DNA of 64,000 nt. Source: Ruficoccus amylovorans (lineage in GTDB: Bacteria > Verrucomicrobiota > Verrucomicrobiia > Opitutales > Cerasicoccaceae). The position numbers and the translations under genes were made by a program. The notes beneath the pieces are model-generated. The model worked only from the letters and a program-made list of their open reading frames with translations. It did not search any database and had not been told where the DNA came from. Shown one piece after another: positions 1-64,000 of this stretch (positions are counted from its first letter, which is position 1; every line of letters starts with the position of its first letter). The stretch covers positions 434,001 through 498,000 of the forward strand of contig NZ_JACHVB010000035.1 in NCBI RefSeq assembly GCF_014230085.1. The letters run 5' to 3'.

Positions 1-2622
1 TCCGGTGTTGGGCTCCAGCAGGACCTTGAACTCCGCGCCCGCGCCTTGGCCGCCGGGGCGAAGGTCGGTCAGGGTGGCGGTGGGCTCGTCGGTCACGCGG
101 GTGTAGCCGTCCACGTCCGAGAGGAGCACGACCTGGATGCCGGTCTGTTCGTAGTTTTCCTCCCACTTGGGCTCGGGCATGGCGGGGAGGAAATTCTGGA
201 ACAGGTACTCGGTGGTGAATGAGCCGGTGATGACGGACTTCAGGTTGCCGCGCGGGTGCCAGTAGTCCCACAGGGAGGGGGCGCCGGGTTCGCTCTTGTT
301 GGCGTTGGGCGGGCCGGCCACTGCCGGGAAGTCGATGCCGGTCGTTTTTAAGGGGTTCCAGACGACCTCCTCGTGGCTGGAACTGGTCAGGTCCGGCCCG
401 AGTGTGAAGGGCTGGTAATGGTGCGGGAAGAGCGCCATCACGCTCTTGGAGTCGTCCGCGACCATAGCGGAGGCGGAGGGGTCACCGGCGGCGACGAAGG
501 GGTTCTGGAAAGCGGCGTCGAAGTGTGTGGTGACCTTGTACATGTTGGTCACGGAGTAGCGCACATCAGTGTCGGTGAGGAAGTTGAAGGCGTACTTGCC
601 CATCTGGTCGGCCCAGTCGCGGGCGGCCTGGTCGAGCACGGCTTTGGCGTCTCGGGTAACGCCGGTGTGGTAGTAGCGCATGACGGGCACCTGGCCCACG
701 ACGAACCAGTTCTTGCCCGTGCCGTTAAAACCGTCTTCGGCGAACTTTAGGTAAAAGTACGGGTTGCCCTGGGCATCGGTGCCGGAGTTGGCGGCGGTGA
801 GCGGCTCGACCGTGTCCGTACGGTAGAAGACCGCGAAGTAGGTGTGGTTGTCCTGCGCACCGGGCGGATTGAAGCCGCCGGGGAGCTGGTCGTTCGGGTC
901 GGAGGTGGGGTCGGGCAGGTAGCTGAACTGCGGGCCGTTCTCCTGCGTCCACTGGTTCGGGTTGGTTTGGTCGCCGTAGAGCAGGACATAGCTGACGCCG
1001 GTCACGCCGGGGACTTCCCACGGTCCGCCTGCAACAGTCCCGGCGTTCGTGCCGGTGGTGTTGTTCATCGAGTCCTGAAGGTTTTGGCGGATGAGGTTGT
1101 AGAAAACCATATAACGGTCGGTGTCGGCGGGGGCGGTCTGGTTGGCGTTCAACTCGCACCAGACGAAGGGCGAACCCTGCGCGACGGTCATTTTCAGGTA
1201 GTTGCCCCGGCCCTGCTGGTTGAAGTCGCTGCGGCGGTAGCGGTAGTTGTCGTAGGCGGAAATACCGGGGTGCGAGCCTTCCCAGACCAGGTCGGCGTGC
1301 CAGTCGCCCATCTTGTCGGTGAGGATGGCAAAGGGCGTCTGCTGCTGAGGCTGGAGCCCGGAATTGAAGACCGGGTAGGGGAAGGGCTGGTAGCTGGGTT
1401 CAAGGGCCGTGCCGACGTTGTTCCAGGTCTCCTGGGTGAGTATGTCGGTGGGCGGGACGACGGAGGGCACCAGTACGAGTGTCTCCAGCGGGCGCACCTG
1501 CATACGCAGCCACGATTCGCGCCAGTAGTCCGGAAAAGTGTCCCCGCTGCCGTAGTCGATGCGGTCGCCGTACTGGTAGAAAAACGGGTAGTTGGGCGAG
1601 AGGTTGACCCCGCGCACGATCTGCTTGTCCTGCCAGAACTTCGTCTCGCCGGGGTAGGCTTTCATCGGCTTGGTCAGGTAGCCGAACTTGCCCGGAGCCC
1701 AATTGTAGTTCAGGCGCAGGGGCTGCATATAGAGCGGTTGCTGGTCGATGCGCACGGGCGTCCACGAGCCGTTGTCAATGCCCTGCTCGGGGACGTATTG
1801 CCAGACGTAGAAGTCCCACGGGGTCACGCTGTTGTCGCTCGGGTCCTTGTAGGGATAACCGGCGCTGTGGCCGGGCGGGGGCGTGCCGTTGCCCCACAGG
1901 AACCAGCCCATCCAGCTCCGGCGTCGGGGTTGGGCGCGCTGCGAGGTGTAATCGCTGAGCAGGTTCTGGGTAAAGGAAACCTGGTCCGCGCCGACGGCCT
2001 TCGGGTACTTGCTGTCCTGCGGGGTGTCGTCGGTGGCGCTGACGGGCGGGTTGATCTGGTAAATGTAGGCGTCGGTCAGCGCGGGGATGCCGTTCCAGGC
2101 GTCTCCGGCCTGCACGCCGACGAGTACCTTGGCCGCCAGTTCGGGGTTGAAGGGGACATCGAAATTGAGCCGGTAGAAGTACTGCTGGCCCGCCTCCAGC
2201 GGAGGTGAAACCGGCTGGCGGTAAATGAGCACTCCGGGGTTTTCCGGGTCGGGCTGGCCGGAGACGGTGATGGGCACATCCACCCACGAATCGCTGGCCA
2301 GTGTGCTCGAACGCTCAAGCTGGGTCTGGACCGAGCTGTCGAGGTCGGCGCGTTGGCGGAAAACCACCAACTGTGACGAGCCGCTTTTCTCCATCGCCGG
2401 GCCGACGGCGGCGGGCACATCGGCCACCAGCGGATCGGTGCCGAAGACGAACTCCAACGCGTTGATGTAGTGGTCCTGGTCCGGGTTCAGTAGAGGATAC
2501 TCCTGGCCGGTGGGGAAGGCGTAGCCGGCGGTCCACTCCTCGTAAGTGGTCGCCGAAGCGGATGTGCAAGTCAGAAGCGCGGCACCTGCCAGCGCCATTT
2601 TTAGTGGCGTCGTTTTATTCAT
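1..2622 (-). CDS. Secreted glycoside hydrolase family 81-like endo-beta-1,3-glucanase, C-terminus beyond window
   Basis: The reading frame is open from ATG at 2622 to the left edge (874 codons seen, no stop), so the gene is partial at its 3' end. Residues 1-23 form a signal peptide ending in SASA. The first part carries a short 'FGTDP' segment and a beta-rich module. Later parts match the GH81 beta-sandwich layout: 'NWFVVGQVPVM', a 'MGKYAFNFLTDTDV' stretch, the 'ALFPHHY' motif (GH81 enzymes have a similar FPHQ-type motif) and a 'HPRGNLKSV' segment. GH81 enzymes cleave laminarin-type beta-1,3-glucan, and their catalytic alpha/alpha barrel follows these motifs, so it should lie outside the window. 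The N-terminal extension before the GH81 part is long for the family. No Shine-Dalgarno is visible before the ATG. Family assignment is by motif memory and fairly secure; activity is inferred. Confidence 0.72.
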   Translation of the reverse strand, partial: MNKTTPLKMALAGAALLTCTSASATTYEEWTAGYAFPTGQEYPLLNPDQDHYINALEFVFGTDPLVADVPAAVGPAMEKSGSSQLVVFRQRADLDSSVQTQLERSSTLASDSWVDVPITVSGQPDPENPGVLIYRQPVSPPLEAGQQYFYRLNFDVPFNPELAAKVLVGVQAGDAWNGIPALTDAYIYQINPPVSATDDTPQDSKYPKAVGADQVSFTQNLLSDYTSQRAQPRRRSWMGWFLWGNGTPPPGHSAGYPYKDPSDNSVTPWDFYVWQYVPEQGIDNGSWTPVRIDQQPLYMQPLRLNYNWAPGKFGYLTKPMKAYPGETKFWQDKQIVRGVNLSPNYPFFYQYGDRIDYGSGDTFPDYWRESWLRMQVRPLETLVLVPSVVPPTDILTQETWNNVGTALEPSYQPFPYPVFNSGLQPQQQTPFAILTDKMGDWHADLVWEGSHPGISAYDNYRYRRSDFNQQGRGNYLKMTVAQGSPFVWCELNANQTAPADTDRYMVFYNLIRQNLQDSMNNTTGTNAGTVAGGPWEVPGVTGVSYVLLYGDQTNPNQWTQENGPQFSYLPDPTSDPNDQLPGGFNPPGAQDNHTYFAVFYRTDTVEPLTAANSGTDAQGNPYFYLKFAEDGFNGTGKNWFVVGQVPVMRYYHTGVTRDAKAVLDQAARDWADQMGKYAFNFLTDTDVRYSVTNMYKVTTHFDAAFQNPFVAAGDPSASAMVADDSKSVMALFPHHYQPFTLGPDLTSSSHEEVVWNPLKTTGIDFPAVAGPPNANKSEPGAPSLWDYWHPRGNLKSVITGSFTTEYLFQNFLPAMPEPKWEENYEQTGIQVVLLSDVDGYTRVTDEPTATLTDLRPGGQGAGAEFKVLLEPNTG

Positions 2623-3563
2623 GCAGAGAGTAAGGAGGGAATCAGAGACCGTGAGGGGCTGAAATATTCCCGGCCCGGCGGGCCGATAATAAAAAAAACG
2701 GTCCGTGCTCGGGCCACCTTCTGTCCGGTGGATGAGGGCTGCTGGCTGCGCCTGGCGTTATCCGCCTCGGTATGGGGCGGTATGCAGTTCCTCCTGTCCG
2801 GGAACGGTGCGTACGCTACGGCTCGCCCTGGCAGGCTGATTCCGCCATATGAAGACTGACCCAAGGCAAATACCCAATAAACAATGACGCAGTCTTATCA
2901 AAGCAATAAGATTTCCTAAGGGATGCCAGTCGCTAAAGTTAGGGGGTTGGCCTTAACTCCCAGTGGGGGTGTCTGTCTGTTAGATGGGAAAGGGGCGGTT
3001 GATTGCTTTTCCTCATCGATATTGTGGGTTTCGCCGATGTTTTTGTCCAGATCGTCTACCATGAACGGAAATGATGAGCCGGACTACGGTTCCCCTCAAT
3101 CCCGACTTATGCATCAGCCTGGGTGCTTCCTGGTCAAAGCGCCCTTGTTGTGATGAGACTAGAACTAGCGACTGATAGAATAGGCAGAACGGGTTGGGCA
3201 CACGCGACAGGAAATGCGTGGAGAAACTCTTATGATGAGCTTTTTATAGCCAAAGGGTAAGCGGGGCAAAACAGCCCGGGAAGGCATGGTTTATTCAAGG
3301 TGAATTGTATTCGAAAAAACATTACAAAAAGAGAATTTCGTGGTATTTGCTTGCGCGTAAAAAAAAGCTGTAGGCTCGTCGGGGACAGACCTGGGAGGAC
3401 TCTGAATGGTGGTTTTCGGGCGGCGGATTTTTTTTTCAAAGTCGCTTGACAAAGATATTCTCGTGCGTACTTGTTTGCCTTAAAGGGTTCACCAGCACTC
3501 AGCGGTGATAAGTTAAATAGCAGTGGTAGGGTCGCCATTGCAGGTAACTATGATTACTTTGTT
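2623..3563. other. Gene-poor intergenic region, about 940 bp
   Basis: No open frame here has a recognisable domain. Short frames open on both strands around 2923-3201 look uninformative. A GC-rich hairpin (CGGCCC, 3-nt loop, GGGCCG) lies at 2671-2685, in the leader of the GH81 gene. The stretch 3190-3470 is A+T-richer than the rest. A TTGACA hexamer at 3446-3451 could be a -35 element for the membrane-protein gene at 3564, but I see no good -10. The block 2920-3160 has several G/C runs that could fold, yet it matches no RNA family I know. Confidence 0.6.
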
Positions 3564-4070
3564 ATGACCCTGTTGAGCCATATATTTAACGCTGCGTGCG
3601 GACCACTTCTGGCGGTGCTTGGTGCATCGATTTTTCTGAATGCATGGCGTAATCGGACGCAGGAAAATGTTAATTCGCGGTTCCGTTCGCTGACGCTTGG
3701 CTCATTCATCAGCCTGACCTCGTTTGTGGCGGTTGCCTTGTGCACGAAACTGCTTTTGCGGGTCATCAATACTTCGACGGACAGCTCGATCCAGGCCTTT
3801 GAGTGGACGCTGATCGTAGTGTCTGTCACGGCCTGGGTGCTTGGGTTTCTCTATTTTCCGCGGTACTTCAAGACCCGACGGGCGGTGCGGAGGCTGATCT
3901 TCGCGACGGTGGCGGTCGCCATGATGGCGTTGATCCTACGGGACCATGCGTTGGGCGCGGGAGACGTTTTTCTGATTATTGCCATGGCCGTATGGATTGT
4001 GGTGATGATCGGCGCGGAGCGAAAACGCACCCTTGCGCGCGGCGGGGAAACCCGTTCTCTTAATCAATAG
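3564..4070 (+). CDS. Small multi-spanning membrane protein, function unknown
   Basis: The frame can be extended to a TTG at 3471, but the ATG at 3564 starts directly before the first hydrophobic segment and is the better start, giving 168 aa. Four hydrophobic stretches are visible, at about residues 5-25, 45-65, 78-100 and 112-148. A basic loop (KTRRAVRR) sits between the third and fourth stretches and a basic, polar tail closes the protein. I recognise no conserved motif or family. It lies 87 bp upstream of the Mrp antiporter operon in the same direction and could be cotranscribed with it, but nothing in the sequence shows a functional link. Confidence 0.6.
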   Translation: MTLLSHIFNAACGPLLAVLGASIFLNAWRNRTQENVNSRFRSLTLGSFISLTSFVAVALCTKLLLRVINTSTDSSIQAFEWTLIVVSVTAWVLGFLYFPRYFKTRRAVRRLIFATVAVAMMALILRDHALGAGDVFLIIAMAVWIVVMIGAERKRTLARGGETRSLNQ

Positions 4071-4157
4071 GTTGGGGGTTGGCCTTGCTGCGCGGTTACT
4101 GGCGTGTCGTCGCCGGACAGGAGGAGTGTGTATGGTTGTAGCTGAATAGGGTAATAT

Positions 4158-6929
4158 ATGGGATCATCTATGGTATGGTATCTTGGGGGCATGGCGGCGA
4201 TTGCGCTTGGGGCGCTCGTCTGGCCGCTGGTCAGCCGCCGCAACGCGGTACTGGCGGGGTGGTTGTCGGCGATCGCGCCGACGGTGATTTTCTGTTGGCT
4301 GATCGGGCAGATCGGGAACGTCGTGCGGGAGGATTTCCCGGCCTGCACCCTGCAGTGGGTACCGCAGATGGGGGTGGAGTTCGGCTTGCAGCTCAACGGG
4401 CTCGGCCTGCTGCTGGCGATCCTCATCAGCGGGATCGGGGCCTTGATTTTAATTTACGGCGGCGGCTACCTCAAGGGGTCGGCGCAGGCGGGGCCGTTTT
4501 TCGGGTTCGTGCAGTTGTTCATGCTGGCGATGCTGGGGCTGGTCGTCTCGGACAATCTGCTGGTGATGTTCGTCTTCTGGGAGCTGACCAGCCTGGCCAG
4601 CTACCTGCTGATCGGACTCAACCACTCCAACCCCGCCGCCCGCAAGTCGGCCCTGCGGGCGCTGCTCATCACCGGCGCTGGCGGGCTGGCGCTGCTGGCG
4701 GGCATCATCCTGCTGGCGACGGTGGGCGGCTCGTACAGCCTGGCCGAGCTTCAGGATCGCGGTGAGCTGGTCCACGGCAGTCCCTTCTACGTGGCAATAC
4801 TGGTCCTGGTCGTGCTCGGGGCCTTTACGAAGTCGGCGCAGTTTCCCTTCCATTTCTGGCTGCCCGACGCGATGGCCGCGCCCACTCCGGTGAGCGCCTA
4901 TCTGCACTCCGCCACTATGGTGAAAGCCGGGATCTTTCTGCTGGCGCAGTTGACGCCCGTGCTCGGAGGCACCGCGCTCTGGCACGATACGTTGACCTTG
5001 TTTGGGGCGCTCACGATGCTGCTGGGGGGGGTCTTCGCACTGGCTCAGACGGACCTCAAGCGCCTGCTGGCCTACTCGACCATGAGCGCGCTGGGCACGT
5101 TGGTCATGCTGCTGGGGCTGGGGACGGACCTGGCCATCCAGGCGGCGATGGTGTTTCTCGTCGTGCACGCGCTCTACAAGGCCCCGCTTTTCATGATTGC
5201 CGGGGTGGTGGACAAGGCCACCGGCACGCGCAACATCACCCTGCTTTCAGGGCTGGGCAAACGCATGCCATTGCTGGCGGTGGCGGCGGCCGGGGCGGCG
5301 TTTTCAATGTCTGGCATCCCGCCATTCATCGGCTTCATCGGCAAGGAGTTGCTCTACGAGGCGCAGATGGGCGCGTACAACTTTGCCCTGTTGGTGACGG
5401 TGATGGGCTTTGCCGCGAACACAATCAATGTCGCCGTCGCCCTGAAAGTCGGGATCTCGCCCTTCAGCGGCCATGCCGAGCTGCCGAAGTTCAACCCGGC
5501 GGCCAAGAAATTCTCGCTCCTGCTCGGGCCGCTCGTGCTGGTGCTGGCCGGGATGATTGTGGGCATCTTCCCCTTTCTGCTGGGAGAGGGCGTTATCAAC
5601 GCCGCGGTCGGGACCATCGTGCACGGCCCGGTCGATACGAAGCTCAAGCTCTGGCACGGCTTTACGCTGCTGCTGGTGTTGAGTTTCGCCACGGTCGTGG
5701 CGGGGATCCTGCTCTATGTCTTCCGGGAGCGTGTGCGGACAGCGGCGGGGGCGATTTTGAAGCGGCTGCCGTTCAACGCTTCGAACGGTTTCGACCTGGG
5801 TCTGGCCCGCACCCTGTTGGGCGCGTTGAGGACGACCAGGCTTTTTCAGCACGGGAACCTGCGGCTCTACATTGCGGTGGTGGTCGGGTGCCTTTCGCTA
5901 TTGGTCGCGGCGGCGCTGGCGAGTAGCTGGACTTGGGCGATTCCGCAGGCCGGGCCGGTGCGTTTCGTCACGCTCGGCGTGGTGGCGCTGATGTTTTTCG
6001 GCGCAGTGGCGGCGCTGCGTTCTCGCGGCACGGTTATGGCCGTGCTGGCGATGGGAGGCGTTGGCTTCGGTATCGCGCTGCTCTTTGCGCTCTTCGGCGC
6101 ACCCGACCTCGCCCTGACGCAGATCCTCGTGGAGACGCTGACGCTGGCACTCTTCGCCTTTGTGTTGCGGCAGTTGCCAGCGGTAAAGGCTTACTCCTCA
6201 AAACGCCGCCGTGTCAGCGACGCGGTGATCGCGACCGTGGCCGGGGTGGCAGTGGCGGCGGCGCTGCTGGCGGTGCGCATGGCCCCCTCGGCGCAGGAGG
6301 ACCGCGTCTCGACCGTGATGGCCGAGAAGAGCTTGACCGAAGCCCACGGCCGCAACGTGGTCAACGTGATCCTGGTCGATTTCCGCGCCTTCGACACGCT
6401 GGGCGAAGTCTGCGTGCTGGTCGTCGCGGCCATCGGGGTGGCGGGCCTGCTGCTGGGGGACCGCAAGCAACGCGTCCGGGCCGAGTCCACGGTGGCGACA
6501 CCGCTGTTTCGGACGGCGATCAAGTGGGTTAGCCCGCTCCTGCTGTTGATGGGGGTGGTTCTGCTGCTGCGCGGACATAATGACCCCGGTGGCGGCTTCA
6601 TCGGCGGGCTGGTCGCGGCTACTGCGCTCGTGTTGCGTGGCCTGGCCAGTACGCGCCGTCCGCTGCACCCGCAACGCAAGCCCTTGCTGCTGATCGCAGC
6701 GGGGATACTGGCCGCGTTTGTCAGTACCTTGCCCTCGATCCTCTCGGACCAGGTCTTTATGAAGGGCGTCTGGGGCGGGTCTATCTGGCTGCCGCTGGCG
6801 GGTAAAATTAAGCTCGGCACGCCGTTTCTCTTCGACGTGGGGGTGTTCTTCGCGGTGATCGGGGCGGCCCTGCTGATCCTTTCCCGCCTCATGCGCCGCG
6901 AGCGGATCGAAACCACGCAAACTACCTGA
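4158..6929 (+). CDS. mrpA: Mrp Na+/H+ antiporter subunit A fused to subunit B
   Basis: First and largest subunit of the multi-subunit Mrp (Mnh/Pha) cation/proton antiporter of the inner membrane. At 923 aa it is longer than a plain MrpA (about 800) because MrpB is fused to its end. The NuoL-like part (about 1-500) carries the key acidic residue in 'FVFWELTS' (E142) and the membrane lysine in 'GAFTKSAQFPFHFWLPDA' (K225), both conserved in complex I antiporter subunits. A middle region (about 600-770) matches the DUF4040/MnhB-type linker with 'FGAPDLALTQ'. The last 140 residues match MrpB ('LRGHNDPGGGFIGGL'). The mrpC, D, E, F and G genes follow. The complex typically supports sodium and alkali tolerance and pH homeostasis. 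Confidence 0.95.
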   Translation: MGSSMVWYLGGMAAIALGALVWPLVSRRNAVLAGWLSAIAPTVIFCWLIGQIGNVVREDFPACTLQWVPQMGVEFGLQLNGLGLLLAILISGIGALILIYGGGYLKGSAQAGPFFGFVQLFMLAMLGLVVSDNLLVMFVFWELTSLASYLLIGLNHSNPAARKSALRALLITGAGGLALLAGIILLATVGGSYSLAELQDRGELVHGSPFYVAILVLVVLGAFTKSAQFPFHFWLPDAMAAPTPVSAYLHSATMVKAGIFLLAQLTPVLGGTALWHDTLTLFGALTMLLGGVFALAQTDLKRLLAYSTMSALGTLVMLLGLGTDLAIQAAMVFLVVHALYKAPLFMIAGVVDKATGTRNITLLSGLGKRMPLLAVAAAGAAFSMSGIPPFIGFIGKELLYEAQMGAYNFALLVTVMGFAANTINVAVALKVGISPFSGHAELPKFNPAAKKFSLLLGPLVLVLAGMIVGIFPFLLGEGVINAAVGTIVHGPVDTKLKLWHGFTLLLVLSFATVVAGILLYVFRERVRTAAGAILKRLPFNASNGFDLGLARTLLGALRTTRLFQHGNLRLYIAVVVGCLSLLVAAALASSWTWAIPQAGPVRFVTLGVVALMFFGAVAALRSRGTVMAVLAMGGVGFGIALLFALFGAPDLALTQILVETLTLALFAFVLRQLPAVKAYSSKRRRVSDAVIATVAGVAVAAALLAVRMAPSAQEDRVSTVMAEKSLTEAHGRNVVNVILVDFRAFDTLGEVCVLVVAAIGVAGLLLGDRKQRVRAESTVATPLFRTAIKWVSPLLLLMGVVLLLRGHNDPGGGFIGGLVAATALVLRGLASTRRPLHPQRKPLLLIAAGILAAFVSTLPSILSDQVFMKGVWGGSIWLPLAGKIKLGTPFLFDVGVFFAVIGAALLILSRLMRRERIETTQTT

Positions 6930-6945
6930 GCCCACGAAGCAAGCC

Positions 6946-7293
6946 ATGGAAATTCTTATCATACTATTAACGGGCTTTTTGTTCGGATGCGGCATTTACC
7001 TGATGCTTCGCCGGAGCCTCGCGCGTATGCTCATCGGCATCCTTTTTTTGGGGCAAGCGGGCAACCTCGCCATCTTCGTGGCTCCGGGACTGGGGCCGGG
7101 CTTTTCGGCCATTATTCCGGAGGGCGAATCCTACCTGCCCGCCGGTTATCCAGATCCGTTGCCGCAGGCGCTGATCCTGACCGCCATCGTGATCGGATTC
7201 GGCGTAATCGCCTTCGCTATCGTCCTGCTCAAGCAGGCCCACCTGCGACTCCAGGTCGATGACCTCGACCGCATGACCCACACGGATTCCTGA
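6946..7293 (+). CDS. mrpC: Mrp Na+/H+ antiporter subunit C
   Basis: 115 aa, three transmembrane helices, NuoK-like. It starts with a hydrophobic helix followed by 'GCGIYLMLRRSLARMLIG', and a segment 'LTAIVIGFGVIAFAIVL' carries the third helix. This is the usual length of MrpC. It lies 16 bp after mrpA and 10 bp before mrpD in one operon, and its product sits between MrpA and MrpD in the membrane complex. Confidence 0.95.
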   Translation: MEILIILLTGFLFGCGIYLMLRRSLARMLIGILFLGQAGNLAIFVAPGLGPGFSAIIPEGESYLPAGYPDPLPQALILTAIVIGFGVIAFAIVLLKQAHLRLQVDDLDRMTHTDS

Positions 7294-7303
7294 CCTGCGC
7301 AAG

Positions 7304-8770
7304 ATGACAACATTTCCTCTCTATCTTTGTCCATTGATCCCGCTCGGGGCGGCCCTGCTGCAAGTGCTCTTGCAGGGGCGCGGGCGGGCGCAGGGCATTG
7401 TCGGCGTCGTCGCGACGGGACTGCTCATGATCTGTGGAATCGCCCTGGTCGGCTACGTGAAAGCCAACGGTACGGTCGTGCTCGATGTGGGCGGCTGGAC
7501 GGCTCCGGTCGGGGTGCGCCTGCAGGCGGACATGCTCTCAGCGCTGATGGTGGCGATCACCGGGGTGATCGGTTTTTGCGGGGCGCTGCACAGCCTGCCC
7601 GAGGCGGCGGCCAGCGAAGTGCGGCGCGGCTACCATGTGGTTTATCAGTTCCTGCTCTTCGGGGTGTGCGGGTCGTTCCTGACCAACGACTTGTTCAACC
7701 TCTACGTGTGGTTCGAGGTGATGCTGCTGTCGTCCTTTGTCCTGCTTTCGATGGGCCGGAAAAAGGACCAGCTCGAAGGTGCGGTCAAGTACGTCGTGCT
7801 CAACATCGTGGCCTCGATGGTCTTCCTGATCGGGGCGGGTCTGGTCTATGCCACGCTGGGGACGCTGAACTTTTCCGACATCGCGCACCGCGTGGCCGAA
7901 GGGCAGGGCGGGGCGGCGGGCATTCGTCTGGCAGCCGTGTTTCTGCTGCTGGCCTTTAGTGTAAAGGCCGGGCTCTTCCCGCTCTACGCCTGGCTGCCGT
8001 CCTCCTATCACACGCCGAACCACACCGTCTCGGCGGTTTTCGCCGGGCTGCTGACCAAGGTTGGCGTGTACGCGCTGATCCGGACCTTCGGGGCGGCCTT
8101 TGCGGTGGAGGATGGTTTTGTCCTGCCCGTGCTCTGGGTCGTTTCCCTGCTGACCATGGTGACGGGCGTGCTCGGCGCGGCCAGCCAGTTCCATATCCGC
8201 AAAATCCTTTCCTTCCACATCATCAGCCAGATCGGGTACATGACCTTCGGGCTGGCGCTGGGGACGGCGGGCGCGATTGCCGCGGCCATCTTTTACGTCA
8301 TCCACCACATCCTGGTAAAAACGAACCTCTTTTTCGCGGCCTCGGCCATCGACCGCATCGGGGGCGGGGAGGATTTGAAAAAAACGGGCGGCCTCTACTC
8401 GAAGGCTCCGTGGCTGGCGGCGCTGTTCCTGATCCCGGCGCTCTCGCTCGGGGGGATTCCGCCCTTCTCGGGCTTTTGGGCGAAGCTGGCTCTGCTGCGC
8501 GAGATCCTCGGGGTGGACGCCTGGGTGGCGGCTACGATTGCACTGGTGGTGGGGATTTTTACCCTCTTTTCCATGACCAAGATCTGGGCCGAAGCCTTCT
8601 GGAAAGACCGTCCCGAAGACGCCGCGCCGGTGCGACGCATCCATGCCGGGCACGTCGTGCCAATGGTACTGCTGGCTGCCGGGACGGTTGTCCTGAGCGT
8701 TTACCCGACTTATCTTTTTGAACTGGCGCAGATTGCGGCTCATGATCTGCTGACACCACCCGCGCGATGA
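7304..8770 (+). CDS. mrpD: Mrp Na+/H+ antiporter subunit D
   Basis: 488 aa, the expected length for MrpD, the NuoM/NuoN-like proton-translocating subunit. The conserved glutamate in 'LYVWFEVMLLSSF' (E138) and the lysine in 'FSVKAGLFPLYAWLP' (K221) are present, as are the 'HTPNHTVSAVFAGLLTKVG' segment and about fourteen hydrophobic helices. It overlaps mrpE by four bases (ATGA), which indicates translational coupling. Confidence 0.96.
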   Translation: MTTFPLYLCPLIPLGAALLQVLLQGRGRAQGIVGVVATGLLMICGIALVGYVKANGTVVLDVGGWTAPVGVRLQADMLSALMVAITGVIGFCGALHSLPEAAASEVRRGYHVVYQFLLFGVCGSFLTNDLFNLYVWFEVMLLSSFVLLSMGRKKDQLEGAVKYVVLNIVASMVFLIGAGLVYATLGTLNFSDIAHRVAEGQGGAAGIRLAAVFLLLAFSVKAGLFPLYAWLPSSYHTPNHTVSAVFAGLLTKVGVYALIRTFGAAFAVEDGFVLPVLWVVSLLTMVTGVLGAASQFHIRKILSFHIISQIGYMTFGLALGTAGAIAAAIFYVIHHILVKTNLFFAASAIDRIGGGEDLKKTGGLYSKAPWLAALFLIPALSLGGIPPFSGFWAKLALLREILGVDAWVAATIALVVGIFTLFSMTKIWAEAFWKDRPEDAAPVRRIHAGHVVPMVLLAAGTVVLSVYPTYLFELAQIAAHDLLTPPAR

Positions 8771-9132
8771 AACCTGCACCCTGGAAAACTCTCCTTCTGG
8801 TCGCGGCGCACCTGCCGCGGTTCCTGCCGTACTATGTGCGCGAAATGACGCTCTCGAATCTCCGCATCGCGCGGGATGCCTTTCGCCCGCGCCCGCGTTT
8901 CAAGCCCGGCTTTGTCACGATCAGCCTGGCCGGATACGGGCCTTTCCAGCGCTGGGCGGCGGCTTGTCTGATCTCGATGACACCGGGCACGCTCTCGGTG
9001 GATCTGCCGGACGCGTCCAACGCTCTGCGCGTGCACGCGCTTTACCTGACCGACGCCGAGGCCGTGAAGACCGACCTGTACCGCCTGCTCAAAAAAGCGC
9101 TCGGCGAGCCCAAGAAGGAGGAAGCGGTATGA
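8767..9132 (+). CDS. mrpE: Mrp Na+/H+ antiporter subunit E, short form
   Basis: 121 aa with the MnhE-type core ('RPRPRFKPGFVTI', then 'SMTPGTLSVDL'). MrpE of Bacillus is about 158 aa and begins with two or three hydrophobic helices. Here the N-terminal membrane part is reduced to one short hydrophobic stretch (residues 8-22), so the protein is a shortened variant. The ATG overlaps the mrpD stop, and the 3' end overlaps mrpF, again as ATGA. Position in the operon makes the assignment firm even though the family is poorly conserved. Confidence 0.88.
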   Translation: MKPAPWKTLLLVAAHLPRFLPYYVREMTLSNLRIARDAFRPRPRFKPGFVTISLAGYGPFQRWAAACLISMTPGTLSVDLPDASNALRVHALYLTDAEAVKTDLYRLLKKALGEPKKEEAV

Positions 9133-9413
9133 TCCCGTCTATTGTAATCACGCTCTTCGACATCCTGCTGGTGGTGGCCATCGTGCTGTGTCTGATCCGC
9201 ATGATCAAGGGGCCGGGCGCGGCGGACCGGATGGTGGCCATCGACCTGCTGGGGCTCCTGATCGCCGTCCTGATGATCGCGCATGTCATCCGCAGCGGCG
9301 ACGAGACGGTGCTCGATGTGGTGCTGGTGTTCTCGGTTATCGCCTTTTTTGGGACCGTGGCGCTGGCCCACTACCTCCAGCGCGAATCCTCGAACCCTTC
9401 GGACAAATCATGA
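9129..9413 (+). CDS. mrpF: Mrp Na+/H+ antiporter subunit F
   Basis: 94 aa, three transmembrane helices, the usual size for MrpF. The segment 'RMIKGPGAADRMVAIDLLG' is the family hallmark. I chose the ATG at 9129 because it overlaps the mrpE stop codon and gives the expected N-terminus; upstream extensions of this frame run through mrpE in another frame. The 3' end overlaps mrpG by four bases. Confidence 0.94.
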   Translation: MIPSIVITLFDILLVVAIVLCLIRMIKGPGAADRMVAIDLLGLLIAVLMIAHVIRSGDETVLDVVLVFSVIAFFGTVALAHYLQRESSNPSDKS

Positions 9414-9712
9414 TCACCGTCATCGCATCGTTTTGCTTGCTGGTAGGGGGCTTTTTCTCCCTCGTGGCCGCGCTGGGCCTGTACCGCTTTCCGGATTTTT
9501 ACTCGCGCATTCACGCCGCCACCAAGGCGAGCACCTTCGGGTTGGGGTTCTCGGCGCTGGCGGTGGCGTTGGCGCTGGGGACATTCTCGGCCTGGCTGAA
9601 AATGCTCGCCGCCGTGTTGTTTATTTTCGTTACACTGCCCATCGCCGCGCACCTGCTTTCGCGCTCTGTCCTGACCCGTGAAAAGCCCCGTGACGGCTTG
9701 GACGAGGGCTGA
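9410..9712 (+). CDS. mrpG: Mrp Na+/H+ antiporter subunit G
   Basis: 100 aa with three hydrophobic helices. 'GLYRFPDFYSRIHAATKAST' is the characteristic MrpG/PhaG signature. The start at 9410 overlaps the mrpF stop. It is the last gene of the operon. The downstream gap to the convergent PEP-CTERM gene contains a short CTCCCC/GGGGAG inverted repeat at 9773-9786, but no T-run that would make it a clear terminator. Confidence 0.95.
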   Translation: MITVIASFCLLVGGFFSLVAALGLYRFPDFYSRIHAATKASTFGLGFSALAVALALGTFSAWLKMLAAVLFIFVTLPIAAHLLSRSVLTREKPRDGLDEG

Positions 9713-9791
9713 AGAGGTCAGGATACTTACCGCCCGATCTTGACCGCGGAAGCTGGGCGTTTTATCCGAGTTCTCCCCTGGGGGAGTCTCG

Positions 9792-10634
9792 CTACGCGCG
9801 CCCGGCATACTGCCTGCGTCGCAGGAAGGCGAGCAAGCCGACAAGGGCGGCCAGGGAGAGGGCGTAGGCCGAGGGCTCGGGCACCGGGACAACGGAGAGC
9901 TGGACCTCATAAAGGGAGGTGTGAGTCTGGGGGAGGTTGAACGTGAAAGCGAACTCCTCGTAGCTGCCCGCATAGCCGAGGGCGATCAAGTCCCACTCGT
10001 AGGTGACGAGCGAGAGCGTACCGTAGTAGCCGTTGTACTGGCTGTCGGGGTTGGAATAAATGCCGCCCGTGCCGTCCACCCCATCGAAGCCGCGCTCGTA
10101 GCTGAATCCGGCCTGGGCGGCGGTGTAGCTGACTCCGCCGATGGTGAAAGTCGGGTCGAGTTGGAGGTCACGGTCGTTGGAGGCGTTGGGGGTGAGCTGG
10201 AGGATGACCTTGCCGAAGACCGCGCCGGTGTAGTTGTCGGTGCTGCCGGTAAAGACCGTGTTGGTCGCGTTCATCGTGTACACCGAAGTTGGGGAGGTGG
10301 CGTTGACCAGGCTGTTGCTGGAGTTGAGCGCAAAGCTGCCGCCGAGCGAGTAGTTCGCGTTGATGTTGATCATCTTTTTCTCCTCGGCCGTGGTGGTCGC
10401 GGCGGAGTTGACCCAGTTGCCGCTCCACTCCAGTTGGGTGGCCTCGGGGTCTTCGCTGGTGGGAGCAGAGACGATGCTGGCGTTGCTGCCGCTCCACAGG
10501 GCGATCACCGTGCTGCCGGCTGGGTTCGGGAGCTGGATGTTGCCATCGACAATGATAGGCCCGGCAAAGGCTCCGGCTGTGAAGACGAGGCTGCCCGCCA
10601 GACGGGCAAGCAGAGAGAGGAAAGGCTTGGTCAT
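9792..10634 (-). CDS. PEP-CTERM sorting domain protein, Ser/Thr/Asn-rich
   Basis: 280 aa from ATG at 10634; the frame stays open upstream, but residue 1 here begins a standard signal peptide ending near AGAFAG. The body is rich in Ser, Thr, Asn and Gly with beta-type composition and no recognised enzyme motif. The C-terminus has the PEP-CTERM tripartite signal: 'PVPEPSAYAL', a hydrophobic helix and an Arg-rich end (LRRRQ). Such proteins are exported, processed by an exosortase and placed at the outer surface, often with exopolysaccharide. No exosortase gene is in the window. It is divergent from the pilin-like gene at 11078, and a Fur-box-like sequence lies about 100 bp upstream of its start. 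Confidence 0.88.
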   Translation of the reverse strand: MTKPFLSLLARLAGSLVFTAGAFAGPIIVDGNIQLPNPAGSTVIALWSGSNASIVSAPTSEDPEATQLEWSGNWVNSAATTTAEEKKMININANYSLGGSFALNSSNSLVNATSPTSVYTMNATNTVFTGSTDNYTGAVFGKVILQLTPNASNDRDLQLDPTFTIGGVSYTAAQAGFSYERGFDGVDGTGGIYSNPDSQYNGYYGTLSLVTYEWDLIALGYAGSYEEFAFTFNLPQTHTSLYEVQLSVVPVPEPSAYALSLAALVGLLAFLRRRQYAGRA

Positions 10635-10730
10635 GGTATGGGTTAAGGAAGGATTGGGTGGATAAACCCGCAGTGGGGGAGATGGATACGGATGGTAATA
10701 GGCCGGGTTTCCAAAGGTTGTCAATTGAAA

Positions 10731-10745
10731 TGAAAGTGAGTCTCA
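10731..10745. promoter_or_regulatory. Fur-box-like operator candidate, upstream of the PEP-CTERM gene
   Basis: TGAAAGTGAGTCTCA matches the Fur 7-1-7 consensus TGATAATNATTATCA at 11 of 14 scored positions, and it keeps the outer TGA/TCA ends. It lies about 100 bp upstream of the ATG of the leftward PEP-CTERM gene. A second such site lies near the start of the divergent gene. Binding is inferred from sequence resemblance only. Confidence 0.45.
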
Positions 10746-10959
10746 TTTTTGAGTCTGTGTTCTTGGTGAGGTTGTTGAGGCATATGTTGGAGCTATAAAG
10801 TGCCTTGTGTTTGAGAGTACGTTTTTTAATTTATAGTTCTGTTTGTTAGTGTTTTATGGATTTATTCTTTGTGTGGTATTGTTGATCCCCTCGGAGAGAA
10901 CGGTTCTTTATTGCTTGACCTGTCTCAATAGCTCGCTTTTCTGAAGACGAATAAAATAT

Positions 10960-10972
10960 GAGACTGAGTCTC
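10960..10972. promoter_or_regulatory. Fur-box-like perfect palindrome upstream of the pilin-like gene
   Basis: GAGACTGAGTCTC is a perfect 6-1-6 palindrome. Extended by the preceding T, it matches the Fur 7-1-7 pattern at 10 of 14 positions. It shares the TGAGTCTC core with the site at 10731-10745. Its position, about 105 bp before the preferred ATG at 11078, fits an operator overlapping a promoter or early leader. Confidence 0.45.
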
Positions 10973-11077
10973 GTTATCCTAAGTGTGCGCTTTTACGTTG
11001 TAATCTGGGTAGCGGGGCTGTGTGCAGGGAATTCATCCGTCCACACCGGGCGGAAGGGGATTGCCGGAGATCCGAAA

Positions 11078-14000
11078 ATGAAGAATCACTTTACCGCAAC
11101 AGGCAGACGTTCCCGTAAGGGATATGGCCGGGGCTACCAAGGCAAGGGGGGCTTTGCCTTGGTGGTGTCCATTGTCCTGATGGGCTTTATCTTTTTGCTG
11201 TTGGTCAGTCTCGGAACTATGACCAACGTGAGCCTGCAATCGACCGGCGCCGACCGGCTGCAAGCTGTGGCCCGGGCCAATGCGCGCATGGGTCTGCTGG
11301 TCGCGCTGGGGGAGCTTCAGGCCTCTGCGGGGCCGGACCGGCGGGTGACGGCTACGTCCGACATGGCCGGACTCGGAGAGGACCGTGAGCACTGGACGGG
11401 CGTCTGGAACAGCGAGAGTGGCGACCTCGTGCAATGGCTGGTCAGCAACGAGGGCGATTTCTCCGGCGCCGGGGCGGGAGCGGGCGAGGGAGTTGTTTTT
11501 TTCTCCAATTTGGAGGCGGCGCAGCAGGTACGGGTGCCCCGGGTCGAGATGCCGGACGGCGACGGGGGCTACGCCTGGTGGATCAGTGATGAAGGCGTGA
11601 AGGCCCGGGTCAACGTGCTCGATCCGTACCGCGAGTTGGCGGACGTGGCCGATTCGACGGACGCGGAAGACGCCGCCGCGCAGGATGCCGCCGCTCTGCG
11701 TGAGCGCTACCGCCTGCTGGTCGCGCAGGAGACGGGGGCGGCGCTGCTGCTGGGCGCGGATCACACGGGCCAGTCGGTAAATCCCGCCGTGGCCGACGAG
11801 CGGGAATTTCTGGAGCGGGTGTTGTCGCTGGGACAGCTTGAGTTGTCGCCGTCGGGTTCGGATTTGTTCAAGGCGGACAAACTCGTGCACGACGTGACCC
11901 TGTACAGCCTGGGCGTGCTGGCGGATGCCAGCGCGGGCGGACTCAAGCGCGACCTGACGGCGGCCTTCGAGACGGGCCAGTCGGCTCCGCCGGGCTTCCC
12001 GGCTGCCTGGTGGAACCGCCTGCGGGACTACTACGGCTCCGCCGGAAACGCCTCGCTGACGGCGCGGGTGGACACGGACGGGCAGGCGCAGAGCTACTTC
12101 CCGGTGCTGGTGAAGGCCAACTTCGCGACGACACTTTTTTACGGCCCCGCCGAGACTGTTGCCGAGATTCCACACTGGGCGGACGGGCGCAAGGTGTACG
12201 TCGGGCTGTGTCTTTCCTTCTCGCTGCACAACCCGTACAACGCCGAGCTGACGCTGCCCGAGGGCTTCGTGGCTGAGGTGATCCTGCCCGCCGAGGCCAA
12301 CCCCGCCGACGACACCAGCAACGCCGTCAACCACTTCCGCGTGGCCTCCGCGAAGGCGCGTAACGGCGCCGACCGCACGGAAGAGGAGCTTGGGACGGCT
12401 TTGGATAACGGCGGGCTCTCGCGCTTCTACTTTCGGGTGGAAATGGATGAGGCCGTGACTTTTGCCGCTGGGCAGACGCGACTCTTTTCCGTGGACCTGA
12501 ACGGGGCGGACAAGGACATCACCGGCTACACCAACGACGCCATTGTGGCAAAGCTCAAGCCGACTGTGGGCGATCCGGACTTTCTTTACACGCAGGCCGT
12601 TTTGCAGGAGCCAGACGCGGCGGACACGTACGACGGGCTCTATGCCAGCAAGCTCGGACTGGGCACCGATGACCAGTTTTCTCAGGTCGTTTTCGAGCTC
12701 GATCGCAACGCCAATCTCTATGTGCAACTGCGGGTCGGGCTGCCCGGCGAAGACGGTGGTGAACCGACATGGTTCAGCGGCTTTCGCTCACCACTTGACC
12801 TCGACGGCTATGCCAGTGACGACTGCCGCCTGGAGTTTATTGGCACGACATTTCGCCCGCCAGGCAGCTCCTTATCGGATGGTTTCGGCCTGAGCTTCGA
12901 GATGCCGATGTCGCGCCGCCAGTCGGAGCGGGGAGGCTTTGCCGTGCGCCCGCTGGTGGACTTTAACATGCGCGCCGTGCCCGAGTCGTGGAACGACCCG
13001 GCGACGGACTACATCGAGCCGGACGGTTTTTACCGTCGGGTGTCCACCATCAACCAGGCCGCCTACACGAAGGTGCTGACGCCGCTGAAGTGGAGCTTTC
13101 ATGATATCTACGCACAGCGCACCAAGCAGCGGGCGACCTGGGCTCACAGCGTCTTCTGGATCCCGGCGGCGAAGGACGACCTGAGCGAAGAGTTCGGCTG
13201 GGCCGGGCCGAGTCCCTTTGGCGCGGACACCAATGGAACGGGCGGCAGCACCTCCACCATGCGCGATGTGGATGTCGGGACGGTCTATTTCGACGTGCCC
13301 GCGCAGAAGCCCTATTCGCTCGGCGCGCTCCGGCACGCGGGTGTATCCGATTCTCGATACACGCCTGCGTATTCGGTCGGCTCATCCTGGGCTCCGGCCT
13401 TTCCGGCCAGCGTTGATCTCGGTGACGAAGACGACTTGTTCCGGCTCAACAACCTGCTGTGGGATCGCTACTTCTTCTCCTCATTGACGCCCGAGTTTCA
13501 GGCCACCCTCGGCAGTGAGCAGGATTGGGTGAAACTCCCGGCGCTGCCAAGCAGCCGCCTGACGGTTCGCACGGACAACTCCCTCGAAGCCGCGCAACGT
13601 CGGAGCCTGCTCACGGACGCTGAGTCGGCTGCCTCGCAGCTCATGGTCAAGGGCAGCTTTAACGTCAACTCGACTTCGGAGGCGGCCTGGCGGGCCGTGC
13701 TGGCCTCGATGCGGGACGCGCTCAGTGATTATCGCGACGACGACACACTGGCGGGCACGCCTTTCCCGCGCTTCAGCCGCACGCTTTTGAACAACGAGGC
13801 GGGGGCGTACCTGACCGGAGGCGGCGTCTTCACGACCGGGAGCAACGACATCCACAAGGGTGACGAACGGGAGTATATTTACCAGGGCATCCGTGTGCTC
13901 ACGGATGTGGAAATCGAAAACCTGGCTGGCAACATCGTGCGCGAGATCCGCCGCAACGGGGCGTTTTTCGGCGGGCCGTTCCTGTCGATGGGCGGCTTTG

Positions 14001-14587
14001 TCAACCGCTCGCTGGACGAGGTGGACGGCGAACCGGCAACCCGGCTCAAGGGCGTGCTTCAACTCGCCATCGACGACGGCCCCTGGGCCGGTGAAGACGA
14101 GGACGCGGTGCTCGCCCGCTGGAGCGGCTCCGACGAAGCCCTCCCCGCGATCAATGTCGATGTGCTCAAGAACGACATCGTCGATAACTCTGTCATCGGG
14201 ATGGACTCGATGGGCCTGGTCGGCACCGCCCCGGCCAACAGCTACCCGGAGGATTTTCTCGCGCTGGAGCCGCGTTCGGCGGATGCGCCTGCGTATCTGA
14301 CGCAGTCGGACATTCTCGCCGTGCTCGGGCCGGTCCTGAGTGTGCGCAGCGATACCTTTGTCATTCGCGCCTATGGAGATGCCGTCGAGTCGCTCTCGGC
14401 GGGCGGCGAGCCGACCGTCACCGCCTGGTGTGAGGCCGTCGTGCAGCGTCTGCCCGATCCGGTCGAGCGCCGCGGAGACGACCCGTTGAGCGCCGATTAC
14501 TACGAACCCAGCGACTCCACGGCGGACACGCTGGGGCGGCGCTTTGTCGTACTCTCCTTCCGCTGGCTGAGCGGAAACGAAATCTGA
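11078..14587 (+). CDS. Very large PilX-like pilin-type surface protein (Verru_Chthon cassette protein A-like)
   Basis: 1169 aa from ATG at 11078, chosen because GGAGA lies 7 bp upstream; an in-frame ATG at 10958 has no such site and falls in a palindrome. Residues 1-20 are basic, then 'GKGGFALVVSIVLMG' starts a 20-residue hydrophobic helix followed by 'QAVARANARMGLLVALGELQ'. This is the layout of PilX-type minor pilins with a possible prepilin peptidase site between Gly and Phe, though the usual Glu at +5 is missing. The 1100-residue remainder is polar and rich in Asp, Gly and Ala, with no enzyme motif that I recognise. Similar giant pilin-like proteins are widespread in Verrucomicrobiota and poorly understood. 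It is flanked by two PEP-CTERM genes. Confidence 0.72.
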   Translation: MKNHFTATGRRSRKGYGRGYQGKGGFALVVSIVLMGFIFLLLVSLGTMTNVSLQSTGADRLQAVARANARMGLLVALGELQASAGPDRRVTATSDMAGLGEDREHWTGVWNSESGDLVQWLVSNEGDFSGAGAGAGEGVVFFSNLEAAQQVRVPRVEMPDGDGGYAWWISDEGVKARVNVLDPYRELADVADSTDAEDAAAQDAAALRERYRLLVAQETGAALLLGADHTGQSVNPAVADEREFLERVLSLGQLELSPSGSDLFKADKLVHDVTLYSLGVLADASAGGLKRDLTAAFETGQSAPPGFPAAWWNRLRDYYGSAGNASLTARVDTDGQAQSYFPVLVKANFATTLFYGPAETVAEIPHWADGRKVYVGLCLSFSLHNPYNAELTLPEGFVAEVILPAEANPADDTSNAVNHFRVASAKARNGADRTEEELGTALDNGGLSRFYFRVEMDEAVTFAAGQTRLFSVDLNGADKDITGYTNDAIVAKLKPTVGDPDFLYTQAVLQEPDAADTYDGLYASKLGLGTDDQFSQVVFELDRNANLYVQLRVGLPGEDGGEPTWFSGFRSPLDLDGYASDDCRLEFIGTTFRPPGSSLSDGFGLSFEMPMSRRQSERGGFAVRPLVDFNMRAVPESWNDPATDYIEPDGFYRRVSTINQAAYTKVLTPLKWSFHDIYAQRTKQRATWAHSVFWIPAAKDDLSEEFGWAGPSPFGADTNGTGGSTSTMRDVDVGTVYFDVPAQKPYSLGALRHAGVSDSRYTPAYSVGSSWAPAFPASVDLGDEDDLFRLNNLLWDRYFFSSLTPEFQATLGSEQDWVKLPALPSSRLTVRTDNSLEAAQRRSLLTDAESAASQLMVKGSFNVNSTSEAAWRAVLASMRDALSDYRDDDTLAGTPFPRFSRTLLNNEAGAYLTGGGVFTTGSNDIHKGDEREYIYQGIRVLTDVEIENLAGNIVREIRRNGAFFGGPFLSMGGFVNRSLDEVDGEPATRLKGVLQLAIDDGPWAGEDEDAVLARWSGSDEALPAINVDVLKNDIVDNSVIGMDSMGLVGTAPANSYPEDFLALEPRSADAPAYLTQSDILAVLGPVLSVRSDTFVIRAYGDAVESLSAGGEPTVTAWCEAVVQRLPDPVERRGDDPLSADYYEPSDSTADTLGRRFVVLSFRWLSGNEI

Positions 14588-14720
14588 TCCCCGCCGCCCC
14601 TTCGCGACCGCCCACTGTCTTTCACATGAAAACTCTCTCTACTGTTGAATCCGTCCCCTGAGCCGCCTGACGCGGTGGCGCGGATTCCGCAGCCCAAGAA
14701 CACTAAAAAAATCCAAGATA

Positions 14721-15560
14721 ATGAAATCCTGCAAATGGTTTACGCTGCTGGCTTCCTTCGCCTGTGGCGCCGCTACGATGAGCTACGGCGCGATCAACAC
14801 CGCGACCGGTTTTGAAACTCCGGACACCGGCGTGTCCAACAACGCGCAGCTCTCCGGACTGACCGCCTCCTATGGCTCCTTTGACGGGGCCGATGTCGGC
14901 CTCTCGGCCTGGGAAAAATTCAGCTCACCGACCTTCTCCGGGTTGGCCGCGCAGTACACCGCGGGCGGCATGGGTCTGAACGCAACGCTCTCGCAGAGCA
15001 ACAGCGGTGCCGGCCTTTCGGACGAGCTTTCCGGCACGAGCAACACCGGCCTTATTGATGTCGGTGGGACGAACTACTATGGTCGTTTGGTGACCGGTGG
15101 GTACGACTTCACCATCGACGGGGTGGCGGACTACGGGATCTCGAGCATCACGCTTCAGATCAAGCACACGCCGTTCTTCGACGCGGAGTTCAACCCAATG
15201 ATCGCCTTTGACGCGGAGCTTTCCTATGGCGGCATCACGCTGTCGCCGGACAGCATTACTGAGGGCGCGAACCTCGGTAACTTCTCCGATGCTATCGGCA
15301 TGAGCATGAACAACGGCTACTACGAATATACCTGGTCGAACCTGAATATCGGGGCGCTGGAGGCGTTCCTCATCGACTTCTCCAGCCTGGAGGACCAGCT
15401 CGGGTTCGGCTTCTCGGTGGACACCATCGCCTTGCAGGTGACCAGCAACGCCGTGCCGGAGCCGTCCACCTGGGCGCTCATGATCAGTGGGGCCGTGTTC
15501 GCGTTCGTCGCCCTGCGCCGCCGCGCTGCGCAGTCCAAGGCCGCCGCTCTCGCTGCCTGA
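14721..15560 (+). CDS. PEP-CTERM sorting domain protein
   Basis: 279 aa with a signal peptide (residues 1-23, ending SYGA) and a C-terminal sorting signal made of 'AVPEPSTWALM', a hydrophobic segment and 'LRRRAAQ'. The central region is rich in Ser, Gly and Thr and predicted beta-rich, with no catalytic motif. The start at 14721 follows a short A-rich leader, 133 bp after the pilin-like gene, so cotranscription is possible. Like other PEP-CTERM proteins it should be processed by an exosortase and exposed at the envelope or in the matrix; its specific role is unknown. Confidence 0.88.
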   Translation: MKSCKWFTLLASFACGAATMSYGAINTATGFETPDTGVSNNAQLSGLTASYGSFDGADVGLSAWEKFSSPTFSGLAAQYTAGGMGLNATLSQSNSGAGLSDELSGTSNTGLIDVGGTNYYGRLVTGGYDFTIDGVADYGISSITLQIKHTPFFDAEFNPMIAFDAELSYGGITLSPDSITEGANLGNFSDAIGMSMNNGYYEYTWSNLNIGALEAFLIDFSSLEDQLGFGFSVDTIALQVTSNAVPEPSTWALMISGAVFAFVALRRRAAQSKAAALAA

Positions 15561-15681
15561 TAGAGCTTTTATGGTTCACGCGCCCTGTCGCCGTGGGGAT
15601 TGTTGCCAGCGGCGGATTCTCCGAAGAAGCGGTTGCAACGCCGCCCGGTGACAGGGCATTCTATTTGTATTGAGACTCGAA

Positions 15682-15728
15682 GCGGTTCCGTGACGGTGAA
15701 GCCCGTCCGGAACCGCACTTATTTTTTT
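15682..15728 (+). terminator. Rho-independent terminator after the PEP-CTERM gene
   Basis: A nine-pair stem (GCGGTTCCG with CGGAACCGC) continues into a second five-pair stem after one bulged base, and is followed by ACTTATTTTTTT. A second, looser hairpin (GCCCTGTC/GACAGGGC) lies just upstream at about 15580-15657. Confidence 0.75.
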
Positions 15729-15781
15729 CACTAAAAAACTCCGTGCCTTTGTGCCTCCGTGTGAGCTTTTTCTTTATTCCT

Positions 15782-16918
15782 ATGAAGCCATCTTTCTTAT
15801 CGTCGATGACTACAATTGATAACTGTAACGTCCGGCTGCCGCTTCTGGTGGTGGCTGCTGCCCTGCTTTTGCCGTGTGCGGGCATGGCCATGCCCGGCAT
15901 GAAGCCCGACGCGAAACCCGACGCCTCCGCGCAAGGCGGCACTACGCAAGTCACGTGTCCGGTCACGGGGCAGACGTTTGCCGTCGGTGAGGACGGCCAG
16001 ATGGTGCCGGTGGAGTCGGCAGGGCAGGGGAGCGGCGAGCCGGAGTCTTCCGCCGCCGCGCCGGAACGGGTCACGCTCTGGCTCGACATGTACCGGGCCG
16101 AGCCGCTGCCCTTCGCCAATGTGCTCGAAGACCTCGGGGCGGTGGACGTCGTCTATGTGGGCGAGACGCATACGCTCAAGCGTCACCACCAGTGGCAGGC
16201 CGAGATTTTGGAAAGCCTGATCGAGGCCCGCGACGGCAAGCTCGTGCTCGGGCTGGAGCAGATCGAGCAATTTTACCAGCCGCAGGTGGACCGCTTCAAC
16301 GCGGGCGAGATCGACTTCGACGAACTGGCGAAGGAGATCGACTGGCGTCGGCGCTGGAGCAACTACGAGGACTACCGGCCTCTGCTGGAGCTTGCCCAAG
16401 CCAAAGGCGTCACCGTGCTCGCGCTCAATGGCAGGGCCGAGACCATCCGTAAGATCGGTCGCAAGGGCCTCGATTCGCTCGACCGCGGCGAACGCAAGGA
16501 ATTGCCCCGGCAGATGAACTTCGACGACCCCGACTACCGCCGCTTACTGGACCAGTTGATGATGGTCCACGCCAGCGTGGACGAGAGTGTGCTCGACCGG
16601 ATCTTTCAGGCGCAGGTCGCCCGAGACGAAAACATGGCGCAGGCGCTGGCCGATTTTCTGGAAAAGAACCCCGGCTACGCGGTCATGGTGGTCGCAGGTT
16701 CCGGGCACCTGGCCTACGGGCTGGGGACGGTGGACCGCGTGCGCGCCCGCCTTCCTGAGTTGGACGACCGCATCGTGCTGATGACCGTGAGCGGAGAACT
16801 CGTGCTCTCCGAGCAAGAGGAGAAAATGGCCCGTCCCGTCACCATTACGCATGGGGACTTGCGTTACCTCCGCCGCCCTAAGGCCGACTACCTACAACTG
16901 ACCGAGCCGGAGGAGTAG
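15782..16918 (+). CDS. ChaN-like haem/iron-binding uptake protein
   Basis: 378 aa from ATG at 15782 (a second ATG at 15806 would also give a signal peptide). A hydrophobic segment ends near CAGMAM and is followed by a Met/Pro/Asp-rich linker with 'VTCPVTGQTF', which resembles a metal-site or YHS-like fragment. From about residue 105 the ChaN (DUF399) domain begins: 'VYVGETHTLKRHHQWQ', 'LVLGLEQIEQFYQP', 'EIDWRRRWSNYEDY' and, near the end, 'VVAGSGHLAYGLG'. ChaN of Campylobacter is a haem-binding lipoprotein, and the family belongs to the TIKI/TraB fold. It is a single gene with terminators on both sides. The iron link is consistent with the Fur-like sites 5 kb upstream, but that connection is inference. 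Confidence 0.82.
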   Translation: MKPSFLSSMTTIDNCNVRLPLLVVAAALLLPCAGMAMPGMKPDAKPDASAQGGTTQVTCPVTGQTFAVGEDGQMVPVESAGQGSGEPESSAAAPERVTLWLDMYRAEPLPFANVLEDLGAVDVVYVGETHTLKRHHQWQAEILESLIEARDGKLVLGLEQIEQFYQPQVDRFNAGEIDFDELAKEIDWRRRWSNYEDYRPLLELAQAKGVTVLALNGRAETIRKIGRKGLDSLDRGERKELPRQMNFDDPDYRRLLDQLMMVHASVDESVLDRIFQAQVARDENMAQALADFLEKNPGYAVMVVAGSGHLAYGLGTVDRVRARLPELDDRIVLMTVSGELVLSEQEEKMARPVTITHGDLRYLRRPKADYLQLTEPEE

Positions 16919-16984
16919 GCGCGTACGGTCCTGTGCGTGTGCCTGCCGGAACGCCTGTTTTTATCGCTTCACTACTACTGATAG

Positions 16985-17016
16985 AAGGCCCGCCGTCGTT
17001 GGCGGGCTTTCTTTTT
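16985..17016 (+). terminator. Rho-independent terminator after chaN-like gene
   Basis: GCCCGCC and GGCGGGC form a seven-pair stem around a six-base loop, extended by A/T pairs and followed by TTTCTTTTT. Confidence 0.85.
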
Positions 17017-17094
17017 GTCGATGTGTCGAGCGGGGCGGGGGAGAGGTTGCTGGATGGAGTTGAGTGAAAAACGGCGCGTTTGTTTGTTTTTCGC

Positions 17095-17122
17095 TTGCAT
17101 GCATTAAATTCGTTTGTATAAA
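17095..17122 (+). promoter_or_regulatory. Candidate sigma-70-type promoter of the PspA-flotillin operon
   Basis: TTGCAT at 17095-17100 and TATAAA at 17117-17122 are separated by 16 bp, in an A+T-rich stretch about 70 bp upstream of the first gene. I see no sigma-54-type TGGCAC/TTGCA pair, which differs from the enterobacterial psp operon. Confidence 0.45.
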
Positions 17123-17190
17123 TCTTATACAGAGCAAGCCTCCCGCCATCCAAACCCCTTGTTCTTACTCTCACCCCGATGTAAAAAGCC

Positions 17191-17706
17191 ATGAACGAAC
17201 CGGTCAAAACCGTGCCCATCAGTGGCCGTATCAGCCAGCAGGATTACGATTTCATGATGCAGCACTCCTTCGGTGGAAAAGTCACCGCGAGCGAAAAGCT
17301 GCGCCATGTCGCCTCCTTCTTTCGCCAGTATCACGAGCATTTCGGCAGCTACGCCGAGGGCATCGAGGAACTGAACCGCCTGTCCGAGCCCGCCCGCAAG
17401 AATATCAAGCACCTCGAATACGAGCAGGGCGTGCACTCCGAACTGGTCGATGCGGCGGCGAACCTTTTCCCGCTCGGGGTGGCCTACCTGGCCAGCCGCC
17501 AGCAACGCCCCGCGAAAAAGGACCAACTGCCCTACCTGTTGGAGACCGAGGAGCGCCTGCTCGCGCTGGTGCTGCGCCTGCTGGAGCAGGTACTTCGGTT
17601 GGGGCTGACCACGCAGGCGCCGGCTTATAACCCTCATCTGCTGGAGGATAAACTGGGCACGATCACCGAATTGGTTGGACTGCTTTCCAAACGCGACCAC
17701 AGTTAA
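17191..17706 (+). CDS. Unknown 171-aa protein, first gene of the PspA-flotillin operon
   Basis: 171 aa, soluble, no signal peptide or membrane segment. The N-terminus 'VPISGRISQQDYDFMMQ' followed by 'TASEKLRHVASFFRQYHEH' resembles a ribbon-helix-helix layout: a short strand, a helix, then 'xTxSEKLR' like the RHH second helix. The rest is helical with heptad-like Leu spacing. It lies 144 bp upstream of the PspA-like gene and in the same direction, downstream of a candidate promoter. It may be a regulator or adaptor for the stress operon. This is inference from position and a weak N-terminal pattern; I do not recognise the family. Confidence 0.7.
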   Translation: MNEPVKTVPISGRISQQDYDFMMQHSFGGKVTASEKLRHVASFFRQYHEHFGSYAEGIEELNRLSEPARKNIKHLEYEQGVHSELVDAAANLFPLGVAYLASRQQRPAKKDQLPYLLETEERLLALVLRLLEQVLRLGLTTQAPAYNPHLLEDKLGTITELVGLLSKRDHS

Positions 17707-17850
17707 TCTCACCCCCGGTTACCATGAGCTTGTTTTTCCGATTTTCTGGCCAGCGACATTCCAGTCGGACGGCCTGCGTATTCGGTAACTTTATTTCCTT
17801 TCCCGCGCGGCGGCTGCCGTGCCGACCTTAACCCCTAACGCCACACTGTC

Positions 17851-18534
17851 ATGAACGATAGCATCAGCAACCGTATCCGGCGCATCATCACCGGGACCGC
17901 CAGTTCCATTGTTTCCAAAATCGAGGGCCTCGCCCCGGAGGTCGTGCTTGAGCAGGCCATCGCCGAGGTGGACTCCGCACTCGACGAGGTCAAGGCCGAG
18001 CTGGGCCGCGTGACCGCGCAGAAGTACCACGTCACCAAGGCCATGACCAAACTCAACGAGGAGCACTCGACCATCGAGGACCAGACGCTCGAAGCCCATA
18101 AACAAGGACGCAAAGACTTGGTGGAGGCTGCGATTTCGCGCCAGCTCGACATTGAGGACCAGCTTCCGGCCCTGGAAAGTCAGCTCGGCGAACTGGGCCG
18201 TCAGGAAGAGGAGTTGAACAAAGCCATCGCCGGGCTCGTGGCCAAGCGCAACGAGATGGACGACGAACTTTTCGAGTTCAAGCAGGCGCAGAAGGAAGCC
18301 GCCACCACCGGAGGCGACTCCGGCACGGTTGCAGGGCAGCCTTCGGGCACTGGAGCCGCCGCCCGCGCCGACCGGGCCGAGCGCGCCTTTTCCCGCGTCC
18401 TTCAGGATGCCACCGGCGTGCGCCGGACGGCGATCAAAGCCGGGTCCGAAGAAAGCGCCAAACTGGTCGAGCTCGCCCACCTGAACAAGAAGGCCCGCAT
18501 CGAGGCACGGATGAAGGCCCTTTCCAACCAGTAA
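17851..18534 (+). CDS. PspA/IM30 family envelope-stress protein
   Basis: 227 aa. 'RIRRIITGTASSIVSKIEG' at the N-terminus gives the amphipathic membrane-binding helix of PspA/Vipp1 proteins. 'PEVVLEQAIAEVDSALDEVK' follows and a long coiled coil extends to about residue 150. A low-complexity linker of Gly, Ala and Thr separates this from a short C-terminal helix. The size and pattern fit the ESCRT-III-like PspA/YjfJ family, which coats and stabilises the inner membrane under stress. It is 23 bp upstream of the YqiJ-like gene, and a flotillin follows, a gene order known from psp-related operons outside enterobacteria. Confidence 0.88.
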   Translation: MNDSISNRIRRIITGTASSIVSKIEGLAPEVVLEQAIAEVDSALDEVKAELGRVTAQKYHVTKAMTKLNEEHSTIEDQTLEAHKQGRKDLVEAAISRQLDIEDQLPALESQLGELGRQEEELNKAIAGLVAKRNEMDDELFEFKQAQKEAATTGGDSGTVAGQPSGTGAAARADRAERAFSRVLQDATGVRRTAIKAGSEESAKLVELAHLNKKARIEARMKALSNQ

Positions 18535-18557
18535 CCGCACCCTGTTAGCCACCCCGC

Positions 18558-19304
18558 ATGTTCGCTCACTTCACCGCCCCGGAAAACCTTCCCTTCGCCG
18601 TTGCGCTCGGGCTGTTTTTCCTCATCGGCATTCTGCAGACAGTCAGCCTGCTGACAGGCATCAGCCTCTTTGGCTGGCTTGACAATCTGCTGCCGGACTT
18701 CGAGGCGGATCTGCCCGGTGATCTCGGGCTGGATGGTGTTGAGGGCGGACTCGACGGGGCATTGGAGGCGGATCTCGACACAGGAGCGGACGCGGACGTG
18801 GCGGACTCCCCGGGCGATGGCTCGTGGATCGCCGATGCCTTCGCCTGGATGAACTTCGGCAAGGTGCCCTTCATTATCAGCTTCCTGCTCTTCCTGTTTC
18901 TGTTCTCCTGCATCGGCTACAATGCCCAACTGCTGTTAACCGAGGCGGGCATTGGCCCGTGGCCTTCGCTGCTCATGGCTCCGCTGGCGCTGGTCGTGGC
19001 GGTCTTCCCGCTCAAGTGGGGGAACGCGCTGATGGGACGCGTGCTGCCGCGCGACGAGACCAATGCTGTATCCAAAAACAGCTACATCGGACGCGTTGCC
19101 ACCATCACCATCGGCGAGGCGACGCATGAGCGTACCGCTGAGGCCAAGCTCCGGGGGCCGCTCGGGCGCACGCACTACGTCATGGTGCGGGCCGACCGCG
19201 AGGGGGCGCGCTTCGGACAGGGCGAGCATGTGCTCCTCGTGGCCGAAGAGGAAGGGCATTTTACCTGCATCGCGGTCAACAATCCGAACCTTGACGATGA
19301 TTGA
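18558..19304 (+). CDS. YqiJ/NfeD-like membrane protein with OB-fold tail
   Basis: 248 aa. Hydrophobic segments at about residues 13-35, 100-122 and 132-152 flank a strongly acidic insert (residues 45-90, rich in Asp and Gly). The C-terminal part from 'NSYIGRVATITIGEATHERT' to 'GQGEHVLLVAEE' has the small beta-barrel pattern of NfeD/YqiJ OB domains. YqiJ-type proteins are encoded next to flotillins and are thought to help place them in membrane domains. The acidic insert is longer than I would expect. It lies between the PspA-like and flotillin genes, with short spacing. Confidence 0.8.
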   Translation: MFAHFTAPENLPFAVALGLFFLIGILQTVSLLTGISLFGWLDNLLPDFEADLPGDLGLDGVEGGLDGALEADLDTGADADVADSPGDGSWIADAFAWMNFGKVPFIISFLLFLFLFSCIGYNAQLLLTEAGIGPWPSLLMAPLALVVAVFPLKWGNALMGRVLPRDETNAVSKNSYIGRVATITIGEATHERTAEAKLRGPLGRTHYVMVRADREGARFGQGEHVLLVAEEEGHFTCIAVNNPNLDDD

Positions 19305-19411
19305 GACGCGCCACCTGGAACCGCGCCACCGCCATCACCTGGCCAGGGCAGGCGCCGTCCCTTTTTTTCGCTAACCAACCACAACAATATCCCGATTAAT
19401 CCATATTTGAT

Positions 19412-21115
19412 ATGAATATCTTGATCTGGGTCGGCATCGCCTTTGCCGCACTTGTCTTCTTCGGTGTCGCTATCACTCGGCTTTACAAGCGCTCCTCCAA
19501 GGAAATCGCCTTCGTGCGAACCGGCCTTGGCGGGGAGAAAGTCATCCTCGACGGCGGGGCGATCAAGCTCCCTGTCTTTCAGGAAATCGTCGCTGTCAAC
19601 ATGCGCACGCTCCGCCTCCAGGTGGACCGCAAAAACGAGGACGGCCTCATCACCGCGGACCGCATGCGTGTGGACGTGACGGCGGAGTTTTACGTTCGGG
19701 TGCGCCCGGAGAAGGAATCCATCGCCAAGGCCGCACAGACCCTTGGCGACCGCACGCTCCAGCCGGAGATGCTCAAGGAGCTGCTGCAAGGCAAGTTCGT
19801 CGATGCGCTCCGCGCCGTGGCCGCCGGGCTGAGCATGGAGCAGTTGCACGAGCAGCGGGCTGAGTTTGTCCAGTCCGTGCAGTCGTCCGTCAGCGAGGAC
19901 TTGCTCAAGAACGGTCTCGAACTCGAATCGGTCTCGCTGACCGCACTCGACCAGACCGGTCGCGCCTACTTTAAGGAGGACAACGCCTTTGACGCGCAGG
20001 GTCTGGCCAAGCTCACGCTCATCACCGAAGCCAAGCGCGAGGAGCGCAACCGCATCGAGCAGGACACCCGCGTGAAGATTGAGACGAAGAACCTCGAAGC
20101 GGCCCGGCAGAGCTTCCACATCAAGCGCGACGAGGAGATGGCCCGTCTCGACCAGGAGCGGGAGGTCGCCTTTGCCACGGCCTCGCAGGAGGCGCTTGTG
20201 GCCACGGAAAAGGCCACCCGCAAGCGCGAGGCCGAGGAGTCCCGCATCGTGCAGGAACAGAAGGAAAAAGAAGCCGCGATTACAGCCGATCAGGCGATTA
20301 AGGAGCGGGACATTCATGCCAAGCGTCAGGTCGAGGAGGCCGACATCGAGCGGCACCAGTCGGTTGAAATCAAAAAGCAGACCGCCGACATTGCCGTGGC
20401 CAAGAAGTCCGAAGAGCAGTCCGGTGCCGAGGCTGAGGCCGCGAAGGCCCGCGCCCTCATGGTCCGCGAAGAGGAAAACGTCGTCACCGTGCGCCAGACT
20501 TCCGTGGCCAACCGCGAAAAGGAAATCCAGTTGATCAAGGCCCGCGAAGCCGCCGAAAAGGACGCCATCGACGTGAAGGTCGCCGCCGAAGCCGAGAAGC
20601 AGGCCGCCCTCGACAAGGCCGAGGCCGCCGTGACCGAGGCCAAGGCGCAAGCCGAGCGTATCCGCATCGTGGCTGAGGCCGACCACAAGCGTCTGGAGGT
20701 CGAGGCTTACGGCGAGAAGGCGATCAACGAGGCCAAGAACCTGCTCAGCCAGGAGATCATCAGCTTCGAGATCCGCAAGATCCTCGCCCAGGTCGCGCCG
20801 CAGATCATCGAGGCCAGCGTCAAGCCGATGGAAAAGATCGACAGCATCAAGATCGTTTCCACCAACGGATTTCACATCCCCGGATCGAATGGCGGAGGAA
20901 ACGGTGGCACTGCCGACGGCTCGGGGTCGCTGGCCCCGGCCACGGGCGGGATGCCCAACCAGTTGATGGAATCGCTGCTGGCCTATCGGATGAACTCGCC
21001 CATCGTGGACAAGTTGCTGCATGAGCTGGGGATCGATCCTTCCCGTCCAGGTGGCCTGTCCAGCGACTTGGCCGATGCCCTTGACGGGGGACGGGAGAAG
21101 TCGAAAAAATCCTGA
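19412..21115 (+). CDS. Flotillin/YqiK family SPFH-domain protein
   Basis: 567 aa. An N-terminal membrane helix (residues 2-22) is followed by an SPFH/Band 7 domain (about 28-190; 'RTGLGGEKVILDGGAIKLPV', 'VDVTAEFYVRV'). Then comes a long charged coiled coil with many EA/KA repeats (about 200-430), and a flotillin-type C-terminal region with a Gly-rich linker ('GGGNGGTADG'). The protein matches YqiK/FloT-type flotillins in order and size. Flotillins organise membrane microdomains and affect fluidity. It is the last gene of the operon and ends before a strong terminator. Confidence 0.93.
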   Translation: MNILIWVGIAFAALVFFGVAITRLYKRSSKEIAFVRTGLGGEKVILDGGAIKLPVFQEIVAVNMRTLRLQVDRKNEDGLITADRMRVDVTAEFYVRVRPEKESIAKAAQTLGDRTLQPEMLKELLQGKFVDALRAVAAGLSMEQLHEQRAEFVQSVQSSVSEDLLKNGLELESVSLTALDQTGRAYFKEDNAFDAQGLAKLTLITEAKREERNRIEQDTRVKIETKNLEAARQSFHIKRDEEMARLDQEREVAFATASQEALVATEKATRKREAEESRIVQEQKEKEAAITADQAIKERDIHAKRQVEEADIERHQSVEIKKQTADIAVAKKSEEQSGAEAEAAKARALMVREEENVVTVRQTSVANREKEIQLIKAREAAEKDAIDVKVAAEAEKQAALDKAEAAVTEAKAQAERIRIVAEADHKRLEVEAYGEKAINEAKNLLSQEIISFEIRKILAQVAPQIIEASVKPMEKIDSIKIVSTNGFHIPGSNGGGNGGTADGSGSLAPATGGMPNQLMESLLAYRMNSPIVDKLLHELGIDPSRPGGLSSDLADALDGGREKSKKS

Positions 21116-21139
21116 GTTGTACGCTTTTTCCCTCAACCA

Positions 21140-21164
21140 ACGCCCCCCGTCAGGGGGCGTTTTT
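21140..21164 (+). terminator. Rho-independent terminator of the PspA-flotillin operon
   Basis: ACGCCCCC and GGGGGCGT form an eight-pair stem with a five-base loop, followed by a T-run. Confidence 0.9.
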
Positions 21165-21357
21165 CGCCTGCCACGTTGCAGATCGGAGGCGTGATTTTTA
21201 AAAGCCTCCTGCTGTATCCATTTTCGGATACGGGGGCTTATGCCTTTGATGTGGCACGCTTCGGCGTGCGTCGCGTTTTATTTTGCCGGTTGGTCATGTC
21301 ATAACGAGGGGACGATTATGCTTCCCGTCCGCGAAGTATTTGGTTAAAATACTCTAT

Positions 21358-21885
21358 ATGAAAAAACCACTGCCCCGGATGTTCGTAGCCGCTTTTGCGG
21401 CTGTGTTGCTTGTCAGTTCATTGTCCCTGTCCGCCCAGGTTCCTCCGGAGCCGAGCACTCCTCCGGCCACTCCGTTGTCTGCGCCGCCGATTGCCCGTCG
21501 TTACGTGCGGATGCCGGACCAGGTGAGCGAAGAGGAGAGGCAGGCGCGTGGAAACCTCACGCTGGCTTTGCAGATTAGCGGGGACGGGAGCGTGGAAACC
21601 ATTGAGCTTCGCCTGATAGACGCCGAGACGGACTTTATGATCGATCAGGTGATGGAAAATAAGCTGGGGCCGGCCACGCTTCGTTTCTCGGGAAAAATTA
21701 CCCCGGTCGGGGAAAATGTGTACCGGGTGGATTATTCGATCACTCAGAGCCTGCCCTTTGCCAGTGACGATACGGTGATTCAGTATCGAAACATGGGCTG
21801 GAAGGCGGTAGTCGAGCTGAACCGGTCAGCGTCCGAGACCATTATGAGCAAAAATGGAGCATCTTATGTGCTGAGCCTGAGGTAA
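21358..21885 (+). CDS. Secreted protein of unknown function
   Basis: 175 aa from ATG at 21358, which opens a signal peptide with a basic start (MKKPLPR), hydrophobic core and SAQ cleavage region. A Pro-rich segment (residues 30-50) is followed by a beta-rich domain of about 120 residues. No catalytic motif, lipobox or repeat is visible. It stands alone, convergent with the DUF481 gene, and the gap between them holds an inverted repeat. I cannot assign a family. Confidence 0.6.
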   Translation: MKKPLPRMFVAAFAAVLLVSSLSLSAQVPPEPSTPPATPLSAPPIARRYVRMPDQVSEEERQARGNLTLALQISGDGSVETIELRLIDAETDFMIDQVMENKLGPATLRFSGKITPVGENVYRVDYSITQSLPFASDDTVIQYRNMGWKAVVELNRSASETIMSKNGASYVLSLR

Positions 21886-21980
21886 TCCTTGGCCCCGCCC
21901 GAGCAGGTGAGACCCGGCGATACACCGCGCTGTTCCCGAGCGTTTATGACCCGCCCCTAAGCCACGTGGGCAAAATGATT

Positions 21981-22066
21981 GAATGGTCGGCTAAGTGGCC
22001 TGATTGCTAATTGTTGGATGATGCAGGTAGAAAACAACAATTAGCCATTTAGCTATTTAACCATTT
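21981..22066. repeat. Inverted intergenic repeat, ATGGCTAATTGTTG family, copy 1
   Basis: The left arm 21981-22015 and the right arm 22035-22066 are imperfect reverse complements (core GGCTAATTGTTG and variants). The right arm, read in reverse, nearly matches the arm at 47896-47926. The element fills the gap between convergent genes and its right end touches the stop codon of the DUF481 gene. Confidence 0.75.
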
Positions 22067-22067
22067 C

Positions 22068-23225
22068 CTAGTAGCTGATGCCGAGTCCGAGGATGAGGTT
22101 GAGGTCGTTGCGCTTGGGCAGGGTGCCGTTGGCGTTCGGGGTCGGGTTCTGGATGCGGTTCCAGATGAGCGAGGTGTTGATGTCAAAGATGTCGTTGATC
22201 TCGTAGGAGAGGGTCGTGGTGAAGTTCGTGGTGAACAGGCCCGAGGACTTATCGGTGACGATGAACTGGTAGTTGCCCTTCAGGGTGACATCATCGGTGA
22301 CGTCGTAGCTGAAGGTCGTGGTCAGCATGCCGGCGGGGCTGCTGTCGCTTTTGTTTTCGCCAGGCTGCACATTGTTATAAATGTTGTACTGAAAGCCCGG
22401 ACCGGCCACGACATCCCATTCGAAGTCGGAATCCTTCACGATCTGATAACCGGCACCCAACCCGATGAGCCCCTGGAAGTCGAGGTTCTGAAAGGGGTCG
22501 CGGTAGTACTGGATGAAGACGGGGCGGAAGAAAAGGTCCTTGTCCCAGAAGTAGTCGAAGTAGCTGCTGGCGCGATGGTTGTTGGAGTTTTCGACGCCGT
22601 CGTTCTTGGAGTAGTTGCCGAGGTAGTCGATGGAGAAGCGGGTCAGGGCGGTGCGGCGCTTGATGTCCACACTGGCGCTGTAGGAAACCTCGTTGGTGTT
22701 GCCGCTCTGGATATCGACGCCGAGGCTGACTTCGAAGTTCCAGCGCTTGAGTTCGCTGTCCTTGGCCGTGACGAGGGAGACGACTTCCTCACGGCTGTAA
22801 ACCAGTTCGGTGCCGTTGGCCTCAGTGATGACGACGTTATTGTCCTTGAGGCTGACGTTGCCGGTGATGGTCGTACGGTTGTTCAGCCGCATGCTCAAGG
22901 GTCGTTTGCTGTAAACCTGCCGGATGTCGTCCCAGTCCAGTGTGAGATCGCCGAGCTTGTCGCTGTTAAAGATGAGGTCTTCGTCGTACATGCGTTTGAT
23001 CTCGCCGCGCAGGACTTCGCCCGAGGTCAGTTCGATCCAGTCGTCATTGCTGTTCGGGTCGACTCCGGCGGGGATCCATGAGGGCAGCTCGACCACGGGG
23101 GTCTCCCCGGCGGTATAGACGTCATGCGGCATGGCCGCCGATTCCGTGCCCTGTGCCAGCAACGGAAACAGACTTAGCATGGATACGGAAAGGAGCGTAG
23201 ATATGGCCAAACGCATCGGGACCAT
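22068..23225 (-). CDS. DUF481 family outer-membrane beta-barrel protein
   Basis: 385 aa from ATG at 23225; an ATG at 23216 is equally possible. A signal peptide ends near LLAQG. Residues 60-150 form an N-terminal module ('IELTSGEVLRGEIKRMYDED'), of the kind found before DUF481 barrels. From about 165 onwards alternating strands follow ('VSLGVDIQSGNTNEVSYSA' begins the DUF481 part), and the chain ends in an aromatic C-terminus (ISY) typical of outer-membrane insertion. The family is of unknown function, often described as salt-induced. No ribosome-binding site is evident. Confidence 0.86.
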   Translation of the reverse strand: MVPMRLAISTLLSVSMLSLFPLLAQGTESAAMPHDVYTAGETPVVELPSWIPAGVDPNSNDDWIELTSGEVLRGEIKRMYDEDLIFNSDKLGDLTLDWDDIRQVYSKRPLSMRLNNRTTITGNVSLKDNNVVITEANGTELVYSREEVVSLVTAKDSELKRWNFEVSLGVDIQSGNTNEVSYSASVDIKRRTALTRFSIDYLGNYSKNDGVENSNNHRASSYFDYFWDKDLFFRPVFIQYYRDPFQNLDFQGLIGLGAGYQIVKDSDFEWDVVAGPGFQYNIYNNVQPGENKSDSSPAGMLTTTFSYDVTDDVTLKGNYQFIVTDKSSGLFTTNFTTTLSYEINDIFDINTSLIWNRIQNPTPNANGTLPKRNDLNLILGLGISY

Positions 23226-23261
23226 GGTGAGAAGGTCACCGCGTATGCCAAGGTTTTATGC

Positions 23262-23294
23262 AAAAAAACGGAGAGCGCGACAGGCTCTCCGTTT
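23262..23294 (-). terminator. Rho-independent terminator after the FAD oxidoreductase gene
   Basis: On the minus strand AAACGGAGAGC and GCTCTCCGTTT make an eleven-pair stem with a seven-base loop, followed by a T-run. It lies between the end of the oxidoreductase gene (23328) and the start of the DUF481 gene. Confidence 0.85.
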
Positions 23295-23327
23295 GTTGAT
23301 GAACAAAGGCGTCCAGAGGTTTGGCAG

Positions 23328-25214
23328 TTACGCTCCGACGCGTGAAGGATGCGGATGATCCTTCTCCAGTCCGTGATCAGGCTCCTTGAGGTCTTCCGGG
23401 TCGATCCCGGCGATGACCTCAACCCAGCTCGCGCCGGGGGCGGGTTCGCGGCTGAGGGGAAGCGGTGTGTCATGGGCTTCGAGGCTGAAGACGCGGATCG
23501 GGGAGTCTCCCCAGGCGGCTTCTCCGGTGAAGCGCAGCCCGCGAATCTCGCGCTGGAGCGGAAGCACGGCCAGGCGGCGGCGGTTCTCGGTCTCGTGGTG
23601 GACCGTTTCCCACTGGCCGGAAGGCGTCTGGACCTCGATTCGGTAGTCGCGCACGAGCTGCTTGGGCATGGAGCAATGGCGCTCCTGAAGGCGGTAGCGT
23701 TCGGGCAGGCGCTTGGAGTCGTTCAGGTCGCTGTCGAAGACCAGGCGCAGGCATTCGAGCTTGCGCGGGCTGTCCCAGGAAACCGTGAGCGGGGTTCCGG
23801 CGGGGGCTTCCCAGGCGTGGTCTTCCTTGCCCATGATGCGCTCATGGCCATCGAGCAGGCGGCGGACTTCGCCGGACTCGGCGTTGAGGCTGGCGTCCGC
23901 CATGGGGGCGGGCGCAGGGCGGACGAGGCCGGGCAGCCAGCAGTCGTCTTCCATCAGCATCTGCTGAAGCTCCTTCAACACCGGGCCGGTAATTTGTCCG
24001 GGCCGGATAGAGCGGCGGTGACAGAGCACGGCGGCGGTCCCGACGGCCTGCCCGATGATGGAGCAGGTGCCCATGACACGGCTGGAGGACAGGGCGCAGT
24101 GGGTGGCCGAGATATTGCGCCCGGCGCAGAAGAGGTTCTGTATGTTGCGCGAGTAGAGGCTGCGCAGGGGAATGCCGTAAGGAGAGGGCGCGGGGTGGAA
24201 AATCGTCGCCTTGCCGGGATAGTAGAGCCCGGCGGGGTGGTGGTCGTCCATGCTCCAGCCGCCGTAGGCCACGATGTCTTCGAATAATCCGCCCGCATCG
24301 ATGTCGTTCTGGGTCAGCACGTGGTCGCCGAGGTAGCGGCGGTTTTCCCGCTTGCCCGGAAGCGCGCCGAGCCAGCCCAGCCGCCAGTTGGCGAGTTTCT
24401 CGGCCTGGGGGCCGCGGTTTTTCATGTAGTCCCACACGCCCCAGGCGGCCTTGTACAGTTCATCGCGGTAGGTCTCGGTGTCGGTGATGGTGTTGCCGAG
24501 GCCGCCCAGTTCGAGCCACCAGAAATTGTGGCCAAAGCCGGTCCCGACTCGGGAGGGCAGGTTGGAGTTTTCGTCAAAGTGGTAGGCCCAGCGCGGCGGT
24601 GTGAAGGACTGCGGGAAGGGCGTCTCCTCCAACTGGAGCAGGAGGGTGTTGCCCATGGTCTTGAGGTCGGACTTGAGCGGGGCGAGTGACTCGTCGAACT
24701 CCTCGCGGCTCTCGCGCCCGCTGCGAGTTTCGGCTCCGGAGAGGGGAGCGAGGATGGAGTCGCCGGAGGAGTCGATAAAGATGTCCGCGTGGATGCGGTA
24801 GCGGGTCTGAGTGGTGAGCTGCCAGGCGTCGATGGAGACGAGCCGTCCGTCCTCGGTCTGCGCGTCGAGACAGGAGCAGTTGAGCAGGGTGTTGAGGCCG
24901 GGCGTCATGCGGCCGTATTCGAAGAGGACCGAATCCCAGACCGAGTAAGTTCCCTGCGGGTTGCGAAGCTGGTTGCAGAGCTGGATTTCCTCCAGCAGGC
25001 CGGTTTCCTTGTTGTTCTGGCCGTGTGCGCCGCAGATCCACATGCGGATCTCGGAGGAGGCGTTGCCGCCCAACACGGGGCGGTCGTGGACGAGCACGAC
25101 GGAGCAGCCGCGGCGGGCGGCAGCGACAGCGGCGATGAGGCCGGTCATGCCTCCGCCGACGACGCAGATATCGGCGTGAAGGGTTTCCTGGGGTAAGCGG
25201 TTGTCGGTTTTCAT
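23328..25214 (-). CDS. FAD-dependent oxidoreductase with C-terminal discoidin-like domain
   Basis: 628 aa from ATG at 25214. The frame extends 16 codons upstream, but this ATG opens the usual N-terminus shortly before the Rossmann motif. 'ADICVVGGGMTGLIAAVAAA' binds FAD, and 'PVLGGNASSEIRMWICGAHG' is typical of the FAD_oxidored (pfam12831) family common in planctomycetes and verrucomicrobia. A conserved 'FCAGRNISATHCALSSSRVM' segment lies at about 385-405. The last 150 residues ('LECLRLVFDSDL', 'RDYRIEVQTPSGQWETV') look like an F5/8 type C fold. The substrate is unknown, probably a carbohydrate or its derivative. It is divergent from an AraC regulator. Confidence 0.85.
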   Translation of the reverse strand: MKTDNRLPQETLHADICVVGGGMTGLIAAVAAARRGCSVVLVHDRPVLGGNASSEIRMWICGAHGQNNKETGLLEEIQLCNQLRNPQGTYSVWDSVLFEYGRMTPGLNTLLNCSCLDAQTEDGRLVSIDAWQLTTQTRYRIHADIFIDSSGDSILAPLSGAETRSGRESREEFDESLAPLKSDLKTMGNTLLLQLEETPFPQSFTPPRWAYHFDENSNLPSRVGTGFGHNFWWLELGGLGNTITDTETYRDELYKAAWGVWDYMKNRGPQAEKLANWRLGWLGALPGKRENRRYLGDHVLTQNDIDAGGLFEDIVAYGGWSMDDHHPAGLYYPGKATIFHPAPSPYGIPLRSLYSRNIQNLFCAGRNISATHCALSSSRVMGTCSIIGQAVGTAAVLCHRRSIRPGQITGPVLKELQQMLMEDDCWLPGLVRPAPAPMADASLNAESGEVRRLLDGHERIMGKEDHAWEAPAGTPLTVSWDSPRKLECLRLVFDSDLNDSKRLPERYRLQERHCSMPKQLVRDYRIEVQTPSGQWETVHHETENRRRLAVLPLQREIRGLRFTGEAAWGDSPIRVFSLEAHDTPLPLSREPAPGASWVEVIAGIDPEDLKEPDHGLEKDHPHPSRVGA

Positions 25215-25316
25215 GGTAAATCTTTCTGCCTCCAATCTGCCACAGCCATCGACTTCGTGCAACCGACTTGGGAATCAGGAATTGCACATTTTATATAAAA
25301 TTCTCACCATAAGGCC

Positions 25317-26201
25317 ATGACTACTCAGACCTTGAGCGGCGAACAGCCCTGTTTTCGGCTGAGCCAATGGGTGACCCTGCGTCTGCAACTGCTGTGGGCC
25401 TACGAGAAATCTATGGGCGATGTATCCACGTCGGGCGAAGGTGATTCGTACGGTTTTCAGAGCGCGCTGTTGGTGAAAAAAGGCTGGGGGAAAGCTGGAG
25501 TGGATCGAGCCAGTGCCTTGCGGGCCGGGCCGGGGCAATGGCTGATCCTGGGGCAGGGGAGACGCTGGCAGAGCTTCAGCGCCGACTGCGTGCTGTTGTC
25601 AATCGGCTTCCGCTTTCAGTACCCGACAGGGGAGGCGGTCTTTGAGGAAGGCTTTCCGGTTCTGGCGGACGGGGCGGAGTTCCCGCAATTAGAGCGCGAG
25701 GCGCTCCGGGCCATGCGCTTGGTAAAGAAGCACGTCGGACTCGGTTTTTATCAGGGGGAGCGCCAGGTCAGTATGCGCGACTACCTGCTGACGCAGAACG
25801 CGCTGCGGCTTTTCCTGATTGAGCTGGCGGGGGTGTTTGCCGCGCGCGGGATCGGCGTGCCCGACATGAACGACCTCAGTCCGCATGTGCTGCGGGCGCT
25901 GGAGGTTATCCAAAACATGCCTCCGGCCCAGCCGATGAAAAGCGCAGAAGTCGCCCGCCTGGCCGGGCTCAGTCAGACGCACCTGGACCGGCTGCTGGTG
26001 GTCGAAACCGGCCACACCATTCACCAGCAGATCGAACTGCGGCGCATGCAGCTCGCGCAGGACGCCTTGCAGGACCGGGCCGCCTCGCTCAAGTCCATTG
26101 CTTACGGGCTGGGGTTCTGCTCACCCTCGCATTTTCACAGTTGGTTCCGTCGCCGCCAGGGGGTGACGCCGCAGCAGTTCCGGCAGCGAAGCTCCTGGTG
26201 A
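25317..26201 (+). CDS. AraC family transcriptional regulator
   Basis: 294 aa. The N-terminal 160 residues form a cupin-like sensor ('GPGQWLILGQGRRWQSF'). The C-terminal 100 residues carry the AraC two-helix-turn-helix domain: 'KSAEVARLAGLSQTHLDRLL', then 'SLKSIAYGLGFCSPSHFHSW' and 'GVTPQQFRQ'. It is divergent from the FAD oxidoreductase across a 102-bp gap and probably regulates it and perhaps the symporter and esterase nearby, as is common for such pairs. Confidence 0.93.
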   Translation: MTTQTLSGEQPCFRLSQWVTLRLQLLWAYEKSMGDVSTSGEGDSYGFQSALLVKKGWGKAGVDRASALRAGPGQWLILGQGRRWQSFSADCVLLSIGFRFQYPTGEAVFEEGFPVLADGAEFPQLEREALRAMRLVKKHVGLGFYQGERQVSMRDYLLTQNALRLFLIELAGVFAARGIGVPDMNDLSPHVLRALEVIQNMPPAQPMKSAEVARLAGLSQTHLDRLLVVETGHTIHQQIELRRMQLAQDALQDRAASLKSIAYGLGFCSPSHFHSWFRRRQGVTPQQFRQRSSW

Positions 26202-26265
26202 GGGGAAAATAGCCACCGCTCCCTGCCAGCTCGTCGCTTTATCGCCACGCCGTTTGCCGGTGATG

Positions 26266-28023
26266 CTACGCCTTGTTCTCTTTGGCGAGGGCTTGCTGTT
26301 TTCTTTTTTCGACTTTCGCGCCATAGCGCAGGAGCAGTCCGGTGCAAAGGATGAACCCGGCAACGAAGAGGATGCCCACTCGCGCGGTCCAAGGGTTGGG
26401 CACGAGCAGGAGCAGGCACAGGACGGCGCCAGTGATACAGGCGGTGTTGCCCATGATGACGAGTTGGCGGAAGTCCATCGAGGCTCCGATTTCCTTGAGG
26501 TAGTCCACGGGGGTGAGCATGACCTCGAAAAAGCGGTCGATGCTGGCGCGGGCCTCGGGGCGGGTGCGTTTCCACTGGGCCATGCTCACGAGCGTGCCGA
26601 AGAGCCCGAAGACGAAGCACCACAGTGCGCGGTCCTGAATGGTCCACTCGGTCCCGTGGGCCCAGGCGTCGTAAAAGGAGTACAGCGAGGGCAACAGGCA
26701 GAAGGCGAAGATCGTGAAGTACGAGGACTTGGGCATGCGGCGTATGTAGAGCCCGGTCAGCATGGGAAAGCCCAGTGGGATGCCAATGACCGAGGCAATA
26801 ACCAGGTAGGCGTCGAACAGCGCGACGGCTCCCTGCCCGGCCATGATGAGGCTGAAGTTGATAATCATGAGCCCGAGGATGACCGTCACCACTTTGCACA
26901 GAAACAGCTCGCCCTTGTCGGTGAGCGGCTTGCGCCCGAAGGCCGAGAGCAGCCGCGGGATGATGTTACGCACCACGATGCCGACCTGGTTGTTCACCCC
27001 GGTGTCCATGCTGCTGATTGTCGCCGCGAACATGGCCGCAATCATCACACCCATCATGCCGTTGGGCAGGAGTTTCATCGCGATGAAGGCGTAGGAGGCC
27101 TCCGAGGGGTTGCTCACATTGAGTGCCAGCACCTCGCCCTCGTACAGGAAACGCGCCACCATCGGCGGGATAAACCAGATGATCGAGCCCAGCGCCATCA
27201 ACACGAACGCGAACCACGAGGCCCGGCTGGCCTCCCGCCCGTCCTTGAGCGAAAGGAAGCGGCTGGCATTGTTCATGTTGATCTGCACGTACAACTGCAT
27301 GAAGAAAATGACGATGATCCACTTGAGCGTGAAGCGGTCACCGGGGAACTGCCCGGCCTCCTTCACGAACCGGAAGTCCTGCGCGAAACGCGGATCGGAA
27401 AAGTACGACAGAAACTCGCTCACGCCGCCGATTTTGGCCAGTGCGAGCACGGCGACCAGGATCGTCACGGCCAGCAGGATCAGACTCTGGGCGAAGTCCG
27501 TCGCCATAATCGCCCAGCGCCCCCCGATGGTCGAGTAGATGATGACAATGATCCCGATGCCCACGATGGTCTCGCCCAGCGCAAACCCAAAGACCGAGCT
27601 GGCAAACACCGCCAGCGCCCACAACTGGATCGCGGCCGCAATCGGGTTAAGCATCAGCATGGTGTAGCCCGAGAACTGTTCGGCGCTCAGCCCGAAACGC
27701 GCCCGGATCACGTCCACCACCGTGTAGGCTCGTGTCTGCCGCAGCCACGCCCCCAGAAACAGTGCACTGATCGCGTAGGCCACGCAGTTGGCGATGTAGA
27801 TCGTCATCATCGAAGGCCCCGCCTCGAACGCGGCCGAGGCGTTGCCTGTGAACGTGAAGGCGCTGATCCCCGCCATCAACATGCTCGCCCCCGCCAGCCA
27901 CCACGTCGCCTGCGCCCCGCCGCGAACGAAATCGCTCACGTTCTTGTTCAGACGTGAAAGCGCCACCCCCAGCCCAATAAGCATCAGGAAATAAAGTCCA
28001 AGCGTTACGTACTCTATCGTCAT
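26266..28023 (-). CDS. Sodium:solute symporter (SSS family)
   Basis: 585 aa with about thirteen to fourteen hydrophobic helices. Family features include 'WWLAGASMLMAGISAFTFTG' near residue 45, 'GGRWAIMATDFAQ' near 170 and 'MFAATISSMDTGVNNQVG' near 340. SSS transporters import sugars, polyols, sialic acid or organic acids with Na+. Its place between the AraC regulator and a sialate O-acetylesterase suggests a carbohydrate or sialic-acid-type substrate, but the sequence alone does not decide this. Confidence 0.9.
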   Translation of the reverse strand: MTIEYVTLGLYFLMLIGLGVALSRLNKNVSDFVRGGAQATWWLAGASMLMAGISAFTFTGNASAAFEAGPSMMTIYIANCVAYAISALFLGAWLRQTRAYTVVDVIRARFGLSAEQFSGYTMLMLNPIAAAIQLWALAVFASSVFGFALGETIVGIGIIVIIYSTIGGRWAIMATDFAQSLILLAVTILVAVLALAKIGGVSEFLSYFSDPRFAQDFRFVKEAGQFPGDRFTLKWIIVIFFMQLYVQINMNNASRFLSLKDGREASRASWFAFVLMALGSIIWFIPPMVARFLYEGEVLALNVSNPSEASYAFIAMKLLPNGMMGVMIAAMFAATISSMDTGVNNQVGIVVRNIIPRLLSAFGRKPLTDKGELFLCKVVTVILGLMIINFSLIMAGQGAVALFDAYLVIASVIGIPLGFPMLTGLYIRRMPKSSYFTIFAFCLLPSLYSFYDAWAHGTEWTIQDRALWCFVFGLFGTLVSMAQWKRTRPEARASIDRFFEVMLTPVDYLKEIGASMDFRQLVIMGNTACITGAVLCLLLLVPNPWTARVGILFVAGFILCTGLLLRYGAKVEKRKQQALAKENKA

Positions 28024-28472
28024 CGTCGTCCTATCATGTTAAAAAGTCCTTACGGTCTGACTGCCGTACCAGCCCTTGACTTTATTGTGCTCCCCCCTGG
28101 GAAAAAATCACGCCGCTGACACGGACATCCTGAACACCCACCAATGGGACGAAGAGAAATGTCGCGGTCGCTCAAAGTGGGCATGGAAGAGGGGGAAGGG
28201 TTGAGCCAAGGTTTGCGATGACCCGGCAGGAAACCGGGTTGACGCATTAGAGAAACGGATGGACTGGAGGCGCCAGATTATTCCCCGATGATGGTCGCTC
28301 ATACTGATGACTCGCGGTGCATGGGAATGCTCTTATTTGTGCAAAAAAACATCCCCGGCGCAAGGCTGAGCCTCCGCCGGGGATGCAAGATGATGAAAAT
28401 GCTCCGGCGAAACTGGCTGCTCAAGCGTGGAACAGGATCAGTCTCTCCGTGGGCGCTGCCGATACCTCTGGA
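28024..28472. other. Intergenic leader/terminator region between symporter and esterase genes
   Basis: About 450 bp. It includes the leader of the symporter gene (with AGGA about 10 bp before the ATG), the terminator of the esterase is not here but on the same strand further right of its stop is the hairpin at 28343-28385. No gene with a recognisable product is visible; short open frames have no family features. Confidence 0.5.
28343..28385 (-). terminator. Rho-independent terminator after the sialate O-acetylesterase gene
   Basis: On the minus strand CATCCCCGGCG and CGCCGGGGATG form an eleven-pair stem around a fourteen-base loop, followed by seven T residues. Confidence 0.85.
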
Positions 28473-30677
28473 TTATTTGGGCCGGACAAGCACCTTGAGC
28501 TGCTTGTAGGGATACTGGCTGGCGCTCTTGGTGAAGGTCCAGTCGGCGTGTTGGCCGGAGGCGGTATTGGTGCCGATGCCGAGGTCGGCATTGTTGCCGT
28601 TTTTCCAACTGTTGAGGGCGAAGACCGTGAAGACCGGGTCGCTCAGGTGGACCTGCATGCTGCCGTAGCCGTCGGGGCGGCTGCCGTCAGGCCGGTCACC
28701 GTTGTCGAAGCGGTCGTTGCTGGCTCCGGGAATGTTTGCGCTGTTGACCGGGCTGTAGTTGTTGGGCCAGAACTCAAGGTTACCCTTGAATCCGTCGCCG
28801 GTGGGAACTCCAGCGACGTTGCTGCGGACGCTGAGGTTGGAAACGGCTTGCTGGAAGCTCGCCTTTGAGTCAAGGGCGGGGATGCCGATCTTGGAAATGT
28901 CCTTGGTGAAGGCATCCATGGAAACGAGCACCCACTGCGAGCTTTCGGGGCTCTTCCCCATCTCCACGAGGTAGGCGACGCGGTCAAAGGAGCCGGTGAG
29001 CTCGTTGTGACGGTCAACGCCGTACTGGATCTTGGGGGCGAGCTTGGTCAGGTCCATTTCGTACACCAGTTCGTAGCCTTCGAGGTCGGCAGGGTTCGGG
29101 CGGACGCTCAACGGGTCCGGTTCGTCACCCGCGCGGAAGGGGGCGGCGGGCAGCCCGGCGCTGTTCATCAGGTTGGGGGTGCCGATTTTGTTCCAGCCAA
29201 AGCGGGCGGCGCTCGGGTTGGGGACCTCGGGGGAGGAAAGCTCGATGGTGTCGGCCGAGACGATGCGGGCCGTGGCCGTGGTCCAGTTCTGGCCGGGGCC
29301 GGTAATCTGGAACTCGTTCAGGGGCTTGCCGTCACGGGACTTGAGGCCGTCGGCCACATGGTCGAAGCGCAGGAAGACCTTGCCATCCTTGATGGCGATG
29401 TCGGCAAAGCGCGGCCCCATGTCGATCAGGTCGGTGCGACCGAACTGGCGTTTGAGGGCCATGTTGGCCAGTCGCAGGCCGACGTCCTGTTTGTTCGTGG
29501 GGTGGATGTTGTCGATGTTGCCGATGTCACTCACCACGACCATGCCGGTATTGGGGATCTGCTTTTCAATGGCCGCCTGGGCCTCCCAGAAGAGAGGAAG
29601 GATGTTGGCGTCGCCGCTGTAGCCCTTGTAGGGCGCAATCTGTACATAGTAATAGGGCAGTTCGGGTCGTTCCCAGTTCTGCCGCCAGCCGTCGAGGAGA
29701 GCCTTGGTCTTGTAAAAATACTCCATGCCGTCGCCACGGTTGGCTTCGCCCTGATACCAGATCGAGCCGTTGATACCAAAGGGAACGAAGGGCGACATCA
29801 TGCCGTTGTAAAGGGTCGTCGGGTCCTGTCGGTCGGTGTAGGGCTTAATCGCGTCGGGGAAGACCGGGGACGGCGGAAGCGCGCCCTCGGACGCGTAGCT
29901 CTTTTGCGCCTGGGCGAGCCATTTTTCCATATCCGCGATATAGTCGCTGGCGATCTTGCGGTAGCTGTCGCTGGAGGGCTGCTTGGCGAGGACGGTCTGG
30001 TAGAGGGACTTGAGCTGCGGGACGGCGGCAAAGCCGTTCAGCGGGGTCCAGGGTTCGATCCGGGTACCGCCCCAGGAGCAGTTGATGAGCCCGACGGGGA
30101 CATCCAACTCCTGGTGCAGTCGCCGTCCAAAGTAGTAGCCGACGGCGCTGAAGCTCTTGACCGTTTCCGGCGAACAGACTTCCCAGGCTGCCTTGGTGTC
30201 GTCCTGCGGAAGGGGTTGCGGATCGCGCGGGGCCTTGATGTGGCGGATCAGCGGCCAGTTGGCCTGGGCGATTTCCTGGGCGGCATTGTCCGCACGTTCG
30301 ACAGGCCATTCCATGTTCGACTGGCCGGAGCAGAGCCAGACTTCTCCCACGAGCACGTCCTTGACCGTGAGGGTCTTGCCCCCGCTGGTGATGGTCATGA
30401 CGGCGGGAGAGGCGTCTGCCTTGAGTGGGGTCAGGTCGAGCCGCCAATGGCCGTTATCGGCCGCTTTGGCGGTGGCGTTCTGGTCTTTGAAACTGACGGT
30501 AACTTCCGCTCCGGGGTCGGCCCAGCCCCAGACGGGGACTTTGGCGTCGCGCTGCACGACCATGTGGTCGCTGAAAATCGAGGGCAAGCGCAGCTCGGCG
30601 GCGGTCAGGGGCGAGGACGCGAACGTCGCCACCAGGTTGATCAAAACAAGATACAGAAGGGGTCGTAATCGTTTCAC
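28473..30677 (-). CDS. Sialate O-acetylesterase, SGNH-type, with extra C-terminal domain
   Basis: 734 aa, secreted: signal peptide residues 1-27. 'LRLPSIFSDHMVVQRD' and 'VPVWGWADPGAEVTV' begin the usual N-terminal beta domain. The SGNH core starts at 'LCSGQSNMEWPVE' (Ser120), 'SIWYQGEAN' near 308 and 'GNIDNIHPTNKQDVG' with Asp389/His392. These enzymes remove O-acetyl groups from sialic acids or plant and algal polysaccharides. From about residue 525 an additional domain of 200 residues follows ('YELVYEMDLTKLAP', 'KQLKVLVRP'), beta-rich and probably carbohydrate-related. The start lacks a strong ribosome-binding site. Confidence 0.9.
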   Translation of the reverse strand: MKRLRPLLYLVLINLVATFASSPLTAAELRLPSIFSDHMVVQRDAKVPVWGWADPGAEVTVSFKDQNATAKAADNGHWRLDLTPLKADASPAVMTITSGGKTLTVKDVLVGEVWLCSGQSNMEWPVERADNAAQEIAQANWPLIRHIKAPRDPQPLPQDDTKAAWEVCSPETVKSFSAVGYYFGRRLHQELDVPVGLINCSWGGTRIEPWTPLNGFAAVPQLKSLYQTVLAKQPSSDSYRKIASDYIADMEKWLAQAQKSYASEGALPPSPVFPDAIKPYTDRQDPTTLYNGMMSPFVPFGINGSIWYQGEANRGDGMEYFYKTKALLDGWRQNWERPELPYYYVQIAPYKGYSGDANILPLFWEAQAAIEKQIPNTGMVVVSDIGNIDNIHPTNKQDVGLRLANMALKRQFGRTDLIDMGPRFADIAIKDGKVFLRFDHVADGLKSRDGKPLNEFQITGPGQNWTTATARIVSADTIELSSPEVPNPSAARFGWNKIGTPNLMNSAGLPAAPFRAGDEPDPLSVRPNPADLEGYELVYEMDLTKLAPKIQYGVDRHNELTGSFDRVAYLVEMGKSPESSQWVLVSMDAFTKDISKIGIPALDSKASFQQAVSNLSVRSNVAGVPTGDGFKGNLEFWPNNYSPVNSANIPGASNDRFDNGDRPDGSRPDGYGSMQVHLSDPVFTVFALNSWKNGNNADLGIGTNTASGQHADWTFTKSASQYPYKQLKVLVRPK

Positions 30678-30799
30678 AGGTCTTATGGGTTAAGAATGCC
30701 CTGTGAGCAAAACAGCCCGTCGCGCCAAAGGCGAACTTTTTACCCGGCAGTTCGCGCTATTGGTCTTTTACCGGCTGGTTGCCTTTTGGGCGGGAGCAC

Positions 30800-31792
30800 T
30801 TATGACTGGCGGCTATCGCCCGGAACATAGCGCATGGCCACGACTTTGCTCAAGCCGGCGAAAAGCAGGTCGGTCAGGACGGACCATACGCGCAGGGCGA
30901 TGGTGACCAGCAGGGCGATTTCCGGGGGCATGGCCAGGGACAGCAAGGCGACCAGAACGGCTTCGCGGACTCCGATGCCGCCGGGAGCGAAGACCGCGAG
31001 CATGCTGGCCGAACTGGCGAGCGCGTTGGCGGCGATGATGAACGTCAACTGCGAGGCGGGCAGTTCGTGCCAGATGGCTTTGGATACTAAAAACACCGAC
31101 ACGCCCGCCAGCCCGATGAAGAGGACAAACATCCACAAGCCCTGCCCGATAGTGCCCCAGGTGGGCAGATTGTCAGGGGTCAGTTCCTCCTTGCGCATGC
31201 GGCGATAGGCGAAGCGGGCAACCATATTGAAGAGCCGTGGCCACAACGCGAGCAGGCAACCCGCCGCCGCGGCCATCAGCAAGGCGCGGAAAAACGGGGG
31301 CACCATGTCTATGCGCGGATCGGTCAACAGGAGCAAAAGGCCGGTCAGAAGCATGACGAGCACTTGCAGCCCCGCTTCCAGAAACGAGGCCACCGCGAGC
31401 TTGCGCTTGGATATGCCTTGCTGTGAGGCGAAATAGACCTTGCACATGACCCAGGTCGCCGGTCCGGGGATATAGCGTCCGAGCCAGGATTTTGCGTAGA
31501 TATGGATGAGCGCGGGCACATTGGTGAAGCGCGGGGCTCCCAGCATGCGCAGCATTTTCAACCAAATCAGAGACAGCCAGAGGCGGCAAATGAGGCCGAC
31601 TGCGGTTGCCGCCGCGATAAGCCCCCACGAAGGCCTGACCTCGCGCAGCTTGCCGTAATCGATTTTTAACAGAAATATCCCAAGAAAGATGGCCAGCAGC
31701 AGATAAAAAACCGGGGCCGCGTAGCGGTTCAGGTTCCACTTCGGGCGGGCGGGCGCAGGCGAAGGGAAGTCGCTGTCGGGCATGTCGGTCAT
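30800..31792 (-). CDS. Flippase-like/lysylphosphatidylglycerol synthase TM-type membrane protein (UPF0104)
   Basis: 330 aa with about eight hydrophobic helices. 'KSWLGRYIPGPATWVMCKVY' and 'FAPGGIGVREAVLVALLSL' are the hallmark motifs of the AglD/UPF0104 family (LPG_synthase_TM). Members are thought to act in membrane lipid or glycan transfer. Its start overlaps the end of the polysaccharide pyruvyl transferase gene by four bases (ATGA), so the two form an operon likely acting on surface glycans. Confidence 0.88.
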   Translation of the reverse strand: MTDMPDSDFPSPAPARPKWNLNRYAAPVFYLLLAIFLGIFLLKIDYGKLREVRPSWGLIAAATAVGLICRLWLSLIWLKMLRMLGAPRFTNVPALIHIYAKSWLGRYIPGPATWVMCKVYFASQQGISKRKLAVASFLEAGLQVLVMLLTGLLLLLTDPRIDMVPPFFRALLMAAAAGCLLALWPRLFNMVARFAYRRMRKEELTPDNLPTWGTIGQGLWMFVLFIGLAGVSVFLVSKAIWHELPASQLTFIIAANALASSASMLAVFAPGGIGVREAVLVALLSLAMPPEIALLVTIALRVWSVLTDLLFAGLSKVVAMRYVPGDSRQS

Positions 31793-33048
31793 GATTTTAC
31801 GAGTTCAGCGAGGATGGCGATGTTCCGGCTGGAGCGGGCCAGCACAGCCGCGTGGTGTTGTCGGATTTGAGCCGCCGTACATTCGCGGTTGGCGAGAAGC
31901 TCCTTTATTTGCCTGACCAGCGTCTCGCGAGCAAGGTCCTTTCCGTCGATGATTTTCCCTTCCTGTCCAAACGCAGCCATGATACCGGCTGACTTGTGGC
32001 TGTAGGACAGGGCGATCAGGGGGACCCCCTGGGAGAGCGCGGCCATGTTCGCGTGCATGCGCGCCCCCACGAAAATCTCGCAACGGGCGATGAGACCTTT
32101 GAGAACGGCGGGCCGGAGGTCGTCCTCGATGAACAGGGAGGGCAGGGAAAGGTGGCGGGTGATTTCGGCAGCGACGGGGCGGTCGTCGTTGTAGTCGGCG
32201 GGGCCGGTGACGTGCGGGATAAACAGCAGGGCGATATCCTGGTCCGCCAGCGCCTCGTTCAGTGAAGCCGCCATCACCTGCGCAAAGGATTCGCCGGGAT
32301 GGGCTTGTTCGAAACGGGCCTTGAGAATGGGGCTGACGGAGACCCCGATCAGGCGTTTGCCCGCCCATGCGCTGGCTTGGAGCAAAGCGGCGGCGGCCTC
32401 GTGATCGGGCTCCAGCAGAAAGGATACATCGGCGGTGGTTTCCATTCGCAGGTTGAGGGTCGCCACGCGCTCGCGTGTAAGGTCCTCCCGGATGGTGATG
32501 GCAGCGGCGTGGCTCAGGACAGAGCGCGCCAGCGGGCGAAGTTTTTTAAAGGGGCCGATGGACTGGGCGCAGATGAAGTAGGGGGTGCGCAGCCAACGGG
32601 CCATGAGCAGGGGGATGAAGTGGCTGAAGCCGATCAGCGGGCCGTAGTCCTCGGTCAGCATGTCACCGCTCAGATCGACCACGAGATCGGCCCGCCGCGT
32701 CTGGCGAAGCTCCCGGCTGAACAGGAGCCAGTCCGGCTGGCGGTGGGTCAGGGTACTGAGCACGCGCCAGAGCGCGGCGAGCGCCAGGCTGGGGATAAAC
32801 GAGAGGCGGCGGCGGTGGCTGGGGATGACGGTGAGGCCGTCATAGCGGGTACAGTCATGGGCGGCGGCGGGGGAGGCCAGGATGACTGTTGTGTCGGAGC
32901 CCAGGGCCTTGATGGCCTCGGCGGCCACGACCTGCTGCATGGTGGCGTCGCCTTTGTTGTGGGCGCTCGCCGTTCCGGTGAGCAGGATCGTTCGCCGTCT
33001 GGTCCCGGCGGGGGATGGCGACGCGATATGCGGGCTGGACGGGTTCAA
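31789..33048 (-). CDS. Polysaccharide pyruvyl transferase family protein
   Basis: 419 aa. The family pattern is clear: 'LTGTASAHNKGDATMQQVV' at the start, 'LVVDLSGDMLTEDYG', 'FICAQSIGPFKKLRP', 'ITIREDLTRE' and 'EIFVGARMHANMAALSQGVP' with 'IALSYSHKSAGIM' near the end. Such enzymes add pyruvate ketals to exopolysaccharides or cell-wall glycans, and some act as glycosyltransferase-like proteins. It heads a two-gene operon with the flippase-like gene and is divergent from the histidine kinase, which could control it, though this is only inferred. Confidence 0.88.
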   Translation of the reverse strand: MNPSSPHIASPSPAGTRRRTILLTGTASAHNKGDATMQQVVAAEAIKALGSDTTVILASPAAAHDCTRYDGLTVIPSHRRRLSFIPSLALAALWRVLSTLTHRQPDWLLFSRELRQTRRADLVVDLSGDMLTEDYGPLIGFSHFIPLLMARWLRTPYFICAQSIGPFKKLRPLARSVLSHAAAITIREDLTRERVATLNLRMETTADVSFLLEPDHEAAAALLQASAWAGKRLIGVSVSPILKARFEQAHPGESFAQVMAASLNEALADQDIALLFIPHVTGPADYNDDRPVAAEITRHLSLPSLFIEDDLRPAVLKGLIARCEIFVGARMHANMAALSQGVPLIALSYSHKSAGIMAAFGQEGKIIDGKDLARETLVRQIKELLANRECTAAQIRQHHAAVLARSSRNIAILAELVKS

Positions 33049-33290
33049 GGGTTACTCCGGTCAATGGGACCGCCCGCTTGGGCGGTGGTGAGGAGATCGG
33101 TGGTTTTCATCGTGGGCCAGGCGGGTTACGGCAATTTTTCCAGGTAAGCGTAAGATAAGCGGCAGGGGCGGCTTTTCGAGCCTGAATGCTGAGGTACCCC
33201 TTTTTCCGGAACCGGGAAAAGCTTGAACAATTCATACGGGGTTCTCATATCTCGCTCAAAAGGAGCCCGCCGGAAGGTGGGTGCGAAGCC

Positions 33291-35345
33291 GTGAAAAAAA
33301 TATTCCTAAGTCTGCTTGCTGTTTTTTTATGCACGGCCGCATTTGTGATCTGGGGAGAGTACCTCTCCGGCGGCGGCACCTCCTACTTCCCGTATCGCAA
33401 GCTGGCCGAGGTCAAGTCCGAGATTACCAGCCTGGAGGCCGAGTTGGCCAAACTGCCCGAGCGGCATGTGCGCTGGATGGGGGAGCGTTTCGGCTATCAT
33501 AGCGCGTTCTCCCGCCCGACGCAGGACGATGAAGTCCTCGGCGAGTGGGTCGAGTTGAAGTTCAACCGCGTGACGCCGGTGGTGGCGCTCGCGCTGGCCC
33601 CGGCCGTCAATCCCGAGAGCGACCGCAAGGAGAGCTACGGTTTCCCGCGCCGGTTCAGAATCGAATTTCGCATGAAGCGCGGAGGCGATCCGGTCTATGT
33701 CATCGACTGCACGGAGGAGGATTTTCCGGACCCCGGCATCGCCCCGGTGATTTTCGATGGGCTGGACTTCGACGCCCGCTTTATGAAGATCTACGTTGAC
33801 CGCGGACAGATCACCGACGGGATGGAGTTTTTCGCGCTGAGCGAGATCTACGTCATCGAGAAGCGCGAAGTCGGCTTCGACAACATCGCCCCGTACTCGC
33901 GGCGGTATAATTCGCGCTTCTTCGAGTCCTACCCCTACTGGGACGAGCGCTTTATCTCGGACCGCAACAGCTCGCTGGGCCTTCCGCTGGGGACCGAGCA
34001 AAAAAACAATACCGACTTTATCGGGGAATTTGCCGGTTACCGCGACGACAACAAAGTGCAGATTGTTTTCGACCTGGGCAGGGAGCAGACGCTCGGGCGC
34101 GCCACCTTTTACCCGGCGATGCCGAAGACCGGAATGCTCCTGCCGCACTTTGGCTACCCCAACGAGATCTACATCGAGGTTTTCAACGATCCCGAACTGA
34201 CCCGGCCGCTTTACCGGATGGATGTCGTGCCCGACTACAAGGTGCGCAGTTACAAGGACGGCATTTCCTACCGGCCCGTGACGGACATGTTTTTCGCCGC
34301 GCCGCTGGAGGACGCCCGCGGGCGCTACGTGCGCATCACCACGTCCGGCCTCCAGAGCTACGAGGAGAACTCGGTCCTCGCCTTCGGCGAAATCATCCTC
34401 TGGGGCGGTGATAAAAATCTCTCCAACGGCTGCCGGGTAGCGGTCCAAACCTCAATGCAGCCAATGGGGCCCCTGCATCCGGAGCGGCTGGTGGACGGGT
34501 ACGTGAACTCGCTCAAGATTATCAACACCTACGACTGGCTCAAAGGGCTGGAAAAGCGCAACCAGCTGGAGCGGGAACTGGCGGATAAAGAGCAGCAACT
34601 GACCCGGCTGGAAAACACTATGGCGAAAAGCTGGAAAGCGCTGGTCACAGGTATTTTGATCGTTATCGCGCTCACGGTCGCGCTGGTGATCACGAGCCTG
34701 AAGATCGCCGGTATCCGCTCCATGCGGGCCGTGCGCGAGCAGATTTCACGCGATCTGCACGATGATGTCGGCTGCAACATCGGCACGCTTTCGCTCGGGA
34801 TCAGTAACCTGCAGGAGGAGTTGGCCTCCAGCGACTATTCCCACGACATCAAGGACCTTTACCTGGTCACTCAGGAGACGGCGGCCGCGCTCGAAGAGGC
34901 CGTCTTTTTCACCAACCAGGGCGAGATCCTGATCGCTGATCTGGCGGTGCGGTTGGAGGAGCGTGCGCGGATCATCCTCGGGGATCTGATGAAGGTGAAC
35001 TTCACCGTCTCCGGCGTCCTGTCAAAGCGGCCCGTGGACTTCATCGTGCGTCGCCACCTCTTCCTCTTTTTCAAGGAGGCCCTCCACAACTGCGCCAAGC
35101 ACTCGCATGCCACGCAAGTGGACATCAACCTGGAGATGGACGGTAGTAAACTTTCGATACGCGTCAGCGACAACGGCCAGGGCTTCGATATGAAAAGCCT
35201 TAAGCGCATTTCCGGCCTGAAAAATATGGCCACGCGCGCCTCCCGTGTCGGCGGTCATCTCGATGTGCAGTCGGCGCCGGGGCAGGGGACCGTTCTTGAT
35301 TTCAGGCTTGCCATTTATTCCCGCAGGGAAGGACGATTGAAATAA
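33291..35345 (+). CDS. Sensor histidine kinase with discoidin-like periplasmic domains
   Basis: 684 aa from GTG at 33291, which has a GGAAGG stretch about 10 bp upstream and opens with an N-terminal membrane helix (residues 2-24); an ATG at 33186 would add 35 residues before the helix. The periplasmic part (about 30-440) holds two F5/8 type C-like modules ('FFALSEIYVI' and 'LAFGEIILWGG' end each). A second membrane helix lies at about 449-471. The cytoplasmic part has a HisKA_3 H-box 'SRDLHDDVGCNIGTLS' (His490) and a HATPase with 'FKEALHNCAKHSHAT' and 'DNGQGFD'. This places it in the NarX/UhpB type. The regulator gene follows with one-base overlap (TAATG). The ligand is probably a glycan. Confidence 0.9.
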   Translation: MKKIFLSLLAVFLCTAAFVIWGEYLSGGGTSYFPYRKLAEVKSEITSLEAELAKLPERHVRWMGERFGYHSAFSRPTQDDEVLGEWVELKFNRVTPVVALALAPAVNPESDRKESYGFPRRFRIEFRMKRGGDPVYVIDCTEEDFPDPGIAPVIFDGLDFDARFMKIYVDRGQITDGMEFFALSEIYVIEKREVGFDNIAPYSRRYNSRFFESYPYWDERFISDRNSSLGLPLGTEQKNNTDFIGEFAGYRDDNKVQIVFDLGREQTLGRATFYPAMPKTGMLLPHFGYPNEIYIEVFNDPELTRPLYRMDVVPDYKVRSYKDGISYRPVTDMFFAAPLEDARGRYVRITTSGLQSYEENSVLAFGEIILWGGDKNLSNGCRVAVQTSMQPMGPLHPERLVDGYVNSLKIINTYDWLKGLEKRNQLERELADKEQQLTRLENTMAKSWKALVTGILIVIALTVALVITSLKIAGIRSMRAVREQISRDLHDDVGCNIGTLSLGISNLQEELASSDYSHDIKDLYLVTQETAAALEEAVFFTNQGEILIADLAVRLEERARIILGDLMKVNFTVSGVLSKRPVDFIVRRHLFLFFKEALHNCAKHSHATQVDINLEMDGSKLSIRVSDNGQGFDMKSLKRISGLKNMATRASRVGGHLDVQSAPGQGTVLDFRLAIYSRREGRLK

Positions 35346-35995
35346 TGGCCATGAACGACGCGACCCCCATTAAAGTATGGATTGTGGAGGACGACTCCAT
35401 GTTCCGCAACGGGCTGATGAGAGCCCTCGGGCGGCGAAAGGAGTTGGATTGCGAGGTGGGGTTTTCCAGCCATGAGGACATGTTCAAGTACGCCGAAGCC
35501 GGCAACGCCTGGCCGGATGTCGTGCTGATGGACATTGAGCTGGTCGGTGCCAGCGGCCTGGTCGGCATCCGTAAACTCTGCGAAGTCGCCCCCAATGTGC
35601 GCACGTTGATCCTGACGGTTTTTTCCAGTCGCGAAAAGCTCTACGACGCCATCGACGCCGGGGCCTCCGGCTACTTGCTGAAGCGCTCGTCGGTCTCGGA
35701 GATCGTGCGCGGCATTCAGGACGTGCTCGACGGCGAGACCGTGCTCGATAACCAGGTCATCAAGTACATCCTCGACAACGCCAAGCGAGGGAAGGATTCG
35801 CAGATCAAGCTCGCTCCCAAGGAGCAGGAAGTCGTGCGCCAGCTCAGCTTGGGCCATACGGTCGTGATGGTCGCCGACGCGATGAATATCAGCACACACA
35901 CGGTCGATACTTACATCCGCCGCATTTATAAAAAAATGGGCGTGCACTCGCAGTCGGCAGCAGTCGCCCGTGCCATGCGGGATAACCTGCTCTGA
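35345..35995 (+). CDS. LuxR/NarL family response regulator
   Basis: 216 aa. The receiver domain has the acidic pocket 'VWIVEDDS', phosphoacceptor Asp63 in 'VVLMDIELV' and the Lys in 'GYLLKRSS'. A C-terminal LuxR helix-turn-helix follows ('LAPKEQEVVRQLSLG', 'STHTVDTYIRRIYKKMGV'). It overlaps the kinase stop by one base, so it is the kinase's partner. Targets may include adjacent surface-glycan genes or the esterase downstream. Confidence 0.95.
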   Translation: MAMNDATPIKVWIVEDDSMFRNGLMRALGRRKELDCEVGFSSHEDMFKYAEAGNAWPDVVLMDIELVGASGLVGIRKLCEVAPNVRTLILTVFSSREKLYDAIDAGASGYLLKRSSVSEIVRGIQDVLDGETVLDNQVIKYILDNAKRGKDSQIKLAPKEQEVVRQLSLGHTVVMVADAMNISTHTVDTYIRRIYKKMGVHSQSAAVARAMRDNLL

Positions 35996-36165
35996 TCGCT
36001 CGCGGATTGGGTCGGGGGGAGGTTTGTTCGACGCGGAGACGGGCGGCTGTCACGCATGTTCGTGACTTGGATCCGGCGAGCACAGGCGCTATCCTTACAC
36101 AACGTTTTCCCTTTATTTGTATGCCCGGAGTTTGATTGACCCGGGCTCTGAATGCATTGCCCGCT

Positions 36166-37917
36166 ATGACCAGCAAAACCGTTGTTAATCGCTACCTTTC
36201 GACTCTCGCTCTTTTTATTGCGTGCCTCTCGGTACAGGGACAGCCGGCGGATTTCCCGCCCCCGCCTGAAAGCACGGAACGCGCGCCGGGCGTGGTGGCC
36301 GGGGAGAGCATTGACTTCGAGCTGAACGACTCCGAGGTCTTTCCGGGGACGCAGCGCATGATCGGAGTGTATGTCCCCCGGGCTTATGACGGCCAGACCC
36401 CGGCTTGCGTGGCGGTTTTTCAGGACAAGCTTCAGTTCAACTTCGACACGGTTTTTGACAATCTCATCAGCACCGGCGAGATGCCTGTCACCATCGGTGT
36501 GATCGTTCCGCCAGGTAAAATTCCGGGCACTATCGAGCCGGGCTGGCGTCATAACCGCACTTTCGAATACGACAGCCCCGGCGACCGCTACGCGACTTTT
36601 ATCCTGGAGGAGGTCCTGCCTGCGGTGGAGAAACAGACGACGTCCGACGGACGCCCCATCCGGCTCTCGTCCAGCGGCAACGACCGCATGATCGGCGGGG
36701 GAAGCAGCGGGGCCGCCGCCGCCTTTAACGCCGCCTGGGCCAGACCGGAGGAGTTCTCGCGGGTTTTCAGCGCCATCGGTTCCTACACCGGTCTGCGCGG
36801 CTCCTACGCCTACCCGACGCTGATTCACAAGACCGAGCCCAAGCCACTGCGACTGTTCCTCCAGAGCGGCACCAACGACATGTGGACCGCTTTCGGGGAC
36901 TGGTGGAGCGCGAACAACGCGATGGTGCGTGCCCTGGCATTCGCGGACTATGATTTCGAGTACGAATTCGGCGAGGGCAAGCACTCCCCGTCCCACGGCA
37001 CGGCGCTTTTTCCGAGGGCGATGCGTTACTTGTGGAAAGACTGGCCCCAGCCGGTTCAGCCGGGCATGAAATCCCGCAATCACCTGCTCAAGCAGACCCT
37101 CTGGCCGAACGTGCGCTGGACTCAGTTGCCGGGGGATTTTCCAGGGGCCACCCTGGTCCGCGCCGACGAGGTGGGGAACATTTTTGTCTCCACGCCGCAG
37201 GGGATCGTCCGCTGCGATGAGAACGGTAAGTCCCTCGCAAAGATGGGGGATGGCGTTTTTCGCACGGTGGACAGTGACAAGACATCCTGGCTGCGCACGC
37301 AGGGCGACGGCACGGTGGAGCGGGTGAGCCCGGACGGGAAAACTGTGCGCGAAATCCTCGCGCGTGACCTTCCTGTGCAGGCGCTGGTCGAGTCGCGTTC
37401 GGGGGATGTGTACGCCGCCGCTTCGGGCAAGCTCTGGCTGCTGCGGGCGGGACATGAGCCGCAGGTGGTCGATGAGGGGCCGGTGAACATTGGCGGGCTC
37501 GCCATCACCGGGGACGGCAACTGGCTGGCGGCTTTCGAGGCGGACACGACACGGGGCTTCAGCTACGCGCTTCAGCCCGACGGGAAGCTTGAGTACAAGC
37601 AGACTTTCTATGTCCTGCACAAGGCCGACGCCGACGACAGCGCCGAGGTGCGCGATGCCGCCGCCGAGACTTCCAAATTCGGCTACGTCTATGTCGCGAC
37701 GGATCTCGGCGTCCAGATCTGCGATGCCAACGGCCGCAGCGGGGCGATTGTTCCGCTGCCCGATGGGGTAGCAGCGGTGTCACTCTGCTTCGGCGGGCGC
37801 GATTTCAAAACGCTTTACGTCCTCGGGGTCGACGGACACCTGTATTCGCGTCCGGCCAAGAACTCCGGCGCCGCCCCCTTCCGCCCGGCGGTCAAGATCG
37901 AAGCCCGCGCCGGTTGA
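36166..37917 (+). CDS. Secreted esterase fused to a propeller-like domain
   Basis: 583 aa from ATG at 36166, which opens a signal peptide ending near VQGQ. The N-terminal half is an enterochelin-esterase-like alpha/beta hydrolase (esterase D, pfam00756): 'MIGVYVPRAYDGQTPACVAV', 'MIGGGSSGAAAAF' with the nucleophile Ser in GxSSG, and a late 'GEGKHSPSHG' with the His. From about residue 320 a second domain of repeated strands follows ('VSTPQGIVRCDENGK', 'VYAAASGKLWLL', 'VYVATDLGVQICDANG'), which fits an SMP-30/gluconolactonase-type propeller. The combined enzyme probably acts on a carbohydrate ester. It is downstream of the two-component system and in the same direction. Confidence 0.83.
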   Translation: MTSKTVVNRYLSTLALFIACLSVQGQPADFPPPPESTERAPGVVAGESIDFELNDSEVFPGTQRMIGVYVPRAYDGQTPACVAVFQDKLQFNFDTVFDNLISTGEMPVTIGVIVPPGKIPGTIEPGWRHNRTFEYDSPGDRYATFILEEVLPAVEKQTTSDGRPIRLSSSGNDRMIGGGSSGAAAAFNAAWARPEEFSRVFSAIGSYTGLRGSYAYPTLIHKTEPKPLRLFLQSGTNDMWTAFGDWWSANNAMVRALAFADYDFEYEFGEGKHSPSHGTALFPRAMRYLWKDWPQPVQPGMKSRNHLLKQTLWPNVRWTQLPGDFPGATLVRADEVGNIFVSTPQGIVRCDENGKSLAKMGDGVFRTVDSDKTSWLRTQGDGTVERVSPDGKTVREILARDLPVQALVESRSGDVYAAASGKLWLLRAGHEPQVVDEGPVNIGGLAITGDGNWLAAFEADTTRGFSYALQPDGKLEYKQTFYVLHKADADDSAEVRDAAAETSKFGYVYVATDLGVQICDANGRSGAIVPLPDGVAAVSLCFGGRDFKTLYVLGVDGHLYSRPAKNSGAAPFRPAVKIEARAG

Positions 37918-37940
37918 TACCGTTGATATGGCAAGAGGGC

Positions 37941-38177
37941 ATTGCCCGCGAAGCCACGCGAAGGGACGCGAAGAGGAATGGGAGTTTAACAGGAAGGCCG
38001 GGAAGCTCAGAAAGCCGTACCTGGTATGGCCTGCTTTAATTAACCACAAAGAGGCAAAGCCACAAAAAAAGCCCTCTCTCAGTGTGCTCCGTGCTTCTCA
38101 GTGTGCTCTGTGCCCAAAATTATTTCTTCGGCGTCCTACAATATCTTCGCGCTCCTTCGCGTGGCTTCGCGGGCAAT
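37941..38177. repeat. Long inverted repeat, CGCGAAGCCACGCGAAGG family
   Basis: The arm 37941-37973 matches the reverse complement of 38145-38177 at 31 of 33 positions. The 171-bp interior contains another repeat copy at 37983-38005. The arms are themselves built of short CGCGAAG units. Confidence 0.85.
37983..38005 (+). repeat. AACAGGAAGGCCGGGAAG repeat, copy A
   Basis: The TTTAACAGGAAGGCCGGGAAG word recurs with few changes at 48736-48763 (inverted), 50816-50840 and 50870-50895 (inverted). Translated in one frame each copy gives an 'NRKAGK' or 'NRKSGK' string. Confidence 0.8.
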
Positions 38178-38213
38178 CTTTCCCCGTCTTGTTATTGGCT
38201 GAACGCGCTGCAT

Positions 38214-38246
38214 AAAAAAACGTCCGGCGCGGGCCGGACGTTTTTG
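38214..38246. terminator. Bidirectional terminator between esterase and carB
   Basis: CGTCCGGC and GCCGGACG form a perfect eight-pair stem around GCGG, with seven A residues on the left and five T on the right, so it can stop transcription from both convergent genes. Confidence 0.9.
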
Positions 38247-38281
38247 GGGAAAACGGATTGCTCTGGCGGCGGAGGCCGTGA

Positions 38282-41512
<3,231 letters not shown>

Positions 41513-41618
41513 CTGGGAAATGTTTAACCGGGTACCCTTGCAGAATTCCGGCGGATGAAAAGCTTTTTCATGGAAACTCTTTATCCGAAGCCGTTCGCCG
41601 GGCCGTTAGCTTACTTTT

Positions 41619-42188
41619 TCAGCCCTCGCTCAGGCTTTTTGAGATTTTGTTGAGACGATCTTGCAGCAGCGGGAGCGAGAGCATGTAGAGAATCGTCGTG
41701 GTCACGGTCAGGGTGGCGCCGGGGGCGCTTTTGAGCCCGAGAGCGTGGAGCTGGCGGGCGGCACGGACCAGCCCGTAGCAAACCGTGGCCAGGCTGAGGA
41801 GCCCGAGGACCAGCCCGGTGGGCAGGAGCCAGCCGGGAAGCAGATCGATCCTGCTTTCGGTGGACTGTCGCACCCAGAAAATCCCGAGCCCCAGCGCGCC
41901 GAGGTAAAGCAGGTACAGCGGGCAAAAGAGCGCGATCAGCCCCCGGACCGGGATCGGGCGTTCGCCGCCGAGTCGGTTCACGTCGCGCATGATGAGAAAC
42001 GCCCACACGTAGCCGTAGCAGGTAAACGTCGCCGGGACAAACAGCCAGTGCAGGGCCGGGGGGCGGCGCGGGATGTCGGGAATGGCCGGGTGGGGCAAGG
42101 GCGCTCCGGAATCGGCGTGGTCAGACGTCGCCTGGCCGGGAGTGTTCCGGGTGAGAGCGGCGTTGTCGTGAGCGGAGGGCGTTGTCAT
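41619..42188 (-). CDS. Small membrane protein, unknown
   Basis: 189 aa with a polar Ser/Thr/Pro-rich N-terminus of about 45 residues and four hydrophobic stretches (about 47-66, 85-105, 118-142 and 157-172). No signal peptide or recognised motif; 'TCYGYVWAFLIMRDVNRLGG' has some resemblance to DUF4234-type membrane proteins. It lies downstream of galM on the same strand, 180 bp apart, and upstream of carB. Confidence 0.55.
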   Translation of the reverse strand: MTTPSAHDNAALTRNTPGQATSDHADSGAPLPHPAIPDIPRRPPALHWLFVPATFTCYGYVWAFLIMRDVNRLGGERPIPVRGLIALFCPLYLLYLGALGLGIFWVRQSTESRIDLLPGWLLPTGLVLGLLSLATVCYGLVRAARQLHALGLKSAPGATLTVTTTILYMLSLPLLQDRLNKISKSLSEG

Positions 42189-42370
42189 ACCTCAATAAGG
42201 AAACAGGCGGTCGGCGGTCAATCCGGTGACGAGGCTCTCGGATGCGGCGTGGTGACGGCGGGCGGCTGGTTGATGGGTGGCTCGCGGGTGTTGATATGGC
42301 GGCGGCGCGGAGACGGGGGCGTCCTGCGGGAAGCGGAACGGCCCCGTCGTCTCCGGCGGAAACCCGCGCC

Positions 42371-43414
42371 TTACTCGGCGCTGAAGCGATAGATCGTGCG
42401 CGAGGTGAACGCGGTGCCGGGACGCAGGATGATGTCGCCGAGGGTGTCGGGCTGGTTGACGCCTTCGGGGCAGCCCTGCGTTTCCAGGCAGAGACCGGCG
42501 TGCTTGAAGTAGTTGCCGTGCTTGCCGGTCTCGGTGTCTTCCATCATGGCGCTGCTGTAGAACTGCACGCCGGGCTCGGTCGTGAGGCACTCCATCACAC
42601 GGCCGCTTTCGGGCTCTCGCACGCGGGCCACCAGACGCGGTTCGGCGGTGCGCCCGCTCTGGAAAAAGTAGTTGTCGCCGTGGTGCAGGTGGATGCCCGC
42701 AATGCGTTCACCGAGGATGACGGGCTGGCGCAGGTCGTTGGCCTGGCCTTCAACAGAGCGGACTTCGCCGGTCAGGGTCATGGTATCGTTGGCCACCGCG
42801 TAGGTGTCGGCCAGGATCTGGATTTCGTGCCCGAGGACGTCGCCGTTGCCCTCGCCGCGGAGGTTGAAGTAGGCGTGGTTGGTCACGGCCAGCGGGGTGG
42901 CCTTGTCCGTGAGGAAAGCGTAGTCGATGACGAGCTCCCCCGCGTCGGTCAGCCGGTACGTGACGGTGCAGTCAACCGTCCCCGGAAAGCCGTTGTGCCC
43001 GGCGGGGTCGATGTAGCGAAGCTTCAGCACCGACGCGCCTTCTTCCTCCAGCGCGGTCGGTTCCCAGAGCTGCTTGTCGTAGCCGTCACGGCCGCCGTGC
43101 AGGCAGTTGTCGCCGTCGGTTTTGTCCAGTTGATACTCCGTGCCGTCGAGGGTGAACTTCGCCCCCGTGATGCGCCCGGCCACGCGCCCGGTGATGGCCC
43201 CGAAGAAGGGATGCCCGGCGAGGTAGCCGTTCAGGTCTTTTTTGCCCAGGAGGACGTCGGCCTTTTTACCGTCGCGGTCCGGCACTTCGAGCGAGAGCAG
43301 GAGGCCCCCGTAGTTGGTGACGCGCAGCACCATGCCTTGAGCATTGGTGAGGGTGAAAAGCTCGGCGGTGCGGCCGTCGGGCAACTGGCCATAATCTTCG
43401 CGGGTGATCGACAT
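42371..43414 (-). CDS. galM: Aldose 1-epimerase (mutarotase)
   Basis: 347 aa from ATG at 43414; the frame extends upstream but that part lacks family similarity. The galactose mutarotase domain shows 'FGAITGRVAGRITGAKF', 'NCLHGGRDGYDKQLWE', 'VTNHAYFNLRGEGNG' with the catalytic His, and 'TTEPGVQFYSSAMM', then 'CLETQGCPEGVNQP' with the catalytic Glu. It interconverts alpha- and beta-anomers of aldoses for sugar catabolism, likely cytoplasmic since no signal peptide is present. Confidence 0.93.
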   Translation of the reverse strand: MSITREDYGQLPDGRTAELFTLTNAQGMVLRVTNYGGLLLSLEVPDRDGKKADVLLGKKDLNGYLAGHPFFGAITGRVAGRITGAKFTLDGTEYQLDKTDGDNCLHGGRDGYDKQLWEPTALEEEGASVLKLRYIDPAGHNGFPGTVDCTVTYRLTDAGELVIDYAFLTDKATPLAVTNHAYFNLRGEGNGDVLGHEIQILADTYAVANDTMTLTGEVRSVEGQANDLRQPVILGERIAGIHLHHGDNYFFQSGRTAEPRLVARVREPESGRVMECLTTEPGVQFYSSAMMEDTETGKHGNYFKHAGLCLETQGCPEGVNQPDTLGDIILRPGTAFTSRTIYRFSAE

Positions 43415-43483
43415 AGGCGGCCAGTGTGGAGCCTGCCGGGACGGACGACAAGCCTGACTTGCCGGAGCCTTTTCGTCTTTAAC

Positions 43484-43519
43484 AAAAAAGCCGGTCGCCC
43501 CCTCAAGGGACAACCGGCT
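43484..43519 (-). terminator. Rho-independent terminator after the PEP-CTERM gene
   Basis: On the minus strand AGCCGGT and ACCGGCT enclose an inner TCCC/GGGG-type pairing, followed by six T residues. It separates the PEP-CTERM gene from galM. Confidence 0.8.
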
Positions 43520-43550
43520 GCAAAAAGCGGATAAGGCGCGCGGTGGCGTC

Positions 43551-44237
43551 TTACTTGGCCTTGCGGCGGCGCAGGGCGGCCAAGCCGAGCATGGCGACCC
43601 CGCCCATCAGCGCGTAGGTGGATGGCTCGGGGACCGGGTTGATGTTCCCGCGCAAGGGGGTGTTCGACCAGCCCATGTCTGTCGTGTAAATTTTGAGACC
43701 CGTCTGGCTGTTTTCGAGGTCATAGAGGGAGAGGTCCAGCTCGGAGGGCGGAGTGGTCAAGCTGGCCGCGCCGTTGAAGTACACAGGTTCCAGCGTGATG
43801 TTGAGGCTCAGCAGGGTGTATTCGTAGATCGTGTCGTCGGTGAGGTTTTCCGTGCCATACTCCGTGGTGAACTGGATGCTGTGGTAATCGCCGCCGGTGA
43901 TCGACCCGTTGGTGACGCCGAAGGACGCCTTGTCTGTCAGCGCTGAGGTGGTGAAATTTTCCGTCTCCCCGTAGAGGGTCAATTCAAACTCCAGCAAGCG
44001 GAACTGCGCCTGGGTGGCACCCGAGAAAAGGGGGCTCGCCTCTGTGTCCCACTGCAGGGTTGCCGACCAGGCCGAGCCGACCGGGAACTGCGCATTGAAG
44101 TTTGGCGCTGCGCCGCCAGTGTTGTTAGTCGTCACCCCGGAGAGCGTCGTCGTATAGATGGCCCCCGAGGCCGCGACGCTGAAAGCCAGGAAGGCGGCGA
44201 TAGTAGCTGTCGTATTAGTGATTTTGGTAGCATGCAT
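43551..44237 (-). CDS. PEP-CTERM sorting domain protein
   Basis: 228 aa. A signal peptide (residues 1-26) is followed by a beta-rich Thr/Ser/Asn region and a C-terminal sorting signal: 'NPVPEPSTYALMGG', a hydrophobic helix and 'LRRRKAK'. It is the third PEP-CTERM protein in the window and stands alone with its own terminator, about 28 kb from the other two. A hydrolase gene starts 180 bp away in the opposite direction. Confidence 0.9.
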   Translation of the reverse strand: MHATKITNTTATIAAFLAFSVAASGAIYTTTLSGVTTNNTGGAAPNFNAQFPVGSAWSATLQWDTEASPLFSGATQAQFRLLEFELTLYGETENFTTSALTDKASFGVTNGSITGGDYHSIQFTTEYGTENLTDDTIYEYTLLSLNITLEPVYFNGAASLTTPPSELDLSLYDLENSQTGLKIYTTDMGWSNTPLRGNINPVPEPSTYALMGGVAMLGLAALRRRKAK

Positions 44238-44418
44238 AATCGGTGCTTATCGGCTCGAAATGGTAACGTTTTGTCAATAGGATTCTGTATTTAAGGTGGA
44301 TGAGCCTTGTAGGAGGATAGGGCCATAAGTCCTGTGTTGGTTTTGGTTCGCAGCAAGGTTGAGGGTGCGTCCGCTCTTGCGCCGGCTGTCGCTACGTTGT
44401 AGAAGCTCTGTTTTTTAG

Positions 44419-45195
44419 GTGAAATCGTTTCTGTCCATCTGTGTCTTGCTGACTGCTTCGTTGAGGTTGGCGGCGTTTGAGACGGTGACGTTCGACGCCT
44501 TTGACGGCATCGACATCACCGCCGACCTGTATTGGGCAGACAAGGATAACCCGGAGACACCGTTCATCATCCTGCTTCACCAGGCCGGTTACAGCCGGGG
44601 GGAATATCGCGAAATCGCCCCAAAGCTGGTCGCAATGGGCTACAACTGCATGGCGGTGGACCTGCGCAGCGGCAGTGGCGTGAACAACGTCCTCAATGAA
44701 ACTGCCCGGCGGGCCGTGGACGCTCAACAGACGCCGACCTACCTCGACACGACAACGGACATTCTGGACGCGGTCTTTTACGTCCGCGATCACTACGCCC
44801 GCGGTTCCGTTATCCTGTGGGGAAGTTCCTACTCAGCCTCGCTGGCGCTGAAACTGGCGGCGGACCGTTCCCGGCTCGTGCAGGGGGTGGTGGCGTTTTC
44901 GCCGGGCGAGTACTTTGTCTCTCTGGAGAAACCCAGCAACTGGATTGCCGACAGCAGCCGCAAGCTGGAAGTGCCGGTCTTTATCGCCTCGTCCCGTCGG
45001 GAGGCGCGGCTATGGCAGTTGATTTTTCATGAGATCTACTCGGACCACAAGGTCAGCTATGTCCCGGAGACGAGCGGCGACGAACACGGTTCGCGCGCCC
45101 TCTGGGCCGACAACCCCAACCACGACGGCTACTGGACAGCAGTGAGCGCGTTTTTGAAAACGTATTTCCCGCCCAACCCTGCCTCGGGGAAATAG
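44419..45195 (+). CDS. Secreted alpha/beta hydrolase
   Basis: 258 aa from GTG at 44419, which opens a signal peptide (residues 1-18). 'FIILLHQAGYSRGEY' contains the oxyanion strand turn, 'VILWGSSYSASLAL' carries the nucleophile Ser in GxSxS, and 'SGDEHGSRALW' a probable catalytic His. It resembles dienelactone hydrolase-type proteins. Substrate unknown. No partner gene is obvious; the next gene starts 222 bp downstream. Confidence 0.8.
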   Translation: MKSFLSICVLLTASLRLAAFETVTFDAFDGIDITADLYWADKDNPETPFIILLHQAGYSRGEYREIAPKLVAMGYNCMAVDLRSGSGVNNVLNETARRAVDAQQTPTYLDTTTDILDAVFYVRDHYARGSVILWGSSYSASLALKLAADRSRLVQGVVAFSPGEYFVSLEKPSNWIADSSRKLEVPVFIASSRREARLWQLIFHEIYSDHKVSYVPETSGDEHGSRALWADNPNHDGYWTAVSAFLKTYFPPNPASGK

Positions 45196-45417
45196 CTGTC
45201 GCACCGATTGGCTTGTATAATAAATATCCCTCGTCCCTCCCAAAACAGCCAAGCCCCCGGGTAGCGGCCTTTTTGGCTCCGTAGGGGCTAGCTGGTCCAG
45301 CCAGACGCCTCAGTGTCCAGTGCGGCCACGCACGGGGCGAAGCCCCCTCATTGCCACCGGGTGCAACCCGGGCTTTCGACTTGCTGTCAGGCCGTCGGTG
45401 ACCATGATTGGGGCATC

Positions 45418-45852
45418 ATGATTCGATCGTTCCCTCTCTTTGCTCTCACCATGATCGCTCTTGTCTTTGCCGGTTGCCAGTGTGGCGAATCTTCCGGCGG
45501 CTCGGGTTCACTTTCCGACGGGCAGACGCTCGGCATGGCCAGCAATGGCGAGACGTTCCAGATGCGGGTAGGCGACACCTTCTCGGTCTCCCTGCCGTCA
45601 AATCCGTCCACCGGCTATTCCTGGCAACTCGACGATTCCTACAAGCCCGTGCTGACCATGCCCGGCGGGGCGCAGTCGCAGACGTTCTCGGCCGGTACGA
45701 CGGCGATCGTGGGCGCGCCCGGCATCGCCACCTGGACGTTTAAGGCGGCCAAGGCTGGTGAGACCAAGCTGCGGCTCGAATACGCCCGCGCCTGGGAGAA
45801 GGACACCCCGCCGACCGAAGTTTTTGAAATCACGGTCAACGTCACCGAATAA
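45418..45852 (+). CDS. Chagasin-type protease inhibitor lipoprotein (I42 family)
   Basis: 144 aa from ATG at 45418. A lipoprotein signal ends in 'LVFAGC' (lipobox). The domain has the three chagasin loops: 'NPSTGYSW', 'GAPGIATWTF' and 'YARAWEKD'. I42 proteins inhibit papain-like cysteine proteases, often guarding against host or own proteases. The upstream 222-bp gap is rich in small hairpins. It is 22 bp before the COG3014-like gene and could be cotranscribed with that lipoprotein cluster. Confidence 0.88.
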   Translation: MIRSFPLFALTMIALVFAGCQCGESSGGSGSLSDGQTLGMASNGETFQMRVGDTFSVSLPSNPSTGYSWQLDDSYKPVLTMPGGAQSQTFSAGTTAIVGAPGIATWTFKAAKAGETKLRLEYARAWEKDTPPTEVFEITVNVTE

Positions 45853-45874
45853 AGGGGCTGGTCGTTCGTCAGGC

Positions 45875-47386
45875 ATGATGAAAAGCGGGGAGGGTAACAT
45901 TTCCGGGCGCGGTCTTCGCGGCGCGCAATCGGCGTCCGTGTGGGTGTTGCTCGGGCTGGGGGTGTTTCTGGGTGGTTGCGCCAGCTATCAGGACGAGACG
46001 CGGGCGCTCCAGCAGGCCTGGATCGCCGGGGACGACGTGACCGCCGCCGCCGAGGCCCGCAGCCAGGCCGATGACGACCCGACCGGCACCGACGCTTTGC
46101 TTTGGCGGCTGGAGGAGGGCGCGGCCTACCGCGCGGGTTCGGAGTTTAACCAGAGCAACACCGCCTTTGCGCAGGCCGAGGCGCGGGTCAACTACTACGA
46201 CTCGCAGGCGTCCTTCCGCGTGAGCGAGCAGACGCTGGCGACATTGACCAATCTGACCTTTCTGCCCTACGAGGGGACGGCTTACGACCGCATCATGCTC
46301 AACACCTACAAGGCGCTCAACTACCTCTCGCTGGGGGATTACGAGGCCGCCCGTGTCGAGCTGAACCGTGCCCTCGACCGCCAGCGCGAGGCCGTGGCGG
46401 CCAATGCCGCTGCCATCGCCGAGGCCGAGGAAAACGCCGATGTCGCCTCCGCCAAGGCTGGTTCCCCCGGCGAGGACGGTTACAACGTCCACCGCGCCCT
46501 CGACGACCCCTCGTTCCAGCGCCAGCTCAGTTCGGCCTACAGTTACCTCAACCGCTACAGCGTTTACGCCGACTACGTGAACCCGTTCACGGTTTTTCTC
46601 GAAGGGCTCTACTTCATGTGCAACGCGGCCAGCCCGTCCGACCTGGAACGTTCGCGCATGGCTTTCCAGCGGGTTAGCGGGATGCTCCCGAACAATCGGT
46701 ACATCAGCCAAGACCTCGCGACGCTCAACGACCGGCTCAACGGCCAGCCCATGCCCCACTTGACCTATGTTATTTTCGAGACCGGCATGGCTCCGTCCCG
46801 CACTGAGCACATGATTAACATCCCGCTCTTTCTGGTCACCAAGCAGGTGCCTTACGTCGGGGTGGCCTTCCCGCAACTCAGGTTCAACGACTACTATGTG
46901 CCCAGCCTGACTGCCCACGCCGGGGGCAGCAGCTATGAGACCATGACCGTCTGCGACATGGATTCTGTCGTGGCGCAGGATTTCCAGAACTACCTCCCCG
47001 TGGCCGTCACCCGGACGCTGATCTCCGCCGGGGTCAAGGCCGCGCTCCAGTACGGCGTCTATGAGGCGACCAAGGACAACAGCACCGTCAACCTGATCGC
47101 CATGATCGGGACCTCCATCTACGCGGCCTCGACCAACCACGCGGACCTGCGTACCTGGGTGACGCTGCCCAAGGAGTTTTCCTACTGCCGTTTCCACACC
47201 CCGGAAAGCCGCCAGGTCGAGATCCGGCTGCGCGGGGCGCAGCGCCTTACCGTTGACCTTTTGGACGGACAGGTTAATGTCATTTACATTAAAAGTAACT
47301 CTCCCGGCGCCTCGGTGTCTGTACAGCAGTTCGTGATGAAAGAAAGCGATTACCCGATGCCGGACCAGGGAGCCCTCTCTCTATGA
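45875..47386 (+). CDS. COG3014-type lipoprotein with TPR-like helices
   Basis: 503 aa from ATG at 45875; a second ATG follows at once. The lipobox 'FLGGC' gives a mature lipoprotein. The first 300 residues are helical with TPR-like patterns ('RIMLNTYKALNYLSLGDYEAARVELNRAL'-type segment, positions about 110-160). The second half is beta-rich ('HLTYVIFETGMAPSRTEH'). The order COG3014, YcfL, LpoB is conserved in several proteobacteria, where LpoB activates PBP1b. The end overlaps the next gene by four bases. Confidence 0.8.
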   Translation: MMKSGEGNISGRGLRGAQSASVWVLLGLGVFLGGCASYQDETRALQQAWIAGDDVTAAAEARSQADDDPTGTDALLWRLEEGAAYRAGSEFNQSNTAFAQAEARVNYYDSQASFRVSEQTLATLTNLTFLPYEGTAYDRIMLNTYKALNYLSLGDYEAARVELNRALDRQREAVAANAAAIAEAEENADVASAKAGSPGEDGYNVHRALDDPSFQRQLSSAYSYLNRYSVYADYVNPFTVFLEGLYFMCNAASPSDLERSRMAFQRVSGMLPNNRYISQDLATLNDRLNGQPMPHLTYVIFETGMAPSRTEHMINIPLFLVTKQVPYVGVAFPQLRFNDYYVPSLTAHAGGSSYETMTVCDMDSVVAQDFQNYLPVAVTRTLISAGVKAALQYGVYEATKDNSTVNLIAMIGTSIYAASTNHADLRTWVTLPKEFSYCRFHTPESRQVEIRLRGAQRLTVDLLDGQVNVIYIKSNSPGASVSVQQFVMKESDYPMPDQGALSL

Positions 47387-47844
47387 AAAAATTCCTTATC
47401 CTGCCTCTGCTCGCGCTCACCCTGGCGGGCTGCGATACCATCAACACCGTCGAACGGGCCAACCCGGAAATGACGCCCGACTACGTGGCGACGAAGAAAG
47501 TCACCACCGACCCGAGCCTGGCCGATATCGTTTCGGTCGAAGATGTCATCCAGAGCACCGTCAGCGGCAACCTGCTGAAAATCCAGGTCGAGCTGAAGAA
47601 CAAGACCAACAGTTACCACCGCTTTCTGTACCGTTTTCAGTGGTTCGACAAGGACGGGATGCAGGTCACGACCGCAGCCCCGCCGTGGCGTACAAGCCAG
47701 GTCGAAGGCCGCGAAACGGTCTATGTCTCCGGCGTCTCGCCCAGCCCGAACGCGGCGGACTTCCGGCTCGAACTGCTCGACTCGATGGGGCCGCAGGACA
47801 GCAGCGGCTCCAGCAACCCCAAGGCCCGCGCCCCCGGCAAGTGA
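47383..47844 (+). CDS. YcfL-like lipoprotein (DUF1425)
   Basis: 153 aa. Lipobox 'LTLAGC' at residues 13-18. The core 'LLKIQVELKNKTNSYHRFLY' and 'RFQWFDKDGMQV' is typical of the YcfL family, a beta-sandwich lipoprotein encoded next to lpoB in Escherichia coli. It overlaps the COG3014-type gene by ATGA. Function unproven, probably an outer-membrane partner in peptidoglycan synthesis control. Confidence 0.86.
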   Translation: MKKFLILPLLALTLAGCDTINTVERANPEMTPDYVATKKVTTDPSLADIVSVEDVIQSTVSGNLLKIQVELKNKTNSYHRFLYRFQWFDKDGMQVTTAAPPWRTSQVEGRETVYVSGVSPSPNAADFRLELLDSMGPQDSSGSSNPKARAPGK

Positions 47845-47895
47845 TTCTTTCTATCTAGCGGCTTAAACAAAATCGTAACCATCTTTGTCGTGCAT

Positions 47896-47981
47896 AATGG
47901 CTAAATGGTTAAATGGCTAATTGTTGTTTCCTGAATTCACTCTCCAACAATTAACAATCAGCCATTTGACCGCGTAACCAT
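47896..47981. repeat. Inverted intergenic repeat, ATGGCTAATTGTTG family, copy 2
   Basis: The left arm 47896-47926 and right arm 47945-47981 are imperfect reverse complements. The left arm nearly equals the reverse complement of 22035-22066. It lies between the ycfL-like and lpoB-like genes. Confidence 0.78.
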
Positions 47982-48039
47982 GATGGCGGCACAAATTATC
48001 CGAAACGCTATCGTTTCATAAAAACTCTTCCGACACCTG

Positions 48040-48618
48040 ATGAAACAAACGCTGACCACTCTCTCTATCGCTCTGGCCGCTGCGCTGGGCTTCTCCGGCT
48101 GCAACTCCGGCGGTGACGCCAAGTACGTGGATTCCGCCGGGCCGCGCACGATTGTCTCGGTGGACGAGATCAATATCCAGGACTGGTCCAACGCCGCCGA
48201 CCAGATGATCAACTCGATGCTCACCTCCGGTGTGCTGGAGCGCGCGCCCTCGCAACCGGCGGTGCTGGCCGTGAGCCGGATCATCAACGACACCCGCACG
48301 CACGTGGACACCGACCTGTTGACCAAGCGCATCCGCGTCGCGCTCAACCGCTCGGGCAAGGCCATGACCACGACCACCATCGACGTGCTTGCCTCGCCCG
48401 AAGACCCGCTCGCCGCCGCCGTGCGCGGGCAGGCTTCGCCCACGCCTTTCTTCAGCCTCTCGGGCAAGATCCTCGAGATCAACGCCCGCGCCGGTAACAC
48501 CAAGCAGGTGACGTACGTCTTCCAGCTCTCCCTGACCGAAATTCCGACCGGCCTCGCCGTCTGGGAAGACCAGGTCGAGATCACCAAGCAGGGCGGACGT
48601 TCCAGCGTCGGCTGGTAA
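48040..48618 (+). CDS. lpoB: LpoB-like penicillin-binding protein activator
   Basis: 192 aa. Lipobox 'GFSGC' around residues 17-21. The domain 'WSNAADQMINSMLTSGVLE', 'PAVLAVSRIINDTRTHVDTD' and 'FFSLSGKILEINARAG' matches LpoB, an outer-membrane lipoprotein that reaches through the periplasm to activate the glycosyltransferase/transpeptidase PBP1b. It follows the YcfL-like gene after a 195-bp gap that holds an inverted repeat. Assigned by motif and context. Confidence 0.85.
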   Translation: MKQTLTTLSIALAAALGFSGCNSGGDAKYVDSAGPRTIVSVDEINIQDWSNAADQMINSMLTSGVLERAPSQPAVLAVSRIINDTRTHVDTDLLTKRIRVALNRSGKAMTTTTIDVLASPEDPLAAAVRGQASPTPFFSLSGKILEINARAGNTKQVTYVFQLSLTEIPTGLAVWEDQVEITKQGGRSSVGW

Positions 48619-48657
48619 AACGCCAGCACCCTCTGCGGGGTTCTCTTTTCCGCAGCA

Positions 48658-48689
48658 AAAAAACGCCGGGCGATTGTGCCCGGCGTTTT
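48658..48689. terminator. Bidirectional terminator after lpoB
   Basis: AAACGCCGGGC and GCCCGGCGTTT form an eleven-pair stem with a six-base loop, with A-run before and T-run after, between convergent genes. Confidence 0.88.
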
Positions 48690-48735
48690 GGTTTTAGAGT
48701 GGTTAAAGGGCCGGTTAATTACGGCTCTTCTTCAT

Positions 48736-48763
48736 GTCCTTTCCGGCCTTCCTGTTAAATCTC
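48736..48763 (-). repeat. AACAGGAAGGCCGGGAAG repeat, copy B
   Basis: On the minus strand this reads GAGATTTAACAGGAAGGCCG followed by GAAAGG, close to copies A and C. It lies in the gap between convergent lpoB and the M42 gene, 3' of both. Confidence 0.78.
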
Positions 48764-48794
48764 CTATCTATCCAAACAGGTGAACCGGGCAGAA

Positions 48795-49868
48795 TCACCA
48801 GATGCCGCGTTCGCCTTTTTTCAGGCTCAGGGCGAAGGCCGTGATGAGCTTGACCGTGTTCTCCACGTCGGCCAGGTCCACGACTTCGCTGGGCGTGTGC
48901 ATGTAGCGCAGCGGGATCGAGACCACGGCGGCGGCCACACCCTCGCCGGCCATCTGGATGGCGCGGGCGTCGGTGCCGGTCGGGCGCGGTTCGCACTCGA
49001 TCTGGTGGGGGATATTTTCCTTTTCAGCGCACTTGACCAGCCGCTCGAAGACGAAGGGGTTGATGTTCGGCCCGCGTCCGATGATCGGGCCGCCGCCGAG
49101 CTTTTGCAGGCCGTGCTGCTTGGGGTCGCAGTCCGGGTGGTCGGTGGCGTGGCCCACGTCCACGGCGATGCCGATGTCCGGCTTGATCGCGTAGCTGGAG
49201 GTGACGGCTCCGCGCGTGCCGATCTCCTCCTGGGTGGTGGCCACGCTGACGACCTTGGCGCTGAGCTTCTTTTTCTGCTCGGCCAGGCGGCGCAGGGTTT
49301 CGCTGACGACGTAGCAGCCGCTCTTGTTGTCAAAGGCCCGCGAAGCGCCAATGGTGCCGTGGATCAGTTCAAAGTTGTGCTGGTAAACGACGGGGTCGCC
49401 GATGGAGACACGCTCCAGAGCCTCGTCGCGGCTTTTCGCGCCGATGTCGATCCACATCTGGTGGATTTCGGGGACTTTCTTGCGGTCCTCGGGACTCATC
49501 AGGTGAATGGCGCGCTTGCCGGTGACGCCGGTGACTTCGCCGCCCTTGGTCAGCACGACCACGCGGCGGCCGGGGATCATCACGCGGTCATGGCCGCCGA
49601 GCACGTCGAAGTAGATGAAGCCCTTGTCATCGACATAGCGGATGATGAAACCGAGTTCGTCCATGTGCCCGGCGAGCATGAGGGTGGGGTTGCCCTTGGG
49701 GTTGAGGGTGGCCAGGCGGTTGCCCATGCGGTCCTTCTCGTACTTGTCGGCGGCGGGCTTGAGGTACTTTTCGAGCACGTCTTGGGCCTCGTTCTCTGCA
49801 CCGGTGGGGGAGCGGGCGTCGAGCAGGGCTTGGAGAAAAGGTGGGACGATGGTTTGTTTTTTGGCCAT
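48795..49868 (-). CDS. M42 family metallo-aminopeptidase/deblocking peptidase
   Basis: 357 aa. Metal-binding and catalytic features: 'LMLAGHMDELGFII', 'RAFDNKSGCYVVSETL', 'ATTQEEIGTRGAV' with the catalytic Glu pair, 'AVDVGHATDHPDC' and 'LRYMHTPSEVVDLADV'. M42 peptidases are cytoplasmic oligomers (TET-like) that trim peptides from the N-terminus. No signal peptide. Standalone gene, convergent with lpoB. Confidence 0.94.
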   Translation of the reverse strand: MAKKQTIVPPFLQALLDARSPTGAENEAQDVLEKYLKPAADKYEKDRMGNRLATLNPKGNPTLMLAGHMDELGFIIRYVDDKGFIYFDVLGGHDRVMIPGRRVVVLTKGGEVTGVTGKRAIHLMSPEDRKKVPEIHQMWIDIGAKSRDEALERVSIGDPVVYQHNFELIHGTIGASRAFDNKSGCYVVSETLRRLAEQKKKLSAKVVSVATTQEEIGTRGAVTSSYAIKPDIGIAVDVGHATDHPDCDPKQHGLQKLGGGPIIGRGPNINPFVFERLVKCAEKENIPHQIECEPRPTGTDARAIQMAGEGVAAAVVSIPLRYMHTPSEVVDLADVENTVKLITAFALSLKKGERGIW

Positions 49869-49967
49869 AGAGAGGTAAAATGTCTAAAAAGCCGCCGTTC
49901 GCAAAAGTTTTTTGATGGGCAAGGCGGGCGATGTCCCTATATCTGTATCTCTCTACCCGGCAAGACT

Positions 49968-50699
49968 ATGAGGATCTATCCCGCAATCGACATCAAACAC
50001 GGCGCCTGTGTCCGGCTGACGCAGGGCCTCGCCGACCAGGAAACCGAATACTTTAACGACCCGCTCGAACCGGCCCGCCTCTTCAAGGCCGCCGGCTCGG
50101 AATGGGTACACGTGGTGGACCTCGACGGGGCCTTCGACGGCAAGCCCTCCAATCTCGCCGTGGTCGAGGGCATCGCCGCCCTGGGCCTGAAGGTCGAGTT
50201 CGGCGGGGGCATTCGCGAACTGGCCGACGCCGAGGCGCTACTGGCCGCCGGGGTGAGCCGGATCGTGGTCGGCACCCGCGCCTGCAAGGACCACGCCTTT
50301 GTCGAGGAACTGGTCCGCCGCTGGCCCGAACAACTCGCCATCGGTATCGACGCCCGTGAGGGCAAGGTGGCCGTGCGCGGCTGGGTCGAGGTGACGGATA
50401 TGCCCGCGATCAGCTTCGCCTGCAAGCTGGCCGAGGCCGGGGTTCAGCGCATCATTTACACCGACATCAGCACCGACGGGATGATGGTCGGCCCGAACTT
50501 CGAGGGGCAGGAGGAAATGCTCAGCGCCGTGCCGATCCAGATCATCGCCTCGGGCGGGGTCAGCGACCTGCACGACCTCGTGGTTTACTCCGAGATGGCC
50601 CGGAAGTTCGACAACCTCGACGGCGTCATCGTGGGCAAGGCCCTTTACGAAAAGAAATTCACGGTCAAGGAAGCCCTCGACGTGGCCGCCCGCGCCTGA
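49968..50699 (+). CDS. hisA: Phosphoribosylformimino-5-aminoimidazole carboxamide ribotide isomerase
   Basis: 243 aa, TIM barrel. 'MRIYPAIDIKHGACVRL' with the catalytic Asp8 and 'LAIGIDAREGKVAVRGW' with the second catalytic Asp. It catalyses the Amadori rearrangement of ProFAR in histidine synthesis. The other his genes are not in the window, so the pathway is dispersed. ATG at 49968 gives the standard N-terminus. A strong terminator follows. Confidence 0.95.
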   Translation: MRIYPAIDIKHGACVRLTQGLADQETEYFNDPLEPARLFKAAGSEWVHVVDLDGAFDGKPSNLAVVEGIAALGLKVEFGGGIRELADAEALLAAGVSRIVVGTRACKDHAFVEELVRRWPEQLAIGIDAREGKVAVRGWVEVTDMPAISFACKLAEAGVQRIIYTDISTDGMMVGPNFEGQEEMLSAVPIQIIASGGVSDLHDLVVYSEMARKFDNLDGVIVGKALYEKKFTVKEALDVAARA

Positions 50700-50731
50700 G
50701 CCGGGGGTTGACCGTACAAACAATTTACCGG

Positions 50732-50772
50732 AAAAGCCGGGGTGAGCGGAGACGTTCGCGCCCGGCTTTTTT
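50732..50772 (+). terminator. Rho-independent terminator after hisA
   Basis: AAAAGCCGGG and CCCGGCTTTT form a ten-pair stem with an inner small GCG/CGC hairpin and a following T-run. Confidence 0.85.
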
Positions 50773-50815
50773 GTGTCCCGAGGAAGGGCGGTCTCTATTG
50801 ATCTCGCGAAAAGCA

Positions 50816-50895
50816 TTAACAGGAAGAGCGGAAAGAGCGATAAGCAAGACCGGAGACATCTCCTTCCTGACTTCCCGGCCTTTCTGTTAAATCTC
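50816..50895. repeat. AACAGGAAGGCCGGGAAG repeats, inverted pair C
   Basis: A forward copy (about 50816-50840) and a reverse copy (about 50870-50895) flank a 30-bp interior, so this locus can form a hairpin. It lies between convergent hisA and the flavoprotein gene. Confidence 0.78.
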
Positions 50896-50924
50896 TTATT
50901 TATCAAGGCTGGTGGCAAACGGTC

Positions 50925-52304
50925 TTACAACTCCTCCAGCACGTCCTCCAGCGGATAGGTCCAGATCTCGGACAGGGTGGGGTGGTACCAGTGGGTTTTC
51001 AGCAGGTCGGCGGCGCTGGCCTTGAGGGCGATGCCGACGGCGAGGCTGTGAATGAGTTCGGAGGCGTCCTTGCCCACGCACTCGGCTCCGAGCAGGCGGC
51101 CCGTTCCCTTTTCGGCCAGGACTTTGACGAAGCCGTGCTTGGCCTCCATGAGGATGGACTTGCCGTGGTCGTCGAAGGGGTAGTCGGCGCTGACGTAGGC
51201 AATGCCGCGCTTTTTCAATTCCGCTTCGGGGATGCCCGCGTGGGCGATCTGCGGGTCGGTGAAAACGATGGACACGAGCGCGTCGTAGTCAACCGGCTGC
51301 GCCGGGCGACCGGTGGCGTGGCGGGCTGCCAGCTCGCCCTGCATGATGGCGACGTGGACGATCTCGTGCGGTCCGGCCACATCCCCGGCGGCGTAAACGG
51401 CGGAGTTCGTGCTCTGCTGGAACTCGTTCGTCTGGATGTGTCCGGACTTGCGGAGGGTGACGCCCGCGGTTTCCAGCCCGAGACCGTCGGTGGCGGGCTG
51501 GCGGCCAAGGGCGTTGAGCAGGTGAGCGGCCTCGCGGACCATGAGCTTGCCGTCGTGCTCGAAGCTCACGCGGAAGCCCTTGTTCGTGCGCTCGACCTGG
51601 CGCAGTTGCGTGCCGGTAATCAGCTCGATGCCTTCGCCACGGAAGACTTCCTCGACCACGGCGGCGGCCTCGGGCGACTGCTCTTTTAAAATGTGCGGGC
51701 TGCGCTGGATCTGGGTCACGCGGCTGCCGATGCGGTGCAAGAACTGCGCCAGCTCGCAGGCGACGACCCCGCCTCCGAGCACGATAACCGACTCGGGCAG
51801 CCGGTCGAGGTCGAGCACGTCGTCGCTGGTCCAGGGGCTGGATTCTTTCAGGCCCGGAACGGGCGGGCAGGCGACGACCGAGCCGGTGGCGACGAGAAAG
51901 GCGTCGGCGGTCAGGACGGTGCCGTCGTCGAGGGTCAGCTCGCGCTCGCCGGTGAAGCGCGCCCGGTTGCGAAAGAGGCTGAAGCGCTCGGAGGCGAGTT
52001 GCTCCTGCCGGTACTCGGCGAACTCCGCGATGGTCCGCAGCTTGCGCTCGTGCAGGCGGGGCATGTCGGCCTTGGCCACGGGGATGTTGAGCCCGAAGCG
52101 GTCCGCCAGCCGCGCCAGGTGAAGTATCTCGGCGGAGTAGATGAGGGTCTTGGAGGGCATGCACCCGCGCAGGATGCAGAGCCCCCCCAGGGTGGAGCCG
52201 CCGTCAACGATGGCGACGCGTTCGCGGGTCTCGCGGGCGGTGCGGGCGGCTGCGTAACCGGCGCTTCCGCCCCCGATTACGATGAAATCAAAGTGTTCGG
52301 CCAT
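50925..52304 (-). CDS. Pyridine nucleotide-disulfide oxidoreductase, lipoamide dehydrogenase/mercuric reductase-like
   Basis: 459 aa from ATG at 52304; the frame goes 10 codons upstream but that part precedes the normal N-terminus. 'FIVIGGGSAGYAAARTARE' binds FAD. The redox pair is 'GGLCILRGCMPSK' (C-x4-C). 'VIVLGGGVVACELAQFL' binds NAD(P)H, 'VYAAGDVAGPHEIVHVA' is the second FAD motif, and 'HWYHPTLSEIWTY' provides the C-terminal His-Glu. It lacks a heavy-metal domain, and no dehydrogenase partner genes are adjacent, so the substrate is open. Confidence 0.9.
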   Translation of the reverse strand: MAEHFDFIVIGGGSAGYAAARTARETRERVAIVDGGSTLGGLCILRGCMPSKTLIYSAEILHLARLADRFGLNIPVAKADMPRLHERKLRTIAEFAEYRQEQLASERFSLFRNRARFTGERELTLDDGTVLTADAFLVATGSVVACPPVPGLKESSPWTSDDVLDLDRLPESVIVLGGGVVACELAQFLHRIGSRVTQIQRSPHILKEQSPEAAAVVEEVFRGEGIELITGTQLRQVERTNKGFRVSFEHDGKLMVREAAHLLNALGRQPATDGLGLETAGVTLRKSGHIQTNEFQQSTNSAVYAAGDVAGPHEIVHVAIMQGELAARHATGRPAQPVDYDALVSIVFTDPQIAHAGIPEAELKKRGIAYVSADYPFDDHGKSILMEAKHGFVKVLAEKGTGRLLGAECVGKDASELIHSLAVGIALKASAADLLKTHWYHPTLSEIWTYPLEDVLEEL

Positions 52305-52397
52305 GTGATGTTGTCTGGTGTTTAAGTACGACAAACGGGATAAAGCATTGCGAAGATGTAGGGAACCCTTAGTCTATCCAGCAAGTCTGCCCTTACA

Positions 52398-53927
52398 ATG
52401 CCGGAGTTAAATAAAGCCTTTTTCGCCCTGTGCCTGCTCACGCTGCTGCCCGCCGCCGTCCCGGCGGGGACGCCCTTCGATCCCCAGGACCCGCCGCAGG
52501 GGCTGTTCTCGGAGGAATGGATGGAGATTTACCTGCTCGGGCAAAAGGTCGGCTATTCGCAACTGAGCCTCCGCCGCGACGGCGATACGATCCATACCGA
52601 GACTCGCACCCGTATGGAGGTGCGCCGGGGAGCGGTGCCGATGGCTTTCGAGACCCTTGAAAAAACAACCGAAACGGTGGACGGCCAGCCGCTGGCCTTC
52701 AGCGTCGAGATGAATATGGCGGGCCAGCCGATTGTCCAGAGCGGCACGGTTGAGGGTGAGCGGCTTGTCCTCACGCAGGAGCAGCAGGGGCGCAGCCAGA
52801 GCCGCGAGCTGGCTTATCCGCAGGGGGCGTTGATGAGCTGGGGCCTCACGCGCAAGACGCTCGAACTGCCGCTTGAGGCTGGGGCGGAGTTCACGGCGCG
52901 GCTGTTCAGCCCGTCGATCAGCACAGAGCTTGCCCCGGAGGTGAGCTATCGCGTCATCGGGCAGGAGGAGACGTTGATTAACGAAAAACAGGTTTCCGCC
53001 TGGCGCTCGGAAATGGTCATGCAGGTGGGCCAGACAAATATCCCCACTGCCATCTGGACCGATGACGACCACCGCGTGCTCAAGACCACGGTCAACATCA
53101 TGGGCATGCCGATGGAGATGCGCACCTGCACGCAGCAAGAGGCGATGGAGGGCTTCGCCCCGGCGGAAATTTTCGAGAACAACCTCATCCGGCTCAATCA
53201 GGCCATCCCTGCCGGGGCGCAGGAAGTTGTCTATCGGGTTACCGTGGACGGCGCGCATCCAGACCTGATGCTGCCCGCGAGCGACTTCCAGCAAGTCGAG
53301 CGCGTCGGGGTGGGCGAGTTTTTGGTCACGGTGAGCCGGGCCGACCACACGCAGATCCCGCGCATCCTGCCCAAGCTCGACATGGCCGTCTGGGGCGAGT
53401 ACCTGGAGCCGAACCTGATCCTCGACTCCTCCGACGAGAAAGTGGTCACGGTGGCGCAGGAAGCCGTCACCGACCAGCGCCCTGACAAGGTGGCGCAGGC
53501 GGACCAGCTGCGTGTATTCGTTACCCACTACATCACGGACAAAAACCTTTCGGTCGGCTTTGCCACGGCGAGCGAGGTCGCCCGCGATCCGCAGGGCGAC
53601 TGCAGTGAGCATGCCGTGTTGCTGGCCGCAGTGGGCCGGGTCTGGGGCATCCCCTCGCGGGCGGTGGCCGGGCTGGTTTACCTGCCGCGCATGCGCATGG
53701 CCGACGGCCAGTTCGCCGAAAACGTCATGGGCTACCACATGTGGACGCAGTTCTACCTCGGCGGCCAGTGGGTGGACTTCGACGCCGCGCTGGACGAGTC
53801 CGAGTGCTCGCCCACGCGCCTGGCGCTGATGGCCTCCTCTCTTCAGGAAACCTCTATGGCCGAGTTGGGGCTCGAGCTGCTCGACCTCATCGGCCAGATT
53901 AATGTCGAAATCGTATCCGTAAAATGA
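52398..53927 (+). CDS. Secreted transglutaminase-like protein
   Basis: 509 aa with a signal peptide (residues 1-23). The first 370 residues are beta-rich without recognised motifs. The transglutaminase-type core has Cys402 in 'DPQGDCSEHAVLLAAV', His447 in 'VMGYHMWTQFYL' and an Asp in 'QWVDFDAALDES'. Such proteins may be proteases or amide-bond enzymes in the envelope. It overlaps a lipoprotein gene by four bases (ATGA), so the two are translationally coupled. Confidence 0.87.
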   Translation: MPELNKAFFALCLLTLLPAAVPAGTPFDPQDPPQGLFSEEWMEIYLLGQKVGYSQLSLRRDGDTIHTETRTRMEVRRGAVPMAFETLEKTTETVDGQPLAFSVEMNMAGQPIVQSGTVEGERLVLTQEQQGRSQSRELAYPQGALMSWGLTRKTLELPLEAGAEFTARLFSPSISTELAPEVSYRVIGQEETLINEKQVSAWRSEMVMQVGQTNIPTAIWTDDDHRVLKTTVNIMGMPMEMRTCTQQEAMEGFAPAEIFENNLIRLNQAIPAGAQEVVYRVTVDGAHPDLMLPASDFQQVERVGVGEFLVTVSRADHTQIPRILPKLDMAVWGEYLEPNLILDSSDEKVVTVAQEAVTDQRPDKVAQADQLRVFVTHYITDKNLSVGFATASEVARDPQGDCSEHAVLLAAVGRVWGIPSRAVAGLVYLPRMRMADGQFAENVMGYHMWTQFYLGGQWVDFDAALDESECSPTRLALMASSLQETSMAELGLELLDLIGQINVEIVSVK

Positions 53928-54955
53928 ATACCCGTTGCCGCCCCCTCCTGTTTGCCTGTGCCGCCGCTGCGGTTCTCACGCTGGCCGCCTGCTCGAAGCA
54001 GAAGCCTGCCGCTACCGCCGAAAAGGCGCCCCCGCCGCCGCCCGAACCCAAGAGCGTGGTCATGACCACGGGTAAAATCGGCCTGGACGACCTGCCGGAC
54101 ATTTCCTTCGAGTCGGTGGAGATCATCGTCTTGGACAAGCTGACCCCGGAGCTGATCATGCTGCTCAACCAGCAGCACAAATGCTACACCGCGCTGATCG
54201 CTCCGCCGCCCGAACCGGAGCCGGAGCAGGCAGCCGCCCCGGAGAGCGAACCGGCCTCTTCGGATGGGCTGGAACTGCTCAGCGACCGCGACCGCGAGCG
54301 GCTGAACGACATGCTGACCGAGCTCAAGGGCGAGCTTCCGGCCCGCGTGACCTCGGGCTTCACCGTCAACGGTACGCAACGCGATTTCGTGAGCCGCGAG
54401 TCCCTTTACAACCGTTACGCCCAGCCCATTTCCACCCTGACGCTGGAGAACATGGTCCCTGTCCTCCAGCAGATGGGGCAGAACATGCGGGCCGATTACG
54501 ACTTGCTGGTCAAGGAGTCCGAATCCGGCTCCGGCGACCGTGCGCTCCAGGCCAAAGCCGACATCAACTGGATGGCCGCGCTTAGCGAGTACATGCCAGG
54601 GTACGAGCGGCTCGTGCGTCGCTATGATTCCCTGCGTCGCCGCGCCCTGTTGCGCGATGCCCGTAGCGGCGGTTCGTCTTCGTCGTCCGCTTCGACTGGC
54701 GAGTCGGCCGAGCAGGCTTTTGAGCGCTTCCAACTCGACAACGCCATGACTCTCCAGGTCGTCTGCTACAAGGACGCCCTCGGGACCGCTTTCGCGCAGG
54801 CCGACGGAACTTTTGAGGTCAAGGGGCAGGGGATATTGCTGGCCCGGATCGACGACGAGCACAACCGCGCGGTCTTTTTCCGCGACGGGATGAAGGCGCC
54901 GACCGTGGTCTTTTCAGAGGTGAAAACCACCGAGAAAACCGTTCAGCCCGAGTAG
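53924..54955 (+). CDS. Lipoprotein of unknown function, partner of the transglutaminase-like protein
   Basis: 343 aa. Lipobox 'LTLAAC' followed by Lys/Ala/Pro-rich linker. An acidic Pro-Glu segment ('PPPEPEPEQAAAPESEPAS') lies at about 93-112, and the C-terminal region is beta-rich. A Ser-rich stretch (GGSSSSSAST) is at about 250. No domain recognised. Because it is translationally coupled to the transglutaminase-like gene, it probably works with it in the envelope. Confidence 0.72.
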   Translation: MNTRCRPLLFACAAAAVLTLAACSKQKPAATAEKAPPPPPEPKSVVMTTGKIGLDDLPDISFESVEIIVLDKLTPELIMLLNQQHKCYTALIAPPPEPEPEQAAAPESEPASSDGLELLSDRDRERLNDMLTELKGELPARVTSGFTVNGTQRDFVSRESLYNRYAQPISTLTLENMVPVLQQMGQNMRADYDLLVKESESGSGDRALQAKADINWMAALSEYMPGYERLVRRYDSLRRRALLRDARSGGSSSSSASTGESAEQAFERFQLDNAMTLQVVCYKDALGTAFAQADGTFEVKGQGILLARIDDEHNRAVFFRDGMKAPTVVFSEVKTTEKTVQPE

Positions 54956-55017
54956 CTGCTCACGGATTGTCGTGTCGCCGGATAAACACACCCCGGCAGG
55001 CGCGGCGCATGCGTCTT

Positions 55018-55080
55018 TTTCTCTTCTTGGCGTCCTTTGCGGCTTTGCGGTTAAAAACCTTATCCTCTGTGGTTAAAAAA
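55018..55080. repeat. Phrase-type intergenic sequence, GCGGCTTTGCGG
   Basis: A stretch of CTTGGCGTCC, TTTGCGGCTTTGCGG and CTCTGTGGTTAAA words with the style of the repeat block at 38041-38170 ('GGCGTCC' and the CTTCGCG words) and of 15735-15765 (CCGTGCCTTTGTGCCTCCGT). It lies between convergent genes. Similarity is partial, so family membership is not certain. Confidence 0.4.
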
Positions 55081-55097
55081 AAGGGGGTCGATTGGCC

Positions 55098-56567
55098 TTA
55101 CTTGTAGGGGCGGGGAGGACGCGCGTGTGAGCGGCGGCGGCGGGACCCTTCGTCGGTGAAGACCAGTTGCGGGCGCAGGATGTCCGAGGTTTTCAGGTGA
55201 GGAATGACCGACCAGCGGTAGGCCATGAACCACAACAGCAAAAACGAAAACGCGAACGCCGGGAAGCGGAACGGAAACCCGACCAGCGCCAGCAGCAGGC
55301 CCAGCGAGCAGGTTCCGAAAAGATACCAGCTCAGCGGGCGGTGGGTTTTCAGGTTCAGGAAGCGGATAAAGACCAGTGCCGGAACGCTGATCCAGGCAAA
55401 TGCCCCGACCAGACCGTACTCGACGAGTACCTGAAGCGCGTCGGAGTGCGCGGCTTGATAGACGCTCGTTCCCAGTTCGGTTTCCTGATAAAAGGTCATC
55501 ATGGTGCGGAAGGAGCCCGCGCCCCAGCCGAAGACGGGTTTATCGAGAAAGAGCTGCCAGGCGTCCTTGTAGATGAGGAGCTGCTCCTGAAAGCTGAGTC
55601 CCACGCTGGGGATCAGGTTCGTATGGACGAGGCTTTCAGTGGCCCGCGGCAGGTAAAGGGCGAAGGTTGCGATACCACCGGTCAGAATGACAAAACCGCC
55701 CAGCCCGAGCACCAGCTTGGCGAATTTCTTGCGAGAACTGGTGTTGTAGGAGGCGTCGAGAGCGGCCAGCCCGAGCAGAAGGCTCAGGCAGAGCAGGTGC
55801 AGGCCCGTGCCGGTCAGTGCGACCGAGGCCGCCAGCACGAGCGTCGCCACGATGAACCAGATCCCGCCCCGGTCGAGGAAGGTCTGGAGGCGCATGTGCC
55901 GAATGTAGTGCGAGCCCAGTCCGATCATGGCTCCCGTCCACAGCAGCGCGAACGAGGCCCACCCGTGCGGATGCGGGAAGATGGAAAAATAGCTGCCCGA
56001 GGGCGCGTAGATGAAGCCCAGCAGGCGGTCGGACTGGAGCACGGCCTGGAGAAAACCGATGGCCGCGAGCACGGTTGCGAAGATGCCGAGGATGAGCAGA
56101 ATGCGCCGGGCAACATCCTCGGCGCTGATGACAAGCAGCATGTTCAGCGCGCTGACGTAGATGCCCCCGGCGAGAAAAATCGCCATCCAGTTGTCTCTGG
56201 GCAGGGTGGTTACGGGGCTCAGGCTCCGGACCTCGTGCAGCAGCAGGTAGGTGATGCCGCCTTCCTCGACCTCCATGACGGGCGGATTCCACAGCCCCGT
56301 GATGAAGACGGCCAGACACACGATGAAGGGCAGCAGGTACGCGCTCAGCGTCAGCAGTGGATGGGTGTTGTGGTCAGGCAGCTCCGAGCTGTGCCAGAAA
56401 TAGATGACCAGCCCGATCCAGCCGAAGGCCCCAAGGTAGGGTTGGGAGAAATAGGCGGCTCCAGCGAAAAGCAGAGCCGTGGCCAGTCCGAAGGCGACGA
56501 GATGCCATTGGATGGCTCTTTCGCCCTGGGTTTTGGGGCCGGGTGAGGGAAATTCTTCTTCGAGCAC
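55098..56567 (-). CDS. O-antigen ligase/polymerase family membrane protein
   Basis: 489 aa with about twelve hydrophobic helices. The Wzy_C-type periplasmic signature 'FLDKPVFGWGAGSFRTM' and 'AAHSDALQVLVEYGLVGAFA' (with conserved His) is clear. It attaches or polymerises surface polysaccharide. No other glycan-assembly gene is adjacent. Confidence 0.88.
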   Translation of the reverse strand: MLEEEFPSPGPKTQGERAIQWHLVAFGLATALLFAGAAYFSQPYLGAFGWIGLVIYFWHSSELPDHNTHPLLTLSAYLLPFIVCLAVFITGLWNPPVMEVEEGGITYLLLHEVRSLSPVTTLPRDNWMAIFLAGGIYVSALNMLLVISAEDVARRILLILGIFATVLAAIGFLQAVLQSDRLLGFIYAPSGSYFSIFPHPHGWASFALLWTGAMIGLGSHYIRHMRLQTFLDRGGIWFIVATLVLAASVALTGTGLHLLCLSLLLGLAALDASYNTSSRKKFAKLVLGLGGFVILTGGIATFALYLPRATESLVHTNLIPSVGLSFQEQLLIYKDAWQLFLDKPVFGWGAGSFRTMMTFYQETELGTSVYQAAHSDALQVLVEYGLVGAFAWISVPALVFIRFLNLKTHRPLSWYLFGTCSLGLLLALVGFPFRFPAFAFSFLLLWFMAYRWSVIPHLKTSDILRPQLVFTDEGSRRRRSHARPPRPYK

Positions 56568-56588
56568 GCGGGGAGGGGGCGGAGGGGG

Positions 56589-57143
56589 TTATTGCGGGGC
56601 GGAGAGGCAGATGCTGTCGGCGACTTGGCAGGCGGTAGTCTCGTCGGTGAGCTGCGCCAGCACGGCGAGGGCAAAGGCCGTGGCGGTGCCCGCTCCCTGC
56701 GAGGTGAGGATGTTGCCGCTGCTCACGACGGCCTGCTGGGGGTCGCGGCCGGGAAGCTCGTTCGCAGTGGTGGGGTGGGAGGTAAAGGGCTTGCCGGGTA
56801 GCAGTCCGGCGTCGAGCAGGCACAGCGGGGCGGCGCAGATGGCGGCGACGAGTCGCCCTTCCTGGTGGTGGCGCTTGATCGCGTCGAGTACGCGCCGGTC
56901 GCTGCGGAGCTTGGCCACGCCGGGGCCGCCGGGGAGGATCAGGCAGTCGTAGGACTTTTTTAACGCCTCGTCGAGCAGCACGTCAGCCTTGACGCTGATA
57001 GCGTTGCGGCCTTTGACGCTTGTGTGGAACTCGCGGCTGGCGACGGTCACTTCGACCTCGCCACGGCGCAGGATGTCGATGGGGGCGATGGCTTCCATTT
57101 CCTCGAAGCCTTCATGGAGGATAATCAGGGCGGTTTTACTCAT
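56589..57143 (-). CDS. DJ-1/PfpI family protein
   Basis: 184 aa, cytoplasmic. The nucleophile Cys103 lies in 'GRLVAAICAAPLCLL', with the supporting Glu17 in 'EGFEEMEAIAP' and 'LILPGGPGVAKLR' as second marker. DJ-1/YajL-type proteins act as protein or nucleotide deglycases or stress proteins. It overlaps the neighbouring hydrolase gene by eight bases, so they are probably cotranscribed. Confidence 0.92.
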   Translation of the reverse strand: MSKTALIILHEGFEEMEAIAPIDILRRGEVEVTVASREFHTSVKGRNAISVKADVLLDEALKKSYDCLILPGGPGVAKLRSDRRVLDAIKRHHQEGRLVAAICAAPLCLLDAGLLPGKPFTSHPTTANELPGRDPQQAVVSSGNILTSQGAGTATAFALAVLAQLTDETTACQVADSICLSAPQ

Positions 57144-57918
57144 GGCTCAGGCTTTGGCGAAAGTTGACGATGGCATCTGAATAGCGGCTCCCCGCCGACT
57201 CAATCAAATTGTTGTGCCCGGCCCCCTCGACCCAGAGGTGGGACTTGGGTTCGGCGGCCTTTTCGTAGAGGGCCTGCCCGTGCCAGAAGGGGACGGTGCG
57301 GTCGGCGGTGCCGTGCAGGACGAGCAGCGGGCAGTAGATCTTGTCGATCTTGGCGATGGAGTTGAAGCAGTCCCAGGGCAGGATGCGCTTTTGGGTCATG
57401 ACGCGGAAGGCGCTGGTAAAAGTGCCGTCGAGGATAACCCCGCCCACGGGCTTGCGGGCGGCCAGGTCGATGGTGGGACCGCCCCCGACCGAGCGGCCAA
57501 AGAGCACGATTTGCTCCGGGGTAAGCCCCTGCTCCTCAATCAGCCAGTTGTAGGCGGACTCGATGGCGTCGTAGCAGGCTTGCTCGCTGGCGCGGCCTCC
57601 GCTGGTGCCGTAGCCGGGGTAGTCGTAGGCCAGCACACTGAAGCCCATGTCGCGCAGCCAGGGCCACAGTTCGGGATTCGAGCCGATGTCCTCGCCGTTG
57701 CCGTGGCTGTAGAGCAGGGCGTGGGTGGCCTGCGGGTTGGGAAAATACCGGGCCGAGAACGTCCCCCCCTCGGGCAGGGGCAGCTTGAAAACGCCGGGAT
57801 CGTTGTCGGAGTAGTTGGCTGGGGGTGCGGGGAAGATCATCCCGCGCGCGAAGAACAGCGCGAAGAGCATTGCGCCCGCATAAAGGACGATCAGGGTGAT
57901 GGCGACGGTCTGGAGCAT
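57136..57918 (-). CDS. Membrane-anchored alpha/beta hydrolase (ABHD13/17-like)
   Basis: 260 aa from ATG at 57918; longer in-frame starts exist but add a charged, non-conserved stretch. Residues 3-25 form an N-terminal membrane anchor. 'HALLYSHGNGEDIG' is the oxyanion region, 'QIVLFGRSVGGGPTIDL' carries the nucleophile Ser, 'VLHGTADRTVPFWHG' the acid, and 'VEGAGHNNLIE' the His. This pattern fits the BEM46/ABHD13 family. It overlaps the DJ-1 gene. Confidence 0.87.
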   Translation of the reverse strand: MLQTVAITLIVLYAGAMLFALFFARGMIFPAPPANYSDNDPGVFKLPLPEGGTFSARYFPNPQATHALLYSHGNGEDIGSNPELWPWLRDMGFSVLAYDYPGYGTSGGRASEQACYDAIESAYNWLIEEQGLTPEQIVLFGRSVGGGPTIDLAARKPVGGVILDGTFTSAFRVMTQKRILPWDCFNSIAKIDKIYCPLLVLHGTADRTVPFWHGQALYEKAAEPKSHLWVEGAGHNNLIESAGSRYSDAIVNFRQSLSHE

Positions 57919-58063
57919 GGAAACGATAGGATTGCGGGTGCGCACGGCAGGGGGAAAGATTTCCCATGTGAGCACGCGCCGCAAGCTTTTCCCCAGTCGG
58001 CACCGGGAGTGAGCTTCCCGCTTGTCAGGGGCGTGGAGTGGGGCCATCATCGTTGGTTTCGCC

Positions 58064-59332
58064 GTGGAAGACTTTTCGCAATCCCTTTCGTACTCGCAAC
58101 TGGGCCGTCGGGCAACCGAGCCGGTGATTACCGACCTGATGCACCGTGCCCTGAGTAATTCCGAGCTGCTTTCGCTGGCGGCGGGTTTTACGGATAATAT
58201 CACCTTGCCGGTGGAGCTTGTCCAGCGCGCGCTGGCCCGGCTGGCCGAGGAGCAGCCGCAGGCCGACTACCTCCAGTACGGCGCCAACCGCGGGCGACCG
58301 GGCCTGCTCATCGAGGTGGCCAACTGGCTCAACGCTTGCGAGAGCGAAGCCGCCCCCTCGCCCTTCAGCCCGGAGTCGGCCTTCATCTCCAACGGCTCCC
58401 AGCAGGCACTCTATCTGGCCATGCAGAGCCTCTGCGATGCCGGGGACGTGATCCTCGTCCAGCGCCCGACTTATTTCGTTTTTCTGGAGTTGTGCCGGGG
58501 CCTGGGGATCGAGGCCGTTTCCCTGCCCGCGTTGCCCGACGGGGGGACGGATTTTGACGCGCTGCCGGACTTCCTGCTCAAGCTCAAAACCGCCCGCGGC
58601 GCGGAACGGATCAAGGCCCTTTACCTCAACAGCTACTACGGCAACCCCTCCACGCGCAGTGTGCCCGTGGAGGAAAAACGGGCGCTCGGACGAGCCCTGC
58701 TCGACAACGGCCTGCACATCCCCGTGGTCGAGGACGCCGCCTACCGCGAACTGTGGTTCGAACGCCCCTGGCCCGCGCCGAGCATCTTCAGCCTGCCCGA
58801 GTACGAGAGCCTGCCGCGCCTTTACCTGGGGACGTTCACGAAGCCCTTTGCCACCGGATTGAAGGTCGGCTACGGGATTTGCTCGCATGCCCAGTGGATG
58901 GACAAGATGCTCTCGCTCAAGGGACATCAGGACTTCGGCACACCGAATTTCAACCAGGCGGTGATCGAGAGCGTGCTCGCCGCCGGGGAGTACGCCACGC
59001 ACCTTGAGCGCATCCGCGCTATTTACTCCGAAAAGGCCCGTCTCATGGGCGAAACCCTTGAAGCCTCGCCCTTGCGCTCGCTCGGCTGGGATTGGGAAAC
59101 GCCCAAGGGAGGCCTCTACTACTGGATGTGCGGCCCGGAAGGACTCGACCTGTCCATCGGCTCGGATTTCTGCGAACGCTGCGTGGCCTGTGGCGTGCTC
59201 TACGTCCCCGGTGACCTCTGTGTGGCCGAGGGCACTCCGAAAAACTTTGCCCGCCTCAGCTTCGGCTCCCTCGCCGCCGAAAAACTGGCCGAGGCCACCG
59301 AACGCTTCATCCGCGTCGCCGCCGGGCGCTAG
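58064..59332 (+). CDS. PLP-dependent aminotransferase class I/II
   Basis: 422 aa from GTG at 58064 (an in-frame TTG at 58022 would add 14 residues). The fold-type I features are 'FISNGSQQALYLAMQSL', 'ALYLNSYYGNPSTRSV', 'VVEDAAYREL' and the PLP lysine in 'LGTFTKPFATGLKVGYGI'. It resembles 2-aminoadipate/MocR-type aminotransferases but has no DNA-binding domain. Substrate unknown. Confidence 0.9.
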   Translation: MEDFSQSLSYSQLGRRATEPVITDLMHRALSNSELLSLAAGFTDNITLPVELVQRALARLAEEQPQADYLQYGANRGRPGLLIEVANWLNACESEAAPSPFSPESAFISNGSQQALYLAMQSLCDAGDVILVQRPTYFVFLELCRGLGIEAVSLPALPDGGTDFDALPDFLLKLKTARGAERIKALYLNSYYGNPSTRSVPVEEKRALGRALLDNGLHIPVVEDAAYRELWFERPWPAPSIFSLPEYESLPRLYLGTFTKPFATGLKVGYGICSHAQWMDKMLSLKGHQDFGTPNFNQAVIESVLAAGEYATHLERIRAIYSEKARLMGETLEASPLRSLGWDWETPKGGLYYWMCGPEGLDLSIGSDFCERCVACGVLYVPGDLCVAEGTPKNFARLSFGSLAAEKLAEATERFIRVAAGR

Positions 59333-59522
59333 AGGGCTGTTTTTGAGTGCATTTTCGAAACTGAGTCACCAGCTTTGACGCGCATATTTTTCATGATGGC
59401 GTTTCCGTCGTCAGGGAAGGCTCCAAAGTCGGTCCGGCGTTTGGGCGCAGCCCGGATGCCGGACCGGGGGTGCAGCCCTCGGCTGCCGCGGGTTCGGGCT
59501 GCGTAAGCCCGAAAAAGAGTTT
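59333..59522. other. Hairpin-rich gap between aminotransferase and rsmA
   Basis: Competing inverted repeats: CGCAGCCCG (59446-59454) with CGGGCTGCG (59495-59503), and TTCGGGCT (59493-59500) with AGCCCGAA (59506-59513), plus GCAGCC/GGCTGC at 59472-59486. The genes are convergent here. No T-run follows on either strand, so a plain terminator is not supported. Confidence 0.5.
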
Positions 59523-60347
59523 TCAAGCACTCTGCAGTGCCTGGTCGAGTTGGAGCCAGGCGTCAAGGGGGAGGGCTTCGGGGCGCAGGGTCGGGGGCAG
59601 GCCGGCGGATTCGAGGACGGCGAGCCAGTGGTCGAGGGCGGGGGATTTCTCCTGCCGGGCGAGTGAGCCGATTTGTTTACGGCGCTGGGTGAAAAACTTG
59701 CGCATGAGCGCACGGGTCTGCGGGGCGAAGGAGCGGGGGTGCTCGCGTCGCTCCAGGTGGAGCAGGACCGAGTCGATGTCGGGGGCGGGGTAGAAGCAAC
59801 TCCGGGCGACGGCGTGGCCAGGGCGGCGCACGTAGGCGGCGGCGAGAAAGAGGCTGACCGCGCCGATGTTTTTCCCGCCGGGCTCGGCCGTGAAGCGTTC
59901 GGCGGCCTCGCGCTGGAGCATGAGGACCATTTTTTCCGGCAGGGGACCGGCGAGGATTTTCTCCATCCACGGGGTGGAAATGGCGTAGGGCAGGTTGGCC
60001 ACGATCTTGAAGGGCCGGTCGCCGGGGAAGTCGCCTAAAGGCTTGTCCATGGCGTCGGCTTCAGCGAGGTGGAAGCGCGGTTCGTCGCCGCGGGTTTCGC
60101 GCAGGGATGCGGCCAGGCGGTGGTCCAGTTCGACCGCGTAAACCTCGGCCCCGCGCTCCAGCAGACCGCCGGTGAGCGTTCCCAGGCCGGGGCCGACCTC
60201 GACCACAGTGTCCCCGGCGGTGACTTTGGCCAGGTCGAGGGACTTGCGCACGATGTTGGGATCGACGAGGAAGTTCTGGCCGAGCTTCTTGCTCGGGTGC
60301 ATGCCGAGTGCCTGCAGGCGTTCGCGCGTCTGGGTGAGGGTGAGCAT
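59523..60347 (-). CDS. rsmA: 16S rRNA dimethyladenosine transferase
   Basis: 274 aa, KsgA. 'GMHPSKKLGQNFLVDPNIV', SAM motif 'VVEVGPGLGTLTGGLLERG' and the catalytic 'KIVANLPYAISTPWME'. It dimethylates two adjacent adenosines near the 3' end of 16S rRNA during small-subunit maturation. Standard length. A GTTTGAAA repeat lies just upstream. Confidence 0.97.
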   Translation of the reverse strand: MLTLTQTRERLQALGMHPSKKLGQNFLVDPNIVRKSLDLAKVTAGDTVVEVGPGLGTLTGGLLERGAEVYAVELDHRLAASLRETRGDEPRFHLAEADAMDKPLGDFPGDRPFKIVANLPYAISTPWMEKILAGPLPEKMVLMLQREAAERFTAEPGGKNIGAVSLFLAAAYVRRPGHAVARSCFYPAPDIDSVLLHLERREHPRSFAPQTRALMRKFFTQRRKQIGSLARQEKSPALDHWLAVLESAGLPPTLRPEALPLDAWLQLDQALQSA

Positions 60348-60361
60348 GAAAGCGGTCCGAA

Positions 60362-60485
60362 CGTTTGAAAGTTTGAAAGTTTGAAAGTTTGAGCGTGGGC
60401 CTTCTCTATCGGGCGGGTGGCTGGATACCCAGCCTAAAACCGCCTTGCCCCAACTCTCAAACTTTCAAACGCGAAACTCTCAAAC
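60362..60485. repeat. GTTTGAAA tandem and inverted repeat
   Basis: About three tandem GTTTGAAA units (60363-60386) precede GTTTGAG; the arm 60452-60485 (AACTCTCAAACTTTCAAAC and a further unit) is its inverted counterpart. It lies between rsmA and the Na/Pi gene, just 3' of the latter on the minus strand. Confidence 0.85.
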
Positions 60486-60489
60486 CTAT

Positions 60490-61704
60490 TTATTCGACCG
60501 CGTAGATCATGTAGGCCAGTCCGGGGATCATAAAGAAGACCACGAGGATGTAGCCCACGGCCCAGAGCTTGTTGGCGGCGGCCTTGGCGGCCAGATGCTC
60601 GGCGCAGATAATGGGGATTTTTCGTAAAAATGGCAGCCCGTAGATGACGATGACGCCGAAGACATTGAAGAGGAAATGCACGAAGGCGATTTCCATGGCC
60701 GAGACGCTGTTGTCGCCGGTGACGGCGGTGGCCGCCAGCAGGGCGGTCACGGTGGTGCCGATGTTGGCCCCGAGCGTAAAGGGGTAAACCTGCCGCAGGT
60801 TGATGACGCCGGTTCCCACCAGCGGCACGGCCAGGCTGGTCGTGGTGGAGGAGGACTGCACCAGCACGGTGACGACCGCGCCCGAGGTCAGGCCCGCCGC
60901 CGGGCCGCGTCCGAGGGCGGAGAGGAATATCTCTCTCGCCTTGCCGATGAGCAGGCGGCGCAGCAGCTTGCCAATGTAGATGATGGAGACGAAGATCAGG
61001 CCGATCCCGGCCAGGATCATGAGCACGCCGCCCAGCTTCGGGTAGCCGACGCTTTCGGAGAGATTGCCGAAGACCTCGTGTTGCATGAAGCTGACGACGG
61101 GTTTTGTCGCCGCCTTGACGGGATTGAAGCCGATTTCGGCGTTGTCCACGTTGAGGAAAAGATCCGAAAGGAAAAGGGAGGACTTTTCCAGAAAGCCGGT
61201 CATCAGTTCCAGCGGCAGGAAGATGAACACCGCCAGAATATTGAAAAAGTCGTGGATCGTGGCGGCGGCGTAGGCGCGCTGGAATTCCTGGCGCGAGCCA
61301 ATATGGCCGAAGCTGACCAGGGTGTTGGTCAGGGTGGTGCCGAGGTTCGCTCCCATAATCATGGGGATAGCGGTCACCACGGGCAGACCGCCTGCCACCA
61401 GCCCCACAATGACGGAGGTGACGGTGCTGGAGGACTGGATCAGCGCTGTGGCCAGCAGGCCCATCATCACGCCCATGATCGGATTATCGGCGAAGGCGAA
61501 AAGCTTTTCCGCCCCGGCTGCACCGCCAGAGACCCACTTGAAGCCGCTGCCGATCATGCCCACCGCGATCAGCAGCAGATAAACCAGGACGAGGACTCCG
61601 AGCCAGTTTACGAATTTGGAGCCACCTGAGGTGATCGGATGCGGGACCTCGGGATGGATGACCTCCATTTCGGCGGGATTACTCTCTGGAGGAGTCGTAC
61701 TCAT
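60490..61704 (-). CDS. Na+/phosphate symporter (PNaS/NptA family)
   Basis: 404 aa with two inverted repeats of the family: 'ALIQSSSTVTSVIVGLVAGG' and 'VLVQSSSTTTSLAVPLVGTG' (QSSS motifs), both with following 'ANLGTT'/'ANIGTT' turns. It takes up or exports phosphate with Na+. Standalone gene; no PhoU domain is seen at the end. About nine hydrophobic helices. Confidence 0.92.
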   Translation of the reverse strand: MSTTPPESNPAEMEVIHPEVPHPITSGGSKFVNWLGVLVLVYLLLIAVGMIGSGFKWVSGGAAGAEKLFAFADNPIMGVMMGLLATALIQSSSTVTSVIVGLVAGGLPVVTAIPMIMGANLGTTLTNTLVSFGHIGSRQEFQRAYAAATIHDFFNILAVFIFLPLELMTGFLEKSSLFLSDLFLNVDNAEIGFNPVKAATKPVVSFMQHEVFGNLSESVGYPKLGGVLMILAGIGLIFVSIIYIGKLLRRLLIGKAREIFLSALGRGPAAGLTSGAVVTVLVQSSSTTTSLAVPLVGTGVINLRQVYPFTLGANIGTTVTALLAATAVTGDNSVSAMEIAFVHFLFNVFGVIVIYGLPFLRKIPIICAEHLAAKAAANKLWAVGYILVVFFMIPGLAYMIYAVE

Positions 61705-61785
61705 TGGGAAAAGACCTGTTTGTAGGCATCGCGCCCCTCATAGAGCAACCCAACACTGGCCTTTTAAGGTTATTTCAACATGGCT

Positions 61786-61812
61786 GTAACAATCGTAACA
61801 ATTGTAACAATT
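61786..61812. repeat. Three tandem GTAACAAT[C/T] 9-mers overlapping the trpC stop
   Basis: GTAACAATC (61786-61794) and two GTAACAATT units (61795-61803, 61804-61812) stand head to tail, and their end covers the trpC stop codon. Three units only, so it may be chance or a small relative of the other phrase repeats. Confidence 0.7.
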
Positions 61813-62608
61813 ACTCCAATTCGTGCAGGGCACTGACCAGTTGGCCTGGATCTTCCTGTTTCATAAGGGCTTCGCCGATCAGGACGGCCTTGGCCCCGGC
61901 CTCGAAGACACGCATGCCGTCTTCCGGTGTAAAAATGCCGCTCTCGCTTACGGCGAGAATGTCGCGGGGGATTTGCGGGATGAGCTCCTCGGAAAAGGCC
62001 AGGTCGGTGCGGAAGCGGGCCAGGTCGCGGTTGTTGACGCCGATCATCTCCGGCTCGAAGCGCAGCGCCCGCTCAAGCTCGGGGGCGGTGTGGATCTCGT
62101 AAAGGGTGTCCAGCCCAGCGAGCCCGGCGGCGTCACTGAGGCGGGCGATCTCGTCGTCCTTGAGGGCACGGACGATAATCAGGATGCAGCGGGCCCCGGC
62201 CTCGGCGGCTTCGAGCACCTGGATCGGGTGGACCATAAAGTCCTTGCGCAGGCAGGGGGTGGAGCGGCGGTGGTCGCCGATGAAATCCGTCACCGTCCAC
62301 AAGTCCTTGAGCGAGCCGCCGAAGTATTTCTCGTCCGTCAGCACGGAGATGGCGTCGGCCTCGGCATTGAGGTACTTGCGTGCCTGTTCCTCGGCATCGG
62401 GCAGCTCCGCGATTTGCCCGGCAGAGGGCGAGCGGCGCTTGATCTCCGCGATCACACCCAGGCCGGGGGCTTTGGCCAGCGACTCGATGAAGCCCGGACC
62501 GGTGCGCGGGCGCTCCCCGAAGCGGGCCAGCTCGGCTTCGGACACAGGGCGCAGGCGCGGGGCGAGTTGCTCGCGCGTGTGCGCCATGATTTCGGTGAGT
62601 TTGTCCAT
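61811..62608 (-). CDS. trpC: Indole-3-glycerol phosphate synthase
   Basis: 265 aa from ATG at 62608; upstream in-frame codons lack similarity. TIM barrel with 'GVIAEIKRRSPSAGQI' (catalytic Lys in IAEIKRxSPS), 'CLRKDFMVHPIQVLEA', 'MIGVNNRDLARF' and 'AVSESGIFTPEDG'. It forms indole-glycerol phosphate in tryptophan synthesis. No other trp gene is adjacent. Confidence 0.96.
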   Translation of the reverse strand: MDKLTEIMAHTREQLAPRLRPVSEAELARFGERPRTGPGFIESLAKAPGLGVIAEIKRRSPSAGQIAELPDAEEQARKYLNAEADAISVLTDEKYFGGSLKDLWTVTDFIGDHRRSTPCLRKDFMVHPIQVLEAAEAGARCILIIVRALKDDEIARLSDAAGLAGLDTLYEIHTAPELERALRFEPEMIGVNNRDLARFRTDLAFSEELIPQIPRDILAVSESGIFTPEDGMRVFEAGAKAVLIGEALMKQEDPGQLVSALHELE

Positions 62609-62776
62609 CGGGTGGAAATAAGATGTCGGGGGAAAGTCTCGTAAAAAGGAAAAGGCTGGGAGCCTTCCCCGTCCGGGCGGCTTTTTCAATGCCTAAATCA
62701 ACCCGAAAAACCACCTCTCGGAAAAGAAAGCGCGGGTTTGCCTTTGCGCGTTTAAGGGTCAGAATAGATTTCAACT

Positions 62777-63484
62777 ATGAGCGATTTGACGGCTGTTTCC
62801 TCCAGTTCAAACGCCTCTGGCGAGAGCGCCCTGTTCGCGCTTCGCGAGACTGTGGCCCGCCTGCGCGCCCCCGGCGGCTGCCCCTGGGACCGCGAGCAGA
62901 CGCACCAGTCGATCTGCGACTGTCTGATCGAGGAGGTGGCCGAGCTGCTGGAGACGATTGACCGGCTCGACATGCCCCACATGCGCGAGGAGCTGGGCGA
63001 CCTGCTCCTGCACGTGGTCATGCACGCCCAGATGGCGGAGGAGGCCGGGCACTTCGACCTCGAAGCCGTCGCCGCCGAGGTCAACGAAAAGCTCATTCGC
63101 CGCCACCCGCACGTCTTTGGCGACCTCGATCTGAAGGACTCCGAAGCCGTTCTGCAAAACTGGGACCAGATCAAGGCGACAGAGAAAAAGAACGGCGTCC
63201 AGGGCGCCGGGCTTTTCAAGCACCTGCCCCCGCAGTTGAGCGCTCTGCTCAGCGCCCGCGAGGTTTTCAAGCAGATCACCAAGAAACACCTGCCCGCGCC
63301 GCCGAGCGTGGATCAGGCCCGCATCGAATCCCTCTCGAAACAACTCACCGAGCCGGAAGCGGGCCAGCGGCTCTTCGAACTGGCCGCCGCCTGCCGCCTG
63401 GCCGGGATCGACCCGGAGTCGGCGCTCCGGCGATTCACCCAAACCGTACAGGACCAGACCGAAGCCCGTGCCGCTAAAAGCTGA
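62777..63484 (+). CDS. mazG: Nucleoside triphosphate pyrophosphohydrolase
   Basis: 235 aa. 'LRAPGGCPWDREQTHQSI' and the metal-binding 'LIEEVAELLETI' (ExxE) and 'EELGDLLLHVVMHAQMAEE' motifs identify MazG. It hydrolyses NTPs to NMP and PPi, limiting aberrant nucleotides and affecting stress signals. The end overlaps the next gene by 17 bp. Confidence 0.95.
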   Translation: MSDLTAVSSSSNASGESALFALRETVARLRAPGGCPWDREQTHQSICDCLIEEVAELLETIDRLDMPHMREELGDLLLHVVMHAQMAEEAGHFDLEAVAAEVNEKLIRRHPHVFGDLDLKDSEAVLQNWDQIKATEKKNGVQGAGLFKHLPPQLSALLSAREVFKQITKKHLPAPPSVDQARIESLSKQLTEPEAGQRLFELAAACRLAGIDPESALRRFTQTVQDQTEARAAKS

Positions 63485-64000
63485 CAACCTCCGGCTGACC
63501 GAAGTCGAGACCTCTCAGGGGCGCGTCCTCGTGCCCTATGAGGTGCGCCGTCGCAAGGGGGCGCGCTACATCCGGCTGTCTATCGGGGCGCGTAACCACG
63601 CCGTGCTCTCCGTGCCCTGGCTCTGCCCGATAGCCGAGGCCATGCACTTCCTGCGTTCGCAGGGCACCTGGCTGGAAAAAAATCTTAAGGAAAACCCCAG
63701 TCGCTGCTCGCTGGTCAACTACCTGGAGGCGAATCCCCGTCTTTACGGGCTGGGGCAGGTCTTCCGGCTTAACCTGCAACTGACCCGTGCCCGGCCCTTT
63801 TACATTTACGACACCCAGTCGGGCGAAATTGAACTGCGCCTGCGCTCGACCGAAGATCAGGAAACGGAGATGGTCACGCTGGTCCGGCAATTCGCCGCCG
63901 AGGTGATCGAGACGCGCACGCGGGAGTTTGCCCGCGAGCACGGCCTGGGCATCGGGCGGGTCAGCGTGCGCGACCAGTCGAGCCGCTGGGGCTCGTGCTC
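63468..64000 (+). CDS. YgjP-like metallopeptidase domain protein (DUF45), cut by the window edge
   Basis: 177 codons seen, no stop, so partial at the 3' end. I used GTG at 63468, which overlaps mazG. The domain begins 'VPYEVRRRKGARYIRLSIG' and includes 'VSVRDQSSRWGSC', which is the conserved arm just before the HExxH zinc site; that site would lie beyond the window. YgjP/DUF45 proteins are predicted zinc metallopeptidases, often next to type I restriction systems, but no such system is visible here. Confidence 0.83.
   Translation, partial: MPLKADNLRLTEVETSQGRVLVPYEVRRRKGARYIRLSIGARNHAVLSVPWLCPIAEAMHFLRSQGTWLEKNLKENPSRCSLVNYLEANPRLYGLGQVFRLNLQLTRARPFYIYDTQSGEIELRLRSTEDQETEMVTLVRQFAAEVIETRTREFAREHGLGIGRVSVRDQSSRWGSC

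Follow-up and report, generated by a model that had tools for sequence, protein, structure and literature searches.

A candidate ribbon-helix-helix autorepressor encoded by the first gene of a PspA-YqiJ-flotillin operon in Ruficoccus amylovorans

What does the first gene of a PspA-YqiJ-flotillin operon do when its product resembles no recognised family? The question is raised by four genes within a stretch of 64,000 nucleotides of the Ruficoccus amylovorans genome, referred to here as the window. An earlier note on this DNA had described four codirectional genes ending at one terminator, the last three belonging to known envelope-stress families and the first, here called the head gene, encoding a soluble protein of possible ribbon-helix-helix (RHH) type that might be a regulator or an adaptor. 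The genes and their boundaries are as follows.

16983-17012, + strand: intrinsic terminator of the upstream ChaN-like gene (13-bp stem and T tail), the upstream boundary of the operon
17191-17706, + strand: head gene (171 aa; RHH-like N-terminus at about residues 6-50, predicted four-helix C-terminal part at 54-170), the proposed autorepressor
17851-18534, + strand: PspA/IM30 family membrane-remodelling protein (227 aa; PspA_IM30, PF04012, 5.3e-13; solved relatives Vipp1 and PspA)
18558-19304, + strand: YqiJ-like membrane protein with an OB fold (248 aa; YqiJ_N, PF21001, 7e-21; YqiJ_OB, PF07290, 6e-19)
19412-21115, + strand: flotillin (567 aa; SPFH/Band 7 and Flot domains; Band_7, PF01145, 2e-18; Flot, PF15975, 9e-34; flotillin-2 SPFH structure 1win)
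21144-21166, + strand: intrinsic terminator of the operon, a G+C-rich hairpin (core 21144-21157) and a T run 3' of the flotillin gene

All four open reading frames lie on the plus strand between the two terminators, and the terminator scan reported no terminator-like site between the head gene and pspA. The arrangement first described thus stands, and the four genes can soundly be read as one operon. Pfam bears out the families of the last three products as well: PspA_IM30 scores 49.5 bits against a cut-off of 33.9, and YqiJ_N (75.1 bits), YqiJ_OB (68.3 bits), Band_7 (67.6 bits) and Flot (116.6 bits) are all above theirs; the flotillin gene product scores below the strict FloT equivalog cut-off. 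In agreement with the earlier note, a sigma-54 promoter pattern is absent, as the plus strand before the head gene has no such site with up to two mismatches and the window has none beyond chance. A second PspA-family gene is present in the same genome, unlinked to the operon (G000:C25:62874-63476; L024).

The earlier note had made the role of the first gene depend on its being conserved next to pspA, and this linkage is kept in relatives. A search of the order (273 genomes) gave strong matches to the head protein in 11 genomes and a fragment in a twelfth (G054). This count excludes weak matches (E about 1e-4) in G039 and G069 and an additional one of that kind in G054; no operon genes were found around the match in G039. 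An independent search of the order for PspA recovered a close orthologue (at least 62% identity) in exactly the same 12 genomes. The head gene and orthologous PspA co-occur in 12 of 12, the pair in G054 consisting of decayed fragments. Gene order in the examined loci is the head gene upstream, then pspA, yqiJ and the flotillin gene, with the head gene directly 5' of pspA or separated from it by one TerB-like gene. Since the genes that flank the operon in the window (ChaN-like, PEP-CTERM and downstream ones) did not turn up beside it in relatives, the four-gene block is the conserved unit. In G054 (L076 2840-6684) just fragments of the head, pspA and flotillin genes are found, the last of them kilobases off, which would be either a decaying operon or an assembly fault.

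The linkage extends beyond the order. In genus g309 (G693, G710), of the same class and another family, the same operon starts with the gene of a 28%-identical homologue, and a further homologue is present in G773. A search of 7.3 Gb starting from the g309 homologues reached the betaproteobacterium Vitreoscilla filiformis, on whose plasmid pVF1 a 'hypothetical protein' that is 26% identical to the G693 homologue (E 1e-10) heads a head-pspA-yqiJ-flotillin operon. This was the only one of the plasmids searched with a head relative, and the search made of viral contigs gave none. Separately, plasmid-borne PspA proteins of Rhizobium and Shinella (L079 4488-5645, L080 3895-5004), with YqiJ and flotillin genes following them, carry about 150 extra N-terminal residues that have no Pfam match. 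Their interpretation as head-PspA fusions was dropped, the extra part being devoid of the head motif; to the eye it has some likeness to the N-terminal region of IS605 OrfB-type proteins.

The region between the head gene and pspA holds one further feature.

17724-17850, + strand: remnant of a deleted TerB-like gene, with just the start ATGAGCTTGTTT and the 3' tail left in the window

In four relatives (L001, L002, L003 and L029) the space of about 450 nt between the head gene and pspA holds an intact ORF of 135 aa (L001 5038-5445), whose match to TerB is sub-threshold and mostly full-length (best 1.8e-4, weakest 0.03 in L029). L027 has a 53-codon TerB-like form, shortened in frame. Because relatives hold an intact TerB-like ORF at this place and the window keeps its start and tail, the 144-nt gap in the window (17707-17850) is read as a deletion scar, and the ancestral operon would also have held a TerB-like gene. 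The gap is only 3-22 nt in Vitreoscilla, g309 and G017.

Within the libraries searched, the first protein is rightly called unrecognised. The 171-aa protein matches no relevant family in Pfam, NCBIfam, PADLOC, PHROGs or PDB sequences, and weak PHROGs matches, to families without an assigned function, come from one divergent head member alone. The suggestion of an RHH protein fares less evenly. In an alignment of 14 head sequences, R13, G29, T32, S34, K36, L37, R38, S83, E120, E132, L135, R136 and T140 are invariant. Residues 6-50 fit the RHH pattern, with S-x-R in the strand, a short helix and G-x-x-T-x-S-x-K-L-R starting the second helix (helix B), a pattern that is invariant or near-invariant among the heads. 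Aligned with a CopG-type RHH profile built solely from proteins of the same group of bacteria, the head profile keeps the register of this pattern and reaches a score of 14.7, which none of 60 column-shuffled controls equalled (best 11.3), at an hhalign probability of just 6.8%. These results lend weak support to an RHH N-terminus. On the other side, there is no RHH family match in Pfam, NCBIfam, PHROGs or PDB sequences, and the predicted structure is unconvincing: two AlphaFold runs (pLDDT 57 and 62) were too poor for fold assignment. The low-confidence monomer (mean pLDDT 62) has two helices, 16-23 and 33-48, and then four more, and forms no N-terminal strand, and structure comparison of the model returned helical-bundle matches alone (Z at most 4.5).

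If the head protein is a DNA-binding regulator, its operator would be expected near its own promoter. Two putative elements precede the head gene.

17095-17122, + strand: putative sigma-70-type promoter (TTGCAT, 16 nt, TATAAA), with a constant spacing between TTG and palindrome across genera g1, g3, g4 and g25
17115-17131, no strand assigned: putative operator TGTATAAATCTTATACA (TGTATAA-N3-TTATACA), a perfect 7-bp inverted repeat with a 3-bp spacer, over the probable -10

The -35 TTGCAT matches the E. coli -35 poorly and was hence missed by the consensus scan. The palindrome was first sought near the head gene, and within single 130-bp regions an inverted repeat is not rare (3-82 of 200 shuffles for most sequences; some are below the arm threshold). 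As the repeat alone is not rare, the argument rests on three other properties. These are (i) conservation, as between-genus identity is 0.82 inside the palindrome against 0.34-0.45 in the flanks (alignment anchored on the site), and each of the 10 operon genomes searched has a match to TGTATAANTATTATACA, with up to two mismatches, 5' of its operon; (ii) genome-wide uniqueness, as the operon palindrome is the only site with up to two mismatches in the window genome (4.5 Mb); and (iii) symmetric change, as both arms are altered together in L027 (TGCATAA...TTATGCA). One arm overlaps the -10 and would be conserved for that other reason; the second arm is not so explained. A regulator other than the head protein could also bind the palindrome. 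Other operon genomes mostly hold a few further matches at most, with more in G017 and G027, and among 12 genomes that lack the operon or have a divergent head a single one has one weak match.

Where the strand of the head is ISGRI the palindrome is kept; searches of G029 (VAGRI) and of G693, G710 and G773 (MSVRL) did not recover it. This is as would be expected if the strand reads the palindrome, in a correlation over few lineages. The G029 and g309 genomes have inverted repeats of their own before the head gene. In 3 of 3 g309 genomes (L073, L074, L089) this repeat is TTTTCATTCGCAATGAAAA, with 8-bp arms. It precedes the head gene by about 13-35 bp and, though its sequence differs from that of the palindrome, is a candidate operator in that genus.

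In G006 the site and promoter are found 503 bp further upstream, directly before an added small-protein gene. This gene (L029 5507-5893), between the operator/promoter and the head gene, encodes a 128-aa protein with a signal-peptide-like start, and L003 has a protein resembling it at the C-terminus, whose end lies immediately 5' of the operator. G027 has an exact palindrome (L096 1501-1517) 60 bp before the gene of a 259-aa TerB-domain protein (661-1440, minus strand; PF05099, 9.6e-12). That gene is a possible second target of the palindrome; the operon of G027 itself is without TerB, and the -35-like TTGCA at the L096 site points the opposite way.

We propose that the PspA-YqiJ-flotillin membrane-stress operon is controlled by its own first gene, an RHH-type autorepressor, and regard this as probable. 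The head protein, acting as an RHH-type dimer, would bind TGTATAA-N3-TTATACA through its N-terminal strand (KTVPISGRIS) and two helices. On the palindrome it would cover the -10 of the only recognisable promoter and so repress the whole operon, the head gene included. The helical C-terminal part would serve as the sensor, contacting PspA or a PspA/flotillin assembly. PspA would then be the signal: membrane damage would redirect it to the membrane, the contact with the head protein would change and the repressor would be released. This step draws on analogy with PspF-PspA and BacA. Between the two roles that the earlier note had offered, regulator and adaptor, the gene content, the linkage, the RHH-like N-terminus and the palindrome over the probable -10 favour the regulator, with a putative RHH fold and presumed DNA binding.

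PspA-YqiJ-flotillin operons have already been described, with a CesT/Tir-like protein as their usual head (Ravi et al. 2024, PMC11237479), and the same work noted RHH factors as the last gene of another type of PspA operon. Like the block in the window, the CesT/Tir operons bring together PspA, a YqiJ/YuaF-type protein and flotillin, with the gene of a small soluble protein adjoining pspA; the window's block differs in having neither an AAA+ ATPase nor a phospholipase D gene, and in its head, which is predicted to be all-helical with an RHH-like N-terminus. The bac operon of P. aeruginosa also starts with a small protein followed by PspA (BacB), and without BacA (DUF2170) the remaining Bac proteins rise 6- to 13.5-fold (PMC10948618). 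BacA has a CesT-like alpha/beta fold and its operon a proposed sigma-54 promoter, whereas the window has a sigma-70-like promoter under the palindrome.

The head protein could be a soluble adaptor or chaperone of PspA that takes the place of the CesT/Tir-like BacA/YjfI, the palindrome being read by another regulator. The position of the CesT/Tir-like gene before pspA in the related operons (PMC11237479) speaks for this, as does BacA, which has such a fold and whose loss nevertheless raises the proteins of its operon (PMC10948618), and the predicted helical C-terminal part makes up most of the head protein. We nonetheless judge it unlikely. The low-confidence AlphaFold model is all-helical, unlike the alpha/beta fold of BacA and other CesT/Tir-like proteins, and neither the head protein nor any of 13 homologues matches PF09938 (DUF2170/YjfI/BacA, CesT/Tir-like) in Pfam. 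The N-terminus has a conserved RHH-like pattern, and the restriction of the site to this operon within the window genome favours a dedicated regulator. A head protein with a double role, repressing the DNA and also forming a lasting stoichiometric complex with PspA, so that each titrates the other, would suit the strict co-occurrence with orthologous PspA and the large helical part predicted for the head, and seems to us quite improbable. Hardly credible is that the conserved DNA is a promoter element alone, such as the -10 of a particular sigma factor, with an incidental palindromic look: TATAA(A/C) does follow the conserved TTG by 16 nt, but the second arm TTATACA is also conserved, the arms of L027 changed together, and a sigma element would be expected at many promoters rather than at the single site of the window genome.

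The proposed autorepressor can be set beside better known regulators. RHH autorepressors of the CopG/MetJ/Arc type have a short strand and two N-terminal helices and act on a palindromic site over the promoter. The head of the window resembles them in its RHH-like N-terminus, the palindrome over its promoter and a probable autoregulation. It differs in having no significant profile membership and a large helical C-terminal part, and in not being a toxin-antitoxin or plasmid copy-control gene. With the enterobacterial psp operon (pspF-pspABCDE) the block shares PspA and the logic of membrane stress; it differs in having no sigma-54-like site before the operon and no pspB, pspC or pspF.

A head gene of another fold before pspA (CesT/Tir-like; BacA/YjfI, DUF2170) is thus already described, whereas a search of the literature, limited in extent, turned up no conserved operator together with a head that is RHH-like and predicted to be all-helical. 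Proteins that currently carry the label 'hypothetical' thereby gain a family of their own, and a TerB-like protein is connected with a PspA/flotillin operon. We suggest, tentatively, that the head proteins of Verrucomicrobiota and of one betaproteobacterium or more may constitute a new family of membrane-stress regulators, in which an RHH domain fused to a helical sensor would read the status of PspA or flotillin directly, as a one-component counterpart of PspF-PspA control. A small family with its own candidate operator, encoded next to pspA, makes the control of PspA systems without PspF and sigma-54 testable.
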